A stretch of 64,000 bases of DNA from Arthrobacter silviterrae (lineage in GTDB: Bacteria > Actinomycetota > Actinomycetes > Actinomycetales > Micrococcaceae): the NCBI RefSeq assembly GCF_011045165.1, contig NZ_JAAKZI010000027.1:1-64000 (forward strand), given 5' to 3'. Below, one piece after another: positions 1-64,000 of the stretch. How positions within the stretch are numbered: position 1 is the stretch's first letter; every line of letters starts with the position of its first letter. Below the pieces are notes generated by a model that was not told where the DNA came from, did not search any database, and saw nothing but the letters and a program-made list of their open reading frames with translations. Position numbers and translations under genes: made by a program.

Positions 1-1
1 T

Positions 2-895
2 GTGCCGGTGGGGGAGCTGCTCGGGTCCCTGGCCGGTGCCGTGGTGGAGGGAATGGTGGACGGGGTGGTGGAGGACCCGGTGGGTGAGTACTTCGCCCAG
101 CTCGAGGCAACCCGGGCCGGGCTCGCCGTGGCCGAACCGCCCCAACCCCACGCCCAGGTCATCCTCACCGTCCCGGTCCTGGGACTGCTCGGGGCCACGA
201 ACGAACCCGCAGTCCTGGCCGGGCACGGCCCCATCGACGAGGTGACCGCCCGGAAACTCCTGGGAGGGGCGGGGAGCTTCCTGCGCGTGCTCACCGACCC
301 CGTCACCGCCGAACCCCTCAAGGGCGTGCCCCCGGAAAGGTACCGGCTCCGGGACGCGGAGAAGGCGCTGCTGCGCGCCCTGGCCGAAACCTGCTCCTTC
401 CCGGGCTGCACCAACCCCGCCCTGGACACCGAAACCGACCACCTCACCGCCTACGCCCTGGGCGGGCCCACGACCCCCGCGAACTCCCATGCCCTCTGCA
501 AACGCCACCACGCCTACAAGCACTTCCGCGACGACAAGGACAAACACGGCCGCCACCGCCAGGACCTGGACCCCGACCGGGCCGCCATCACGCTCCGGGG
601 CTGGACACCGAACCGCACCCCCGACGGGCGCGTCGGCTGGACTTCACCCACGGGCAAATACCACCCGCCCGAGCCCCGCACCACCGAACCACCCGCCTAC
701 CCCAAATGGCTCAAAAAACAACTCACCCAAAAACCCGGACCCAAAAAAGGCACCAGCCGAACCACCACGCCCGGCCCCGCAGGCACCACCACGCCCGGCC
801 CCGCACGAACAGGCCCGGCACCACGCTTCGACCTGCGCCGCAGCCCCCTCGAAAACCTCCTCACCTACAAAACCCAGCCCCACCAGCCGGGCTAA
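2..895 (+). CDS. DUF222/13E12-type HNH endonuclease domain protein, 5'-truncated
   Basis: The reading frame runs in from the left edge, so the N-terminal part (normally a helical DUF222 region) is missing and the true start lies outside. What is seen: the last part of the DUF222-like region, then an HNH/zinc-finger module near residues 130-172 with CSFPGCTNPALDTETDHL and a later CKRHHAYKH, the typical His/Asn/His and Cys layout of 13E12-repeat proteins. The C-terminal tail (about residues 235-297) is low-complexity, rich in Pro, Thr and Lys, and holds a short internal repeat. These proteins occur in many copies in actinobacterial genomes and are thought to be nuclease-like mobile or selfish genes; the substrate is not known. 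Confident of the family, not of activity. Confidence 0.85.
   Translation: MPVGELLGSLAGAVVEGMVDGVVEDPVGEYFAQLEATRAGLAVAEPPQPHAQVILTVPVLGLLGATNEPAVLAGHGPIDEVTARKLLGGAGSFLRVLTDPVTAEPLKGVPPERYRLRDAEKALLRALAETCSFPGCTNPALDTETDHLTAYALGGPTTPANSHALCKRHHAYKHFRDDKDKHGRHRQDLDPDRAAITLRGWTPNRTPDGRVGWTSPTGKYHPPEPRTTEPPAYPKWLKKQLTQKPGPKKGTSRTTTPGPAGTTTPGPARTGPAPRFDLRRSPLENLLTYKTQPHQPG
761..805 (+). repeat. Short tandem direct repeat in HNH gene tail
   Basis: ACCACCACGCCCGGCCCCGC occurs at 761 and again at 785 (24-nt period, in frame), so the protein tail repeats TTTPGPA. It looks like local slippage in a low-complexity linker. Confidence 0.8.
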
Positions 896-1029
896 CAACA
901 ACAAAAGCCGCCGCCCCTGCACATGCGCCACCGACACGGCGGCGCCAAAAGTGCGGAAACGGCGGCAAAACCAGGGCCTCGACAAGCTCGACCACCGGGA
1001 CAAGCTCGGCCACCGGGCCGTCCCGTCGT

Positions 1030-1548
1030 CTACGCGTTGATGTCGTGCAGGTGGTGGATGAGATCGTGCAGGAAGTACCCGGAAAGTGTGAGGACCGTGA
1101 ACTCGGATCCGTTGCTGCGCAGACCGCGCCGCCCCCATTGGGCCGGGCCCACGGCCGCAAATGCAGATGCTGCGTCCTCGCCGTTTTGGACCAGGTCCTG
1201 CGAAACCAGCGCAGGGTCAAGGCCGCCGTAGTTGCCTTCCAAGGCCGCCTGGTCCTGGTCCCAATTGGCGAAAGTGGGGTTGTCTTCGGACAGCATCAGC
1301 TCCAGGCGGCCCTCGAACACGTCAAAGACGTCACGCACGTGCGCCGCGTACTCCAGGACTGACCACGTCGAGTCGTTGGGGCGGATTTCCACGCCGGCAC
1401 GCTTGAGTGCGGACTGCCAGCGGGGGAGCAGCGCGGGGATGGTGGTGGCTGCAATGGCCGGCGTGGTGTTTGAGGCGTCAAAGCCGCACTCCGGGCACGG
1501 CTTGGTCAGCACCCATGTCCAGTCTTTTGCATCGGGGATGATTGGCAT
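1030..1548 (-). CDS. DinB-like four-helix protein (DinB_2 / mycothiol-dependent enzyme type)
   Basis: A 172-residue soluble protein. The start has a short Cys-containing segment (CPECGFD) followed by a helical bundle with metal-ligand-type His residues: one in EYAAHVRDVF (about residue 70) and a cluster in FLHDLIHHLHD near the C-terminus. This triad layout is characteristic of the DinB/YfiT superfamily, whose actinobacterial members often act as mycothiol-dependent S-transferases or isomerases. Substrate cannot be read from sequence. The gene lies just upstream of parC on the right (21 bp from its stop) in the same direction, so it may be read through from parC. Family call is good; enzymatic role is inference. 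Confidence 0.8.
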   Translation of the reverse strand: MPIIPDAKDWTWVLTKPCPECGFDASNTTPAIAATTIPALLPRWQSALKRAGVEIRPNDSTWSVLEYAAHVRDVFDVFEGRLELMLSEDNPTFANWDQDQAALEGNYGGLDPALVSQDLVQNGEDAASAFAAVGPAQWGRRGLRSNGSEFTVLTLSGYFLHDLIHHLHDINA

Positions 1549-1569
1549 GCGGCCAGTCTATGCCGCAGC

Positions 1570-4191
<2,622 letters not shown>

Positions 4192-4282
4192 GATGGCGGG
4201 GGTTCCTATTCTGTGCTGCGGGTCTAGCGTTCCGGCACGGAACCCGGCCGCGCGAAGACGTGGCCGGGAGCAAACTAGTCGG

Positions 4283-4288
4283 TACAGT
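4283..4288 (+). promoter_or_regulatory. -10 box, leaderless promoter of the Pat-like gene
   Basis: TACAGT ends six bases before the ATG at 4295, placing a transcription start on or next to the start codon. There is no Shine-Dalgarno sequence. A -35 element is not evident. Confidence 0.5.
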
Positions 4289-4294
4289 GATTCT

Positions 4295-6970
4295 ATGGTG
4301 AAGCCAGCGCCCGCACCCGTATATCCGGCACATTGGGAGGCCGACGTCGTCCTGCGCGACGGCAGCACGGGGCACCTGCGCCCCATGACCCCCGCCGATG
4401 CCCCCGCCGTGCAGGCCTTCCACATGGCCCAGTCGCAGAACTCCATCTACCTGCGTTTCTTTACCTACAAGTCCAGCCTGACGCCCAAGGAGCTGCGCCG
4501 CTTCACCGAACTGGACTACCGGGACCGCGTGGCATTTGTCATCACCCGCGGCGGCGACATCATCGGCATTGGCCGGTATGACCGCCTGGACGATCCCTCC
4601 GAGGCGGAGGTGGCGTTCAATGTCTCAGATGCCAACCAGGGCCGCGGACTGGGCTCCATCCTCCTGGAGCACCTCGCCGCCGCCGCCAGGGAAAACGGCA
4701 TTGGCCAATTCACGGCGGAGGTCCTGCCGGAAAACCGCAAGATGCTGCAGGTGTTTTCCGACGCGGGCTACGAGGTCCACCGGCATTTCGACGAAGGCGT
4801 GGTCTCGCTCGCCTTCGACATCGACCCCACCCAGAAGTCCCGCGCCGTCATGGAATCGCGCGAGCACCGTGCCGAGGCCCGCAGCGTGGCCGGGCTGGTG
4901 GCGCCGGCCTCCATTGCCGTCATTGGCGCCAGCCGGGCGTGGGGCAGCATCGGCCAGCAATTGCTGGAGCACGTGGTGGAGGGCGGCTTCACGGGGGCCG
5001 TGCACGCAGTCAACCAGGAGGCGCTGGAAGTTTCGGGCATGATGCCGTACTCCACCATTGCCGACGTGCCCGGCCCCGTGGACCTGGCCATCATCGCCGT
5101 CCCCTACGACCAGGTTGCCACGGTGGTGGGGCAGTGCGGAGCCGCCGGTGTCAAGGGTGTGGTGGTGGCCACGGCAGGATTCGCCGACGACGGCGTCCAT
5201 GGCCTGGCGCTCCAGCGTGCACTGGTGCGCCAGGCGAGGGCCAACGGCATGCGGCTGGTGGGTCCGGCTTCCCTGGGGCTGGCCAACACTGACCCCGCCA
5301 TTTCGCTCAACGCTTCCATGGCGCCCGAACTGCCCCTGCGTGGCGGGCTGGGCATCTTCAGCCAGTCGGCCGCCCTGGGCGTGTCCTTGCATGCGTCGCT
5401 GAGCCGCCGGGACGTGGGCCTGTCCACCGTGCTGTCGGCGGGCAACCGGGCCGATGTTTCGGGCAATGACCTGATGCAGTTCTGGGAGGACGACCCCAAC
5501 ACCACGGCGTGCGGGCTGTACCTGGAGTCCATTGGCAACCCGCGCAAGTTCTCCCGGATTTCCCGCCGGCTGGCCCGCAGCAAGCCCGTCATTGTGGCGA
5601 AGTCGGACACCATGGGGCTGCAACTGCCGCCCGGCCACGCCGTCCGGACCACCCAGGCCCCTCCCGGGGCGCTGGACGCCATGCTCCGGCAGTCCGGCGT
5701 CATCCGCGTCAACACCATTGAGCAGTTGACGGACGTGGCCCAGCTGGTCGTGGGGCTGCCGCTGCCCGGCGGCCCCCGGCTGGCCATTTTCAGCAATTCG
5801 CTGGCCCTGGGCAAGGTGGTGGCCGATGCCGCCGGGCATGAGGGGCTGGAGGTGGCCGCCGTCGTCGCAGACCTGGAACTGGACACGGGCCAGTCCCGGG
5901 CCCTGCCGATGCTCCGCCGCACGGTGGCACAGGCCCTGGCGCGGCCCGACGTCGACCAGGCCATCGTCACCCTGCTGCCCGCCGCCGGCCTCACCGTGGA
6001 TGCCATTGCGGCCACTCTCAAGTCCTGCTCCGACGACGCCGGCAAGCCCGTGGTGGCAGTATTTGCCGGCATCGTGGACCGGCGCATCGACGTCAACCGG
6101 CAGCTCGCGGGCGGCCTGCCCTCCTATTCCAGCCCCGGGACGGCCATTGCGGCCATGGCCGCAGTGGCCCGCTACGCAAAGTGGCGCACCTTGCAAAAGC
6201 CAAGCTTTGACCTGCCCGCGGGTGTGGACACCGACGCCGCCGGCCAGCTGCTGGAGCAGTGGCTGGAGGGGGTGGCCGGCGACGGCCTGGTGGAGCTGAG
6301 CCCGGCCCGCACACGTCAACTGCTGGCACTGTACGGCATTGACGTGCTTGAATCCGTGCCGTTCACCACCGACGACGAAGCCGTGGCTGCCGCCGAACGC
6401 CTGGGCTGGCCGGTGGCCATCAAGACCCTTGAGGCCACGCTGCGGCACCGGCTGGACCTGGGCGGGGTGCGCATCAACATTGAAGATGCGGCATCGCTGC
6501 GCCGCAACATCGGCCACATGCGCAAGCTGCTGGAGCCCTACGGCAACGTCGGGCTGGAGGTCCAGAGCATGGCGGAGGTCGGCCAGTCCTGCACACTGCG
6601 CGCCATCGAAGACCCGCTGCTGGGTCCGGTGGTTTCCTTCGGGCTGTCCGGGGACGCCGTCAACCTGCTCGACGACTGGGCGCACCGCATTCCGCCGCTG
6701 ACCGTGGATGATGTGGCGGAGCTGGTGCGGGCGCCCCGGGCGGCGAAACGGCTGTTTGGCTATGCCGGGCTGCCCGCGGGCAACCTGCCCGCCCTGGAGG
6801 GGCTCATCGCCCGGGTGGCACTGATGAAGGACGAACATCCCGAGATCGCGTGGGTGGAGTTCAACCCCGTGCTGGTGGGACCCGGAACCGTGACCGTGCT
6901 GGCCGTGACGCTGCGCATCGGCAACGCCGCCCAGCGCACGGACAGTGCCCGGCGCGCCATGATTTCCTAG
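4295..6970 (+). CDS. GNAT acetyltransferase fused to NDP-forming acyl-CoA synthetase-like domain (Pat-type protein lysine acetyltransferase)
   Basis: An 891-residue fusion. Residues 15-175 form a GNAT domain with acetyl-CoA-binding NQGRGLGS (about 114-121). Residues 200-890 resemble the ADP/GDP-forming acyl-CoA synthetases: a Rossmann CoA-binding domain starting [12 protein letters not shown], two flavodoxin-like domains, then an ATP-grasp half. The segment where true synthetases carry the phosphorylated His (SHTGAL) reads VRTTQAPPG here (about 450-458), which matches the non-catalytic domain of E. coli PatZ. The likely role is acetyl-CoA-dependent acetylation of lysines, for example in acyl-CoA synthetases, with the large domain as sensor or scaffold. 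The GNAT lies at the N-terminus, unlike enterobacterial Pat. Start chosen at 4295 because of the -10 box placement. Confidence 0.85.
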
Positions 6971-7023
6971 CCGCAGCGTGACGCCGGGCGCCCGGCGGTT
7001 CGCTTTAGCCACCGGCACAGTGC

Positions 7024-7029
7024 CAAAAT
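7024..7029 (+). promoter_or_regulatory. -10-like box, leaderless start of DUF5998 gene
   Basis: CAAAAT sits six bases before the ATG at 7036, the same geometry as at 4283, 27599 and 39930. No Shine-Dalgarno precedes the start. Confidence 0.4.
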
Positions 7030-7035
7030 GGGGGC

Positions 7036-7719
7036 ATGAACAGCAACAGCTTCGGTGCGTCGGCACAGACCAAGGGCCGGGACCTGGAATCCGCACTGCA
7101 ACGGGCGGGCTTCTATCCCCGGCTGGTGTCGGATGTGGTCAACGACGCCCTGGACGGCCAGGAGTGCCTGGCACACCTGGTCCACGTGGAAACACATTTT
7201 GACCGCACGGAGGTCCACCGGCACATCACCGTCCTGGTCCTGACGGAGGAGATGCTGGTCATCACCCACGTGGACGACCAGCAATTGGACGACACCGGCG
7301 AGCAGGTGGTTGCCCAGGTGTCGACCGAGTCGGTGCCCGTGGGCCAGATCCGCTCAGTGGTCCTCAGCTACGTCTACGCCCAGCCGCAGGACTACAAGCC
7401 GTCCGACCCCGCCCGTGAACTTACCGTCTCCATCGCCTGGTCCGGCGGACAGCGCGTGGACCTGGGCCCTGCGTCGTGCGGGGACCCCAACTGCGACGCC
7501 GACCACGGCTACACCGGGACCATCGCCCAGGAGGACATTGCCCTGCGCATCAGCGCCGAGGCCGAGGGCCTGCAGGCCGTGGCGGACGCCAAGGCCTTCG
7601 CCCGGGCCCTGCGAACCGTAAACACCGGTGCCATCCCCCCTGCCCACGGCAGCCAGTCCCAAGGCCCCAAGTTCCCTGTCCTGGGCCAGCGCCTGGGCCG
7701 CAACCACTACCGGCGCTGA
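7036..7719 (+). CDS. DUF5998 family protein
   Basis: A 227-residue soluble protein of an actinobacterial family with no known function. There is no signal peptide or membrane segment. The first 190 residues are alpha/beta with a conserved-looking central block (HVETHFDR...HITVLVLTEEMLVITHVDD) and a Cys pair in ASCGDPNCDADHGY (about residues 150-162) that could bind metal or reflect a short loop; the last 30 residues are basic and disordered-looking. It ends five bases before the phosphodiesterase-like gene, so the two are probably one transcript. The family is recognised; no biochemical role should be assigned. Confidence 0.75.
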   Translation: MNSNSFGASAQTKGRDLESALQRAGFYPRLVSDVVNDALDGQECLAHLVHVETHFDRTEVHRHITVLVLTEEMLVITHVDDQQLDDTGEQVVAQVSTESVPVGQIRSVVLSYVYAQPQDYKPSDPARELTVSIAWSGGQRVDLGPASCGDPNCDADHGYTGTIAQEDIALRISAEAEGLQAVADAKAFARALRTVNTGAIPPAHGSQSQGPKFPVLGQRLGRNHYRR

Positions 7720-7724
7720 CGGGG

Positions 7725-8921
7725 GTGGCACAGCCGCCGCTCCCGGCCGCCCCCGCCTACGGCAAGGCAAGCATCGCCGACCTCCTCACAAGCGCGGCTG
7801 CCGCCATGGGCGCCTCCGGGTTCAGCAATGTACTGCGGCTCCCGGCCGCCCGCCGCATCTGCGTGGTGCTGGTGGACGGGCTCGGCAAGGCACTGCTGAC
7901 CCAGCGTGCCGGGCATGCGCCATTCCTGCGCGGCGTCATGGCGGCCGACGGCGGCGGGGAGCACCCGCGGACCCTGCATGCCGCTTTTCCCAGCACCACG
8001 GCCACCTCGCTCACCAGCCTTGGCACGGGGCAGGTCCCCGGCCAGCACGGCATGCTGGGCTACGACGTCCTGGACCCCGAACAGGACAAGGTGGTCAACC
8101 TGCTGGGCAACTGGGACGGAGGGGTCGACCCCCAGCGCTGGCAGCCGTTTCCCACGGTCTTTGAGCAGCTTGACGGCCGCATTCCCACCGCCACGGTGAG
8201 CCTGCCCAAGTTTGCCCAGTCGCCCATGACACGGGCAGCCCTGCGGGGGAGCACCTTCCTCGGCGCCACCTCACCCCAGGCCCGCGTCCAAGTGGCCGCG
8301 GAGACCCTGGCTGCGCACCCCACCATGCTGCTGTACCTCTACTGGAGCGAGCTGGACAAGGCTGGCCACGGGCATGGCGCCGACTCCGCCAAGTGGGAAT
8401 CCCAGCTGGAGGAGCTCGACGCCGGGATGAAGCGCCTGGCCGCGACCGTCCCGCCCGACACGCTGATCCTGCTGACGGCAGACCACGGCATGGTTGACGT
8501 TCCGCGCCCGGCCCGGATCGACTACTCGCAGTACCCTGAGCTGGTGGACGGCGTCCGGCACACGGCAGGTGAGCCCCGCATGGTCCACCTGTACCTGGAG
8601 CCCGACGCCGGTCCCGGGACCTGTGCGCGGCTCGTCGCTGCCTGGCTGGAAAGGTTTGGGACGAAGGCGTGGGTGCTCACCAAGGATGAGGCCGTGGCCT
8701 CCGGCTACTTTGGCGAAGTGCGCGACGGCGCCTCGGGCCGCATTGGCGACATCCTGGTGCTGGCACGGGAGACCATCGCCTTTTACGACATGCGCCGTGT
8801 GGGCCCGCACGCCATCGAGGTGGTGGGCCAGCACGGTTCCATCACGAAAGCCGAGCGGGAAGTTCCGCTGCTCCGCATCCCCGTCACTGCGCGCAGCCCA
8901 AAGGGCTCCAAGCGGCGGTAA
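7725..8921 (+). CDS. Alkaline phosphatase superfamily protein (nucleotide pyrophosphatase/phosphodiesterase type)
   Basis: A 398-residue enzyme of the PF01663 type. Metal-site motifs are visible: VVLVDGLGK (first Asp), a Thr nucleophile region in AFPSTTATSLTSLGTG, WSELDKAGHGHG, and the late TADHGMVD. Family members hydrolyse phosphodiester or pyrophosphate bonds in nucleotides or lipids using two zinc or similar ions. No signal peptide is seen, so it is likely cytoplasmic. The GTG at 7725 is the first start after the stop of the upstream gene at 7719; the in-frame region further upstream lies inside that gene and is ignored. The exact substrate is unknown. Confidence 0.85.
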   Translation: MAQPPLPAAPAYGKASIADLLTSAAAAMGASGFSNVLRLPAARRICVVLVDGLGKALLTQRAGHAPFLRGVMAADGGGEHPRTLHAAFPSTTATSLTSLGTGQVPGQHGMLGYDVLDPEQDKVVNLLGNWDGGVDPQRWQPFPTVFEQLDGRIPTATVSLPKFAQSPMTRAALRGSTFLGATSPQARVQVAAETLAAHPTMLLYLYWSELDKAGHGHGADSAKWESQLEELDAGMKRLAATVPPDTLILLTADHGMVDVPRPARIDYSQYPELVDGVRHTAGEPRMVHLYLEPDAGPGTCARLVAAWLERFGTKAWVLTKDEAVASGYFGEVRDGASGRIGDILVLARETIAFYDMRRVGPHAIEVVGQHGSITKAEREVPLLRIPVTARSPKGSKRR

Positions 8922-8943
8922 GGTTCACGAAGCCGCCGGACCG

Positions 8944-10323
8944 TCAGTCGCCCTTGGTGCCGAACACGATCTCATCCCAGCTGGGGACGCTGGACCGTTT
9001 GGGCTTGGCCGTGGCCTTGCGTTCGAGCCGTTCGGCCACTTCGCTGTCGGAAGGGGCGTCGTGAGCCTCGTCCTCCGGCGCCGGGGATTTCCGGTCCGCA
9101 CCGTGCGCCGCAGGCGTGTGCCGCAGCGACGGAGCGCCTGAAAGCGTAATTTCCCGGGTGTCGGTGCTCACCTCGCCCACGCCCACCAGCGGAGCGTCGT
9201 GGTGGTGGTGGAGGTTCGGGGCGAGGGAAAGGAACGGGATGGCCCGCAGCCGCTTTCGGCCGTGTTGGGCAGCCGCCGGGGAATCGGCCTCCGCCGGCAC
9301 ATCCTCCGTGGCGGCCGGTTTGGTGGCCGCCGGCGCGGTCAAGGCAGCCTCGCCGCCATCCGCCGCGTCCGTGTGTGCGTCGTCGTCGGCCTGCCCGCCG
9401 TCCGGACCGTCCTGGCCCCATGCCCCGCCTTCACGGGCGTGGGCTGCCGGGACTTGGGCGCCGAGCATGGCGGCAAGTTCGTCGTCGCCGTCTTCGTCCA
9501 GGCCCAGCCGCTGGCCCCGGCGGGTGCGCAGCATGTCAAGGAGCCCGTTGCCGGGGTACTCGTCCGCGGGGTCCCCGTCGGGAGCTTCGGTCTCTGCCGG
9601 AGTTTCGTCTGCGCCGTCCCCGGAGTCGCCGTCGGCCGCGTCTGTTTCAAAGTCAAAGGGCCGGTCCGCGACGGCACTGAGACGGCGTTCGGGCACGGGC
9701 CCGTCCACGGGCTCCAGCTCGCTGAGCTGCTGGGCCCACCGGTTGGCATTGAAGAGCGACTTCCGTCCGGTGTGGAACGTCCACCGGGCAGGCGGCGGCT
9801 CACCGATGCTGCTGGCGGCCCACTCGGTACCGGGGGCAAAGTCGGCCGTGACCGACCAGGAGCCGTCGTGCACCCGCCAGGCGTCCCAGCGAAGCGTGGA
9901 GGTGTCAATGCCAAAGGCGCCGAGCCTGTGGTTGACCATTTCATCCAGGGTCACGGCCTGGTCGCCAAAAACGGAGCGGAAACCGTCAGTGTCCGCCGCG
10001 GCCACTTCCACCCGGCGGGCCAGCTGGGCAACATGCTCGCGTTCGGCCAGCACAGGGCCCTCATAGCGTCGGACCTGCTCCAGGGGCAGGCCTGAGTGTT
10101 CGGCCACGTCGGAGGCCGAGGCGCCGCCGCGGATCTGGGACTGGATTTCGCGCGGCGATAGCCGTGTTCCGGTGGAACCGTTCTGGGTCGGCCGGCGCGG
10201 GGACCGGGCAGTGGCCAGCCGAAGCGCCTCGTCAAGGGGCAGCAGGTAAATTTCCCCGCCGGTTCCACTGAGAAGCAGGTGTTCGCCGTCTTCATGCACA
10301 CCCACCAAACGTAGATCCGCCAT
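8944..10323 (-). CDS. sepH: Septation protein SepH (DUF3071)
   Basis: 459 residues. The N-terminal 165 or so residues match the DUF3071/SepH fold: MADLRLVGVHEDGEHLLL, then a helix-turn-helix-like stretch (LSPREIQSQIRGGASASDVA) and a block with LGAFGID and WTFHTGRKS. The middle and C-terminal parts are acidic and low-complexity, ending in a basic segment (RKATAKPKRSS) and WDEIVFGTK. SepH binds FtsZ and promotes its assembly in Streptomyces and mycobacteria, so a division role is expected. A GGAGGG ribosome-binding site eight bases upstream decides the ATG at 10323 over the ATG 18 bases earlier. It faces the phosphodiesterase gene tail to tail. Confidence 0.88.
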   Translation of the reverse strand: MADLRLVGVHEDGEHLLLSGTGGEIYLLPLDEALRLATARSPRRPTQNGSTGTRLSPREIQSQIRGGASASDVAEHSGLPLEQVRRYEGPVLAEREHVAQLARRVEVAAADTDGFRSVFGDQAVTLDEMVNHRLGAFGIDTSTLRWDAWRVHDGSWSVTADFAPGTEWAASSIGEPPPARWTFHTGRKSLFNANRWAQQLSELEPVDGPVPERRLSAVADRPFDFETDAADGDSGDGADETPAETEAPDGDPADEYPGNGLLDMLRTRRGQRLGLDEDGDDELAAMLGAQVPAAHAREGGAWGQDGPDGGQADDDAHTDAADGGEAALTAPAATKPAATEDVPAEADSPAAAQHGRKRLRAIPFLSLAPNLHHHHDAPLVGVGEVSTDTREITLSGAPSLRHTPAAHGADRKSPAPEDEAHDAPSDSEVAERLERKATAKPKRSSVPSWDEIVFGTKGD

Positions 10324-10604
10324 ACAGCCCTCCAAAGTCATTTAGTGTCACTTCGAAACTTTGCCACCGAACGGCCGCAAATCCTACTACCGGTGCAGGC
10401 GTGGCGTGAATGGACCCGCCAAATGTGGGGGACCGGCGCCGTTTGTACGCCTGCCGCGAACGCGGGCATATTTGCCCCTGGGGACCCGTTTCCAAGTCTA
10501 GGGTATTGGCAGTTGCCGTACGCCCTGCAGGGCCTTGCCGCTAGCCGGTGCAACAGGCACTGCACGCAGAAATGCACTGGAAAAGGAGATTGGTGGGAGT
10601 CGAA

Positions 10605-10898
10605 ATGGCAAGGGATTATGATGCGCCGCGCGGCAATGAGGAAGACAGCGCGGCCCGTGGCTTTGAAACCCTGGCGCCGCGCCCCGAGTCATCGACCGTG
10701 ATTGACCTGGACGAGGTCGACCTGGCGGACAGCTATGAGTTGCCGGGCGGGGACCTGTCCGGGGAAGAATTGGCCGTGGAGGTGCTTCCGGCCCAGGCGG
10801 ACGAGTTCACGTGTTCGTCCTGTTTCCTGGTGCGGCACCGCTCCCAGCTGGCCCGCCAGGACGGGGTGCTGATGTACTGCACGGACTGCGAAGGCTAG
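10605..10898 (+). CDS. DUF4193 family small zinc-ribbon-like protein
   Basis: A 97-residue acidic protein with a C-terminal pair of Cys motifs, CSSC (about residue 69) and CTDC (about residue 93), compatible with a zinc ribbon, and a negatively charged N-terminal half. This matches the DUF4193 family, which is near-universal in actinobacteria and found beside DUF3093 and dut; from memory, the M. tuberculosis equivalents are Rv2699c, Rv2698 and Rv2697c. The start is the ATG at 10605 (MARDYDAP) preceded by GGGAG. Its stop overlaps the end of the converging DUF3093 gene by four bases. Function unknown. Confidence 0.85.
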   Translation: MARDYDAPRGNEEDSAARGFETLAPRPESSTVIDLDEVDLADSYELPGGDLSGEELAVEVLPAQADEFTCSSCFLVRHRSQLARQDGVLMYCTDCEG

Positions 10899-11383
10899 TC
10901 CTGACGGTGTGCCCGGCTCCCCAGGGCGGCGGCGAGCCGCTCGGGGTTCCGGGATGACGCCAGCCAGTAAGGAGTCTTGTCGTTGGGGTCGGTGATCTCC
11001 ACCTTGACCACCGGCTTGATCCAGCCGCGGATGCACAGGTAGGCCAGGCCGTTGAGCCGGGTGCCGCGCTGTTCGGTGGCGTCGTCGCCGTGGTAAACAG
11101 ACACCGCGCCGATGAACTCACGCTCAATGACGGCCCGGCCCACCTGCAAGGTGGTGGCGGTCACCTCGATCTTGGGCGTCGAGAGGATGAGCAGCGCCGT
11201 CTGCAGCACCAGCAGCCCCACAAACGCGATAATGCCGGCCAGTTCGCTGATGGGAATGAAGATCAGGATGCCGGCGGCCGAAAGGCCCACAACAATGACC
11301 CACGCCCAGATGTTGGGCCACAATTTTTCGGTGTAGCTTGCTGCGGACAGGGGGGAGGCATTGAGAGCCTGCTCGGAAGACAT
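10895..11383 (-). CDS. DUF3093 membrane protein
   Basis: 162 residues with two predicted membrane helices close together (about residues 26-46 and 50-68), followed by a cytoplasmic-looking beta-rich domain ending in a basic tail. The gene pairs with DUF4193 and dut as in many actinobacteria. The family signature is recognisable (LWPNIWAWVIV, RGTRLNGLAYLCIRGWI), but no function is known. Its promoter would lie between 11384 and the dut start on the opposite strand, less than 100 bp away, so the two divergent genes share a control region. Confidence 0.85.
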   Translation of the reverse strand: MSSEQALNASPLSAASYTEKLWPNIWAWVIVVGLSAAGILIFIPISELAGIIAFVGLLVLQTALLILSTPKIEVTATTLQVGRAVIEREFIGAVSVYHGDDATEQRGTRLNGLAYLCIRGWIKPVVKVEITDPNDKTPYWLASSRNPERLAAALGSRAHRQD

Positions 11384-11478
11384 GACCCAAGCTTTTCACC
11401 TTTTGGCCCGTTATTCACATTGGGTCCCCTGCCCGGGGGTGCCTAGGCCTCCGTCCGTTCGGGATAGAGTGTCTTCCT

Positions 11479-11979
11479 GTGACCAACCAGACTTTTGACA
11501 GCGCCGCCGGCGGGGGACAGGCACCCACCGTGACGGTCCAGTTGCGCATGCTCGACGACGGCATCGAAGCCCCCAGCTACTCCCACCCCGGCGACGCAGG
11601 GGCGGACCTGCGCACCCGGATCGACGTGGTTCTTGGGCCGGGGGAGCGGGCCCTGGTGCCGACGGGCGTGTCGCTGGCGCTGCCCTTTGGATTTGTGGCC
11701 CTGGTCCACCCCCGCTCGGGGCTGGCCACCAAGCACGGGCTGACCATCGTGAACAGCCCGGGCACGGTCGATGCCGGCTACCGCGGGGAGGTTTCGGTCA
11801 CCTTGCTGAATACGGATGCCCGCCATCCCATCACCCTGTCCCGGGGCGATAGAATTGCACAACTGGTCATTCAACGCGTTGAACATGCAGCGTTTGACGT
11901 GGTGCAGGAATTGCCGGATTCGGTGCGCGGCACCGGCGGATTTGGTTCCACCGGCGGCTTTGGAACAGCCACGTCCTAA
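11479..11979 (+). CDS. dut: dUTP diphosphatase
   Basis: Homotrimeric dUTPase of 166 residues that hydrolyses dUTP to dUMP and pyrophosphate, keeping uracil out of DNA and feeding thymidylate synthesis. All five family motifs are visible: [38 protein letters not shown] and the Gly-rich C-terminal [13 protein letters not shown] that closes the active site. The GTG at 11479 is used; a TAGAGT box at 11465-11470 lies eight bases upstream, suggesting little or no leader. It heads the run to the DUF3710, OB-fold and DUF3159 genes. Confidence 0.96.
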
Positions 11980-12045
11980 GGGCGCCACCCGGTCCGGCCG
12001 GCACCGGCTGGTCACCGGCCATTACTTACAAGGAGTTTCCACCCC

Positions 12046-12810
12046 ATGGCTTTTGGGTTCGGCAAGAAGAACAAGAAGAACAGCGAGCAGGAGTCCGCCG
12101 CGGAAGCGGCCGCGGGCCAGGGCAAGGCAGGGGAAGCCCTCGCACTGCCCCCGGACCCCTCGGACACGGCCTACGACCGCGGCATCCACGGCCCGCTCGA
12201 CGCCGATGAAATCACAAACACCGACGGCTACGTTGACCTGGGCGCCCTCCTGATCACCCCCCGCGAGGGCCTGGCTCTGCGCCTTGAAGTGGAGGAAAGC
12301 ACCTCCCGCGTCATCGCCGTCACACTGGATTTGAACGGCTCCAGCCTGCAGCTGCAGGCCTTTGCCGCCTCCCGGTCCGAGAAGCTGTGGCGGGACATCC
12401 GTGAACAGATCGGCCTTTCAGTGGGGTCCCAGGGCGGCGAAATTGAAATTCTCGACGGCACCTTCGGCAAGGAAGTCCTTGCCAAGGTCCCCGCGCAGGC
12501 CAGCGATGGCAGCATGGGGTTCCGGGTGGCCCGCTTCATTGGCATTGACGGCCCCCGCTGGTTCCTGCGCGGCGTTCTCGGCGGCGATGCGGCCGTGAGC
12601 AGGGAAGCGGCCCAGGAGCTGGAAGACCTTTTCCGCGGCGTGGTGGTGGTGCGCGGGGAGACCCCCCTGCCGCCCCGCGACCTGCTGGTGCTGCGCCTGC
12701 CCAAGGACGCAGTCACCAACCAGGAAGGGCAGCTTCCCGGGGATCATGCAACCCCCGCGCAAGGTGGGGAACCCTTCCGCCGCGGCCCGGAAATCACGGC
12801 GATCGGCTAG
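12046..12810 (+). CDS. DUF3710 family protein
   Basis: 254 residues. A basic N-terminus (FGKKNKKN) is followed by an Ala/Glu-rich linker and then the conserved DUF3710 domain from about residue 45 to 225, with LLITPREGLALRLEVEES and DGPRWFLRGVLGG. No membrane segments. The family is restricted to actinobacteria and sits next to dut and an OB-fold gene. A clear AAGGAG ribosome-binding site precedes the ATG. The function is unknown; conserved neighbourhood is the only clue. Confidence 0.85.
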   Translation: MAFGFGKKNKKNSEQESAAEAAAGQGKAGEALALPPDPSDTAYDRGIHGPLDADEITNTDGYVDLGALLITPREGLALRLEVEESTSRVIAVTLDLNGSSLQLQAFAASRSEKLWRDIREQIGLSVGSQGGEIEILDGTFGKEVLAKVPAQASDGSMGFRVARFIGIDGPRWFLRGVLGGDAAVSREAAQELEDLFRGVVVVRGETPLPPRDLLVLRLPKDAVTNQEGQLPGDHATPAQGGEPFRRGPEITAIG

Positions 12811-12814
12811 GCGC

Positions 12815-13150
12815 ATGCCCACTCAGCCAGCAGGCTGGCCCACACCGATTGCCATCAATGAGCTGCCCCTGCGCGGCCGCGTGGTGTGCGCGGGCGTCAT
12901 TGACGCAGTCACCATAGTGCCGGCGTCGGCCTCGCCGCAATACTCTGCCATCATCGCCGACCGGGAGTTCCACCGCGTGGCGAACGACGGCGGCAGCCAC
13001 CGGCTCAGGCTGGTGTGGCTGGGGCGGCGCAGGGTGCCCGGCATGGTCGTCGGCACCCGGGTGCGGATCGAAGGCATGGTCTCCCTGCGGGACGGCCTGC
13101 CCACCATTTTCAACCCCCGCTATGAAATCATCGGAACCCAGGAGACGTAA
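12815..13150 (+). CDS. OB-fold nucleic-acid-binding domain protein
   Basis: 111 residues with a single OB-fold: beta strands around LRGRVVCAGVIDAVTI, YSAIIADREF, LRLVWLGRRRVPGMVVGTRVRIEGMV and the terminal FNPRYEIIG. It resembles the stand-alone OB proteins found between DUF3710 and DUF3159 genes in actinobacteria (M. tuberculosis Rv2694c by memory). Nucleic-acid binding is inferred from the fold. The ATG at 12815 lies four bases after the DUF3710 stop, and the next gene starts one base after its own stop, so this is a tight operon with likely translational coupling. Confidence 0.78.
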   Translation: MPTQPAGWPTPIAINELPLRGRVVCAGVIDAVTIVPASASPQYSAIIADREFHRVANDGGSHRLRLVWLGRRRVPGMVVGTRVRIEGMVSLRDGLPTIFNPRYEIIGTQET

Positions 13151-13151
13151 G

Positions 13152-13874
13152 TTGACGAACAGCAGCCCCGGGGACGACGCCGGCAACAAGGCGGCACCCG
13201 ACGCGGCCGGGACGGAGCAGCCCGGCGGATTCGCCGAGCTCGCCCAGGAGATGGCCGCCAAGTCCTCCCTGGTCCGGAAGGAAAACGGCCACATTGACCT
13301 GCTGGCAGCGGCAGGCGGCATTCGCGGCATCGCCGAAAGCGTGCTGCCGGGCCTGGTGTTCCTGGTGGTGTTCACCATGACCCGGGACCTTGCCGTGTCC
13401 CTGGTCGGCTCGGTGGCGGTGGCGGCCGTCTTCCTGGTGGCCCGGCTGGCCCAGCACACCCCGCTGACGCAGGCCCTGGCCGGCATTGCCGGCGTCGCGC
13501 TGTCTGCCTTTCTGGCCATGAAGACGGGCAAGGCGGAGAACTTTTACGCGGTGGGCTTTTACACCAACGCGGCCTACATCGTGGCCATGGTGGTCTCCAT
13601 TGCCGTCCGGTGGCCCGTCCTGGGCCTGCTCTTTGGCTACGCCCGCAATGAGGGCGTGCGCTGGCGCCACAAGACCGAACGCCTCCGGGCCTACCGGGCA
13701 GCCACCTGGATCCTGGTGGGGGTCATGGCGGCCCGCCTGGCCGTCCAGCTGCCCCTGTACTTCGCCGGCAATGTCGACGCCCTCGGCGCCATGCGCCTGA
13801 TCATGGGCGTTCCGCTGTACGCCTTCGGCCTCTGGGTGGCCTGGCTCGTCAGCCGCCCCGTGAAGGACAGTTAG
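13152..13874 (+). CDS. DUF3159 integral membrane protein
   Basis: 240 residues: a hydrophilic N-terminal 50 residues, then five to six membrane helices between about residues 65 and 235. The TTG at 13152 is preferred because GGAGA lies at the right distance and it directly follows the stop of the OB-fold gene; the ATG at 13122 would overlap that gene by 29 bases. The family is actinobacterial and uncharacterised; a transport or channel-associated role has been suggested only from its topology. Its end overlaps the converging ceoC by four bases. Confidence 0.82.
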   Translation: MTNSSPGDDAGNKAAPDAAGTEQPGGFAELAQEMAAKSSLVRKENGHIDLLAAAGGIRGIAESVLPGLVFLVVFTMTRDLAVSLVGSVAVAAVFLVARLAQHTPLTQALAGIAGVALSAFLAMKTGKAENFYAVGFYTNAAYIVAMVVSIAVRWPVLGLLFGYARNEGVRWRHKTERLRAYRAATWILVGVMAARLAVQLPLYFAGNVDALGAMRLIMGVPLYAFGLWVAWLVSRPVKDS

Positions 13875-14533
13875 TCCGCTGACGACAACAGGGCGCGGAG
13901 CTCGTCCTCGGCCCCAATCGTGGAGACAAAGAACAGCTCGTCACCTGACTCCATGACGTCGTCGTTGCTGGGCGTAATGGGCGCCTCGTCCCGGAGGATG
14001 GCCACCAGCGTGGCGTCCTGCGGCCAGTCCACCTCGCCCACGGTCAAGCCGATGATGTGCGATTCGCCGGGCACCGTGAATTCCACCAGGGATGCCACCC
14101 CTGTTTGCAATGTCAGCAGGCGCACCAGGTCGCCGATTTCCACCGCCTCCTCCACGAGTGCCGTCATGAGGCGCGGGGTGTTGACGGCCACGTCCACGCC
14201 CCAGGAATCGTCAAACATCCAGTCGTTCTTGGGGTTGTTGACCCGCCCCACGGTGCGCCCCACGCCGAATTCGGTCTTGGCCAGGAGGGACACCACCAGG
14301 TTGACCTTGTCGTCGCCGGTGGCAGAGACGACGACGTCGGCCTCTTCCAGCCTGGCTTCGCGCAGCGTGCTGATTTCGCAGGCGTCGCCCACCAGCCAGC
14401 GTGCCCCGCGGAGCCCGCTCTTGCCGATCACTTCGGGCTTTGGGTCGATGAGCAGCAGTTCGTGGCCGTGGGCCAGCAACTCACGGGCAATGGAACAGCC
14501 AACGCTGCCCGCCCCGACAATGACTACCAGCAC
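13871..14533 (-). CDS. ceoC: TrkA-family potassium uptake regulator CeoC
   Basis: 220-residue RCK protein: an N-terminal Rossmann NAD(H)-binding domain (VVIVGAGSVGCSIARELL, then LLIDPKP with the ribose-binding acidic residue) and a C-terminal RCK_C domain from about residue 135. Such proteins form cytoplasmic gating rings on potassium transporters and bind nucleotides, often including cyclic di-AMP in the C-terminal domain. It lies one base downstream of ceoB and is surely co-transcribed with it. No TrkH/TrkG membrane subunit is nearby; the adjacent transporter is a KimA-like permease. Confidence 0.9.
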   Translation of the reverse strand: MLVVIVGAGSVGCSIARELLAHGHELLLIDPKPEVIGKSGLRGARWLVGDACEISTLREARLEEADVVVSATGDDKVNLVVSLLAKTEFGVGRTVGRVNNPKNDWMFDDSWGVDVAVNTPRLMTALVEEAVEIGDLVRLLTLQTGVASLVEFTVPGESHIIGLTVGEVDWPQDATLVAILRDEAPITPSNDDVMESGDELFFVSTIGAEDELRALLSSAD

Positions 14534-14534
14534 G

Positions 14535-15206
14535 TTAGTTCTCCTTCAGTGGTGCGGCGGCCAGAATGCGGGCCACCTCGGCAGTATCGGTGCCCTGGAT
14601 CATGGCATGGACCGTGTCGCCCTGCTGGTAGCTGGTGTCCGGGCCCGGCAGCATGCCTTCCCCAAAGCGGGTCAGGTAGGCCACGCGCAGCGGCGCGGCA
14701 TGTTCCAGGGACACAATGTGGTGGCCGATCCAGGCAGGGTTCAGGACCAGCTCCGTAAGGATCAACCGGCCCGACGGCTCACGGAAGTCGCCCTTGATGG
14801 CAGTCTCCGGCAGGATGCGCCGCAGCACCTGGTCGGCGCTCCAGCGCACCGCGGCCACGGTGGCGATGCCCAGGCGCTGGTAGATTTCGGCGCGGCCGGG
14901 ATCGTAGATGCGGGCCACCACATGTTCCACGTGGAAGGTTTCCCGGGCCACGCGGGTGGCCAGGATGTTGGAATTGTCGCCGCTGGAAACGGCCGCAAAG
15001 GCATAGGCGTTTTCAATGTCCGCCTGGCGCAGGGTTTCCCTGTCAAAGCCGACGCCGGTGATCTTGCGCCCGCCAAAACCGGTGCGCAGGCGCCGGAAGG
15101 CACGCTCATCCTGGTCAATGATGGCCACCGAGTGGCCGGAGTCCTCCAGCGTGTGTGCCAGGGTGGCACCAACGCGCCCGCAGCCCATGATCACAAAGTG
15201 TGCCAT
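14535..15206 (-). CDS. ceoB: TrkA-family potassium uptake regulator CeoB
   Basis: 223 residues with the same domain order as CeoC: Rossmann domain (FVIMGCGRVGATLAHTLEDSG, IIDQDERAF) and a C-terminal RCK_C domain (about 140-220). CeoB and CeoC are paralogues that probably assemble into a mixed ring. This is the promoter-proximal gene of the pair and is divergent from the KimA-like permease with 162 bp between the starts. A GAGGAGC ribosome-binding site precedes the ATG. Confidence 0.9.
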   Translation of the reverse strand: MAHFVIMGCGRVGATLAHTLEDSGHSVAIIDQDERAFRRLRTGFGGRKITGVGFDRETLRQADIENAYAFAAVSSGDNSNILATRVARETFHVEHVVARIYDPGRAEIYQRLGIATVAAVRWSADQVLRRILPETAIKGDFREPSGRLILTELVLNPAWIGHHIVSLEHAAPLRVAYLTRFGEGMLPGPDTSYQQGDTVHAMIQGTDTAEVARILAAAPLKEN

Positions 15207-15332
15207 TGATGCTCCTCGTTATGGGCACTGCAACACAGTGCGGCTACTAATCTGACGCCTCGGGTGCCTGCCGGTCAAGTTGGAAGAACCGGCCCGGCCC
15301 CTATATGGAAGTGTGTCACGTGATGTGCCGTC

Positions 15333-15361
15333 ATGACTTTAGCCCCGCAAGGGACTAGCGT
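15333..15361 (+). promoter_or_regulatory. Promoter of the KimA-like permease gene
   Basis: ATGACT at 15333-15338 (close to TTGACA) and TAGCGT at 15356-15361 are 17 bp apart. The -10 box ends seven bases before the GTG at 15369, so the transcript would begin at or beside the start codon. This argues against the ATG at 15333, which lies inside the -35 element, as the translation start. Confidence 0.55.
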
Positions 15362-15368
15362 TACCCGC

Positions 15369-17348
15369 GTGCTGAATTTCTTCAACGCCATCAAGCGCGT
15401 TCTTGTGGGCAGGCCCTATCGCAACGACAGGCTTGCACACACCTTGCTGCCAAAACGCATTGCCCTGCCGGTGTTTGCCTCCGATGCATTGTCCTCCGTG
15501 GCGTACGCCCCGGACGAGATCCTGCTGACGCTGGCCCTGGCCGGGGCCGCCTCCGTGGCGCTGGCCCCGTGGGTGGGGCTCGCCGTCATGGTGGTGTTGC
15601 TCACAGTGGTTGCCTCCTACCGGCAAAACGTGCACGCCTACCCGTCCGGCGGCGGCGACTACGAGATTGCCAATGTCAATCTGGGCAAGAGCGCCGGCCT
15701 CACCGTCGCCTCGGCGCTCATGGTCGACTACGTCCTGACGGTGGCGGTGTCCATGTCCTCGGCCGCCAACTATCTGGCCACGGCGGTGCCGGGCTGGCAC
15801 GGCACCCAGGCCGCGGTCGCCGTCGTCGGGGTCATTGTCCTGGCCCTCGTCAACCTGCGCGGCATCAGGGAGGCCGGCAGCGTCTTTGCCGTGCCCACCT
15901 ACATTTTCATGTTCTGCATTTTCGCCATGACGGCCGTGGGGCTGTTCCAGTCCGCCACGGGCACACTGGGCCGGGCGCCGTCGGCCGGCTTTGAAATCAT
16001 TCCGGAGGCGGCCTTCAACCAAGGCCTGGTGGGCCTGGGCGGAGCCTTCCTGCTGCTGCGCGCCTTCTCCTCCGGTGCCGCCGCACTGACCGGCGTGGAG
16101 GCCATCAGCAACGGCGTGCCGAACTTCCGCAAGCCCAAGAGCAAGAACGCGGCCACCACCTTGCTGCTGCTGGGCGGCATCGCGGCCGGCATGATGGCCG
16201 GAATCCTGTTCCTGGCCAATGCCACGGGCGTGCACATCGTGGGGGACCCGGCCACCGAATTCCTGGTGAACGGTGTGGCCCCGCCGGCCGACTACGTGCA
16301 AAACCCGTCCATCAGCCAAATTGCCGGCACGGTCTTTGGCATCGGCTCCATCCCGTTCTTCATCATTGTCGCCGCCACGGGCGTCATTCTGGTGTTTGCC
16401 TCCAACACGGCATTCAACGGCTTCCCCGTGCTGGCCTCCATCCTGGCCCGGGACGGCTACCTGCCGCGCCAGCTGCGCACCCGCGGGGACCGGCTGGCCT
16501 ACAGCAACGGCGTAATCCTGCTCGCCGTCGGGGCCCTGGTGCTCATCATTTCCTTCAACGCAGACGTCACCAAGCTGATCCAGCTCTACATTGTGGGCGT
16601 GTTCATCTCCTTTACGGCCAGCCAGCTTGGCATGGTGCGGCACTGGACCCACGAATTGCGCACGGTCAAGGAAAAGGCGGTCCGCTTCCGCATGATGCGC
16701 TCCCGCGTGATCAACAGCATTGGCTTCACCATGACGCTGACGGTGCTGATCATTGTGCTCGTCACCAAATTTGAGCAGGGTGCCTGGATTGCCCTGCTCG
16801 CCATGGCCGTGCTGTTTGCCATCATGTGGAGCATCCGCCAGCACTACGACAACGTGGCCAAGGAGCTGGCCGTGGACACCGATTCGGCCACCAGGGCCCT
16901 GCCCGCCCGCATCCACGCCGTGATCCTGGTCTCCCATGTGCGCAAGCCCGTGATGCGCGCCCTGGCCTTTGCCCGCGCGTCCCGGCCGTCCTCGCTGGAG
17001 GCCATCACGGTGGACCTGGACCCCGCCGAGACGGAACAGACAGTGGCGGATTGGGACCGGCTGGACATCCCGGTACCGTTGACTGTGTTGGCCAGTCCCT
17101 ACCGGGAGACGCTGACACCGCTGATCAACCACATCAAGGCCATGCGGCGCGACTCACCGCGCGACTTGATTGTGGTGTACATCCCGGAATACGTGGTGGG
17201 CAAATGGTGGGAGCAGCTGGTGCACAACCAGACCGCCCTGCGCATCAAGACGCGGCTGCATTTTGAACCCGGTGTTGTGGTGGCCAGCGTGCCATGGCAG
17301 CTGAAGTCGTCCACCGAAGCCAGGAAATACCAGGAATACCAGGAATAA
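15369..17348 (+). CDS. KimA-like potassium/proton symporter (APC superfamily permease)
   Basis: 659 residues: about 12 membrane helices (residues 35-480), then a soluble C-terminal domain (about 500-640) resembling the universal-stress-like domain of B. subtilis KimA. The first-helix motif LPVFASDALSSVAYAPDEIL and the GGGDYEIA loop are typical of this branch of the APC superfamily. KimA is a high-affinity potassium importer inhibited by cyclic di-AMP. Annotation pipelines usually say only amino acid permease, but the divergent ceoB-ceoC RCK genes support potassium. The GTG start is chosen from the promoter position. The C-terminus ends in a small repeat (KYQEYQEYQE). Substrate is inference from family plus context. 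Confidence 0.8.
   Translation: MLNFFNAIKRVLVGRPYRNDRLAHTLLPKRIALPVFASDALSSVAYAPDEILLTLALAGAASVALAPWVGLAVMVVLLTVVASYRQNVHAYPSGGGDYEIANVNLGKSAGLTVASALMVDYVLTVAVSMSSAANYLATAVPGWHGTQAAVAVVGVIVLALVNLRGIREAGSVFAVPTYIFMFCIFAMTAVGLFQSATGTLGRAPSAGFEIIPEAAFNQGLVGLGGAFLLLRAFSSGAAALTGVEAISNGVPNFRKPKSKNAATTLLLLGGIAAGMMAGILFLANATGVHIVGDPATEFLVNGVAPPADYVQNPSISQIAGTVFGIGSIPFFIIVAATGVILVFASNTAFNGFPVLASILARDGYLPRQLRTRGDRLAYSNGVILLAVGALVLIISFNADVTKLIQLYIVGVFISFTASQLGMVRHWTHELRTVKEKAVRFRMMRSRVINSIGFTMTLTVLIIVLVTKFEQGAWIALLAMAVLFAIMWSIRQHYDNVAKELAVDTDSATRALPARIHAVILVSHVRKPVMRALAFARASRPSSLEAITVDLDPAETEQTVADWDRLDIPVPLTVLASPYRETLTPLINHIKAMRRDSPRDLIVVYIPEYVVGKWWEQLVHNQTALRIKTRLHFEPGVVVASVPWQLKSSTEARKYQEYQE
17321..17348 (+). 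repeat. Tandem repeat at the end of the permease gene
   Basis: Three consecutive units, CAGGAAATAC, CAGGAATAC and CAGGAATAA, encode the final YQE repeats and include the stop codon. Each holds an AGGA-like core; the last provides the most plausible ribosome-binding site for the methyltransferase gene at 17354. Confidence 0.75.
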
Positions 17349-17353
17349 CTTTC

Positions 17354-18796
17354 ATGAGCACTTCCCCCAGCGAGACCCCCGCCGCCCGCCTCACCGTCAC
17401 GGTTGGCCCGGTGGCCCACGGCGGACACTGCGTGGCCCGGCACGACGGGCGCGTCATCTTTGTCCGTCACGCCATCCCCGGCGAAACCGTGGAGATTGCC
17501 CTGACCGAGCACGACGCCGACGCCAAGTTTTGGCGCGCAGACGTCACCCGGGTGCTTGAACCGCAGGCGACGAGGGTGGAGCACTTTTGGCCCGAGGCCG
17601 ACGCGCTCCGGGCCGCGGCGCGCGGTGCCGTGCCGGTGGGCGGGGCCGAGTTTGGCCATATATCCCGTCCCGGCCAGCTGGCCCTGAAAACCTCTGTGGT
17701 CAGGGAGCAGCTGGAGCGCCTGGGCGGGCTGTCCGCCGGGGCCATCGACGCCGTGTTTGGCGGCGTGGAGGATGTTGACGCCCCGGGCACGCCGGAGCAG
17801 CAGGCCGGGCTCGGCTGGCGCACGAGGGTGGCCTTTGCCGTCACGCCGGGCGGGAAGCTGGGCATGCACGCCCACCGCTCCCACGATGTGCTGGCGATCC
17901 GGGAGATGCCCCTGGCCGTCCCCGCCGTGAACGCCCTGCGCCTGTGGGAGCTGGACTTCACGGGCATCGAGCGTGTTGAAGTGGCCGCCCCCGCCAACGG
18001 CTCGGCCGCCCTGGTGCTGCTGTCCACGCGCGAGGGACTCAGCGAGAAGGCCGCAGGGCACGCGGTCACCCGGGTGTCCCGGGCCCTTGCCGGGCGCGAG
18101 GAGCCGCCGTCGGTGGCCCGCCTGAACCCTGAAAACGGCGGAATCACCATCGCCAGCGGCCGCGGCTGGGTCCGGGAAACCACGGCGGACCACGAGTTCA
18201 GGGTCACCGGCGACGGCTTCTGGCAGATCCACCGCAAGGCCCCGCAGGTCCTCACCGACGCCGCCCTCGGCTTCCTGCTCGCCGGCGGGCACCTCGACGA
18301 CGGCGCCAGTGTGGCAGACCTTTACGCCGGCGCCGGGCTGTTCACGGCCCCCCTCGCCGACGCCGTGGGCCCGGAGGGCAGCGTGCTGTCCGTGGAAGGC
18401 TCCCCGGGGACCAGCCGGGACGCCCGCAAGAACCTGCACGCTGCGACCCAGGTGGAGATAGTCCAGGGGCGGGTTGAACGGATCCTGGGCGCCCCTGCCC
18501 GCCAGGCGCGGTCCGCCGCCGGACAGCGGCGCCACTTCGACGCCGTCGTGCTTGACCCGCCCCGGGCCGGGGCCGGGAAGGCCGTGGTCAAGGCGCTGGT
18601 GGCAAGCAGCCCCTCGGCGATTGCCTACGTCTCCTGCGACCCGGCCGCCTTTGGGCGGGACGTGCAGTATTTCGCCAACGCCGGCTGGCGGCTGAAAAAG
18701 CTGCGGGCCTTCGACCTGTACCCGCACACCCACCATGTGGAAACAGTGGCGCTGCTGGTGCCGGCCGGTGCCGGCGGGGTCGTTCTTGGCCGGTAG
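17354..18796 (+). CDS. TrmA/RlmD-type class I SAM-dependent RNA (uracil-5-)methyltransferase
   Basis: 480 residues. An N-terminal TRAM-like OB domain (LTVTVGPVAHGGHCVARHDGR, IPGETVEI) precedes a methyltransferase domain with the SAM motif DLYAGAGLFTAPLA (about 323-336), DPPRAGAGKAVV (about 400) and the catalytic Cys in YVSCDPAAFGRDV (about 420). That order is diagnostic of m5U methyltransferases acting on tRNA or 23S rRNA. I do not see the four-Cys iron-sulphur motif of RlmD, which is also absent in many actinobacterial members. The gene follows the permease with only five bases between, so they are co-transcribed. The target RNA is not readable. Confidence 0.87.
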   Translation: MSTSPSETPAARLTVTVGPVAHGGHCVARHDGRVIFVRHAIPGETVEIALTEHDADAKFWRADVTRVLEPQATRVEHFWPEADALRAAARGAVPVGGAEFGHISRPGQLALKTSVVREQLERLGGLSAGAIDAVFGGVEDVDAPGTPEQQAGLGWRTRVAFAVTPGGKLGMHAHRSHDVLAIREMPLAVPAVNALRLWELDFTGIERVEVAAPANGSAALVLLSTREGLSEKAAGHAVTRVSRALAGREEPPSVARLNPENGGITIASGRGWVRETTADHEFRVTGDGFWQIHRKAPQVLTDAALGFLLAGGHLDDGASVADLYAGAGLFTAPLADAVGPEGSVLSVEGSPGTSRDARKNLHAATQVEIVQGRVERILGAPARQARSAAGQRRHFDAVVLDPPRAGAGKAVVKALVASSPSAIAYVSCDPAAFGRDVQYFANAGWRLKKLRAFDLYPHTHHVETVALLVPAGAGGVVLGR

Positions 18797-21389
18797 GGGC
18801 CCCCGCACCGGGCCGGCCCGGGACCTGACACGCAGCAAGCCCCAAAGCACCATCCTGGCCGAACGCCGCGACGAACACCGGCGGGCGGCGCTGGCCCTGG
18901 CCCGCGACCGGCTCCTGCCGGTGGACGCGGGGGAGCTGGCGCGCACCGGGCTGACTGCGGCCCAGGTCCAGGAGCGGGTGGCCGCCGAGCTGACGAATGC
19001 CGTGCCGCACGAAAGCAGCCGCAGCATGTGGGCCATTGTCCGCGCCAACGTCTTCACCCTCTTCAACGCCGTGCTGGGCAGCGCCCTGGTGCTGGTGCTG
19101 CTGGTGGGGGACCCGCGCGACGCCCTGTTCGGCTTCATCGTGCTGGCCAACGCAGCCATCGGGGTGGTGCAGGAATACCGCGCCAAGCGCACCCTGGACA
19201 GGCTTGCCGTGCTCCACGCGCCGCGCGCGCTGGTGCTCAGGGACGGGGCGGAGCAGCAAATCGCCGTGGCGGGGGTGCTCCACGATGACGTGCTGCTGCT
19301 GCGCACGGGCGACCAAATCCCTGCCGACGCCGTGGTGCTCAGCGCCGAGTCCCTGGAAGTGGATGAATCCCTGCTGACGGGGGAGTCCGATCCTGTCACC
19401 AAGGCACCCGGGGATACGGCGCTGTCAGGCTCCTCAGTGGTGGCCGGGCACGGCGCCGCCCGGGTGCACCGGGTGGGCCCGGACTCCTACGCCAGCGCCC
19501 TGACGGCCGAGGCCCGGCGGTTCTCCCTGGTCAACTCGGAGATCCGCAACGCCATCAACCGCATCATCCTGTACATCACGTGGGCGCTGGTCCCCATCAT
19601 CGTGCTGGTGGTCAACGGCCAAATGAGCGCGCACGGCGGCTGGGCCGAATCCATCGCCTCCGGCAAGTGGCGCGTGGCCGTGGTCAGTGCGGTGGCCAGC
19701 ATTGTCGCCATGATTCCCGAAGGCCTGGTGCTGCTGACTAGCATCTCCTTTGGACTTGCCGCGATGTCGCTGGCGCGCCGCCAGGTGCTGGTGCAGGAAC
19801 TGCCCGCCGTGGAGGGCCTGGCCCGCGTGGACATGGTCTGCCTGGACAAGACCGGGACGCTCACCGAGGGCCGGATGGAACTGGCCGCCGCCACCGTGCT
19901 GCAGGCCGTCCCCGGCTGGGAGGCCGCCCTGGCCTGGTCGGCCGCCCACCCCAACGCCAATGCCACTGCCGCCGCGCTGGCTGACCGTTTTACGGTGCCT
20001 CCGGTGCAGCCGCCGCTGGACGTGGTCCCGTTCAGCAGCGCGCGCAAGTACAGCGCCGTCACCTTCGGCCCAGTGGCGGCCGGGACCTGGGTCCTCGGCG
20101 CACCCGAAGTGGTGCTGGCAGGCTCCGGCAATTCCGGGGTGGCAGGGGCGGGCCTGGCAGGCGCGGGCGTTGCCGCCGCCCTGGCATCCGCGCATGAGGC
20201 GGCCGGCCGCGGACTGCGCGCCGTGGTGCTGGCGCACCGGCCGGCGTCGGGCGTGGAAACAGCTGCACCCGCCACCGCCGGAAACCCGGGCGAATTTTCC
20301 CTGGCGGGGCTCGAGCCCGTGGCGCTGCTGGCATTCCGGGAAAAGGTGCGCCCCGACGCGGCTGCCACCCTGGCCTACTTTCGCGAGCAGGGGGTGTCGC
20401 TGAAAATCATCTCCGGCGACAACCCCCGCACCGTGGCGGCAGTGGCCCGCGACGTGGGATTTGACTTTGAGGGCGACGGCTATGACGCACGCAACCTTCC
20501 GGAAGGGCTCGGGGAACTGGCGGATGAACTTGCCGGCGTCAGCGTGCTGGGCAGGGTCACCCCGGAGCAGAAGAAGTCCATTGTGCTGGCCCTGCAGCAG
20601 CGCGGTCACGTGGTGGCCATGACGGGCGACGGCGTCAATGACGCACTGGCCCTCAAGCACGCGGACATCGGCATCGCCATGGGTTCGGGCTCCGCAGCAA
20701 CCAAGGCCGTCTCGCGGCTGGTCCTGCTGGACGGCCAGTTCTCGCACCTGCCATCTGTGGTTGCCGAGGGGCGCCGGGTCATCGCGAACGTGGAGCGGGT
20801 GGCGAACCTGTTCCTGAGCAAGACGGCCTACGCCATCATCATCTCCATCGCGATCGGCGTGCTGCTGTGGCGGTACCCTTTCCTGCCCCGCCAGCTGTCC
20901 ATTGTCAGCTCCATGACCATCGGCATCCCGGCGTTCTTTCTGGCGCTGCTGCCCAACGCCCGCCGGTACCAGCCGGGGTTCCTGCGCCGCGCGCTGATGT
21001 TCTCCATTCCCGCCGGCACCATTGTGGCCGCCTGCATCATGGCCGTGTATTCCTTCGCCCGCGCATTCCCCGACCCGCGGCTGTCCGCGGATGCCGCCAT
21101 CACCACGGCACAAACGGCCACCACCATGACGGTGCTGCTGGTGGCGCTGTGGGTGCTTGGCGCCCTGGCCCGCCCCCTGGACTTTTGGCGCGCCCTGCTG
21201 GTTGCCGCCATGGCGGGAGGGCTGGTGCTGGTCATGGCGGTGCCGTTCGCCCGCACTTTCTTTGCCCTCGACATCCCCTCAGGGGCCCTGTTAGCGGTTA
21301 CGATTGGCGTGACTGCGGCGGGTTGCCTGGCCGTTGAATTGCTGTACCGGTTCCTGTTGGCGCGCGGTGCGGTGTCCAAACGTGAGTAA
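18786..21389 (+). CDS. ctpE: P-type cation-transporting ATPase, CtpE-like (calcium type)
   Basis: About 867 residues with all P-type ATPase motifs: LLTGES (about Thr198), DKTGTLTEG with the phosphorylated Asp near residue 354, and GDGVNDALALKHAD near 613. The M4 motif is IPEGLVLLTS and the tail of the P domain reads GQFSHLPSVVAEGRRVIANVERVA, both typical of mycobacterial CtpE, which imports calcium. About ten membrane helices are expected. The exact start is uncertain: the TTG at 18786 overlaps the upstream gene by 11 bases and gives a reasonable N-terminus, but later starts are possible. Cation specificity is inferred from similarity alone. Confidence 0.85.
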   Translation: MAGRGPRTGPARDLTRSKPQSTILAERRDEHRRAALALARDRLLPVDAGELARTGLTAAQVQERVAAELTNAVPHESSRSMWAIVRANVFTLFNAVLGSALVLVLLVGDPRDALFGFIVLANAAIGVVQEYRAKRTLDRLAVLHAPRALVLRDGAEQQIAVAGVLHDDVLLLRTGDQIPADAVVLSAESLEVDESLLTGESDPVTKAPGDTALSGSSVVAGHGAARVHRVGPDSYASALTAEARRFSLVNSEIRNAINRIILYITWALVPIIVLVVNGQMSAHGGWAESIASGKWRVAVVSAVASIVAMIPEGLVLLTSISFGLAAMSLARRQVLVQELPAVEGLARVDMVCLDKTGTLTEGRMELAAATVLQAVPGWEAALAWSAAHPNANATAAALADRFTVPPVQPPLDVVPFSSARKYSAVTFGPVAAGTWVLGAPEVVLAGSGNSGVAGAGLAGAGVAAALASAHEAAGRGLRAVVLAHRPASGVETAAPATAGNPGEFSLAGLEPVALLAFREKVRPDAAATLAYFREQGVSLKIISGDNPRTVAAVARDVGFDFEGDGYDARNLPEGLGELADELAGVSVLGRVTPEQKKSIVLALQQRGHVVAMTGDGVNDALALKHADIGIAMGSGSAATKAVSRLVLLDGQFSHLPSVVAEGRRVIANVERVANLFLSKTAYAIIISIAIGVLLWRYPFLPRQLSIVSSMTIGIPAFFLALLPNARRYQPGFLRRALMFSIPAGTIVAACIMAVYSFARAFPDPRLSADAAITTAQTATTMTVLLVALWVLGALARPLDFWRALLVAAMAGGLVLVMAVPFARTFFALDIPSGALLAVTIGVTAAGCLAVELLYRFLLARGAVSKRE

Positions 21390-21457
21390 GGCATGCCTAA
21401 CTGGCACCCCGGGTCCCACGTGACAAAGATGAAAGTAGTGGCGAGAGGAGTCCATCA

Positions 21458-24286
<2,829 letters not shown>

Positions 24287-24299
24287 CAGGCAGCAGCCC

Positions 24300-24343
24300 C
24301 CGCAGGGGCGGGCAGCCGGGAAACCGGGTGCCCGCCCCTGCGG
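24300..24343 (+). terminator. Terminator-like hairpin after acnA
   Basis: A 20-base left arm (24300-24319) and its complement (24324-24343), with one mismatch, close a GAAA tetraloop. The stem is very GC-rich and lies 14 bases after the acnA stop. There is no T-tract, as is common for actinobacterial terminators. Confidence 0.75.
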
Positions 24344-24423
24344 CGTTAACGCCCTTCCCTGTCCGGCGGTGGCGGCGGGACGCGATATTGTTAGACGTTG
24401 ACAGTGCACCCAGGGAGGTACTT

Positions 24424-26415
24424 ATGGGACTTTTGGAAACGATCAAGCATCCGCGGGACCTGAGCAAGCTCAGCGACGCACAAATGGACGCCCTGGCCCA
24501 GGAAATCCGGGCCTTTTTGATCAGCAACGTGTCCCAGACCGGCGGCCACCTGGGACCGAACCTGGGCGTGGTGGAGCTGACCTTGGCCATCCACCGCGTC
24601 TTTGACTCGCCGCGCGACAGCGTGGTCTTCGACACGGGGCACCAGTCCTATGTCCACAAGCTGCTCACCGGGCGGCAGGATTTTTCCACGCTCCGCCAGC
24701 AGGGCGGCCTGTCCGGCTACCCCGACCGCGGCGAATCCGTCCATGACATTGTTGAAAGCTCCCATGCCTCGTCGTCCCTGTCCTGGGCCGACGGTATTTC
24801 ACGGGCCCGCACCATCAATGGCGAGACGGACCGGTACGTGGTGGCCGTCATCGGCGACGGCGCCCTGACCGGCGGCATGACCTGGGAGGCACTAAACAAC
24901 ATTGCGGCCGACAAGGACCGCAAGGTGGTCATTGTGGTTAATGACAACGGGAGGTCCTACGCGCCCACGGTTGGCGGGCTGGCCGACTACCTGGCGTCCC
25001 TGCGCCCCGCGATCGACCACGTCCGCACCCACCGGAAATACGAAGCATCCATGTCCTGGGCCAAAAAGCGCCTGCAGGACGGCAACTCGGCGGGCCAGTT
25101 TGTCTACAAGGGGCTGCATGCGGCCAAAAAGGGCATCAAGGACTGGTGGGCCCCGCAGGGCCTCTTTGACGACCTCGGCCTGAAGTACGTGGGCCCCGTG
25201 GACGGCCATGACGAGAAGGCCATGGAAGCGGCCCTGAGCACCGCCAAAAATTATGGCGGCCCCGTCATCGTCCACGCCTTTACGCAAAAGGGCAGGGGCT
25301 ACGCGCCTGCCCGCGCCCACCAGGCCGACCAGTTCCACGCCGTCGGCATCATCGACCCCGCCACCGGGATCGCCGTGGAAACGCCCAGCGGCAAGTCCTG
25401 GACGGGCGTTTTCGGTGAGGAAATTGCGCAGATTGCCGATGAGCGCGACGACATCGTGGGCATCACCGGTGCCATGCTGATTCCCGTGGGGCTGCAAAAA
25501 TTCGCCGACAGGCACCCGGACCGGGTCATCGACGTCGGCATTGCCGAACAGCACGCCATGACCATGGCGGCGGGCCTGGCCTTTGGCGGGCTGCACCCCG
25601 TGGTTGCCATGTACGCCACGTTCCTCAACAGGGCCTTTGACCAGCTCCTCATGGACGTGGCCCTCCACCATGCCGGCGTCACGGTGGTCCTGGACCGGGC
25701 CGGGGTGACCGGGCCCGACGGCGCCAGCCACCACGGCATGTGGGACCTGTCCATGCTGCAAATTGTGCCGGGCCTGCACCTGGCCGCCCCGCGAGACGCC
25801 GTCAGGCTGCGCGAGGAGCTGCGGGAGGCCGTTGCCATCTCGGACGCCCCCAGCGTACTGCGGTATTCGAAGGGCAAGGTGGGCCCCGAGGTCAAGGCCC
25901 TGGAGCGTCTTTCCGACGGCGTTGACATCCTGGCCCGCACCTCCCATGACATGCCCGGAACCGGTTCCGACCCGGAAACGGACGTGCTGATCGTCAGCGT
26001 GGGCGCCATGAGCGAGCTTGCCCTTGACGTCGCCGGCCGGGTCGGCGCACAGGGAATCACGTCCACCGTGGTGGACCCGCGCTGGGTGCTGCCCGTGCCG
26101 CGTTCGCTCATTGCCCTGGCTTCCCGGCACCGGATTGTCATTGTCATCGAGGACGGCGTGCGGGCCGGCGGCGTGGGCTCGAGAATCCGCCAGGAACTGC
26201 GCGGGGCGGGCGTGGACACTGCCCTGAACGAGGTGGGCCTGCCCGTCGAATTCCTCGACCACGGCACCCGCGCCGAGGTGCTGGAGCGGGTCGGCCTGAC
26301 CGCCCAGCGCGTGGCCCAGGACGTGGTGGACCAGGTGCTGGGCACCAAGGTTCCCTTTGCCCGGCCGCTGCCCGGAACCGCAACGCCCCGCACCGGCCAG
26401 CTGCCCATCCTGTGA
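24424..26415 (+). CDS. dxs: 1-deoxy-D-xylulose-5-phosphate synthase
   Basis: 663-residue thiamine-diphosphate enzyme that condenses pyruvate with glyceraldehyde 3-phosphate, the first step of the MEP isoprenoid pathway. Visible signatures are the [16 protein letters not shown] segment, the ThDP/Mg motif [27 protein letters not shown], and [15 protein letters not shown] with the catalytic Glu. The start is the ATG at 24424 after the strong AGGGAGG site. The stop overlaps the GTG of the DUF402 gene (GTGA), so translation of the two is coupled. Confidence 0.97.
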
Positions 26416-26972
26416 CCGCACCGGACCAGGGGGACACGCCCCGTCCCGGCGACCTCGTGGTGGCCCGCAACCGCAAGTTCAACGGCTTTGCCCACTGGGT
26501 GGTGCCGGGGCGCTACCTGGGCTCCGACAGCAACGGGCATTGGGTGTTCCAGGGCACGGGCGAGTTCATCTCCCGGCCCGGGGCCGCCCTCTACACGGCC
26601 TCCGACGCCGTCCTGCTGATCCCGCACCAGGGGGACTGGGTCGCCACGTTCTACGACGGCGCCCACCCGGACGGCGTCGAGCTGTACATCGACCTGGCCA
26701 CGGAGCCGTCCTGGCGGCGCATCCGGCCCGGCGTGGTGGAGTTCCACCTGGTCGACATGGACCTGGACGTCATCCGCACCAGGGACCGCGGCGTATATGT
26801 TGACGACGAGGACGAGTTCGCCCGGCACCGCCTGGAAATGAATTATCCGCCCGCCCTGTGCTCCCGCATGGAGGCGGCCTGCGCCAGCCTGGCGGCTGCG
26901 GTTGCAGACCGCCAGGCACCCTTTGACGGCCGAGACTCGGCCTGGTTCACCTTAGGAAGGACACTCCCATGA
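26412..26972 (+). CDS. DUF402 domain protein (nucleoside tri/diphosphatase- or FAU-1-like fold)
   Basis: 186 residues; the DUF402 core spans about residues 60-160, with the conserved run [21 protein letters not shown], then the acidic metal-site segment [22 protein letters not shown]. Members of this family are small phosphohydrolases (Ntdp in Gram-positives) or RNA-binding proteins. The GTG start overlaps the dxs stop by four bases and its own stop overlaps the next ATG by four, so dxs, this gene and the next form one coupled unit. Biochemical activity here is inference. Confidence 0.82.
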
Positions 26973-27571
26973 GCGGGACCGATCCCAACATTGTCCGCAT
27001 GTACAAGACGGACGACGCCGGCGCCCTGGTTTTCCGGGAGGCCTGGGTTGAGGCGGGGGAGGCCGACGGCGACGCCTCCTGGTTTGTGGTCAACCACGGC
27101 GCCGTGGGGCACCAAAGCACGTCCAAGGATGCCGAGGTGGACACTGTTGAGGAGGCACTGGGCATGCTTGCCGCCTTCACCGAACAATGCCACGCCGACG
27201 GCTACGCCGAGCTTTCGCGCGCGGAGCAGTTCACCGTGGTGGCCCAATTTGCCCTGAAGAATGCCAAGGCCGGCGAGCGGGACAAGTACCTGGAAGAGAA
27301 GGCCCGCGAGGCGCTCACGGCGCACCTGGCCTGGCGCGGCAGCGGCGTGGTGGAAAAGAGCGAGTTTGTGGCCGGGCCCCATTCCACCGGCAAGCTGAAC
27401 ATCTACATCCTGGCCCCGGAACCGGCCCGGGCCGTGGCCAACGTCAAGACCTGCATCCGCGAGGAAAAGCTTGACTTTACAAAATTGAGCATCGGCGTGG
27501 CCCCGGCCGGGGACCTCTCCGCCATCAAGGCCCGGCACTCGCCCACGGGCGGCACTGCCTTCTCCCTCTAG
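26969..27571 (+). CDS. Uncharacterised protein coupled to dxs-DUF402
   Basis: 200 residues with no family I can name securely. The N-terminal 85 residues (Gly/Ala-rich, with WFVVNHGAVGHQS and a final DGYAEL) have the length and spacing of a WGR-like or related small beta-alpha domain; the C-terminal half has LNIYILAPEPARAVANVKTCI followed by KLSIGVAP, an alpha/beta look. No signal peptide, membrane helices or metal motif. The ATG overlaps the DUF402 stop (ATGA). Being an obligate neighbour in translation of an RNA/nucleotide enzyme is the only functional hint. Confidence 0.75.
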   Translation: MSGTDPNIVRMYKTDDAGALVFREAWVEAGEADGDASWFVVNHGAVGHQSTSKDAEVDTVEEALGMLAAFTEQCHADGYAELSRAEQFTVVAQFALKNAKAGERDKYLEEKAREALTAHLAWRGSGVVEKSEFVAGPHSTGKLNIYILAPEPARAVANVKTCIREEKLDFTKLSIGVAPAGDLSAIKARHSPTGGTAFSL

Positions 27572-27598
27572 GCGGCGGATTCGATGCAGCGGATTCGA

Positions 27599-27604
27599 TA
27601 GTGT
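27599..27604 (+). promoter_or_regulatory. -10 box, leaderless start of aldo/keto reductase
   Basis: TAGTGT lies exactly six bases before the ATG at 27611; there is no Shine-Dalgarno. Confidence 0.5.
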
Positions 27605-27610
27605 GGAAGC

Positions 27611-28588
27611 ATGACTGACTTTCGCCAAGTGGGCAATTCCGGACTGACCGTTTCAACCGTGGGGCTGGGGTGCAACAACCTGGGCCGCGTTGGATCGGCG
27701 ACACAAACGCAGGAGGGGAGCAACGCCGTCGTGCATGCGGCGCTGGAAGCCGGCATCACGCTCTTTGACGTCGCGGACATGTACGGAGGCTTCCCCGGCC
27801 AAAGCGAAGCCATGCTGGCCAAGGCGCTGGGCGGGGAGCGGGAGAACGTGGTGGTGGCCACCAAGTTCGGGCTCGACGCCGAAGGCGCCAACGGCGTGGA
27901 CTGGGGCCGGCGCGGCTCCCGGAAGTACATCATGCAGGCCGTGGAGGCCTCCCTGCGGCGCCTGGACACCGACTACATCGACTTGTACTACTACCACTCC
28001 CCGGACGGCTACACGCCCCTTGCAGAGACGCTGGCGGCCATGGATGAGCTGGTCACCGCGGGCAAGGTGCGCTACCTTGGCCACTCCAACATGGCGGGCT
28101 GGCAGATTGCGGAAGCGGAATTCACGGCCAGGATGTCCGGCGGGAACCGCTGCGTCGCCAGCCAAAACCACTACAACCTGCTGGACCGCCGCGCCGAACT
28201 TGAAGTCACGCCGGCCGCGGAGGCCTACGGCCTGGGCGTCATGCCGTACTACCCGCTGGCGAACGGGCTGCTGACCGGCAAGTACAGTTCAGGCAAGGCG
28301 CCCGAGGGCAGCCGGCTGACGTACACCCGCGGACACATGCTGGCCGGGGCGGACCTGGCCCAGCTGGCTGCCTTTGGCGACTTTGCCGCGGCCCGGGGCC
28401 TGAGCGAGGTCCAGGTGGCCTTTTCCTGGCTCGCCGCCCAGCCGTCGGTGGCCAGTATCATCGCAGGGGCCACCCGGCCGGAGCAGGTGCGCGAGAATGC
28501 CCAGGCGGCCTCCTGGAAGCCCTCGGCAGCCGAGCTGGCCGAGCTGGACACCATTTTCCCCAAGAACCCCCGGGTGGCACTCTTCTAG
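27611..28588 (+). CDS. Aldo/keto reductase
   Basis: 325-residue TIM-barrel NADP-dependent oxidoreductase of the AKR superfamily. The active-site tetrad can be placed: Asp in FDVADMYGG with its Tyr, Lys in VVVATKFG, and His in YYYHSPDG. The cofactor loop is near VASIIAGATRPEQV. It belongs to the group often annotated as general stress or voltage-gated channel beta-subunit-like AKRs; the substrate cannot be told. Single-gene transcript ending at a hairpin shared with the converging GNAT gene. Confidence 0.92.
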   Translation: MTDFRQVGNSGLTVSTVGLGCNNLGRVGSATQTQEGSNAVVHAALEAGITLFDVADMYGGFPGQSEAMLAKALGGERENVVVATKFGLDAEGANGVDWGRRGSRKYIMQAVEASLRRLDTDYIDLYYYHSPDGYTPLAETLAAMDELVTAGKVRYLGHSNMAGWQIAEAEFTARMSGGNRCVASQNHYNLLDRRAELEVTPAAEAYGLGVMPYYPLANGLLTGKYSSGKAPEGSRLTYTRGHMLAGADLAQLAAFGDFAAARGLSEVQVAFSWLAAQPSVASIIAGATRPEQVRENAQAASWKPSAAELAELDTIFPKNPRVALF

Positions 28589-28612
28589 GCGGCGCCGGGG
28601 TGCGGCGCCAGG

Positions 28613-28637
28613 GTCCGGCGCCAGGGCGGCGCCGGAC
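28613..28637. terminator. Hairpin between converging genes
   Basis: GTCCGGCGCC and GGCGCCGGAC form a perfect 10-bp stem around a five-base loop. It can serve the aldo/keto reductase (plus) and the GNAT gene (minus). The gap also holds further CGGCGCC copies. Confidence 0.65.
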
Positions 28638-28654
28638 TTAGTGGGCAGCCACAC

Positions 28655-29206
28655 TCAGCGCGGCAGGATCCTTTGGAACAGCACATGGTCCTGCCACGTG
28701 CCGTTGATCAACAAGTACGTCTCCGCGGTCCCAATGGCCGTGAAGCCGCAGCGCCGGAGCACCGTCTGGGAGCCAATGTTGTGCGCCAGCGTGCCGGCCT
28801 GGATCCGGTGCAGCCCCAGCTCGCGCTCCGCATGGGCGCACACAAACTGTGCCGCCGCCGTGGCCAGTCCGCGCCCCTGGAAATCCTCGGCGACCCAGTA
28901 GCCCAGGTGCCCGTTCTGGAAGGCGCCGCGCACAATGTCAGTGAGTGAGATGCGCCCCACCACCCGCTGGCCGTCCACCAACAGCCAAAAGGCGCCCCGG
29001 CCGGCGGCCTCTTCGGCCAGCGCGCCGTCCAGAGAAGTGCGCTGCCCCTCGGCGGTGTAGTGGCTTTCGTCCCGGATGGGTTCCCACGGCTGCAGGAATG
29101 CGCGGTTGAGCACGTAGGCGTCCGCGAGTGCCTGGGCATCGACCGCGCGCACGGGCCGGATCGTGACGTTGCCCGGCAACAGGGCTGCCCTGGCGGATTC
29201 AGACAC
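28655..29206 (-). CDS. GNAT N-acetyltransferase, RimJ/RimL type
   Basis: 183 residues with the RimJ/RimL-like layout: VTIRPVRAVDAQAL at the N-terminus, GHLGYWVAEDFQGRGLATAAA as the acetyl-CoA-binding loop (about 98-118) and a C-terminal GFTAIGTAETYLLINGTWQDHVLF. Members acetylate protein N-termini, antibiotics or other amines. The GTG at 29206 is selected: it overlaps the Rieske gene's stop by eight bases; starts further upstream would run deep into that gene. The overlap suggests coupling to the Rieske gene, which is an odd functional pair. Confidence 0.82.
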   Translation of the reverse strand: MSESARAALLPGNVTIRPVRAVDAQALADAYVLNRAFLQPWEPIRDESHYTAEGQRTSLDGALAEEAAGRGAFWLLVDGQRVVGRISLTDIVRGAFQNGHLGYWVAEDFQGRGLATAAAQFVCAHAERELGLHRIQAGTLAHNIGSQTVLRRCGFTAIGTAETYLLINGTWQDHVLFQRILPR

Positions 29207-29648
29207 TGACGGTGATCCACTCGCCGTCAATCGCGGCCGCGTAGCGGGGCAGGGCCTGTTTTGCCGGTCCCGTGATGACGGTTCCGTCCGCGCCCTTGAA
29301 CACGGAGCCGTGGCAAGGGCACTTGAAGTCCGCCCCGCTCGGGGCGACCTCGCAGCCGGCATGCGTGCACACGTCGGAGTAGGCGTACACCTTGTCCTGG
29401 GCTGCACGGAAGATCACAATGTTGACGTTGTTGGCCTTGCCCTGTGCCGTGGACCCCACGGGCACGTCGGAGAGTTTGCCCACCCGGACGGGGGTTCCAG
29501 TGGTCGGGATGGTGCCGGGAGTGGAACCTTGGCTGGGGCCAGCCGACACAGCGGGCACGCACCCCGCCAGGGCCAGCGCGCAGGCACCGCCCGCGGCGAC
29601 GGTGGACGAACGCAAAACGGCGCGGCGGGAGGGAGGTGGTGAGGTCAT
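29199..29648 (-). CDS. Rieske [2Fe-2S] protein, predicted Tat-exported lipoprotein
   Basis: 149 residues. The N-terminus has a twin-arginine stretch SRRAVLRSS, a hydrophobic Ala-rich core and a lipobox LALAGC, so the mature protein is probably anchored on the outer face of the membrane. The rest is a small Rieske domain with the ligand motifs CTHAGC (about 92-97) and CPCHGS (about 110-115). This small form is not the QcrA of the cytochrome bc complex; it resembles the free Rieske proteins of actinobacteria whose electron partner is unknown. No oxidase or dehydrogenase partner gene is adjacent. Confidence 0.9.
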   Translation of the reverse strand: MTSPPPSRRAVLRSSTVAAGGACALALAGCVPAVSAGPSQGSTPGTIPTTGTPVRVGKLSDVPVGSTAQGKANNVNIVIFRAAQDKVYAYSDVCTHAGCEVAPSGADFKCPCHGSVFKGADGTVITGPAKQALPRYAAAIDGEWITVSV

Positions 29649-29688
29649 GGGCCCATTGTTCCAGCCAATGCTGGGTGAAAGCCAAATG

Positions 29689-29737
29689 CCGCACGACGGC
29701 GGCTGCGCACCCCGGGTGGGCAGCCGCCGTCGTGCGG
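29689..29737 (-). terminator. Terminator of the fadA-fadB operon
   Basis: An 18-bp perfect stem, arms at 29689-29706 and 29720-29737, starts 10 bases past the fadB stop. In the minus direction the stem is followed by CATTTGG. Confidence 0.8.
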
Positions 29738-29747
29738 TGGAGCAGGC

Positions 29748-31889
29748 TTAGGCCGTGTGGAAGTGCCTGCCGTTGACCCGTTCGGAAGCGCCCACCCGGT
29801 CCAGGTACGGCGTGATGCCGCCCAGGTGCATGGGCCAGCCGGCGCCGAGGATCATGCAGAGGTCGATGTCCTCCGGCCCGGCCACCACGCCTTCGGCCAG
29901 CATCAGCCCGATCTCCTCGGCCAGCGCGTCCTGGGTCCGGCGCAGCAGTTCTTCCGCCGTGGCAGGATTGCTGCCGAAGCTCAGCAGGGCGAGGGTCTCC
30001 TCGGGGATGTGCCGGGTGCCGTCCTCCGAAAGCTCCCACAAGCCCTTTTTGCCGCCGTCGATCAGAGCCTGGATGTTCGCGGAGACGGCAATGCGGTCCC
30101 CGAACGCGGCGTGCATTGACTCGGTGACGTGTTGGGCCACCGGCAGGCCCACCATGGCGAGCAGGTTGAACGGCGTCATGGGCAGGCCCATGGGCCGCAG
30201 CGCATTGTCCGCAGTGTGCGCGTCGGTGCCCTCATCGAAGGCCTTGGACACCTCGGCCATGAGGCGCAGCAGCACCCGGTTCACCACGAAAGCGGCTGCA
30301 TCCTTGACCAGCACTGCCGTCTTGCGCAGGGCCTTGGCGGTGGCGAACGCGGTGGCCAGCACGGCGTCGTCGGTCTTGGGGGCCCGGACAATTTCCAGCA
30401 GCGGCATGAGCGCCACCGGGTTGAAGAAGTGGAAGCCCACCACGCGTTCGGGGTGCAGGAGGTCCGCCGCCATGGCCGTGACGGACAGCGAGGAGGTGTT
30501 GGTGGCCAGGATGCACTCCGGCGAGACGATGGCCTCCACCTCGGCGAAAACAGCCTTCTTCACATTCAGCTCTTCAAACACGGCTTCGATGACAAAGTCG
30601 GCGTCCGCGAAGGCTTCCTTGGAGACCGAGCCCGTGACCAGAGCCTTGGTCCGGTTTGCGGCGTCCTGGCTGATCCGCCCCTTGGCCAGCAGCTTCTCCA
30701 CCTCGCCGTGCACGTACGCAACACCCTTGTCCACCCGCGCCTGGTCGATGTCCGTCATGACGACGGGCACCTTGAGCTGGCGGGCGAATAGCAGGGCAAA
30801 CTGGCCCGCCATGAGCCCGGCGCCCACCACCCCCACCTTTGTGACGGGCCGGGCCAGCTTGGCATCGGGCGCCCCGGCTGGCTGCTTGCCGCGTTTCTGC
30901 ACCAGGTCCAGGAACGCGTAAACGGTGTCCTTGAACTGCGGTGTCAGCATCAACTCCGCGAGGGCCTCGTTTTCGGCGTCAAAGGACTCCTCCTTGGTCC
31001 AGTTCCTGCCCTTTTCCAGCAGTTCAATCACCTTCGCCGGCGCCGGGGCGGCGTTGGAGGTCTTGGCCTCCACAAACTTCTTGGCACGCTCGACGGCGGC
31101 ATCCCAAGTTGTGCTGTTTTCCTCGCTGAGGGGTTCGGGGACGGCGTTGGGGCGGCCGGGCGTTTCGGTGCCGGCCAGCACGCGGGCCGCCCAGGCAACG
31201 GACTGCTCCAGGAAGTCGGCGGGTTCAAAGAGGGCGTCGGCAATGCCCAGCTTGAAGGCTGCGGCGCCGCTGAGCGTGCGGTTGTTGGAAAGGGCGTTTT
31301 CGATCATGACCTGGACGGCGTTGGCCGGGCCGATCAGGCGCGGCAGCAGGTAGACGCCGCCCCAGCCGGGCACCAGGCCCAGGAAGGCCTCGGGCAGGGC
31401 CAGGGCGCCCGCGCCAGTGGACACGGTGCGATAGTTGGCGTTGAGTGCAATCTCCAGCCCGCCGCCCAGGGCCAGGCCGTTGATGAACACAAAGCTGGGC
31501 ACGCCCAGCTCGTTCAGGGTCGAATAGACGTCGTGGCCCAGCCGGGCCATGTGCAGCCCGGCCTCCCGGTCCTTGAGGCCCTTGACGGCGGACAGGTCGG
31601 CGCCCGCCGCCAGGAAGTACGGCTTGCCGATGACGGCGACGCCCTTGATTTCCCCGCGGGCGGCCCGTCCACGCTGGGTTTCCAGCACCGTGCCGAATTC
31701 CACCAGGGTGTTCGGCCCCAGGGTGTTGGGGCGCCGGTGGTCCAGGCCGTTGTCGAGGGTGATTAGGGCCAGGGTGCCGGCACTCGGTGCGCCATCCACC
31801 CCCGGCAGGGCGATGTCCTGGACGTAGGAGTGTGTCACCACCTCGTCGGGAAACAGGGCGGTGAGCTGGCCGTAATCCTGGGCGCTCAT
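29748..31889 (-). CDS. fadB: Fatty-acid oxidation alpha subunit: enoyl-CoA hydratase / 3-hydroxyacyl-CoA dehydrogenase
   Basis: 713 residues in two enzymes. Residues 15-250 are the crotonase half with GVPSFVFINGLALGGGLEIALN (oxyanion-hole region) and GWGGVYLLPR; residues 345-700 are the NAD-dependent dehydrogenase, opening with VGVVGAGLMAGQFALLFAR (about 352-370) and continuing with VIEAVFEELNVKKAVF, NTSSLSV and FHFFNPVALMPLLEIV. It performs hydration and oxidation of 2-enoyl-CoA in beta-oxidation. The ATG at 31889 overlaps the fadA stop by four bases (ATGA), typical of the fadA-fadB pair in this group. Confidence 0.94.
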   Translation of the reverse strand: MSAQDYGQLTALFPDEVVTHSYVQDIALPGVDGAPSAGTLALITLDNGLDHRRPNTLGPNTLVEFGTVLETQRGRAARGEIKGVAVIGKPYFLAAGADLSAVKGLKDREAGLHMARLGHDVYSTLNELGVPSFVFINGLALGGGLEIALNANYRTVSTGAGALALPEAFLGLVPGWGGVYLLPRLIGPANAVQVMIENALSNNRTLSGAAAFKLGIADALFEPADFLEQSVAWAARVLAGTETPGRPNAVPEPLSEENSTTWDAAVERAKKFVEAKTSNAAPAPAKVIELLEKGRNWTKEESFDAENEALAELMLTPQFKDTVYAFLDLVQKRGKQPAGAPDAKLARPVTKVGVVGAGLMAGQFALLFARQLKVPVVMTDIDQARVDKGVAYVHGEVEKLLAKGRISQDAANRTKALVTGSVSKEAFADADFVIEAVFEELNVKKAVFAEVEAIVSPECILATNTSSLSVTAMAADLLHPERVVGFHFFNPVALMPLLEIVRAPKTDDAVLATAFATAKALRKTAVLVKDAAAFVVNRVLLRLMAEVSKAFDEGTDAHTADNALRPMGLPMTPFNLLAMVGLPVAQHVTESMHAAFGDRIAVSANIQALIDGGKKGLWELSEDGTRHIPEETLALLSFGSNPATAEELLRRTQDALAEEIGLMLAEGVVAGPEDIDLCMILGAGWPMHLGGITPYLDRVGASERVNGRHFHTA

Positions 31890-33139
31890 GCTGCGCTCCC
31901 TTCGGTGGTTGAGCTTGTCGAAACCGCTGGGGCTTCGGTGGGGGTGAAGTGCGGGTTTTCCCAAATGACGGCCGCGCCCATGCCCAGGCCGATGCACATG
32001 GCGGTCAGGCCGTAGTGCACCGAGGGGTCTTCGGCGAACTGGCGGGCCAGCTGGTTCATGAGCCGCACGCCGGAGGAGGCCAGCGGGTGGCCTACGGCGA
32101 TCGCGCCGCCGTAGCGGTTGACCCGGGGGTCGGCGTCGTCCAGACCAAAGTGGTCCAGGAAGCTGAGCACCTGGACGGCAAAGGCCTCGTTGATTTCAAA
32201 CAGGCCGATGTCGTCAATCGTGAGCCCGGCCAGGCGCAGGGCCTTTTCGGTGGCCGGGACCGGGCCGATTCCCATGACTTCAGGCTCGACGCCGGCAAAT
32301 GCGTAGGTGACCAGGCGCATTTTGACTGGCAGGCCCAGTTCCTGCGCAGCCTCGGCCGAGGCCAGGATGGCGGCCGTGGCGCCGTCGTTCAGGCCCGCGG
32401 CGTTGCCTGCCGTGACCCGGCCGTGGGCCCGGAACGGGGTGCGGAGGGCGGCGAGGTCCTCCAGGGTGGTGCCGGGCCGGGGCGGCTCATCAACCGTTTG
32501 GACCGTCCAGCCCTGTTCGGCCTTGAGCGTGGCCACGGGCACCAGGTCCGGCTGGATCTGCCCGTTGGCGCTGGCCGCCGCAAACTTGGCCTGGCTGGCC
32601 ACGGCATAGGCGTCCGCGCGTTCCTTGGTGATGGCCGGAAAGCGGTCGTGCAGGTTCTCGGCCGTGTTGCCCATGTTCAGGGCAGCGGGGTCCACCAGCC
32701 GCTCGGCGAGGAAGCGCGGGTTGGGATCGGCCCCAGCGCCCATGGGGTGGTGGCCCATGTGCTCCACGCCGCCGGCAATGACCACGTCGTAGGCGCCGAA
32801 GCCGATGCCGGAGGCCGTCGTCGTCACTGCGGTCATGGCGCCGGCGCACATCCTGTCGATGGCAAAGCCGGGCACGGACCGGGGCAGCCCCGCCAGCAGG
32901 GCGGCGGTGCGCCCGATCGTCATGCCTTGGTCGCCGTTCTGCGACGTGGCGGCAATGGCGACGTCGTCAATGCGTTCCGGCGGCAGTGAAGGGTTGCGGC
33001 GCATCAGTTCGCGGATGCACTTCACCACCAGGTCATCGGCCCGGGTGGAGGCGTAAATGCCCTTTTCCCCGGCCCGTCCAAAGGGGGTGCGGACGCCGTC
33101 CACAAACACGACGTCCCTGATCTGCCGATTCTGGCTCAC
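31886..33139 (-). CDS. fadA: Acetyl-CoA C-acyltransferase (thiolase)
   Basis: 417-residue thiolase catalysing the last beta-oxidation step, thiolytic release of acetyl-CoA. The acylation Cys sits in DRMCAGAMTA (about residue 95), the catalytic His in GGAIAVGHPLASSG and the second Cys in TAMCIGLGMG. A GTG start at 33139 follows a good AGGAG site. First gene of the fadA-fadB operon; an inverted repeat upstream at 33217-33232 could be its operator. Confidence 0.95.
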   Translation of the reverse strand: MSQNRQIRDVVFVDGVRTPFGRAGEKGIYASTRADDLVVKCIRELMRRNPSLPPERIDDVAIAATSQNGDQGMTIGRTAALLAGLPRSVPGFAIDRMCAGAMTAVTTTASGIGFGAYDVVIAGGVEHMGHHPMGAGADPNPRFLAERLVDPAALNMGNTAENLHDRFPAITKERADAYAVASQAKFAAASANGQIQPDLVPVATLKAEQGWTVQTVDEPPRPGTTLEDLAALRTPFRAHGRVTAGNAAGLNDGATAAILASAEAAQELGLPVKMRLVTYAFAGVEPEVMGIGPVPATEKALRLAGLTIDDIGLFEINEAFAVQVLSFLDHFGLDDADPRVNRYGGAIAVGHPLASSGVRLMNQLARQFAEDPSVHYGLTAMCIGLGMGAAVIWENPHFTPTEAPAVSTSSTTEGSAA

Positions 33140-33216
33140 CTGTAACTCCTCTTAGCGAAAGACATGCGTGTGCGCCGGACGCTTCCCAGGAAGTGCACGA
33201 CTGTGTCACGCATCAT

Positions 33217-33232
33217 GTTACTCGTCGGTAAC
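33217..33232. promoter_or_regulatory. Inverted repeat upstream of fadA, candidate operator
   Basis: GTTAC-N6-GTAAC (read on the minus strand GTTACCGACGAGTAAC) lies 78 bp before the fadA start. Its size and symmetry suit a TetR-type repressor dimer such as those controlling beta-oxidation genes. No regulator gene is adjacent; binding is inference. Confidence 0.4.
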
Positions 33233-33270
33233 TTAGACTTCAACACGGCCCCTTCCACCCCCGCGAACCG

Positions 33271-33313
33271 GCACTTAACGTGGATGTTTTCGTGGAACAT
33301 CCACGTTAAGTGC
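33271..33313. terminator. Perfect 18-bp palindrome after rnd
   Basis: Arms at 33271-33288 and 33296-33313 are exact complements around a seven-base loop. It starts 15 bases past the stop of rnd (minus strand). There is no T-tract and the arms are less GC-rich than the window average, so it could be a terminator or a repetitive palindromic element. Confidence 0.65.
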
Positions 33314-33327
33314 CCGCTCGGGAGAGA

Positions 33328-34713
33328 CTAGGAGGCGTTCCGGGGTTCCTTCGGCGGCAGCGGCTCCGGGTGGGCCAGGGCATCTGCCAGCAGCGGCACC
33401 GTCAGCTCCAGCTGCCAGGCGCGGGCGCCCAACTCCGCCAGCATTGCTGAGACGGACGATTCCGTCACGGGCAGCGGCGGCCGCCAGCAGACGCGGCGCA
33501 GGTGGTCGGGGGTGAGGATGTTCTCCGCCGGAATGTTGAGCTCCGCGGACAGTGCCCCCAGGCGCGCCTTGGCTGTCGCGTACCGGGCCGCGGCCTCGGC
33601 GTCGCGGTCAGCCCAGACGCGCGGCGGGGGAGGGGCGTTGGTGTGGGCCTGCAGGGGCGGAAGGTCGGAGCTGTTCCTGGCAGTCTGGAGGGCGTGGAGC
33701 CACTTGGGGGCGTCGCGCTTGGCGGCCCGGCCGTGGAACCCTGCCAGGCCAAGCAGCGCCGGCACGGTGGTGGGCATCGCCTTGGCGGCGGCAACAATGG
33801 CGGAGTCGGGGATCAGCCGGCCGGGGGCAATGTCGCGGTGCTCGGCCAGGCGTTCGCGGGTTTCCCACAACTCCCGCACGGCGCCCAGCTGCACGCGGTT
33901 GCGGATGGTGTGGGCGCCGGAGGTGCGGCGCCACGGGTCGGTCCGCGGCGCCGGCACCCCGGCGTCGATCAGGTGCTGGAATTCCTGCGCGGCGTAGTCA
34001 AGCTTGCCATCAGCCGCAAGCACGGCAACCAGTTCCTCCTCCAGCTCGGCCAGGACTTCCACGTCGAGGGCCGCGTACCGCAGCCAGGCTTCGGGCAGCG
34101 GGCGGGTGGACCAGTCGGCCGCGGAATGTTCCTTGGCCAGGTGGTAGCCCAGCAGGGATTCGACGACGGCACCCAGTCCCACCCGGGGCAGCCCGGCAAT
34201 GCGGGCGGCCAGTTCGGTGTCAAAGAGCCTGTCCGGCCACATGCCCACGCCGGCCAGGCACGGCAGGTCCTGGCTGGCGGCGTGCAGGATCCATTCGACG
34301 CCGCGGAGCGCCTCGCCAATGATGGCCAGGTCGTCAAATGCCTCCGGGTCGATGAGCCACGTTCCGGCGCCGTCGCGGCGGATCTGCACCAGCATGGCAC
34401 GCTGGCCGTAGCGGAAGCCGGAGGCCCGTTCGGTGTCCACGCCGGCCGGACCGTGGCCCGCGGCCAGGGCGGCTGCGCAGCGGCGGAGCGCCGGCTCCGT
34501 CGAGACCACTTCCGGGATGCCCTCGCGGGGGTCGTTGAGCTCCACCACGTCGGGCAGTTCGCCCAGTTCCACGCGGACGCCGTCAATCACCACGGACGTC
34601 AGCGGCATCTCCGCAAGGTCAACGGCGGGGGCCGGGTCTGCGGAGGGGGCGGGTGCTGCGTCGGCTTTTTTGCTCCGGGCGCGGCTGTGTGCGCTGGTTT
34701 TTGGGTTGATCAT
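33328..34713 (-). CDS. rnd: Ribonuclease D family 3'-5' exonuclease with HRDC domain
   Basis: 461 residues. The DEDDy exonuclease domain covers about residues 60-240: VDTERASGF supplies the first two acidic residues, HAASQDLPCL the motif-II Asp, DTELAARI follows, and YAALDVEVL gives the Tyr and last Asp. An HRDC domain (about 255-340) with LWETRERLAEHRDIAPGRLIPD follows, and a longer C-terminal extension than in E. coli RNase D. It trims stable-RNA precursors. It is downstream of the DUF3000 gene with a 24-bp gap, the usual actinobacterial pair. The N-terminal 45 residues are Ala/Pro/Lys-rich and probably disordered. Confidence 0.92.
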   Translation of the reverse strand: MINPKTSAHSRARSKKADAAPAPSADPAPAVDLAEMPLTSVVIDGVRVELGELPDVVELNDPREGIPEVVSTEPALRRCAAALAAGHGPAGVDTERASGFRYGQRAMLVQIRRDGAGTWLIDPEAFDDLAIIGEALRGVEWILHAASQDLPCLAGVGMWPDRLFDTELAARIAGLPRVGLGAVVESLLGYHLAKEHSAADWSTRPLPEAWLRYAALDVEVLAELEEELVAVLAADGKLDYAAQEFQHLIDAGVPAPRTDPWRRTSGAHTIRNRVQLGAVRELWETRERLAEHRDIAPGRLIPDSAIVAAAKAMPTTVPALLGLAGFHGRAAKRDAPKWLHALQTARNSSDLPPLQAHTNAPPPPRVWADRDAEAAARYATAKARLGALSAELNIPAENILTPDHLRRVCWRPPLPVTESSVSAMLAELGARAWQLELTVPLLADALAHPEPLPPKEPRNAS

Positions 34714-34737
34714 GATGGGTCCAGTCTAGCGAATGGC

Positions 34738-35307
34738 CTAACGGCGGCGCCGCGGCGGGAGGAGGGTGACGCCGTCGGGCACGGGGGGAAGCCCGGCAAA
34801 GGTGCAGACCATTTGCGACCATGCCTCCAGATGTGGCTGGACGGCCGCGGACGTTGGCGTCCACGAAGCCCGGAGCTCGATGTCAACGGCGTCGGGGCGG
34901 GCCGCCAGTGTGCCGTAGCTTTCGGAGAGAATCCGGGTGGCCGTGCCGCCGGCGGAACGGTGGCCCGCGCCGTGCTCCTCAAGGGCTTCCACCAGCCAGG
35001 CCCAGGCCACATTGCCCAGCAGCGCGTCGTTGCCGATGTCGGCCTCCAGCTGCGCCCTGATGTAGGTGACAATGCGGAACGTGCCCTCCCACAGGGGGGA
35101 CCCGTTGGGATCGTGGAGCAGGATGAAACGCCCCGTGGCGAGTTCCTCGCCGTCGGCCATGACCTCGGCACCCAAGGCCACCCCGAAAGGGGCCAGCCTG
35201 GTGGGGGCGGGTATTTCCTCAAGCGTGAGTTCGCTGCGGTTTTGGGCGGCCCGCAGCGAGGCCAGGGCGGCCTGGAAATCGGGGGGAAGCAGCTGCGGTG
35301 TGCTCAC
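34738..35307 (-). CDS. DUF3000 family protein
   Basis: 189 residues, soluble, family restricted to actinobacteria and usually next to rnd. Conserved blocks visible are FQAALASLRAAQNRSELTLEEI, TGRFILLHDP and NVAWAWLVEALEEHGA; the C-terminus is basic (PPRRRR). No catalytic motif is evident and the role is unknown; its neighbourhood suggests RNA metabolism but that is speculation. Confidence 0.85.
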   Translation of the reverse strand: MSTPQLLPPDFQAALASLRAAQNRSELTLEEIPAPTRLAPFGVALGAEVMADGEELATGRFILLHDPNGSPLWEGTFRIVTYIRAQLEADIGNDALLGNVAWAWLVEALEEHGAGHRSAGGTATRILSESYGTLAARPDAVDIELRASWTPTSAAVQPHLEAWSQMVCTFAGLPPVPDGVTLLPPRRRR

Positions 35308-35337
35308 CTTGGCAGGTTATTGCGTTCGCACCTGGTT

Positions 35338-35371
35338 CCGGCGCAGGCGCGCCGCTGGGCGCCTGCGCCGG
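35338..35371 (-). terminator. Terminator-like hairpin after the threonine aldolase gene
   Basis: CCGGCGCAGGCGC and GCGCCTGCGCCGG form a perfect 13-bp stem with an eight-base loop, 30 bases downstream of the aldolase stop on the minus strand and upstream of the DUF3000 gene. No T-tract. Confidence 0.7.
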
Positions 35372-35400
35372 GCCCACAGGGCGCAGCGGGTCCGCAGCGG

Positions 35401-36474
35401 TCAGGCGCCGACTTCGCGGCGGATGGCCGCCACGAATGCGTCAATGTCCTCTTCGGTGGTGTCGAAGGAACACATCCAGCGCACCTCGCGGGCGGCCTCG
35501 TTCCAGTCGTAAAAGCGGAACGATTCGCGCAGGCGGTCGGCCACGCCCTCGGGGAGCACTGCGAAGATCCCGTTGGACTCGGTGGCCTGCGTGGCATGCA
35601 CCTGGGGAATCCCGTCCACGGCTGCCCGGAGCCTGGCCGCCATGGCGTTGGCGTGGCCGGCCGACTTCAGCCACAGGCCGTCCTCAAGCAGGGCCAGCAG
35701 CTGGGCGGAGATGAAGCGCATCTTCGAGGCCAGCTGCATGTTCATCTTGCGCAGGTAGATCAAACCGTCGGCGGCCGCGGGGTTGAGGGCCACCACGGCC
35801 TCGCCAAACATGATGCCGTTCTTGGTGCCGCCGAAGGAGAGAATGTCCACGCCGGCGTCGGAGGTGAACTCCCGCACCGGCACGTCCAGGAAGGCGGCCG
35901 CGTTGGCCAGCCGGGCGCCGTCCATGTGGACCTTCATCCCCAGGGAGTGGGCATGGTCGCAGATGGCCTTGACCTCGGCGGGCGTGTAGCAGGTGCCCAG
36001 CTCGGTGGTCTGTGTGATGGAGACGGCCAGGGGCTGCGCGCGGTGCTCGTCGCCAAAGCCCCAGGCTTCCTTGTCGATGAGCTCAGGCGTCAGCTTGCCG
36101 TCGGGTGTGGCCACAGCCAGCAGTTTCATGCCGCCCACGCGTTCGGGCGCGCCGTTTTCATCGCAGTTGATGTGCGCCGTCGTGGCGCACACCACGGCGC
36201 CCCAGCGCGGCAGCAGGGACTGCAGGGCCGTCACATTCGCCCCGGTGCCGTTGAAAACGGGGAACACGTCCACGGGCTTGCCGAACAGTTCCGCCAGTTT
36301 TTCGCCCAGCCGCGCGGTGTACACGTCCTCGCCGTAGGACACCTGGTGCCCCTCGTTTGCTGCGGCCAGGGCTGCCAGCACCTCCGGATGGACGCCGGAG
36401 TAATTGTCCGAGGCAAAGCTGCGCACGGCCGGGTCGTGCAGGCGGGAGGGGGACGAAATGGTGTCAGTGGTCAC
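35401..36474 (-). CDS. ltaE: Low-specificity L-threonine aldolase
   Basis: 357-residue fold-type I PLP enzyme cleaving threonine or allo-threonine to glycine and acetaldehyde. Signatures: FASDNYSGVHPEVLAAL near the N-terminus, GTGANVTAL (phosphate site), KVHMDGARLANAAA with the PLP-binding Asp, and LSFGGTKNG with the Schiff-base Lys (about 210). The length is typical. It is 10 bases downstream of the SDR gene and likely in an operon with it and the DUF6421 gene. Confidence 0.93.
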   Translation of the reverse strand: MTTDTISSPSRLHDPAVRSFASDNYSGVHPEVLAALAAANEGHQVSYGEDVYTARLGEKLAELFGKPVDVFPVFNGTGANVTALQSLLPRWGAVVCATTAHINCDENGAPERVGGMKLLAVATPDGKLTPELIDKEAWGFGDEHRAQPLAVSITQTTELGTCYTPAEVKAICDHAHSLGMKVHMDGARLANAAAFLDVPVREFTSDAGVDILSFGGTKNGIMFGEAVVALNPAAADGLIYLRKMNMQLASKMRFISAQLLALLEDGLWLKSAGHANAMAARLRAAVDGIPQVHATQATESNGIFAVLPEGVADRLRESFRFYDWNEAAREVRWMCSFDTTEEDIDAFVAAIRREVGA

Positions 36475-36484
36475 TGCAAGCCTT

Positions 36485-37273
36485 CTAGTTGAGTACGATG
36501 CGGGCGCCGTTGAGCTGCCCCGCTGGAGTGGAAAAGAGCCCCACCACAGTCTGCCCCAGGGCGGCCACGTCGGTGAAACCCGGGAACTTCCGTTCGGGGG
36601 AGGCGGCGCGCATGGCGTCGTCCACCAGGGCCTTCACCACCAGCACGACGGCGGCCGGCCCGTCGCCGGCGCGCGCGGCCTGCGCCGTGGTTGCGCCGGC
36701 ATCCGCCGTGGCCAGTCCGGCCGAGGGCAGCAGCTCGCCGGCGGCAGCGCCGACCACTGCATCCGCGGCCAGTCCCGCGGCCAGGGCCATCACCCAGGTC
36801 TCGGCGGCGGCCTTGACTGCGGCATAGTTCGCGTTGCCCGGCGTCGGGGACGTCACTGCGGTGGAGGAGACGATGGCGATGCGGCCGTTGGCGTGGGCGC
36901 CGATGTCGTCGTAAAACGCCCGGCTGGTGTTGCGCAGCGTGGTGAGCACGGAGCGGTGCAGGAAGTCCCAGTCCGCATCCACCTGCGCGGACAGGGACTT
37001 GCCGCCGCGCCAGCCGCCCACCAGGTGGATGAGCCCGCCCGCGGCGCCGTACCCGCGCCGGACGGTGTCCGCCAGTTCCTGCACGGCCGCAGGGTCCGCA
37101 AGGTCGCACACCCGGGGTACGGCACCGCCGGTGAGGGCGGCCGCCGCCCCTATGCGTCCGGCGTCGGACCCCACGGTGATGACGGGGAAACCGGCGGAGA
37201 CCAGGGCGGATGCCACGGCGATGCCGGCGGCGCTGCTGCCGCCGGCCACCACGATGGGGGCTGTTGTGTTCAT
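36485..37273 (-). CDS. Short-chain dehydrogenase/reductase (SDR)
   Basis: About 262 residues. A GGSSAAGIAVASAL dinucleotide-binding loop lies near the N-terminus (about 12-25) and the catalytic Tyr/Lys would be in ANYAAVKAAAETW (YxxxK). The substrate-binding region is Ala-rich and not informative. The start could be the ATG at 37273, which has GGAGG very close, or the GTG at 37291, which directly abuts the DUF6421 stop. Tight spacing to the neighbours on both sides points to one operon with ltaE and the DUF6421 gene. Confidence 0.85.
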   Translation of the reverse strand: MNTTAPIVVAGGSSAAGIAVASALVSAGFPVITVGSDAGRIGAAAALTGGAVPRVCDLADPAAVQELADTVRRGYGAAGGLIHLVGGWRGGKSLSAQVDADWDFLHRSVLTTLRNTSRAFYDDIGAHANGRIAIVSSTAVTSPTPGNANYAAVKAAAETWVMALAAGLAADAVVGAAAGELLPSAGLATADAGATTAQAARAGDGPAAVVLVVKALVDDAMRAASPERKFPGFTDVAALGQTVVGLFSTPAGQLNGARIVLN

Positions 37274-37291
37274 GCCTCCAACAGTACCCAC

Positions 37292-38677
37292 TTACGCGGC
37301 GCTGGAACCGGTGATGCCGGAGGTGGACTCTATGACTCCACGCATTTTCTTGTTCAGCGCTTCGTAGAACATGGAGAGCGGGAATTCGTCGTCCATGACC
37401 TGGTCGGTGATCTCCCGCAGCGGGGCCGTCAGCGGCAGGGCGTCGGGGCCCTTGGCCCAGGTCGACGCCGGGTTCGGGGTCAGCGTGCCGGAGACCAGCT
37501 CGTAGGCGGCGAGCCAGTGGGCCAGCTTGGGCCGGTCGATCGAGTGCCAGTAGAGCTCCTCGATGGCGTGGCCCAGGGCGATCACCATGTCCGGGACATC
37601 GTCCCAGTCAATGGTCAGCTTCGTGTCCGTCCAGTGGAGGACGTGGTGCTGGTGGAGCCACGCGAAGAGCAGCTGCCCGCCCAGGCCGTCATAGTTGCGC
37701 ACGCGGCTGCCGGTGATGGCGAAGCGGAAGATCCTGTCAAAGATCACGGCGTACTGGACCAGCTTGGCGTGCCGGCGGGCCTCCGGGGATGCCTTTTCGT
37801 CCTTCTCAACGGCAACTGATTCCCGGTATGCGGTGAGGTCGCAGCGCAGTTCCTCCAGCGAGTACAGGAAGTAGGGCATGCGCTGCTTGATCATGAAGGG
37901 GTCGAAGGGCAGGTCACCGCGCATGTGCGTCCTGTCATGGATGAGGTCCCACATGACAAAGGTTTCCTGGGTCAGGGCCTGGTTGTCCAGTAGCTCGACG
38001 GCGTCTGCCGGCAAATCCAGCCGGGTCACCGCGGCGGCCTCCCGGACCACGCGGCGGAAACGTGCGGCCTCGCGGTCCTGGAAGATGGCGCCCCAGGTGA
38101 AGGAAGGGGTTTCCCGGACGGCCACGCTTTCCGGGAACAGCACGGCGGAGTTGCTGTCATAGCCGGGCGTGAAGTCGATGAAGCGCAGCGGTACAAACAG
38201 CTTGTTGGAGTAGCTGCCGGCCTCCAGTTCGCCAATGAACTCGGGCCAGATGACCTCCACCAGGACTGCCTCGACCAGGCGGGAGGTGGAGCCGTTCTGG
38301 GTGTACATGGGAAAGACCACCAGGTGGCCCAGGCCGTTCACGCGGTGTGCGGCGGGAGCAAAGGCCAGCAGCGAATCAAGGAAGTCGGGGACGCCCAGCC
38401 CGGCATCGGCCCACTTGGTGAAATCGGCCACCGCAAGGCGCAGGTAGTCCGCGTCGTGGGGGAAGTGCGGGGCCAGTTCCGTGATCGAGGCCGTGACGGT
38501 GCCGATGAGCTCCTTCGCCCGGGCATGGTCGGCCGCATCGGGCACGGAGCCGTCCTTGGCCTGAAGGCCCTGCAACTCGGTGGCGGCCCCCTTGAGGGAC
38601 ATCCATGCCGGTTCCGCGGCCAGGGAGGTGTAGTCGATTCCGGGGGCTGTGCCGGGTGCGGCCATGGTGATGCTCAT
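37292..38677 (-). CDS. DUF6421 family protein
   Basis: 461 residues of an actinobacterial family without known function. Visible features: a helical N-terminal region, then motifs with potential metal ligands such as FVMWDLIHDRTHMRGDLPFDP, LFAWLHQHHVLHWTDTKL and ALGHAIEELYWHSID. The His and Asp/Glu content of these blocks suggests a metal-dependent hydrolase or oxygenase fold, but I cannot support more. The ATG at 38677 is preferred over the upstream open extension. Upstream sits an inverted repeat (38742-38768) that may be an operator. Confidence 0.8.
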   Translation of the reverse strand: MSITMAAPGTAPGIDYTSLAAEPAWMSLKGAATELQGLQAKDGSVPDAADHARAKELIGTVTASITELAPHFPHDADYLRLAVADFTKWADAGLGVPDFLDSLLAFAPAAHRVNGLGHLVVFPMYTQNGSTSRLVEAVLVEVIWPEFIGELEAGSYSNKLFVPLRFIDFTPGYDSNSAVLFPESVAVRETPSFTWGAIFQDREAARFRRVVREAAAVTRLDLPADAVELLDNQALTQETFVMWDLIHDRTHMRGDLPFDPFMIKQRMPYFLYSLEELRCDLTAYRESVAVEKDEKASPEARRHAKLVQYAVIFDRIFRFAITGSRVRNYDGLGGQLLFAWLHQHHVLHWTDTKLTIDWDDVPDMVIALGHAIEELYWHSIDRPKLAHWLAAYELVSGTLTPNPASTWAKGPDALPLTAPLREITDQVMDDEFPLSMFYEALNKKMRGVIESTSGITGSSAA

Positions 38678-38741
38678 GGGTGCCAGTCCTTTGCGTTGGT
38701 GCTGAACGAATTTTTTCGAGCGTACCAATGGAACAGCAAAA

Positions 38742-38768
38742 CTTATGTGCCATATTCCCAAGCATAAG
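38742..38768. promoter_or_regulatory. Inverted repeat upstream of DUF6421 gene
   Basis: CTTATG at 38742-38747 and CATAAG at 38763-38768, with 15 bases between, in an AT-rich patch unusual for this GC-rich genome. Candidate regulator site 65-91 bp before the DUF6421 start. Confidence 0.35.
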
Positions 38769-38792
38769 CAATTGTCATGCTGACGGACCGGA

Positions 38793-38841
38793 AAAAGCGG
38801 CGCTGCCACAGCATTGTCAGTGCTTGGCCGGCGCCGCTTTT
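38793..38841 (-). terminator. Terminator after msrB
   Basis: AAAAGCGGCGC and GCGCCGCTTTT pair as an 11-bp outer stem with a partly paired inner loop. In the minus direction it ends in a T-run, 36 bases past the msrB stop. Confidence 0.75.
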
Positions 38842-38876
38842 GGATTGCCCGCTCGGGCTCCCCGCGGGGCTGCCGC

Positions 38877-39311
38877 CTACCCGCCGGCCTGCTTGAGGCG
38901 CAGCGAAACGGAGTTGATGCAGAACCGCTCGTCCGTGGGGGTGTCGTAGCCTTCGCCCTTGAACAGGTGACCCAGGTGCGAGTCACAGGCTGCGCAGCGC
39001 ACCTCGATGCGTTCCATGCCGAGGGACTTGTCGTGCAGGTACCTCACCGTCCCATCCGCCAGCGGGGCAAAGAAGGACGGCCAGCCGCAGTGGGAATGGA
39101 ACTTCTCCTTGGACGTGAACAGCTCCGCGCCGCACGCGCGGCACGCATACACGCCCTCCTGGGTGGAGTCCCAGTACTCGCCCGTAAAGGGCCGCTCGGT
39201 GGCGGCCTGGCGCAGCACGGCAAATTCGTCCGGCGTCAGCTCCTGCCGCCATTCGGATTCAGACTTGACCACGGTGGGGGACTGGGGGGTGGGGGTTACA
39301 GCTTCGCTCAT
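38877..39311 (-). CDS. msrB: Peptide-methionine (R)-S-oxide reductase
   Basis: 144 residues. MsrB reduces the R form of methionine sulfoxide in proteins. It has the two zinc CxxC motifs, CRACG and CAACD (about residues 57-60 and 107-110), the HCGWPSFF signature and the catalytic Cys in RFCINSVSL (about residue 133). The ATG at 39311 gives the standard length. It follows the unknown gene at 39326 with a 14-bp gap, so the two are probably co-transcribed. Confidence 0.96.
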   Translation of the reverse strand: MSEAVTPTPQSPTVVKSESEWRQELTPDEFAVLRQAATERPFTGEYWDSTQEGVYACRACGAELFTSKEKFHSHCGWPSFFAPLADGTVRYLHDKSLGMERIEVRCAACDSHLGHLFKGEGYDTPTDERFCINSVSLRLKQAGG

Positions 39312-39325
39312 AATTTCTACAACGT

Positions 39326-39817
39326 TCAGGAGTCGCCAATAAATCCCGAGCCGGAATAAAGGTGCAGCACGGGCAGGCCCAATTTGCGCTGGGCCTGGTG
39401 TGCCCAGTCCTGCCGGAAAGTGTCCGCCACGGCGTGCGGGCGGGTGACCACCACTGCCTGCCGGGCGTCGGAGTCGTTGACCTGGGCCACCAGGGAAGCC
39501 ACGGCGTCGCCGTCGGCCACCCGGCCGCTGGCCTTGGCGCCGGCGGCCAGCAGCACCGACAGTGAAGCTTGCAGTATGTCCCGGGCCCCGGCCCGGACTG
39601 TCTCTGTGTCCGGCTTCTCCCGGAATTCGCGCAGGGCGCCCGGGACATCCAGCATGGTCAGCTGGTCGATGACGTCCACCAGCAGGTTTCGCTTGGTGTT
39701 GGCCGGGACCAGCAGCACCAGCTCGACGTCGTCGTCGGGCCCATACAGGTCCATGATGTTTTCGGCATCGACAGCACTCAGGGGTTCTTCGGTCAGGATG
39801 ATGATCGACTCGCTCAT
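39326..39817 (-). CDS. Uncharacterised protein upstream of msrB
   Basis: 163 residues, soluble and acidic, starting MSESIIILTEEPLSAVDAENIM. The alternation of short strands (ELVLLVPA, AVVVTRP, LGLPVLHLYS) and helices suggests an alpha/beta Rossmann-like or universal-stress-like fold, but no family motif is present. It has no membrane segment. It precedes msrB by 14 bases and diverges from the alpha/beta hydrolase gene. I do not recognise the gene; an oxidative-stress link is only suggested by co-transcription with msrB. Confidence 0.75.
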   Translation of the reverse strand: MSESIIILTEEPLSAVDAENIMDLYGPDDDVELVLLVPANTKRNLLVDVIDQLTMLDVPGALREFREKPDTETVRAGARDILQASLSVLLAAGAKASGRVADGDAVASLVAQVNDSDARQAVVVTRPHAVADTFRQDWAHQAQRKLGLPVLHLYSGSGFIGDS

Positions 39818-39906
39818 TGCACCAGCTTAGGCGTCCGGGGGGAAGTTTCGCCCGCCACCTGGCCAAAATGTTGCCGGTGAAAGTTTCCGCCCCTCCGGTG
39901 CGCCGC

Positions 39907-39935
39907 TCGACGCTCCCACTGGCGGTGGGCAGAAT
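39907..39935 (+). promoter_or_regulatory. Promoter of the alpha/beta hydrolase gene (leaderless)
   Basis: TCGACG (39907-39912) and CAGAAT (39930-39935) are 17 bp apart; the -10 box ends six bases before the ATG at 39942. No Shine-Dalgarno. Confidence 0.5.
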
Positions 39936-39941
39936 GGGGGT

Positions 39942-41159
39942 ATGGCAACCTCGGTGCAACAGTCCAGCAAGTGGCTCAAGTGGGGGGCGCTGGGTGCCGG
40001 TGCTGCCGGAGCCGCGGCGCTGACAGTGGCGTCCGCCACGTCCGCGCTGGCCGCGTATTTCGCCCGCAAGGTGGTCACCCCCGAGAAAACCCGGGCCGAC
40101 GACCTCTCCATCCTGGCGGTCATTTCCGACGGGCCCCGGATGCAGGTGGTGCTGGACGCCACGGCCGACACCATCATTGACGGCACCTTCGCCATCTACT
40201 TCGACGGCGGCCTGGCCCATGCCGTGGTGGGCCGGATTGTGGACTATGTTCCCCGCGAGGGCAGCGTCACCCGGGACGTCCTTTCCGTCCATGGCGGCGA
40301 ACTGCGCACGGCGACACAGGGCTGGTGGTCCGGCAGCATCTACGCCCATCCCGACGAGCTTGGCCTTGACAGCGAGGACGTCACGCTCGCGCTGCCGGGC
40401 GGCCCCGCCCCGGCCTGGCTGGTCCGGGCCCCCAACGCGCTGCCAACCTGGGCCATCATGGTCCACGGCCGCGGGGCCACCCGCTCCGAAGGGCTGCGCG
40501 CCGTTGCCGCCGCCCACAGGCTCGGCATGGATTCCCTGCTGATCTCCTACAGGAACGACGGCGACGCCCCCGCCGCGCCGGACGGCCGGTACGGGCTGGG
40601 CGTCACCGAATGGGCGGACGTTGAGGCCGCCATCGACTTCGCGGTGGCACACGGTGCCAAGGATGTGGTCCTTTTTGGCTTCTCCATGGGCGGGGCCATC
40701 AGCCTGCAGGCCGCCGACCTCGCCCGCAACCGCAAGCGCATCCTGGCCATGGTCCTGGACGCCCCTGTCATCGACTGGGTCAACGTGCTGGCCCACCAAG
40801 CCCAGCTCAACCGCATCCCCGACTATGTGGGGCGCTACGGGCAGTTCATGCTCAGCCACCCCCTGGGCCGGCGCATCACCGGCCTGGCCGCCCCCGTAAA
40901 CCTCAAGAGCATGGACTGGGTGGGCCGCGCCGTAGAACTGCGCACGCCCACCCTCATCCTGCACAGCATCGACGACGACTTCGTTCCCTACGAGCCCACG
41001 GCAGAACTGGCCAAGCGCAACCCCGAAATGGTCACCTTCGAACCCTTCAGCAAGGCCCGCCACACCAAGGAATGGAATGTGGATCCGGACCGCTGGGAAA
41101 ACGTCGTGGAATCCTGGCTGCGGCCACGCCTGGGAAGATACGGCCTGCCGCGGGACTAG
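39942..41159 (+). CDS. Alpha/beta hydrolase with N-terminal membrane anchor
   Basis: 405 residues. One hydrophobic segment near residues 14-40 (Ala/Gly-rich) probably anchors the protein. After a beta-rich region (about 50-150), the hydrolase core begins: IMVHGRGATRSEGLR, the nucleophile elbow GFSMGG (Ser248), the acid in HSIDDDFVP (about 345) and the His in ARHTKEWN. Family members are esterases, lipases or peptidases; no substrate can be named. The gene stands alone between a divergent gene and a converging ybaK. Confidence 0.88.
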   Translation: MATSVQQSSKWLKWGALGAGAAGAAALTVASATSALAAYFARKVVTPEKTRADDLSILAVISDGPRMQVVLDATADTIIDGTFAIYFDGGLAHAVVGRIVDYVPREGSVTRDVLSVHGGELRTATQGWWSGSIYAHPDELGLDSEDVTLALPGGPAPAWLVRAPNALPTWAIMVHGRGATRSEGLRAVAAAHRLGMDSLLISYRNDGDAPAAPDGRYGLGVTEWADVEAAIDFAVAHGAKDVVLFGFSMGGAISLQAADLARNRKRILAMVLDAPVIDWVNVLAHQAQLNRIPDYVGRYGQFMLSHPLGRRITGLAAPVNLKSMDWVGRAVELRTPTLILHSIDDDFVPYEPTAELAKRNPEMVTFEPFSKARHTKEWNVDPDRWENVVESWLRPRLGRYGLPRD

Positions 41160-41185
41160 CGCCGGCGGGACGGAGGCGTCCGGAG

Positions 41186-41275
41186 CGGGATGGGGGCTGG
41201 CGGCGTGGTGGGCGTCGCCGCGGACACACCGACGGAGTCGTGTGTGGCGCGGTGCGGGCACCAGCCCCCATCCCG
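41186..41275. other. Structured intergenic element (possible terminator or small RNA)
   Basis: A perfect 15-bp GC-rich outer stem (41186-41200 with 41261-41275) encloses 60 bases that contain a second hairpin (ACACAC with GTGTGT plus flanking CCGCG/CGCGG). It lies between the converging hydrolase and ybaK genes. More structured than a plain terminator; no promoter is seen for it. Confidence 0.5.
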
Positions 41276-41302
41276 TGGAGGACGCCAGAGTCCCTTGTGC
41301 GA

Positions 41303-41803
41303 TTACGCGGGGTGGCCGATTTTCGCCGTCGTCGCGCCTGTCAGGGTGATGAGGTCGGCGGGGGAGAGCTCCACGTCAAAGCCGCGGCGGCCCCCCGAGA
41401 CAAAGATGGTGGCAAAGGAGAGGGCGGATTCGTCCACCACGGTGGGGGAGCGCTGGCGCTGGCCCAGGGGCGAGATGCCACCGAGTACGTAGCCGGTGCG
41501 GCGCTGGGCGGTGGCGGGATCGGCCATGGCCGCCTTCTTGCGGCCCATGGCGTGGGCCAGGGCCTTGAGGTCAAGTGTGCCGTTGACAGGCACGACGGCG
41601 ACGGCCAGGGTCCCGTCCACGTCGGCCATGAGGGTCTTGAACACCTGTTCCGGCGGCACCTGGAGGACATTTGCGGCCTCCATGCCGAAGCTCGCCGCGG
41701 ACGGGTCGTGGGCGTAGGCGTGGGCAGTAAAAGGCACCCCTGCCGCGGTCAGTGCGACCGTGGCGGGGGTGCCGGCGCTTCCAGCAGCTTTATTCTTGGC
41801 CAT
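41303..41803 (-). CDS. ybaK: Cys-tRNA(Pro)/Cys-tRNA(Cys) deacylase YbaK
   Basis: 166 residues of the YbaK/ProX-like editing domain family, which hydrolyses Cys mischarged onto tRNA(Pro). The conserved elements are PFTAHAYAHDPSAASFG, QVFKTLMADVDG (catalytic Lys region), VPVNGTLDLKALAHAMGRKKA and GYVLGGISPLGQR. Stand-alone trans-editing factor, no synthetase fused. Length is typical. It is downstream of sufE by 26 bases, so the sseA-sufE-ybaK run may be a single transcript. Confidence 0.93.
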   Translation of the reverse strand: MAKNKAAGSAGTPATVALTAAGVPFTAHAYAHDPSAASFGMEAANVLQVPPEQVFKTLMADVDGTLAVAVVPVNGTLDLKALAHAMGRKKAAMADPATAQRRTGYVLGGISPLGQRQRSPTVVDESALSFATIFVSGGRRGFDVELSPADLITLTGATTAKIGHPA

Positions 41804-41829
41804 GGAAGCAGTATGCCACCCGGAGCACG

Positions 41830-42288
41830 CTAGGCGGCGGGGCGGACCCCTCCGCGGATCTTGCGCTTGACCCGCCCCAGCATGGCCGACATGCCGCGCA
41901 TGCGCAGCGGGGAGATGGCCCGGGTCAGGCCCAGTTGTTCCGGCATGTCGTCGGGCACTGCCAGAATTTCCTCGGCCGTGAGGCCGTCCAGGCCCTCAAA
42001 GAGGACCGAGGCGAAGCCACGCGTGGTGGGTGCCTCCGGGGGTGCCTGGAAGAACAGCCGGATGACGTCGCCGTGGTCTGTCTTTTCGGATTCGACGGTC
42101 AGGAACAGCGGCGACTGGCATTCCACCACCTGCTCTAGGAGTTCCGGATGGTTCGAAAGTCGTTCCGGCAGGGCCGGCAGCGACCGTGAGAATTCCAGCA
42201 GGAGGGTCAAGCGGTCACGCTCTTCGAGCTCCTGGAAATCGTTCACGATCTCTGCCAACGCCTGTGGAAGTGCTTGTGAAGTAGTCAT
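41830..42288 (-). CDS. sufE: SufE family sulfur acceptor/transfer protein
   Basis: 152 residues. SufE takes persulfide sulfur from a cysteine desulfurase for iron-sulfur cluster assembly. The active-site Cys is in VVECQSPLFL (about residue 57), followed by LFFQAPPEAPTTRGFASVL and the C-terminal SPLRMRGMSAML helix. The ATG at 42288 gives the normal size. It sits 47 bp downstream of the sulfurtransferase gene sseA, a common actinobacterial pair, and not next to sufS or sufBCD, so it may serve a sulfurtransferase rather than the SUF machine. Confidence 0.92.
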   Translation of the reverse strand: MTTSQALPQALAEIVNDFQELEERDRLTLLLEFSRSLPALPERLSNHPELLEQVVECQSPLFLTVESEKTDHGDVIRLFFQAPPEAPTTRGFASVLFEGLDGLTAEEILAVPDDMPEQLGLTRAISPLRMRGMSAMLGRVKRKIRGGVRPAA

Positions 42289-42335
42289 TGACTCAAGCGT
42301 ACGTTTCTTTTCAGTTGGGTGTGTAACCGCTGGGG

Positions 42336-43256
42336 TCAGTTTGCCGAGGGCAGTTCGCCGCGCTCGGTGCCCTTCACGATCGGAACGCGGACGCTGTTGC
42401 CCCACTCCGTCCAGGAACCGTCATAGTTGCGGACGGTCTCGAAGCCCAGCAGGTACTTGAGGGCGAACCAGGTGTGGCTGGACCGCTCGCCGATGCGGCA
42501 GTAGGCCACCACGTCGTCGCCCGGCTTCAGGCCGGCTTCGCCGAGGTAGAGGGCTTCGAGCTCTTCGCGGCTGCGGTAGGTGCCGTCGGTGTCGGCAGCC
42601 CGTCCCCACGGGATGGAGGCAGCCGTCGGGATGTGCCCGCCGCGCAGCGTGCCTTCCTGCGGGTAGGCGGCCATGTGGGTGCGCTCTCCCGAGTACTCTT
42701 CCGGGGAGCGGACGTCGATGAGCGGCTTGCCCAGGTGGGCCAGCACGTCTTCCTTGTACGCGCGGATGGGTGCGTCATTGCGCTCCACAACCGGGTAGCC
42801 GGCGGCGGGGGTGACCGCAGTGGCGTCGGTGGTCAGTTCCCGGCCTTCGGCAATCCACTTGTCGCGGCCGCCGTCGAGCAGGCGGACGTCCTCGTGGCCG
42901 AACAGGGTGAAGACCCACAGGGCGTAGGCAGCCCACCAGTTGGACTTGTCGCCGTAAACCACCACGGTGGTGTCCCGGGAGATGCCCTTGGCGGCGGCGA
43001 GCTTCGCAAAAGCCGCACCGTCAATGTAGTCGCGGGCCACGTCGTCGTTCAGGTCCGTGTGCCAGTCAATCTTGACCGAGCCGGGAATGTGGCCGGTCTC
43101 GTAGAGGAGCACGTCCTCGTCGGATTCAACAACCACCAGGCTGCCGTCGTTCGTGGCGCCGTCGGCCAGGGCCTTGGCAAGCCACTCGGTGGATACCAGG
43201 CGCTCCGGGTGTGCGTAGGTGGCAAACTTCTCATTCGTTTCAACTGCAACAGGCAT
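42336..43256 (-). CDS. sseA: Thiosulfate/3-mercaptopyruvate sulfurtransferase (rhodanese)
   Basis: 306 residues with two rhodanese domains (about 15-140 and 165-290). The first is inactive-type; the second carries the catalytic Cys in [16 protein letters not shown] (about 242). CRIGERSS fits the thiosulfate sulfurtransferase class of actinobacteria. Start at the ATG at 43256, with GGAAGGGG upstream. It heads the sseA-sufE unit and diverges from zapE. Confidence 0.93.
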
Positions 43257-43485
43257 GATGCCCCTTCCTTTGGACAGCCCGCTTCCAGGCGCCGCCGGGA
43301 AATTCCGGGACGATTCGTTGGCACGGACTGAGGCTGGATGAACGCTGTAGGTCTGCAGCGTAAGTGATGTCCTCGTTTTCAACAGTAACCATTCATGGGG
43401 TTGAATACTTCCCCGCGTTAACGTGGCGCAATATCCGCGTGCGTAAACTTGGGGGGGTGCGCGTCCGCGTGAAAAGTGGCAGTTA

Positions 43486-44613
43486 TTGGTTATCCCTGAT
43501 GAAACGGATCAGTCTTTGGTACAAGTTGAGCAACTCTCCACCCGCCGGCCGGCAGTGTCCGTGGACGAACTGCTAAAGGGATTCGTCCCGTCACCGCGGT
43601 TTGGCGAAGTGTCTTTTGCCAGCTACCGTCCCGATCCGTCCCAGCCGTCACAGGCGGAAGCGGTGCGGGTGCTGGAGGAGTTTGGCAGCCATGCCGCCGC
43701 CAAGCCGGTATCCGGGCTGCGAAAGCTGTTTGGCGGCAAGGCCAAGAAGGCCGAAACCCGCGCCGGCATCTACCTTGACGGCGGCTTCGGCGTCGGGAAG
43801 ACCCACCTGCTCTCTGCCCTGTGGCACCAGGTGGACGGGCCCAAGGCCATTGGCACGTTTGTGGAGTACACCAACCTGGTGGGGGCCCTTTCCTTCCGCA
43901 AGACGGTGGAAGCGCTCAGCAGCTACACGCTGGTCTGCATTGATGAGTTTGAGCTTGATGACCCGGGCGACACCGTGCTGATGTCCCGCTTGATGCGGGA
44001 GCTGGCGGACGCCGGGGTGAAGCTGGCTGCAACGTCCAACACCCTGCCCGGCGCCTTGGGCGACGGTCGATTTGCCGCCGTTGACTTCAAGCGCGAAATA
44101 CAGGTGCTGGCGGACCAGTTCGACATCCTGCACATTGACGGCGAGGACTTCCGCCACCGCGGCCTTCCGACACCGCCGGAGCCGCTGGCCAACAGTGAAC
44201 TGGACGCGGCCATGCGCAGGGAGTTTGCCGGCAGGACGGTGGCGGTGGATGATTTCGGGACCCTGGTGGACCACTTGGCAGGCGTCCACCCTTCCCGCTA
44301 CCGCCAGCTGCTCGAGGGAATCGACGCCGTCGTGTGGCGCAATGTGCGCACCATTACGGAGCAATCGGTGGCCCTGCGTTTTGTGGTGCTGGCAGACCGG
44401 CTGTACGACAAGGACGTGCCGATCCTTGGAAGCGGCGCAGCGCTTGACGCCCTGTTCACCCCCGAAATGATGGCCGGGGGATACCAAAAGAAGTACTTCC
44501 GGGCTGTCTCGCGGCTCATGGCGCTGGCCCGCGAGGCGCAGGAATCTCCTGCCCCGGAAGCCGTGGCGGCGGACACGCCCGTGGCATCCGCCGTTTCCCC
44601 GGCCATTTCCTAA
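43486..44613 (+). CDS. zapE: Cell division protein ZapE (AFG1-like ATPase)
   Basis: 375 residues (less if the later start is used). AAA+ type ATPase with Walker [12 protein letters not shown] (about 100-110), Walker [11 protein letters not shown] and further motifs typical of AFG1/ZapE, such as ATSNTLP. ZapE associates with the Z-ring in E. coli and in mitochondria AFG1 assists respiratory-complex turnover. No ATG exists in frame near the N-terminus: TTG at 43486 is the longest, TTG at 43516 (MVQVEQLS) or GTG at 43555 are alternatives. Start confidence is low; family call is strong. Confidence 0.88.
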
Positions 44614-44655
44614 AACATCCCGCGAGGCCTTGCAAACATCGCTTAAAAGCGAAAA

Positions 44656-44689
44656 GGCGCCGGTGCCGTCTCTCGACGGGACCGGCGCC
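44656..44689. terminator. Bidirectional terminator between zapE and the antitoxin-like gene
   Basis: GGCGCCGGTGCCGTC pairs with GACGGGACCGGCGCC around TCTC, one mismatch. The plus strand continues CTTCTT and the minus strand CTTTTC, which gives a T-rich tail in each direction. Confidence 0.8.
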
Positions 44690-44726
44690 CTTCTTGACGC
44701 CAATTCAGGGGCGAAGGGGCTTGAGT

Positions 44727-44921
44727 TTACTGCCCGGCCTGGCTCTGTCCGTCCACGTAGTCCGAACCTGCCTTTTGAATCCCGTCGACCTGGTCCTTGA
44801 ACTTGCCACCGGTCTTGTCGTCGACAAAGTCGCCGGCCTTCTCGATGCCGTCCTTGACCTGATCTCCGTGACTTCCGATCAGTTCCTCGGCCTTGCCCTT
44901 GATATCGTCAAAAATAGACAC
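44727..44921 (-). CDS. Small MT0933/Rv0909-type antitoxin-like protein
   Basis: 64 residues, highly charged, with the pattern FDDIKGKAEELIGSHGDQVKDGIEKAGDFVDDKTGGKF, matching the MT0933_antitox family (PF14013). A good GGGAGG site precedes the GTG at 44921. In M. tuberculosis the gene Rv0909 is paired with toxin Rv0910; here there is no toxin next door, and the family also includes stand-alone, stress-related members in many actinobacteria. Function as an antitoxin is therefore uncertain. Confidence 0.75.
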   Translation of the reverse strand: MSIFDDIKGKAEELIGSHGDQVKDGIEKAGDFVDDKTGGKFKDQVDGIQKAGSDYVDGQSQAGQ

Positions 44922-45078
44922 AAGGCACCTCCCTTCACTCGTGGGGCCATTGGCGCCCCAACTCCTAAACAGCCTAGTGGTCCCAGCCGAGATGTCAACG
45001 ACTTTTTAGGGCAGTCGCAGGAGGTCCAAGGGCGGGGTGGGGCCGTCTGTGCCAGAATTGCAGGAAGCCACCAGGCAC

Positions 45079-45120
45079 CCGGACGAGGTGCGCCGTACCC
45101 GGCCAGCGACAAGACGGCGC
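45079..45120 (+). promoter_or_regulatory. Guanidine-III (ykkC-III) riboswitch
   Basis: The sequence begins CCGGACGAGGTGCGCCGTAC and continues CCGG, a seven-base link and ACAAGACGGCGC, the class-defining pseudoknot pattern known from Thermobifida fusca: the GCGCCGT segment pairs with ACGGCGC. It lies 51 bases before the start of the SMR exporter gene, on the same strand, which is the usual context. Ligand binding is expected to expose the AAGGGA ribosome-binding site at 45158-45163 (mechanism inferred). Confidence 0.93.
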
Positions 45121-45170
45121 GTGGCCTGCAGCAGCAGGCGCAGGTTCACCTCACCCGAAGGGACGTTGTC

Positions 45171-45485
45171 ATGGGATGGATTGTTTTAGTTGTTTCAGGA
45201 GTGCTCGAGGCTGTTTGGGCGACGGCACTGGGCCGGAGCATGGGATTCAGCAAGGCGGGACCCACGGTGGTGTTCGCAGTGGCCCTGGTGGGAAGCATGG
45301 CCGGTTTGGCCTGGGCCATGCGCACGCTTCCCACGGGCACTGCCTACGCGGTGTGGGTGGGGATCGGCGCTTCCCTGACCGTGGCGTATGCGATGGCCAC
45401 GGGCGCCGAGACGGTCTCCCTGCTCAAGGTGCTGTTGCTGCTGGGGCTTATCTCATGCATTGTGGGGCTGAAGCTGGCCCACTAG
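45171..45485 (+). CDS. gdx: Small multidrug resistance family guanidinium exporter (Gdx/SugE-like)
   Basis: 104 residues, four membrane helices. The SMR active-site Glu is in VVSGVLEAVWATALGRSMGF (about Glu13), and LPTGTAYAVWVGIGASLTV carries the helix-3 Gly/Trp pattern. The Gdx subgroup exports guanidinium in exchange for two protons as an antiparallel dimer. The guanidine-III riboswitch directly upstream is strong support for guanidinium over broad drug efflux. Single gene without a paired SMR partner, as for Gdx. The ATG at 45171 is chosen; the longer open frame upstream runs through the riboswitch and is not coding. Confidence 0.92.
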   Translation: MGWIVLVVSGVLEAVWATALGRSMGFSKAGPTVVFAVALVGSMAGLAWAMRTLPTGTAYAVWVGIGASLTVAYAMATGAETVSLLKVLLLLGLISCIVGLKLAH

Positions 45486-45504
45486 GCACACCCTCTTAAA
45501 CGGC

Positions 45505-45535
45505 CGACGGCGGCGCCAAGGTTGCGCCGCCGTCG
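45505..45535. terminator. Hairpin between gdx and the tRNA cluster
   Basis: CGACGGCGGCGC and GCGCCGCCGTCG form a perfect 12-bp stem with a seven-base loop, 10 bp from the 3' end of the nearest tRNA gene and 20 bp from the gdx stop. Suited to both strands. Confidence 0.7.
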
Positions 45536-45544
45536 AACATGCCG

Positions 45545-45619
45545 TGGTGGGCGATACTGGGATCGAACCAGTGACCTCTTCCGTGTCAGGGAAGCGCGCT
45601 ACCGCTGCGCCAATCGCCC
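45545..45619 (-). tRNA. tRNA-Val(GAC), copy 1, CCA encoded
   Basis: Cloverleaf reads on the minus strand from 45619: GGGCGAT acceptor, D-arm with GGTAGCGC, anticodon stem CTTCC/GGAAG with loop CTGACAC (anticodon GAC), T-arm GGTTCGATCC, ATCGCCC acceptor and ACCA. It is identical in body to the copy at 45851 but has an encoded CCA. Last gene of the cluster. Confidence 0.95.
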
Positions 45620-45697
45620 AAGAGCATTCTTGGAAAATCCGGATTGAGACCAAAACTGCCGGAACCCGAGGGATTCCGGCAGTTCATGGTCAATCCG

Positions 45698-45770
<73 letters not shown>

Positions 45771-45850
45771 ATTTTGTTGCTGTATTGCCATTTGTTGCTA
45801 TATTGCATTGTCCGGTTTTCACCGGGGAATGATCCTTAAAGGATCATTCG

Positions 45851-45922
45851 TGGGCGATACTGGGATCGAACCAGTGACCTCTTCCGTGTCAGGGAAGCGC
45901 GCTACCGCTGCGCCAATCGCCC
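45851..45922 (-). tRNA. tRNA-Val(GAC), copy 2, no encoded CCA
   Basis: Same body as the copy at 45545, acceptor GGGCGAT/ATCGCCC and loop CTGACAC; after the discriminator A the flank reads CGA, so CCA must be added by the nucleotidyltransferase. Confidence 0.95.
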
Positions 45923-45984
45923 AATGCATTCCACTGTACTGTACACAATCACTGTCCAGCGAAACACTTTGGTTCAGCCATATA

Positions 45985-46058
45985 TGGAGGTGGGAACGGG
46001 ATTCGAACCCGTGTACACGGCTTTGCAGGCCGTTGCCTCGCCTCTCGGCCACCCCACC
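45985..46058 (-). tRNA. tRNA-Cys(GCA), CCA encoded
   Basis: Minus-strand cloverleaf with GGTGGGG/TCCCACC acceptor (one G:T pair), anticodon stem ACGGC/GCCGT with loop CTGCAAA (anticodon GCA), T-loop GTTCGAATC. Discriminator T followed by CCA. Confidence 0.95.
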
Positions 46059-46081
46059 GTGAAACTGAACGGTGTCCTGCG

Positions 46082-46154
<73 letters not shown>

Positions 46155-46216
46155 AGAAGCTACATTTCCCAGGCCGTTGCGTTTCCGCTTCGGTGTTCCG
46201 TGTTGCTGCGATGAAA

Positions 46217-46246
46217 ACTGTACCCGAGCCTTTTCCCAAATGCCAA
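46217..46246 (-). promoter_or_regulatory. Promoter of the minus-strand tRNA cluster
   Basis: TTGGCA (46246-46241) and TACAGT (46222-46217) are separated by 18 bp, close to the housekeeping-sigma consensus. Transcription would start near 46210 and give a short leader before tRNA-Gly. Confidence 0.65.
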
Positions 46247-46490
46247 ATCGAGGATCCCTTCGGGTGGGAGCCTCCCGCCGCGTGCCGCCTGGATCGTTGA
46301 ATTGGCGGGGTTTTTGCGGCCGGGAATCGAATTACAGGCCTGTCATTTGGGCCGTTTTTTGGGGTGCCGGGGCCACCTTTTCGACAACACGTTGATGTGT
46401 CGGTGGTCACGCGGTTGGCGGTGCGGGCCGGATTCCGCGGCCATATTGCGGCTCTGTCCCGGCCGCCGGTTCCCGTATTTTGGCTCAATT

Positions 46491-46518
46491 ATGACCACGG
46501 GAAAGTTTGGGCTAGTCT
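46491..46518 (+). promoter_or_regulatory. Candidate promoter of tRNA-Val(CAC)
   Basis: ATGACC (46491-46496) and TAGTCT (46513-46518), 16 bp apart, 65 bases before the tRNA gene. Moderately good match only. Confidence 0.4.
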
Positions 46519-46583
46519 ATTGAACGCAACGAGGAAAGAGCTTGGCCCGCAGGTGGAAACATCAGCGGATGGAGCCTTTGCTT

Positions 46584-46658
46584 GGGCGATTGGCGCAGTG
46601 GTAGCGCGCTTCGTTCACACCGAAGAGGTCACTGGTTCGAACCCAGTATCGCCCACCA
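46584..46658 (+). tRNA. tRNA-Val(CAC), CCA encoded
   Basis: Plus-strand cloverleaf: GGGCGAT/ATCGCCC acceptor, D-arm GCGCAGTGGTAGCGC, anticodon stem CTTCG/CGAAG with loop TTCACAC (anticodon CAC), T-loop GTTCGAACC, ACCA at the 3' end. Acceptor and T arms resemble tRNA-Val(GAC), which suggests a common origin. Followed immediately by a strong terminator. Confidence 0.96.
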
Positions 46659-46662
46659 GAAT

Positions 46663-46707
46663 AAAAGCCCCGCTCACCTGCTTTCAACGCAGGGAGCGGG
46701 GCTTTTT
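46663..46707 (+). terminator. Rho-independent terminator after tRNA-Val(CAC)
   Basis: AAAAGCCCCGCTC, CCTGC, GCAGG and AGCGGGGCTTTTT make a long stem with one bulge and a run of five T. Confidence 0.93.
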
Positions 46708-46735
46708 CGTGAGGGTTGCTTTCCGAGGCTCCCCC

Positions 46736-46785
46736 AAAAATGTGACAGCTACTGTCCGGCCTCGGCCGTGCAGGCCAACATTTTT
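46736..46785. repeat. Cruciform-like inverted repeats upstream of the PD-(D/E)XK gene
   Basis: Outer arms AAAAATGT (46736-46743) and ACATTTTT (46778-46785) enclose an inner pair GGCCT/AGGCC. Could be a terminator reinforcing the tRNA unit or an operator. Function unknown. Confidence 0.4.
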
Positions 46786-46891
46786 GACTGTACAGGTGGA
46801 TAGCGGCACCGGCAACGGGTTTGGCATTCGAGTGGACTATTGTTATCAGGCCGATATCTGGCAGGGCCGCACATTTCGGTCTCGGCCTGGG

Positions 46892-46900
46892 TTATCCACA
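46892..46900 (+). promoter_or_regulatory. Single perfect DnaA-box sequence
   Basis: TTATCCACA matches the classical DnaA box exactly and lies 52 bp before the nuclease-like gene. No other box is seen nearby, so this is not an origin; it could be chance or a titration/regulatory site. Confidence 0.35.
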
Positions 46901-46939
46901 GTTGCGCCGCGCAGGGTGCACCGTGTCCGTCGGTGGTGA

Positions 46940-46945
46940 AATAGT
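46940..46945 (+). promoter_or_regulatory. -10-like box, leaderless start of the nuclease-like gene
   Basis: AATAGT ends six bases before the ATG at 46952, the same geometry seen at several other starts in this window. Confidence 0.4.
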
Positions 46946-46951
46946 GGAACC

Positions 46952-47794
46952 ATGACGGCACCGGCATTGGCACACTCCACAGAACTTGGGCGCATGTACG
47001 CCCGCTCCTTGACTGAACCGCCCAAGGTTCCCTCTATCACCACAGTGATTGGACAGCAGGCGAACAGCCTGGACGGTTGGATCGGCTACATGGCGGCCAA
47101 CGCCGTGGCGAACCACCCTGACCTTGGCACCGCCGTCGGCAATCCCCGGCAGTTGCGCACCGTGGTGCGCGACAGCTCCAATGCCGCCGAACAGTACCGG
47201 GACGCCGCCGCTTCGCGCGGGGACCGGGTCCACTACTACTGTGAACAGGTCTCGCTGCGGGCCCTGGGACGCCCGGAACAGCTGCTGGCGGCACGGGCGT
47301 CGCTTGCTGAGAAGGGGGAGGAAAAGTTCGCCGACCGCTTTGACGCCTGGTGGAATGAATACCAAGTGCAGCCGCTGGCCCCTGAAATCACGGTGTGGAA
47401 TGAGTCCCTCGGATACGCCGGCACCTTGGACCTGGTCGCCACCATTGGCGGCAAGCTGTGCATCATCGACTACAAAACCAAGGGAACCGACCGCAACGGC
47501 CAGGTCAAGGCCTTGGATGCCAAGGTGGTCATGCAGCTGGTGGCCGGGATGAAGGCCGAGGAATCCATTGTGGATGAGGCGGCCGGGACCTGGGAGGCCT
47601 GGAGGTACGGGCAGGATCCGGTGCTGCTGGGCGTGGCGATTGGCGAAACGGAAGTCCGCACCGAACGCGCCAACCCCGCCGTCCTGAAGGAACACTGGTT
47701 CAAGTTCGCGTCGCTGCGGCGGGTCTGGCAAACCTCCCTTGACGCCGCCCGGGCCGGGCAGCCCCTGCTCCCCATTGTCCCGCCCGCCAGGTGA
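46952..47794 (+). CDS. PD-(D/E)XK (RecB/Cas4-like) nuclease-fold protein
   Basis: 280 residues. The core motif is legible: RGDRVHYYCE (about 88-97), then EITVWNESLGYAGTLDLVA (about 146-164) with the acidic metal residues and CIIDYKTKG (about 171-179) supplying the D-x-K. This is the arrangement of RecB-family exonucleases such as Cas4 and viral exonucleases, and no helicase or iron-sulfur cysteines are present. The C-terminal helix-rich part is unremarkable. It lies between the tRNA genes and def-fmt-rsmB, all on the same strand, with 57 bp to def. Nuclease activity is a fold-based inference. Confidence 0.8.
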   Translation: MTAPALAHSTELGRMYARSLTEPPKVPSITTVIGQQANSLDGWIGYMAANAVANHPDLGTAVGNPRQLRTVVRDSSNAAEQYRDAAASRGDRVHYYCEQVSLRALGRPEQLLAARASLAEKGEEKFADRFDAWWNEYQVQPLAPEITVWNESLGYAGTLDLVATIGGKLCIIDYKTKGTDRNGQVKALDAKVVMQLVAGMKAEESIVDEAAGTWEAWRYGQDPVLLGVAIGETEVRTERANPAVLKEHWFKFASLRRVWQTSLDAARAGQPLLPIVPPAR

Positions 47795-47851
47795 CGATCG
47801 CCAACTAGACTGGACGGACAGCAATTCAACATCTAAGTGAGGTCCCCACCC

Positions 47852-48415
47852 ATGGCCATCCTGAGCATCCGCATCATCGGCGACCCCGTCCTGCGAACTG
47901 TAGCGGGGGACGTGACGGACTTCGGCCCTGAACTGGCCAAGCTCATTGAGGACATGACCGAGACCATGGTGGATGTGCGGGGGGCGGGCCTGGCCGCACC
48001 GCAGGTGGGCGTCAGCAAACGCATTTTCACCTATTCCGTGGACGGCCAGGAAGGCCACGTCATCAACCCCGTCATCGTGGCCAGCGACGACTTCCAGCCG
48101 GACCAACCCGAAGGCTGCCTGTCCGTTCCGGGGCTGGGATTCAACGTACGCCGGCACCGTTGGGTGCGGATCACGGGGGTCGACCTGCACGGTGAGCCCC
48201 TTGACATGGAGGCCACAGGCCAGCTGGCCAAGTGCTTCCAGCATGAAACCGACCACCTCAACGGCAAGCTGTACGTGGACCGGCTGGACGGGGACGACCG
48301 AAAGGACGCCCTGCGCGCCATCCGCACGGCCAACTACCACGACGTGACTGCCCAGACCGTTGCCAAGCGCTCCCGCACCGTTGGCTCCGCCTTTGGTGCA
48401 GGCGCGGCGCAGTGA
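47852..48415 (+). CDS. def: Peptide deformylase
   Basis: 187 residues. Removes the formyl group from nascent N-terminal fMet. All motifs are present: GAGLAAPQVG, EGCLSVPG (metal-binding Cys89) and QHETDHLNG (HExxH-type, His131, Glu132, His135). The ATG at 47852 has GAGG at the usual distance; a GTG 15 bases upstream is less likely. Its stop overlaps the GTG of fmt by four bases, so the two act and are translated together. Confidence 0.97.
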   Translation: MAILSIRIIGDPVLRTVAGDVTDFGPELAKLIEDMTETMVDVRGAGLAAPQVGVSKRIFTYSVDGQEGHVINPVIVASDDFQPDQPEGCLSVPGLGFNVRRHRWVRITGVDLHGEPLDMEATGQLAKCFQHETDHLNGKLYVDRLDGDDRKDALRAIRTANYHDVTAQTVAKRSRTVGSAFGAGAAQ

Positions 48416-49332
48416 GGGTCCTTTTTGCCGGCACGCCCGCCGTCGCCCTGCCGTCCCTGGAAGCCCTGCGGGCGGACGGACATGAAATCGTCGCCGTCCT
48501 GACCCGTCCGGACGCGCCGGTGGGGCGCAAACGGGTACTCACGCCGTCGCCCGTTGCCGTACGCGCCCAGGACCTTGGCCTTCCGGTCATCAAGGCCGGC
48601 CGCATTGACGCCGCGGCCGTTGCCGCCATCGCCGAAGCTGCCCCCGATGTGGCCGCCATCGTGGCCTACGGGGCCCTGATTCCCGAGGACGCGCTGTCCC
48701 TTCCGCCCCACGGCTGGATCAACCTGCACTTTTCGCTGCTGCCCGCATGGCGGGGGGCGGCACCCGTGCAGCACGCGCTCATCAACGGCGACGAGGTCAC
48801 GGGGGCCACCACGTTCCTGCTGGAAAAAGGGCTCGACACCGGCCCTGCCTACGGCACCATGACCGAAACCGTCCGCGCCACCGACACCAGCGCCGCGCTG
48901 CTTGAACGCCTCTCCCACAGCGGGGCCGTGCTCCTCGCGCAGACCCTTGCCGCGCTCGACGCCGGGCAGGCGGCCGGGGTGCCCCAGCAAGGCGACGTTT
49001 CCCTTGCCCCCAAGCTCACGCTGGAAGACGGCCATGTGCGCTGGGACCACCCCGCGCTGGCCATCAGCCGCAGGGTCAGGGGCGTCACCACCGAGCCGGG
49101 CGCCTGGACCACGCTGGGCGGACAGCGCTTCAAGCTGGGCCCGGTGGCACTCCGCCCGGACGTCAGCGGGCTGGCCCCCGGCAGGGTGCGCCTTGACGGC
49201 CGGGCCGTCCTGGTGGGAACCGGCTCCCACGCCGTGCAACTGGCGGACGTGCAACCCGCCGGCAAGAAACTGATGAACGCAAGCGACTGGGCCCGCGGCC
49301 TGGCGAACAAGGAAGATGTGGTGTTTGAATGA
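48412..49332 (+). CDS. fmt: Methionyl-tRNA formyltransferase
   Basis: 306 residues. Formylates initiator Met-tRNA using 10-formyl-tetrahydrofolate. The N-terminal formyltransferase domain has LFAGTPAVALPSLEAL and INLHFSLLPAWRGAAPVQHA with the catalytic Asn/His, and LEKGLDTGP; the C-terminal tRNA-binding OB domain follows from about residue 205. The GTG start overlaps def by four bases and the stop overlaps the rsmB ATG (ATGA), so def-fmt-rsmB are coupled. Confidence 0.97.
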   Translation: MRVLFAGTPAVALPSLEALRADGHEIVAVLTRPDAPVGRKRVLTPSPVAVRAQDLGLPVIKAGRIDAAAVAAIAEAAPDVAAIVAYGALIPEDALSLPPHGWINLHFSLLPAWRGAAPVQHALINGDEVTGATTFLLEKGLDTGPAYGTMTETVRATDTSAALLERLSHSGAVLLAQTLAALDAGQAAGVPQQGDVSLAPKLTLEDGHVRWDHPALAISRRVRGVTTEPGAWTTLGGQRFKLGPVALRPDVSGLAPGRVRLDGRAVLVGTGSHAVQLADVQPAGKKLMNASDWARGLANKEDVVFE

Positions 49333-50843
49333 CCAGTGAGCATGGCGGCGTACGCCGCCGGGACAGCGCGGGGCGCGAACGCAACCGCGCCACCGGGCGG
49401 AATCGCACCACTGCGGCACCGTCCCAGCGCACCCGGGCCGCAGACCCGGCCCGGCTGGTGGCCTATGAAGTACTGCGGGCTGTTTCAGCCGATGACGCCT
49501 ACGCCAACCTGGTCATGCCGGCACGCATCCGCCACCACCATCTGGACCGGCGGGACGCCGGCTTCGCCACCGAACTGGCCTATGGCGCCCTCCGCGGGCA
49601 GGGCAGCTACGACGCCATCCTGGCCCGCTGCGTGGACCGGCCGCTGTCCGAACTTGATCCTGCCATCCTCGACGCGCTGCGCATCGGCGTCCACCAGCTG
49701 CTGGCCATGCGCGTGCCGGCCCATGCGGCACTCGACCAGACCGTGGGCCTGGCCCGCGCTGTCATCGGGGCCGGCCCGTCAGCCCTCATCAATGCCGTGC
49801 TGCGGAGGGTGTCCGCCCAAAGCCTGCAGGAGTGGCTGGCGCAACTGACGGACGGCCTCACGGACGATGTCAAGATTGCCTCCATCACCGAATCCCACCC
49901 CGAATGGATTGTCCGCTCGCTGCGCCAGGCCCTCGTGGCCCACGGCCGCGACGCCGCCGAAATCACGGCGCTGCTGGAAGCCGACAATGCCGCGCCCGTG
50001 GTGAATCTGGTGGCACTGCCCGGCCTGGGCAGCCTCGACGAGGCATTTGACGCCGGGTTCACGCCCGGCCCCCTGGTCATTGATTCGGCGCTTTCCCCCG
50101 GCGGGGACCTGGGCCGGCTGTCGTCCGTCCGCGAGGGCACCGTCCGGGTCCAGGATGTCGGTTCGCAGCTGGTGGCCCGCGCCCTTGCCGCTGCTGAACT
50201 CACATCGGAACGCACCGACGGCGAGGAACGCTGGCTGGACATGTGCGCAGGGCCCGGCGGAAAGGCCGCCCTGCTGGCCGCGCTGGCCGCCGAACAGGGT
50301 GCCTGGATCCTGGCCAACGAACCCACGCCGCACCGGGCCCGGCTCGTTGAACAAGCCATGGCCGCCATTCCGGAAGACGCCTGGACGGTGCGCACGGGAG
50401 ACGGCCGCGACGTGGGCCGGGAGCACCCCGAGTCCTTTGACCGCATCCTGGTGGACGCGCCCTGCACCGGCCTGGGCGCCCTGCGGCGCCGGCCCGAGTC
50501 CCGCTGGCGCCGCCAGCTCTCCGATGTCTCCGAGCTGGGCCCGCTGCAGCGCGAACTGCTCGACTCGGCCCTCTCCGCCGTAAAACGCGGGGGAGTGGTG
50601 GCCTATGTGACGTGTTCGCCGCACATCGCCGAGACCCTGGCCGTGGTGGACGACGCGTTGCGGGGACGCACCGACCTTGAACTGCTCGACGCCGGAGCAG
50701 CCCTTGACGCCGTGAGCCTCACGGGGAAGCTGGACGCCGGAAATGCCGGCTCGCCGCTGCCGGTCCACCGGATGACGGCACAGCTGTGGCCCCACCTCCA
50801 CCAAACCGACGCCATGTTCCTGGCACTCATCCGCAAGCTCTGA
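49329..50843 (+). CDS. rsmB: 16S rRNA (cytosine(967)-C(5))-methyltransferase RsmB-like
   Basis: 504 residues. A basic, low-complexity N-terminal 45 residues precede a NusB-like helical domain (about 45-185) and a Fmu-type m5C methyltransferase domain. SAM-binding [16 protein letters not shown] (about 300), motif [20 protein letters not shown] with the release Cys, and [13 protein letters not shown] with the nucleophile Cys are present. Typical partner of def-fmt in actinobacteria. The basic extension probably aids RNA binding. Confidence 0.95.
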
Positions 50844-50881
50844 GCCGCCAGCCCCCATCCGCCCACCCCGAAAGGACGCCC

Positions 50882-51577
50882 ATGCCCGGCCGCCCGATGA
50901 CATGCTGCATCAACCCCAGCATCCTCTCCGCCGACTTTGCCAACCTTGAAGCCGAACTGGCCCGCATCGCCAATGCCGACGCCGCCCACGTCGACGTCAT
51001 GGACAACCACTTTGTGCCCAACCTGACCATTGGCCTGCCCGTCGTGGAACGCCTTCAGGAGATCAGCCCGGTTCCGCTGGACGCGCACCTGATGATTGCC
51101 GACGTCGACCGGTGGGCGCCGCACTATGCCGACGCCGGACTGGCATCGGTCACCTTCCACGCGGAGGCGTCCAATGCCCCCATCAAACTGGCCCGGGAAC
51201 TGCGGGCCAGGGGCGCCAAGGCCGGCATGGCACTGCGCCCGGCCACCCCCGTGGAGCCGTTCCTGGACATGCTCACCGAGCTGGACATGCTGTTGATCAT
51301 GACGGTGGAGCCGGGATTTGGCGGGCAGTCATTCCTTGACGTCACGCTGCCCAAGATCCGCCGTGCCCGGGCCGCCATCGAGGGCTCCGGCGCCGCCGTC
51401 GCGATCCAGGTCGACGGCGGCATCACGGAGGAAACCATCACCCGTGCAGCCGAGGCCGGTGCCAACGTCTTCGTGGCCGGTTCGGCCGTGTACGGCAAAG
51501 ATTCACCTGAGGCAGCCATCGAGTCGCTGCGGGCAAGGGCACAGCTGGCCTTCGGCCGAACGCCCGCCCGGGAATGA
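50882..51577 (+). CDS. rpe: Ribulose-phosphate 3-epimerase
   Basis: 231-residue TIM-barrel enzyme interconverting ribulose 5-phosphate and xylulose 5-phosphate. It shows [51 protein letters not shown] and VDGGI, with the catalytic Asp residues and metal His positions. The ATG at 50882 follows AAAGGA. Supplies the pentose phosphate used by riboflavin synthesis (DHBP synthase uses ribulose 5-phosphate), which fits its position ahead of the rib operon. Confidence 0.96.
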
Positions 51578-51633
51578 AGCCGCGCCCCGTGTGGTTGGCA
51601 AGGGGGTAGGGCAAACGGTGCCGTGAAAGGTGC

Positions 51634-51639
51634 CATAAT
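51634..51639 (+). promoter_or_regulatory. -10 box of the riboflavin operon promoter
   Basis: CATAAT about 40 bases ahead of the FMN aptamer; transcription would begin near 51646. No convincing -35 partner. Confidence 0.4.
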
Positions 51640-51678
51640 GTAAGTGGACCGGCGCAAGCCGGTGCAAAGAATTATCAA

Positions 51679-51819
51679 CGTGCTCCGGGGTCGGTGTAAT
51701 TCCGAACCGGCGGTTATAGTCCGCGACCCGCGCTCAGCCGGCTGGAAACAGCAGGCAGTGCACGGTTGATCTGGTGAAATTCCGGAACCGACAGTTAAAG
51801 TCTGGATGGGAGAAGCACG
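51679..51819 (+). promoter_or_regulatory. FMN riboswitch (RFN element)
   Basis: Conserved RFN blocks are easily read: GGGGTCGGTGTAATTCCGAA, CCGGCGGTTATAGTCCGCGA, then GGTTGATCTGGTGAAATTCC, GAACCGACAGTTAAAGTCTG and GATGGGAGAAGCACG. The P1 stem pairs CGTGCT (51679-51684) with AGCACG (51814-51819). It precedes ribM and controls the whole rib operon in response to FMN. Confidence 0.97.
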
Positions 51820-51895
51820 AACAGTTTCGCTGCGGCCTCGGCCGGGGCGCTTCGGCACACAGGCCGGGCAGTCCCGCAGCTGCGCCGGAACTGAA

Positions 51896-51939
51896 CGTTA
51901 CCCCCGGAGCCATCGCGGTTCGAAAGGGTTAAGGTAACG
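51896..51939 (+). promoter_or_regulatory. Shine-Dalgarno-masking hairpin of the FMN riboswitch
   Basis: CGTTACC (51896-51902) pairs exactly with GGTAACG (51933-51939), which ends at the ribM ATG and covers the GG of the AAGG ribosome-binding site. This suggests control of translation initiation rather than transcription termination. Confidence 0.6.
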
Positions 51940-52653
51940 ATGGACTTTCTGCGATGGCTCTTTGACGCAAAGCTTGAATTCGCCGGTGGCGGATTCCTGC
52001 TGTGGCGCGAAGTCATAGGCAACATCTTTGGGCTGGCCAGCGCCCTCGGCGGCATGCGCCGGAAAATCTGGGCCTGGCCTGTCGGCATCGTCGGCAACGC
52101 CCTCCTCTTTACTGTCTTCATGGGCTCCGTGTTCGGCTCGCCCGTCTACGCCAACCTGCTCGGCCAGGCCGGCCGGCAGCTGATGTTCATTGCCGTCTCC
52201 ATTTACGGCTGGTACCGCTGGAAGCAGTCCCGGGACGCATCCCGCGGCCACGGACAGGTGCCTGCCGCCGTCCTGCCGGCCTGGGCTGGGGGCAAGGCGC
52301 GGCTGGCCCTCGTCGTCGGCATGGTTGCCGGCACCGCCGCACTCACCCCGATCTTCCGTGCCATGGGCTCCTACGAGCCAGTATGGGCGGATGCCTGGAT
52401 TTTCATGGGCTCACTCCTGGCCACGTACGGCATGGCCAAGGGCTGGGTGGAGTTTTGGCTCATTTGGGTGGCCGTGGACATTGTGGGGGTTCCCCTCCTC
52501 TTTAGCGCCGGGTATTACGCATCTGCGCTCATGTACATCTTCTACGGTGTCTTCACACTGGCCGGATTCTTTGTTTGGTGGCGCATCAGGCGCAAGGGCG
52601 ACACCGCATCCACAACCACCACCGCAACTCCCCTGAATGAGGTCAAACTATGA
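51940..52653 (+). CDS. ribM: Riboflavin transporter, PnuC superfamily (RibM/PnuX)
   Basis: 237 residues with about seven membrane helices (for example FGLASALGGMRRKIWAWPVGIVGN and AVSIYGWYRWKQ). It belongs to the PnuC superfamily, whose members carry vitamins and nucleosides. Being first gene behind an FMN riboswitch and in front of ribD points to riboflavin, as known for RibM/PnuX of Corynebacterium and Streptomyces. AAGG lies five bases before the ATG and is the target of the masking hairpin. The stop overlaps the ribD ATG by four bases. Confidence 0.88.
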   Translation: MDFLRWLFDAKLEFAGGGFLLWREVIGNIFGLASALGGMRRKIWAWPVGIVGNALLFTVFMGSVFGSPVYANLLGQAGRQLMFIAVSIYGWYRWKQSRDASRGHGQVPAAVLPAWAGGKARLALVVGMVAGTAALTPIFRAMGSYEPVWADAWIFMGSLLATYGMAKGWVEFWLIWVAVDIVGVPLLFSAGYYASALMYIFYGVFTLAGFFVWWRIRRKGDTASTTTTATPLNEVKL

Positions 52654-53783
52654 ACCGGGCCAACGCCAGCAGCGGGCACGACGACACCGTGGACGCCGAG
52701 TTCAACGTCTTCAGCGACGCTGAAATTGTTGCCATGGAAACAGCACTGGCCGCCGCCCGGCAGGGAGTGCGCGGCGCCAACCCCTTGGTGGGTGCCGTCA
52801 TCATCGACGCGGACGGCACCGTCCTGGCCATCGGCCACCACCGCGGCGCCGGCACCCCCCATGCCGAGGCGGACGTCATCAACAGGCTGCTCGGCACGGG
52901 TGTCAAGCGGGACCTTTCCGCCGCCACCATTGTGGTGACCCTGGAGCCGTGCAACCACCAGGGGCGGACCGGCCCGTGCACCCAGGCCATCCTCGATGCC
53001 GGCCTGGGCAATGTGGTTTATGCCGTGGACGACCCCCACACGCCCGCAGCAGGTGGCGCCGACAAGCTGCGCATGGAAGGCATCAATGTGCGCTCCGGGC
53101 TCATGGCCCGCCAGGCGCAGGACATGAACAGGCAGTGGTTTGTTGCCGTCCGCGAGGGCCGGCCCTTTGTCACGGCGCGCCTGGCCCAAACGGTGGACAG
53201 CCGCATTGCGGCCGCAGACGGCAGCAGCCAGTGGATCACCTCCTCCCAGTCCCGGCAGGATTCACACACCCTGCGCGGCCGGGTGGATGCCATTGTGGTG
53301 GGCACCGGAACCATCCTGGCGGACAACCCGCGCCTGACAGCACGTGCCGCGGACGGCACCGAATCCCCCCATCAGCCGCTGCGCGTGGTCATGGGGATGC
53401 GCGAGGTGGACGCCGGCGCCGCCGCACGCCACCAGGGCGGGCCGGGTTTCGTGCAACTCCACACCCACGACCCTGCCGAGGTCCTGGCCGAACTGCACCG
53501 GCGCGGCGTGGGGCACCTCATGATTGAGGGCGGCTCCAAGATCAACGCCGCGTTCCTGGCGGCCGGGCTGGTGGATGAGCTGATCGTGTACCTGGCCCCC
53601 ACGCTGCTGGGCACAGGCATGCCGGCGCTGAACGACCTTGGCATCACAACACTGGACCAGGCCCAGCAGTGGGAATGGGACGGCACCACCACCGGTCCCG
53701 TGGAACGCCTGGGCCCGGACCTGAAACTCACCCTCATGCCGGCAAAGGTGCCGGCGCCCGCCACGCCCGCAGAAGGACTGTAG
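52650..53783 (+). CDS. ribD: Bifunctional riboflavin biosynthesis protein RibD (deaminase/reductase)
   Basis: 377 residues. The N-terminal deaminase (about 20-150) has the zinc triad in HAEADVI and LEPCNHQGRTGPC; the C-terminal reductase (about 165-370) has FVTARLAQTVDSRIA, VDAIVVGTGTILADNP and MIEGGSKINAAFLAAGL. It converts the pyrimidine intermediate made by RibA in two steps. An N-terminal 18-residue extension is poorly conserved. ATGA overlap with ribM. Confidence 0.96.
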   Translation: MNRANASSGHDDTVDAEFNVFSDAEIVAMETALAAARQGVRGANPLVGAVIIDADGTVLAIGHHRGAGTPHAEADVINRLLGTGVKRDLSAATIVVTLEPCNHQGRTGPCTQAILDAGLGNVVYAVDDPHTPAAGGADKLRMEGINVRSGLMARQAQDMNRQWFVAVREGRPFVTARLAQTVDSRIAAADGSSQWITSSQSRQDSHTLRGRVDAIVVGTGTILADNPRLTARAADGTESPHQPLRVVMGMREVDAGAAARHQGGPGFVQLHTHDPAEVLAELHRRGVGHLMIEGGSKINAAFLAAGLVDELIVYLAPTLLGTGMPALNDLGITTLDQAQQWEWDGTTTGPVERLGPDLKLTLMPAKVPAPATPAEGL

Positions 53784-53785
53784 AA

Positions 53786-54478
53786 ATGTTTACTGGAATC
53801 ATCGAAGGCCGCGGCACCGTGGTCAGCATGGACACCCACACGGAAACGGACAGCGCCACGCTGGTCCTGGACACCGCGACAATGGGCAACACCGTGGACG
53901 GGCTCGGCCTGGGAGGCTCCCTCGCCGTCAATGGGGTCTGCCTGACAGCCGTGCGCATCAACGGCACCATGGTGGAGGTGGACGTCATGGGTGAAACGCT
54001 CCTGCGCACCACCACCGGCGACCTGCGCCCCGGCAACACCGTCAACCTGGAACGCTGCGTGCCCGCCGGAGGCCGCCTGGACGGCCACGTGGTCCAGGGC
54101 CACGTGGACGGCGTGGGGTCACTGCTGGAGCGCGAAAACCAGGGGAACTGGGACCGTTTGCGCTTCTCCGTGCCCGCCGCACTGTCCCGCTACATCGCCG
54201 AAAAGGGTTCCATCGCCGTCGACGGCGTCTCCCTCACCGTCACGGCCGTCAGTCCGCCCGGCGAGGCGCAACAGTGGTTCGAGGTGGGGCTCATACCTGT
54301 CACGCTGGCCAACACCGGCCTGGGCGCCAAGGCCGCCGGCGGCACGGTCAACCTGGAAGTGGATGTCCTGGCCAAGTACGCCGAGCGGCTGCTCCAATTC
54401 GTGGTCCCTTCCGCCGCAGGCCCCATTGACGGCGGCACCGTCTCGGCAGGCGCCGGCACGCAGGGGGTGCAATCATGA
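53786..54478 (+). CDS. ribE: Riboflavin synthase (alpha subunit)
   Basis: 230 residues made of two similar lumazine-binding domains (about 1-95 and 100-200), beginning MFTGIIEGRGTVVS with the conserved FTG start and containing VNGVCLT and VDGVSLTV. It dismutates two molecules of 6,7-dimethyl-8-ribityllumazine to riboflavin. The C-terminal 25 residues after the second domain are Gly/Ala-rich and variable. Its stop overlaps the ribB ATG by four bases. Confidence 0.95.
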   Translation: MFTGIIEGRGTVVSMDTHTETDSATLVLDTATMGNTVDGLGLGGSLAVNGVCLTAVRINGTMVEVDVMGETLLRTTTGDLRPGNTVNLERCVPAGGRLDGHVVQGHVDGVGSLLERENQGNWDRLRFSVPAALSRYIAEKGSIAVDGVSLTVTAVSPPGEAQQWFEVGLIPVTLANTGLGAKAAGGTVNLEVDVLAKYAERLLQFVVPSAAGPIDGGTVSAGAGTQGVQS

Positions 54479-55138
54479 CCGCCCTGACGAATTCCGACAC
54501 CCTGCTGGACCCCGTCCCCGCGGCCATCGCCGCCATTGCCCGCGGCGAGGCCGTGCTGGTGGTCGACGACGAAAACCGTGAAAACGAGGGCGACATCATC
54601 TTTGCGGCCCAGCACAGCACCCCGGCCCTCATGGGCTGGACCATCAGACACAGCTCCGGGGTGGTTTGCGTTCCCATGGACGATGCCCGCGCCGACGCCC
54701 TGGACCTCCCGCCCATGGTGGCGCACAACCAGGACGCCAAGGGCACGGCGTACACAGTCAGCTGCGACGCGGCCCACGGGGTCACCACGGGCATCAGCGC
54801 CACCGACCGTTCGCTGACCGCCACCATCCTCGCCAACCCGGCTTCCAGGCCCGACGCCGTCACCCGGCCCGGGCACATGTTCCCCCTTCGCGCCGTGGCC
54901 GGGGGAGTGCGGCAGCGGCCCGGGCACACGGAAGCCTCGGTCGAACTGTGCCGGCTGGCCGGCTGCGAGCCGGTGGCGTGCATTGCCGAGGTGGTGGATG
55001 ACGCCGGCCAGATGGTCAGGCTCGAGGGCCTGCGCGAGTTTGCCGACGCCGGCCAGCTGGTGCTCATCTCCATTGCCGACCTCGTGGCACACCTGGAAGC
55101 AGGCCCGGCCCTCAACGCCGCTGCCGCCGGGGTGCACC

Positions 55139-55146
<8 letters not shown>
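54475..55146 (+). CDS. ribB: 3,4-dihydroxy-2-butanone-4-phosphate synthase
   Basis: 223 residues. Makes the four-carbon unit of riboflavin from ribulose 5-phosphate. Signatures: VLVVDDENRENEGDIIFAA (metal-binding Glu), VSCDAAHGVTTGISATDR, and RPGHMFPLRAVAGGVRQRPG followed by HTEASVELCRLAG. Many actinobacteria fuse this domain to GTP cyclohydrolase II; here the reading frame ends just inside the start of ribA, so the two are separate. Overlaps ribE by four bases. Confidence 0.95.
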
Positions 55147-56307
<1,161 letters not shown>

Positions 56308-56355
56308 TGGCGGACACACAAGGTTGGCGGCTCCGTGAAGGGGCCGCCAAGCAAG

Positions 56356-56361
56356 TAAGGT
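56356..56361 (+). promoter_or_regulatory. -10 box, leaderless start of hisE
   Basis: TAAGGT is seven bases before the GTG at 56369. No clear -35. Confidence 0.4.
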
Positions 56362-56368
56362 GGAGACC

Positions 56369-56632
56369 GTGAAAACCTTCGAATCCCTTTTTGACGAGCT
56401 GAGCGAGAAAGCCGCAGCGCGGCCCGCCGGCTCCCGAACCGTCGCCGAGCTTGAATCCGGCATTCACGGCATCGGCAAGAAAGTGGTTGAGGAAGCCGCC
56501 GAGGTGTGGATGGCCGCCGAATATGAGTCGGATGAGGCCTGCGCCGAGGAGATTTCCCAGCTGTTTTACCACCTGCAGGTCATGATGATCGCCAAAGGCC
56601 TTTCCCTCCAGGACGTATACAAGCATCTCTAG
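56369..56632 (+). CDS. hisE: Phosphoribosyl-ATP diphosphatase
   Basis: 87 residues, the standard size. Second step of histidine synthesis (PR-ATP to PR-AMP). All-alpha MazG-like fold; the metal-binding [18 protein letters not shown] motif (about 38-55) and [15 protein letters not shown] helix are typical. The GTG at 56369 (MKTFESLF) is preferred to the GTG nine bases earlier because it fits both length and the -10 box. Confidence 0.94.
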
Positions 56633-56659
56633 CCACGTCCCGTGGCCGAAATCCTGAAC

Positions 56660-56680
56660 CGGGTGCACCCTGTGCACCCG
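56660..56680. promoter_or_regulatory. Perfect palindrome upstream of hisG
   Basis: CGGGTGCAC-CCT-GTGCACCCG lies 28 bases after the hisE stop and 44 bases before the hisG start. Could be a weak hairpin or a repressor operator; no T-tract follows. Confidence 0.45.
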
Positions 56681-56723
56681 CCCCAGACTAAATGCTTGAA
56701 TACGTTACTGAAAGATAAAAACC

Positions 56724-57569
56724 ATGCTTAGAGTTGCCGTCCCCAACAAGGGCTCCCTGTCCGAAGCCGCCTCAGCCATGCTCGCCGAAGCCGGGTATCG
56801 CCAGCGCCGCGACAGCCGCGAACTGGTCATGGTGGACCCGGAGAACAATGTTGAGTTCTTCTTCCTGCGCCCCCGCGACATCGCCGTGTACGTCGGCGCC
56901 GGCACGCTCGACGTCGGCATCACCGGCCGCGACCTGCTCATGGACGCGCAGGTGGACGCCGATGAACTGCTGCCCCTGGGCTTTGCCGTGTCCACCTTCC
57001 GCTTTGCCGGCCCGGTGGGCCACTTCACCACGGCCGCGGAGCTCGAGGGCAAGCGCCTGGCCACCAGCTACGACGGACTGCTGCGCGAATACCTGGCCGA
57101 GCTGGGCATCAATGCCAAGGTGGTCCGCCTCGACGGCGCCGTGGAATCTTCCGTTCGCCTGGGCGTGGCTGACGCCATCGCCGACGTCGTCGAAACCGGC
57201 AGCACGCTCAAGGCAGCCGGCATGGAAATCTTCGGCGAGCCCATCCTGGCCTCGGAAGCGCTGCTCATCGGGCGCCGCGGCGTCACCCCGCCCGCCGGTG
57301 TCGAAGTCCTGATCCGCCGCCTGCACAGCGTCCTGGTGGCGCGGCAGTACGTATTGCTGGACTACGACGTGCCGAAGTCGCTCATGGAGAAGGCCACGGC
57401 GCTCACCCCCGGGCTGGAATCGCCCACCGTGTCCCCGCTGCGCGACTCCGACTGGGTTGCCGTGCGGTCCATGGTGTTTGCCAAGGACACCAACCGGGTC
57501 ATGGATGAACTGTATGAACTTGGCGCCCGTGCCATCCTGGTCAGCAGCATCCACGCCTGCCGCATCTGA
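56724..57569 (+). CDS. hisG: ATP phosphoribosyltransferase, long form
   Basis: 281 residues. First and feedback-regulated enzyme of histidine synthesis. Starts MLRVAVPNKGSLSEAA, has DVGITGRDLL and the PRPP site AVESSVRLGVADAIADVVETGSTL; the C-terminal ~75 residues form the ACT-like histidine-binding domain, which defines the long form. Separated from hisE by 91 bp including a palindrome, so it may have some independent control. Confidence 0.96.
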   Translation: MLRVAVPNKGSLSEAASAMLAEAGYRQRRDSRELVMVDPENNVEFFFLRPRDIAVYVGAGTLDVGITGRDLLMDAQVDADELLPLGFAVSTFRFAGPVGHFTTAAELEGKRLATSYDGLLREYLAELGINAKVVRLDGAVESSVRLGVADAIADVVETGSTLKAAGMEIFGEPILASEALLIGRRGVTPPAGVEVLIRRLHSVLVARQYVLLDYDVPKSLMEKATALTPGLESPTVSPLRDSDWVAVRSMVFAKDTNRVMDELYELGARAILVSSIHACRI

Positions 57570-57596
57570 TCCGCCGCACCAACAAGGGAGCCCGCC

Positions 57597-58367
57597 ATGA
57601 GTGTTGCCATTCGAGTCATTCCCTGCCTGGACGTTGACGCCGGCCGCGTGGTCAAGGGCGTAAAGTTCCAAAACCTGCGCGACGCCGGCGACCCCGTCGA
57701 ACTGGCCCAGCGCTACGACCGCGCCGGCGCGGACGAGCTGACCTTCCTTGACGTGACGGCATCCTCGGGCAACCGGGAGACCACGTTTGACGTGGTGTCA
57801 CGCACCGCCGAGCAGGTGTTTATCCCGCTGACCGTGGGCGGGGGAGTCCGCGAAGTCTCCGACGTCGACCGGCTGCTGCGGTGCGGGGCAGACAAGGCGT
57901 CGATCAACACGGCCGCCATCGCCCGGCCCCAGGTCATCGACGAGATTACCCGCCGTTTCGGTTCCCAGGTCCTGGTGCTCAGCCTCGACGCGCGGCGCAC
58001 CCGGGACGGGCACACGCCGTCGGGCTTCGAAGTGACCACCCACGGCGGCCGCAAGGGCACCGGCATCGACGCCATTGAATGGGCCAGGGAGGCAGCCGAA
58101 AGGGGTGTGGGGGAGATCCTGCTCAATTCGATCGATGCCGACGGCACCAAGGAAGGCTTTGACCTGGAGCTCATCCGCCTGGTCCGGGCCGCCGTCCATG
58201 TGCCGCTCATCGCCTCGGGAGGGGCCGGAAAGCCCGAACACTTCCCGCCGGCCGTTGCTGCCGGGGCGAACGCCGTCCTGGCGGCGTCGATCTTCCACTT
58301 TGGCCCCGACAACGCCATTGCCGACGTCAAGTCGGCCATCCGCGACGCCGGCTACGAGGTGCGCTAA
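57597..58367 (+). CDS. hisF: Imidazole glycerol phosphate synthase subunit HisF
   Basis: 256-residue TIM barrel (cyclase subunit) that works with HisH. Conserved: [41 protein letters not shown] and the phosphate-binding [19 protein letters not shown] precedes the ATG. hisH and hisA are not in the window. The end overlaps the converging TIGR03085 gene by four bases. Confidence 0.96.
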
Positions 58368-59008
58368 GGCCCGACGACAGCCGTCTGAAGAAGGGCGACG
58401 GCGTCGGGCTGGCCCTCGAAGGTCACCAGGGCCTGGCCCGTGCGGCCGTTGGCGTGCATGAGCAGTTCGCCCGGCTCGCCCAGGATGGCCACCGAGACGG
58501 GGGCGCGCTTGGCGACGTGGCGCAGGCCTGCCGGGTTGACCAGGACAATGCCCAGGTCCACGCTGCGGTACAGGATGGCGGCGCGCTTGACGAGTTCGGC
58601 CCAGAGCGAGTCGGAATAGTCGGCGTCGAGGGCGCGGGGGGCCCAGCGGTCCGTAGCGCGGCGGATGTCCTCGGTGTGGACAAAAAATTCAATGAGGTTG
58701 GCGCTGTGGTCCACCGCGCGAAGTGACAGCGGCGAAAGCCTGGGCGGCCCGGCCCGGAACTTTTCCACCAGCTGGGCAAACGCCTCGGGTGTGGATGATT
58801 CAGCGGCCAGACGGGCCGTGGCCTTTTCGGAAACCTTGTTCCAGGGTTTGATGACCAGGCCCAGCCCCACTTTCGGGCTGTGCTCGCGCAGGTAAAGGTG
58901 TGCGGCCAGTTCCTGGGTGCGCCATCCTTCGCATAGTGTTTCCGCTCCGGGACCGGCGGCCAGCAGGGTCTCGGCAAGGACTTCACGGGATGGCTCTACA
59001 AATTGCAT
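58364..59008 (-). CDS. TIGR03085 family metal-binding protein (MDMPI/DinB-like)
   Basis: 214 residues, N-terminal four-helix bundle with metal-type His residues: [12 protein letters not shown] (about 40) and [11 protein letters not shown] (about 118). The family belongs to mycothiol-dependent maleylpyruvate isomerase-like proteins and the C-terminal part is the small alpha/beta domain with [13 protein letters not shown]. Function unknown. The ATG at 59008 (MQFVEPSRE) is chosen; a TAATTT box eight bases upstream suggests a leaderless start. It interrupts the his genes on the opposite strand. Confidence 0.85.
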
Positions 59009-59131
59009 CACTTGTGAAATTAGCATGTATTGGCGCGCGTGGGCACCTTGAACCGCCGGAATGGACGCCGGAAGAAATGGCGATACCTGCCGGGGTGCCC
59101 CGCAATGGCCGGGCCGGGCGGTTTCTGGCAC

Positions 59132-59137
59132 TAGAAT
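59132..59137 (+). promoter_or_regulatory. -10 box ahead of hisI
   Basis: TAGAAT, seven bases before the ATG at 59145; good match, likely leaderless. Confidence 0.5.
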
Positions 59138-59144
59138 TGGGGTG

Positions 59145-59597
59145 ATGCCCCACCTCCCAGCACCCCAGCCCGTATCCGCCCAGGCGCCCGGCTCTTCGGC
59201 AGCGGGCCCTGCAGCCGCCATTGCCGGCACCGCGCCCGAATCCCTGCCTGCAAACATCGAGGCATTGCTGAAGCGGGACGCGTCCGGGCTCGTGGCCGCC
59301 GTCATCCAGCAATTCGACACCCTTGAGGTGCTCATGCTCGGCTGGATGGACGCGGAGGCCCTGCGCCGGACCCTCACCGGAGGCAGGGTGACGTTCTGGT
59401 CCCGGTCGCGGCAGGAATACTGGCGCAAGGGCGACACCTCCGGGCACGCCCAGTTTGTGAAATCCGTGGCCATAGACTGCGACGGCGACGCCCTCCTGGT
59501 CACCGTCGACCAGGTCGGCGCCGCCTGCCACACCGGCACCCGCACCTGCTTCGAGGGGCGCGGGCTCCCCGCCGTGACGGGCAGCCGCGACGCGTAG
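59145..59597 (+). CDS. hisI: Phosphoribosyl-AMP cyclohydrolase
   Basis: 150 residues. Third histidine step, ring opening of PR-AMP. The core (about 35-145) has [39 protein letters not shown] and zinc/magnesium motifs [20 protein letters not shown] and TCF. The first 30 residues are Ala/Pro-rich and not conserved. hisE is a separate gene upstream, so no HisIE fusion here. Starts the run into the trp genes; trpE begins 49 bp after. Confidence 0.93.
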
Positions 59598-59646
59598 CCT
59601 CCACCCCCGACTTCCTTCCGCCTGAGACGAAAGAATTTCCGAATCC

Positions 59647-61212
59647 ATGCAAGATCTAGGTGTCATCAGCCCCACCCTTGACGAGTTTCGCGAGCTTGCC
59701 CGCAGCCGGAGGGTGATTCCGGTCCGCCTGAAGGTCCTGGCCGACGCCCAAACGCCCATTGGGCTCTACCGCACGCTGGCGGCCGGCGCACCGGGCACCT
59801 TCCTCATGGAGTCGGCCGCGGTGGGCGGCACCTGGTCGCGCTACTCGTTCATCGGCGTCCGCTCGCGCGCCACCTTGACCACGCACGACGGCGGCACCCA
59901 CTGGCAGGGCGAGCCGCCCGTCGGCGTGCCGCTTGACGGCAATCCTGTCGCCGCCATGGAAGCCACGCTGAAGCTGCTGGCCACCGAGCGCTTTGACGGG
60001 CTGCCGCCGTTCACGTCCGGGCTGGTCGGGCTGGTCGAGTGGGAGTCCGTGCGGCACTGGGAAAAGCTGCCGGCGCCTCCGGTCGACGACCTCCACCTGC
60101 CCGAACTGGCCCTGAACCTTGTCTCCGACATGGCCGTCCACGATAACACCGAAGGCACGGTGCTGCTCATCGCCAATGCGATCAATGTGGACGGAACGGA
60201 CCAGAACGTGGACGGCGCCTGGCGCGACGCCGTCGCGCGCGTCCACACCATGCTGGAGGCGCTGCGCACGCCCGTGGCCCAGCCCATGTCGGTGCTCCAG
60301 GAGCCAGAGGCCAGCTTTGCCGACTCCGTGCACGAACGCTGGGACCGCAACGAGTACCTGAAGGCGATCGACCGCGGCAAGGAAGCCATCGTGGACGGCG
60401 AGGTGTTCCAGGTGGTCATCTCGCGCCGCTTTGAAATGGAATGCAGCGCACCTGCCCTGGATGTCTACCGCGTGCTGCGCAACACCAACCCCAGCCCGTA
60501 CATGTACCTGTTCAGCTTTGAGGATGCCAACGGCGGCGCCTATTCCGTGGTGGGTTCTTCGCCCGAGGCCCTGGTCACGGTCAGCGGCGACGAGGTCATC
60601 ACCCACCCCATCGCCGGTTCCCGCCCGCGCGGAAAGACGGTGGAGGAAGACAAGTTCCTGGCCAAGGACCTGCTGGCCGACGCCAAGGAACGCTCCGAAC
60701 ACCTGATGCTGGTGGACCTTTCCCGCAACGACCTCTCCAAGGTCTGCGAGCCGGGCACCGTGGATGTCACCCAGTTCATGGAAGTTGAACGGTTCAGCCA
60801 CATCATGCACCTGGTCTCCACGGTGGTGGGCACCCTCGCCTCCGGCAGGAGCGCCTACGACGTGCTGGCGGCCACATTCCCGGCCGGCACATTGTCCGGT
60901 GCGCCCAAACCCCGGGCCCTGCGACTTTTGGATGAACTGGAACCGCACCGGCGCGGCATTTACGGCGGCGTGGTGGGCTACCTGGACTTTGCCGGGGACA
61001 TGGACATGGCCATTGCGATCCGTTCGGCGCTGCTGAAGGACGGCAGGGCCTACGTTCAGGCAGGCGGCGGAATCGTGGCCGACTCGGTCAATGAAACGGA
61101 GGCCCAGGAGACCGTCAACAAGGCGGCAGCACCCCTGCGCGCCGTCTATGCCGCGGCGTCCCTCAAGGCCCTGGACGATGCGCCGGTCCTTGCGGAAGGG
61201 AGCCTGGCATGA
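59647..61212 (+). CDS. trpE: Anthranilate synthase component I
   Basis: 521 residues. Converts chorismate with glutamine-derived ammonia to anthranilate together with TrpG (not in the window). The N-terminal FLMESAAVGG block corresponds to the LLES tryptophan feedback site. The C-terminal chorismate-binding part has HPIAGSRPRGKT, LVDLSRNDLSKVC and TFPAGTLSGAPKPRA. Its stop overlaps the membrane-protein ATG by four bases. Confidence 0.96.
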   Translation: MQDLGVISPTLDEFRELARSRRVIPVRLKVLADAQTPIGLYRTLAAGAPGTFLMESAAVGGTWSRYSFIGVRSRATLTTHDGGTHWQGEPPVGVPLDGNPVAAMEATLKLLATERFDGLPPFTSGLVGLVEWESVRHWEKLPAPPVDDLHLPELALNLVSDMAVHDNTEGTVLLIANAINVDGTDQNVDGAWRDAVARVHTMLEALRTPVAQPMSVLQEPEASFADSVHERWDRNEYLKAIDRGKEAIVDGEVFQVVISRRFEMECSAPALDVYRVLRNTNPSPYMYLFSFEDANGGAYSVVGSSPEALVTVSGDEVITHPIAGSRPRGKTVEEDKFLAKDLLADAKERSEHLMLVDLSRNDLSKVCEPGTVDVTQFMEVERFSHIMHLVSTVVGTLASGRSAYDVLAATFPAGTLSGAPKPRALRLLDELEPHRRGIYGGVVGYLDFAGDMDMAIAIRSALLKDGRAYVQAGGGIVADSVNETEAQETVNKAAAPLRAVYAAASLKALDDAPVLAEGSLA

Positions 61213-61805
61213 GCACCGGAAAGTCGTCCACGCCAGCCTGGCAGCGCAAGTCCCCGCTGATCCTCCTCGCCGTGCTGGCCGCCCTGGCAGTCTTCGGCAC
61301 CACTACCCAGACCTGGATCCACGTCTCCTTCGGGCAGACCACGGTCCAGCAGTCCGACCTCAACATACCCGGCAGCAAGGCCGCCGTCGCCGTCTCGGCA
61401 CTGGCCCTCGTGGCGCTGGCAGGTTCACTGGCGGCAACCATCGCCGGCAAGATCTCCCGGATCATCACCGGCGTCATTGTCCTGCTGGGCGCGGCCGGGA
61501 TTGTCGCCGTCGTCACCGGCCTGCTCGCCGACCCTTCGGCGGCGGCCATGGCGGAAGTGGGCAAGACCACCGGCGTGGTGGGGGTGGCCAGCAACGCCAC
61601 CACCACCTGGTTTCCCGTGGCCGCCGTCGTGGCAGCAGTGGTCCTGGCCGTTGCGGCCGTGCTGATCCTGTGGTTTGGCCGGAACTGGAACGTGCGCACC
61701 AAATACGACGCCGCGCCGGCCGGCTCCACTCCGGACGGCGGCGGCGCCCTGGACGGGGTGGACAGCTGGGACAGCCTCACCCGGGGCGAGGACCCCACGC
61801 TCTAA
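61209..61805 (+). CDS. Trp biosynthesis-associated membrane protein (TIGR02234/Trp_oprn_chp)
   Basis: 198 residues with four membrane helices (about 17-35, 60-82, 88-110, 135-157). The TTTQTWIHVSF loop after the first helix is typical of the family found in actinobacterial trp operons. No known function; proposed from context only to assist tryptophan synthesis or transport. Start overlaps the trpE stop. Confidence 0.88.
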   Translation: MSTGKSSTPAWQRKSPLILLAVLAALAVFGTTTQTWIHVSFGQTTVQQSDLNIPGSKAAVAVSALALVALAGSLAATIAGKISRIITGVIVLLGAAGIVAVVTGLLADPSAAAMAEVGKTTGVVGVASNATTTWFPVAAVVAAVVLAVAAVLILWFGRNWNVRTKYDAAPAGSTPDGGGALDGVDSWDSLTRGEDPTL

Positions 61806-61901
61806 CATCACAACTTGCCCCCCGGGGCGTGGGGGTTTCCGCTTCCACAGGCAACTAATGGCAGAATGTATTGCAGTATCCGCATCAAAGGGAGAATTAC
61901 C

Positions 61902-62186
61902 ATGAGCAACAAGTCGGCCACCTCCTCCGTGGCAGCGACAGTCCAGGAACCCATGGACCACAGCGTTGAGCTGGGCCACGGCAACAGCCCCGCCGCCTGG
62001 ACCTGTGTGGCCATCATGCTGTTCGGCTGCATTGTCGGCTGCATCGCCTTCGTCATCGGCGAAAGTGCCACGATCGTCTTCTGGGCCGGCGTGGCCATCA
62101 TGGTCATCGGCCTGGTCACGGGCATGGTCATGAAGAAGATCGGCTACGGCGTGGATGGAAGCAAGCTGAAGAACAACGGCCACTAG
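61902..62186 (+). CDS. DUF6704 (HGxxPAAW) small membrane protein
   Basis: 94 residues, two membrane helices (about 34-56 and 60-80). The motif GHGNSPAAWT before the first helix is the family signature; it recurs in the trp clusters of actinobacteria. GGGAG lies seven bases before the ATG. Two bases separate its stop from the trpC start. Role unknown. Confidence 0.85.
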   Translation: MSNKSATSSVAATVQEPMDHSVELGHGNSPAAWTCVAIMLFGCIVGCIAFVIGESATIVFWAGVAIMVIGLVTGMVMKKIGYGVDGSKLKNNGH

Positions 62187-62188
62187 GC

Positions 62189-63004
62189 GTGAGCGTTCTG
62201 CAGGACATTGTCGCGGGCGTCAGGGAGGACCTTGACGCCCGCAGGCAGGCAGTCAGCCTGACCCAGCTTCAGGAGCGTGCCGCGCAGGCGGCGCCGCCGC
62301 TGGACGCCTTTGCTGCCCTGGGTGGAAACGATCCCGCCCGCCCGGACTTGCGGGTCATTGCCGAGGTCAAGCGGCGCAGCCCCTCCAAGGGCGAGCTGGC
62401 AGGCATTGCAGACCCCGCGGCCCTGGCCGCCCAATACCGCGACGGCGGCGCCTCCGTAATCAGCGTCCTCACCGAGGAACGCCGCTTTGGCGGTTCGCTG
62501 GCCGACCTGGATGCCGTGCGGGCGGCGGTCGACATCCCCGTGCTGCGCAAGGACTTCACCTGCGACCCGTACATGATCTGGGAGGCGCGCGCGCACGGCG
62601 CCGACGTAGTGCTTTTGATTGTCGCGGCGCTGACGGACGCTGAGCTGGCCGAATACCTGGCCCTGACCCACCAGCTGGGCATGAACGCCATCGTGGAAAC
62701 GCACACTGCCGGTGAGGTTGCCCGGGCCGTTGCCGTGGGTGCCAGGATCATCGGCATCAATGTACGCAACCTGAAGACGCTCGATGTGGACCGGGGCGTC
62801 TTTGCCGCCCTGGCCCCTTCCATCCCCGAGGGGCCGGTGGTCATTGCTGAATCAGGTGTCCGGAACGCCGCCGACGTCCACCACTACGCCGAACACGGTG
62901 CGAACGCAATCCTGGTGGGCGAGGCCCTGGTCACGGACGCCACCCCGCTGGAGCGCATCACCGAATTCAAGGCCGCCGGCTCAGCCGCCATCGGCGCACG
63001 CTAG
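62189..63004 (+). CDS. trpC: Indole-3-glycerol phosphate synthase
   Basis: 271-residue TIM barrel making indoleglycerol phosphate from CdRP. Key segments: [56 protein letters not shown] and [16 protein letters not shown] start two bases after the DUF6704 stop. trpD and trpF are not in the window. Confidence 0.96.
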
Positions 63005-63009
63005 GCCGT

Positions 63010-63045
63010 GTTCCGTTCCACCGGCACGGAACTATCACTTTTTTC
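63010..63045 (+). terminator. Terminator-like hairpin between trpC and trpB
   Basis: GTTCCGT and ACGGAAC (7-bp stem, nine-base loop), then TATCACTTTTTT. It would stop or attenuate transcription before trpB. Confidence 0.55.
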
Positions 63046-63049
63046 TTGC

Positions 63050-63081
63050 ATGACCAACACAGGAACAGGACGGTGGAACTG

Positions 63082-63082
<1 letters not shown>
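63050..63082 (+). CDS. Possible 10-codon leader peptide ahead of trpB
   Basis: ATG-initiated [10 protein letters not shown] with one Trp codon near its end; its TGA overlaps the trpB ATG by one base (TGATG). No good ribosome-binding site precedes it, and one Trp is few for an attenuation leader. Reported as a weak possibility. Confidence 0.2.

Positions 63083-64000
<918 letters not shown>

Follow-up and report, generated by a model that had tools for sequence, protein, structure and literature searches.

Between a tRNA gene and the housekeeping genes def, fmt and rsmB, the 64,000-nucleotide stretch of Arthrobacter silviterrae DNA analyzed here (the window) carries a gene whose product looks like a nuclease standing on its own. 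The question raised by this locus is what such a protein does there. In the first-pass annotation it was taken for a possible orphan DNA-repair or defence nuclease with a RecB/Cas4-like active site and no phage context.

The open reading frame starts with ATG and encodes 280 amino acids, with the boundaries first described for it (Table 1). Pfam matches confirmed that def, fmt and rsmB adjoin the gene, and a ribulose-phosphate epimerase gene also lies downstream on the same strand as these three. Neither an annealing-protein gene among the identified neighbours nor a cas gene beside the tRNA-Val and def-fmt-rsmB flanks was found. Further upstream, a guanidine-III riboswitch (45062-45123; Rfam, 64.3 bits) lies 5' of a frame for an SMR-family transporter that ends at 45485.

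Table 1. Coordinates of the features at the nuclease locus, as positions in the window.
Feature	Position	Strand	Basis or remark
tRNA-Val(CAC)	46584..46658	+	5' of the nuclease gene
Terminator-like site	46677..46710	+	after tRNA-Val, before the nuclease promoter
DnaA-box-like 9-mer TTATCCACA	46892-46900	+	60 nt before the start; only exact copy in the window, 0.05 expected
Putative -26 box of PafBC-type promoter, TGTCCG (family consensus TGTCRG)	46924..46929	+	whole pattern matches once in the window, 0.07 expected
Putative extended -10, TGA-AATAGT	46937..46945	+	6 nt before the ATG
Predicted MGME1/phage-type RecB-superfamily exonuclease gene	46952..47794	+	translation, profile matches, model, family-wide presence
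Codons G90-D-R-V-H94, GxxxH motif	47219..47233	+	G90 and H94 invariant in alignment A1 and in 21/21 non-family relatives
Codon E145, motif I Glu	47384..47386	+	15 residues before D160, cf. MGME1 E223-D238
Codon D160 of GYAGTLD	47429..47431	+	putative metal ligand by analogy with MGME1 D238
Codons D173-Y-K175, D-x-K motif	47468..47476	+	cf. MGME1 D251, K253
Codon Q195, Q of RecB-type QxxxY-like motif	47534..47536	+	Y position is G199
def (peptide deformylase), next gene 3' of the nuclease gene	47852..48415	+	Pfam PF01327, 6.5e-47, frame from 47837
fmt	48412-49332	+	downstream of def
rsmB	49329-50843	+	downstream of fmt

The two sequences on which the nuclease assignment was first based, GYAGTLDLVA (with D160) and CIIDYKTKG (with D173 and K175), are present in the frame. 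Conservation was read from an alignment of 24 family members (A1), consisting of the window's protein and 23 of the 46 loci of a contig set. G90, H94, E145, D160, D173, K175 and Q195 are invariant in 24/24 members, and the N-terminal stretch GRMY...VPSITTVI is also largely invariant. Outside the family, H94, E145, D160, D173, K175 and Q195 are kept in 21/21 aligned rows of relatives (six from a second family, f11, three from plasmids, six from phages, four from viral contigs and two from other genomes). The loss of acidic residues in homologues, which had been named as a reason to abandon the assignment, was seen in none of the 24 members and 21 relatives. Q195 belongs to a RecB-type motif similar to QxxxY.

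Profile searches with the window's protein gave a weak Pfam PDDEXK_1 match (E 0.001, under the curated cut-off), which was found at E up to 0.1 in 24/24 A1 members, and a strong match to the phage profile PHROG_298, "exonuclease" (1.4e-26, residues 10-179). The best viral-model match (E 5e-16) was to a PD-(D/E)XK protein from an uncultured phage. A structure predicted from 24 input sequences reached a pLDDT of 85.3 and a pTM of 0.79, with residues 37-43 below 50, and the PD-(D/E)XK alpha/beta core, whose absence would have counted against the assignment, is found in the model. All Foldseek ranks from 1 to 9 were MGME1 chains, with E down to 6e-9, and VIA-align superposed the model on MGME1 with Z 17.7 and rmsd 3.3 over 196 residues. 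The first other fold, RecE, came far below (Z 11.7, rmsd 7.8), followed by Dna2 (Z 11.1), Cas4 SSO0001 (10.9) and AdnA (10.6). In addition, when the PDB was searched with the family profile at E up to 1, MGME1 alone came up (4.7e-5, about 39 residues aligned). The model, the fold matches and the invariant motif residues agree with a stand-alone PD-(D/E)XK protein, and the gene product is a predicted nuclease of the RecB superfamily.

MGME1, a human mitochondrial protein, is described as a DNase without a helicase that cleaves single strands and flaps, with the catalytic residues E223, D238, D251 and K253 (PMC6237815), and it was crystallized with overhang DNA (PMC6237815; structure entry titles). 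The two proteins have in common the best-match fold, the E-15-D-13-D-x-K spacing of the active site, a His and the lack of a helicase domain; by motif order, H94 would correspond to MGME1 His180. They differ in that identity across the structural alignment is only about 19%, and in that the nuclease is bacterial and has a DNA-damage-type promoter. MGME1 has an aromatic pin and a helical arch that let single strands in. From the fold and the residues, the nuclease should cut single strands and flaps as MGME1 does, and it is on this likeness that we infer both its activity as an enzyme and its substrate.

The Cas4-like half of the original active-site description did not hold, while the RecB half did. 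Cas4 shares the RecB-type PD-(D/E)XK fold with the nuclease, but Cas4 proteins carry an Fe-S module with four conserved cysteines (PMC5704561), whereas the window's protein has two cysteines only, Cys 97 and Cys 170, and no cas neighbour. A1 members have one to four cysteines, with C170 as the sole invariant Cys column. A Cas4 identity was rejected because of the missing cysteines, the fold rank below MGME1 and the genomic context.

The distribution of the gene was then followed in sampled family genomes of at least 90% completeness, the named loci having titles and lineages that point to Micrococcaceae as the family. An orthologue was found in 197/197 genomes and 31/31 genera, with a single match in nearly all of them (G169, G228, G238 and G256 are among those with two). 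The def gene lies within 270 bases 3' of the nuclease gene in 43/46 loci, and the def pattern was not found in the other three. At the order level, 30/198 sampled genomes matched the nuclease (15 Micrococcaceae and 13 f11), and at the class level 15/393, of which seven were Micrococcaceae and eight scored far lower. Five close pairs gave pN of 0.037-0.074 vs pS of 0.38-0.69, with dN/dS of about 0.04-0.08, indicating purifying selection. Far from the orphan that it had seemed, the nuclease belongs to the core genes of the family and keeps its synteny. Full Micrococcaceae-type copies together with def also occur in records titled Sporosarcina beigongshangi and Curtobacterium sp. S6 (L033, L053), which are probably mislabelled or contaminated.

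Defence genes are usually patchy in distribution. The presence of the nuclease in every sampled family genome, as one match in nearly all, is not what would be expected of a stand-alone anti-phage or anti-plasmid enzyme, and neither are the synteny, the purifying selection, the tRNA and housekeeping neighbours and the promoter motif common to repair genes described below. In its favour, the superfamily takes in Cas4 and other defence nucleases, and weak PADLOC matches were obtained, the best to Cas4c (E 0.014) and another to Cas1g (E 0.026). Taken together, a defence function is highly improbable, while the DNA-repair role that was offered beside it remains plausible.

The PHROG_298 match pointed to actinophage exonucleases (annotated "exonuclease" or "Cas4 family exonuclease"). 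They are about 24-31% identical to the nuclease among the matches listed, with the same catalytic residues in 6/6 aligned phage rows and P27 in 5/6. In the examined phages the gene stands near RecT-like, nucleotide-metabolism or SSB genes, whereas the nuclease gene occupies a fixed chromosomal place with a host-type promoter; likewise, the PHROG_298 carriers are phages, while the nuclease is a core chromosomal gene that a provirus merely abuts in two records. The initial statement that there is no phage context is correct within the window but not beyond it, given the phage exonucleases among the distant relatives and these abutting proviruses. The two IMG/VR proviruses stop just beyond the nuclease orthologue (L230, L231), and both contain a 46-base near-copy (two mismatches) of the tRNA-Val 3' end (L230:3866-3911, L231:3864-3909) that starts about 135 bases 5' of the orthologue. 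The tRNA-Val(CAC) beside the nuclease gene thus looks like a prophage attachment site.

Among the matches listed, the closest full-length copies outside the family are found on Rhodococcus plasmids rather than in phages; they are near full-length and 36-42% identical. These plasmid homologues are annotated "cytochrome", an evident misnomer (L264:5001-5957, L266:3001-4011). In a tree of 34 hand-chosen rows, the Rhodococcus and Frondihabitans plasmid copies group with the family, and phages and f11 stand apart. Since 14/31 inner forks are open and long branches meet, no direction of plasmid or phage transfer is claimed. The f11 homologue (about 305 aa) is core in 41/42 f11 genomes (loci including L016-L027, L030 and L258-L263), family-wide like the nuclease and with the same N-terminal and catalytic motifs. 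It differs in being about 32-42% identical over the matched part and in its locus, apparently between glnE and glnA as judged by eye, where the gene has an SD-like leader and lacks, at -28, the promoter motif described below.

These relatives also bear on whether the nuclease could be a captured phage recombination exonuclease, that is, the resecting half of a RecE/RecT-like pair with the host annealing protein encoded elsewhere. Two of the phage relatives stand two genes before a RecT-like gene, RecE is the first fold after MGME1, and the phage profile match itself agrees with such an origin. However, the identified neighbours include no annealing-protein gene, the tree fails to show a phage-to-family direction rather than the reverse, and the closest full-length non-family copies are those on plasmids. 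This makes a RecE/RecT-type partnership very doubtful.

The upstream region was examined in 89 of 104 loci, L016-L030 (15) having been left out beforehand. In many of the 89 orthologues, TGTC[AG]G is separated by ten bases from nAnnnT, which in turn precedes the start codon by about six. In publications the PafBC motif reads TGTCGG-10N-TA-3N-T, and TGTCAG and TGTCAC occur as variants in M. tuberculosis (PMC8151990); PafBC is reported to recognize its motif at -26 through sigma adaptation (PMC11804915). The window copy has 7/9 motif positions and departs from the motif by its TGTCCG and by A instead of T at -12. The 6-nt gap between the -10 element and the ATG would place +1 on the A of the ATG at 46952, and no clear Shine-Dalgarno sequence was seen by eye before this codon. 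The leaderless start proposed at first gains support from this promoter geometry, from which transcription is likely to begin at the ATG.

A score of nine fixed positions (TGTCRG-N10-nAnnnT), with a threshold of at least 7, was applied to 60 family genomes from 31 genera. Gene starts were set by rule, as the start codon 10-14 codons before GRMY or else the farthest of those examined; four genomes without an exact GRMY motif were handled apart, and for two genomes the ATG start was entered manually. A score of at least 7 at -27 to -29 was obtained in 38/60 genomes and 23/31 genera, while 22/60 genomes scored below 7, including all three genomes of genus g4, though recA keeps 9/9 there. At 18 other offsets in the same upstream DNA, only 0 or 1 of 60 reached the threshold each, and mononucleotide shuffles reached it in 0.5% of cases, both controls having been run with wrong gene starts for two of the 60 genomes. 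The def starts of the same loci (n = 43) had a maximum score of 5, and of the background ATG-led frames, which take in internal ATGs and both strands, 2/3220 reached 7. In a Rothia-rich contig set, 15/46 loci did so.

In the 38 motif-bearing genomes, the G, T, C and last G of the box are present in 38/38, as are the A and T of the -10, all of these being scored positions. The TG of the extended -10, which is outside the score, occurs at 37 and 36 of 38. The published T at -12 is rare in nuclease promoters, so the extended -10 would have to compensate for it.

Two other upstream signals were considered. The core of the LexA SOS box is GAAC-N4-GTTC, and none was found at 46659-46952; of three exact copies in the window, one lies inside the gene at 47690. 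SOS/LexA control of the nuclease was rejected, the promoter region having no box. The single DnaA-like box noted in the first-pass annotation, for its part, is indeed there as the sole exact copy in the window (Table 1). It forms an island at about -61 amid diverged sequence in near relatives (11/13 rows exact, one with a variant base and one without), but no such box was seen at this position in the other genera, and the 9-mer cannot be a family-wide control for this reason.

The presence of the regulator and the extent of its motif were studied in order to evaluate a PafBC-type assignment. In the own genome, two WYL-domain matches fall in one PafBC-like frame of 709 codons, which indicates that PafBC is present as one fused protein; a natural PafBC fusion is reported for Arthrobacter aurescens (PMC6789036). 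A PafBC-like frame was matched in 60/61 family genomes, weakly in g4, g5 and g83, and the weakest matches may be other WYL proteins. The nuclease motif was found in 32/40 genomes with a PafBC match of at least 200 bits and in 6/20 below (Spearman 0.48), a relation that is confounded by phylogeny. The own-genome recA carries TGTCGG-N10-TAGCGT 169 bases before its start. Family recA regions reach 9/9 positions in 42/60 genomes and at least 8 in 51/60, although the recA score was the best within about 270 bases, which gave it more opportunities than the nuclease score at its fixed position.

Scanning for the leaderless motif gave 15 matches in the own genome vs 6 for the reversed pattern, and 16 vs 1 and 37 vs 7 in genomes of two other genera. 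The own-genome pattern was TGTCNG (chosen to admit the window's TGTCCG) with spacing 5-6, and that of the other two TGTCRG with spacing 5-7; the three lists therefore do not stand on exactly the same footing. For the cross-genome comparison (BLAST, 1e-8), only frames of at least 60 aa were used, namely 12/15 in the own genome and 33/37 and 14/16 in the others. The orthologues common to all three lists are radA, sbcD and the nuclease, and those common to two genomes are RmuC, a DnaQ-like exonuclease, an AlkA-like protein and a hydrolase-like protein.

The own-genome motif-led genes encode RadA, an SbcD-type protein, RmuC, a DNA polymerase III epsilon-like exonuclease, the nuclease, an AlkA-like glycosylase (E 4.8e-7, under the cut-off), DUF222, GNAT and hydrolase-like proteins, and others; three matches precede frames below 60 aa, and one 149-aa frame (L112) is unconvincing. 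Other motif-led genes encode a RecQ-like helicase, an Lhr-like helicase (the label Lhr being ours) and a photolyase. Since GNAT, hydrolase, DUF222 and plainly unrelated genes are also motif-led, the pattern alone is not repair-specific. DUF222 genes are motif-led in all three genomes (L107, L277, L281, L309, L282, L290; the names of L277, L309 and L282 come from BLAST similarity alone); one of these genes has an HNH match, three are near-copies in one genome, and the own DUF222 protein had no match to those of the other genomes at BLAST 1e-8. An alpha/beta-hydrolase-like gene is motif-led in two genera (L117, L311; 55% identical) and is a possible, unexpected damage-response gene.

It was also considered that the nuclease might be a constitutive housekeeping enzyme, trimming replication flaps or overhangs or processing imported DNA, with a strong extended -10 leaderless promoter and no role for PafBC. 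Presence in 197/197 genomes, retention where the motif is poor (22/60), the adjoining def-fmt-rsmB genes and the mostly missing -12 T would all suit such an enzyme. Nevertheless, the box is placed at -26, as for PafBC, and not at -35, with its G, T, C and last G constant in the 38 score-chosen genomes, and radA, sbcD, rmuC and (with a leader) recA have this pattern in front of them as well. A purely constitutive role was for these reasons considered unlikely.

The reading preferred here, to which a probability of about 70% was assigned, is that a phage-type exonuclease fixed in the Micrococcaceae chromosome is induced by PafBC and trims single-stranded ends in repair; action of PafBC at the nuclease promoter is, in this reading, what we infer from the upstream sequence. 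An exonuclease with neither helicase nor Fe-S cluster would have become fixed family-wide directly upstream of def. DNA damage would produce single-stranded DNA, and PafBC, a WYL regulator activated by it (PMC11804915), would steer RNA polymerase to the leaderless TGTCRG-N10-type promoter with its extended -10. The nuclease would then rise along with RadA, SbcD, RecA and other repair enzymes, RadA and SbcD being its putative co-induced partners. Most likely, it would need a free end, take up single strands and trim overhangs or flaps arising from breaks, fork reversal or strand exchange. Because PafBC is activated by single-stranded DNA, the nuclease could also consume the inducing signal. An extension of this idea makes it a feedback switch of the PafBC response: as one of the most conserved PafBC targets in the family, it would destroy the inducer while ends are repaired and so turn the response off, Micrococcaceae and f11 having fixed such enzymes at two loci; this was regarded as speculative and rather improbable.

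The arrangement proposed for the Arthrobacter relatives resembles the mycobacterial PafBC (RecA-NDp) regulon in promoter motif and geometry, recA membership and the presence of PafBC. It differs in the nuclease itself, since its profile matches just the 15 class-level genomes mentioned above, the strong ones all being Micrococcaceae. The functional counterpart of the nuclease in M. tuberculosis could be Rv2119, a protein overexpressed in PMC8151990 that is a putative recB-like exonuclease. Searches of the literature on PafBC/RecA-NDp regulons, bacterial MGME1 homologues, Micrococcaceae exonucleases and Cas4-like Arthrobacter proteins found no title on this nuclease gene among those listed, which is not proof that it is undescribed.

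For a core gene family with Rhodococcus plasmid relatives that bear the name "cytochrome", the analysis proposes a role that can be tested, and it describes a small relative of MGME1 that is bacterial and has no helicase. With this nuclease, the PafBC regulon predicted outside mycobacteria would gain a member. The motif comparison across three genomes also sketches a PafBC-type regulon for Micrococcaceae; radA, sbcD and recA would belong to it, joined by rmuC and by genes for a DnaQ-like exonuclease and an AlkA-like glycosylase, each of which was found in two of the three genomes.
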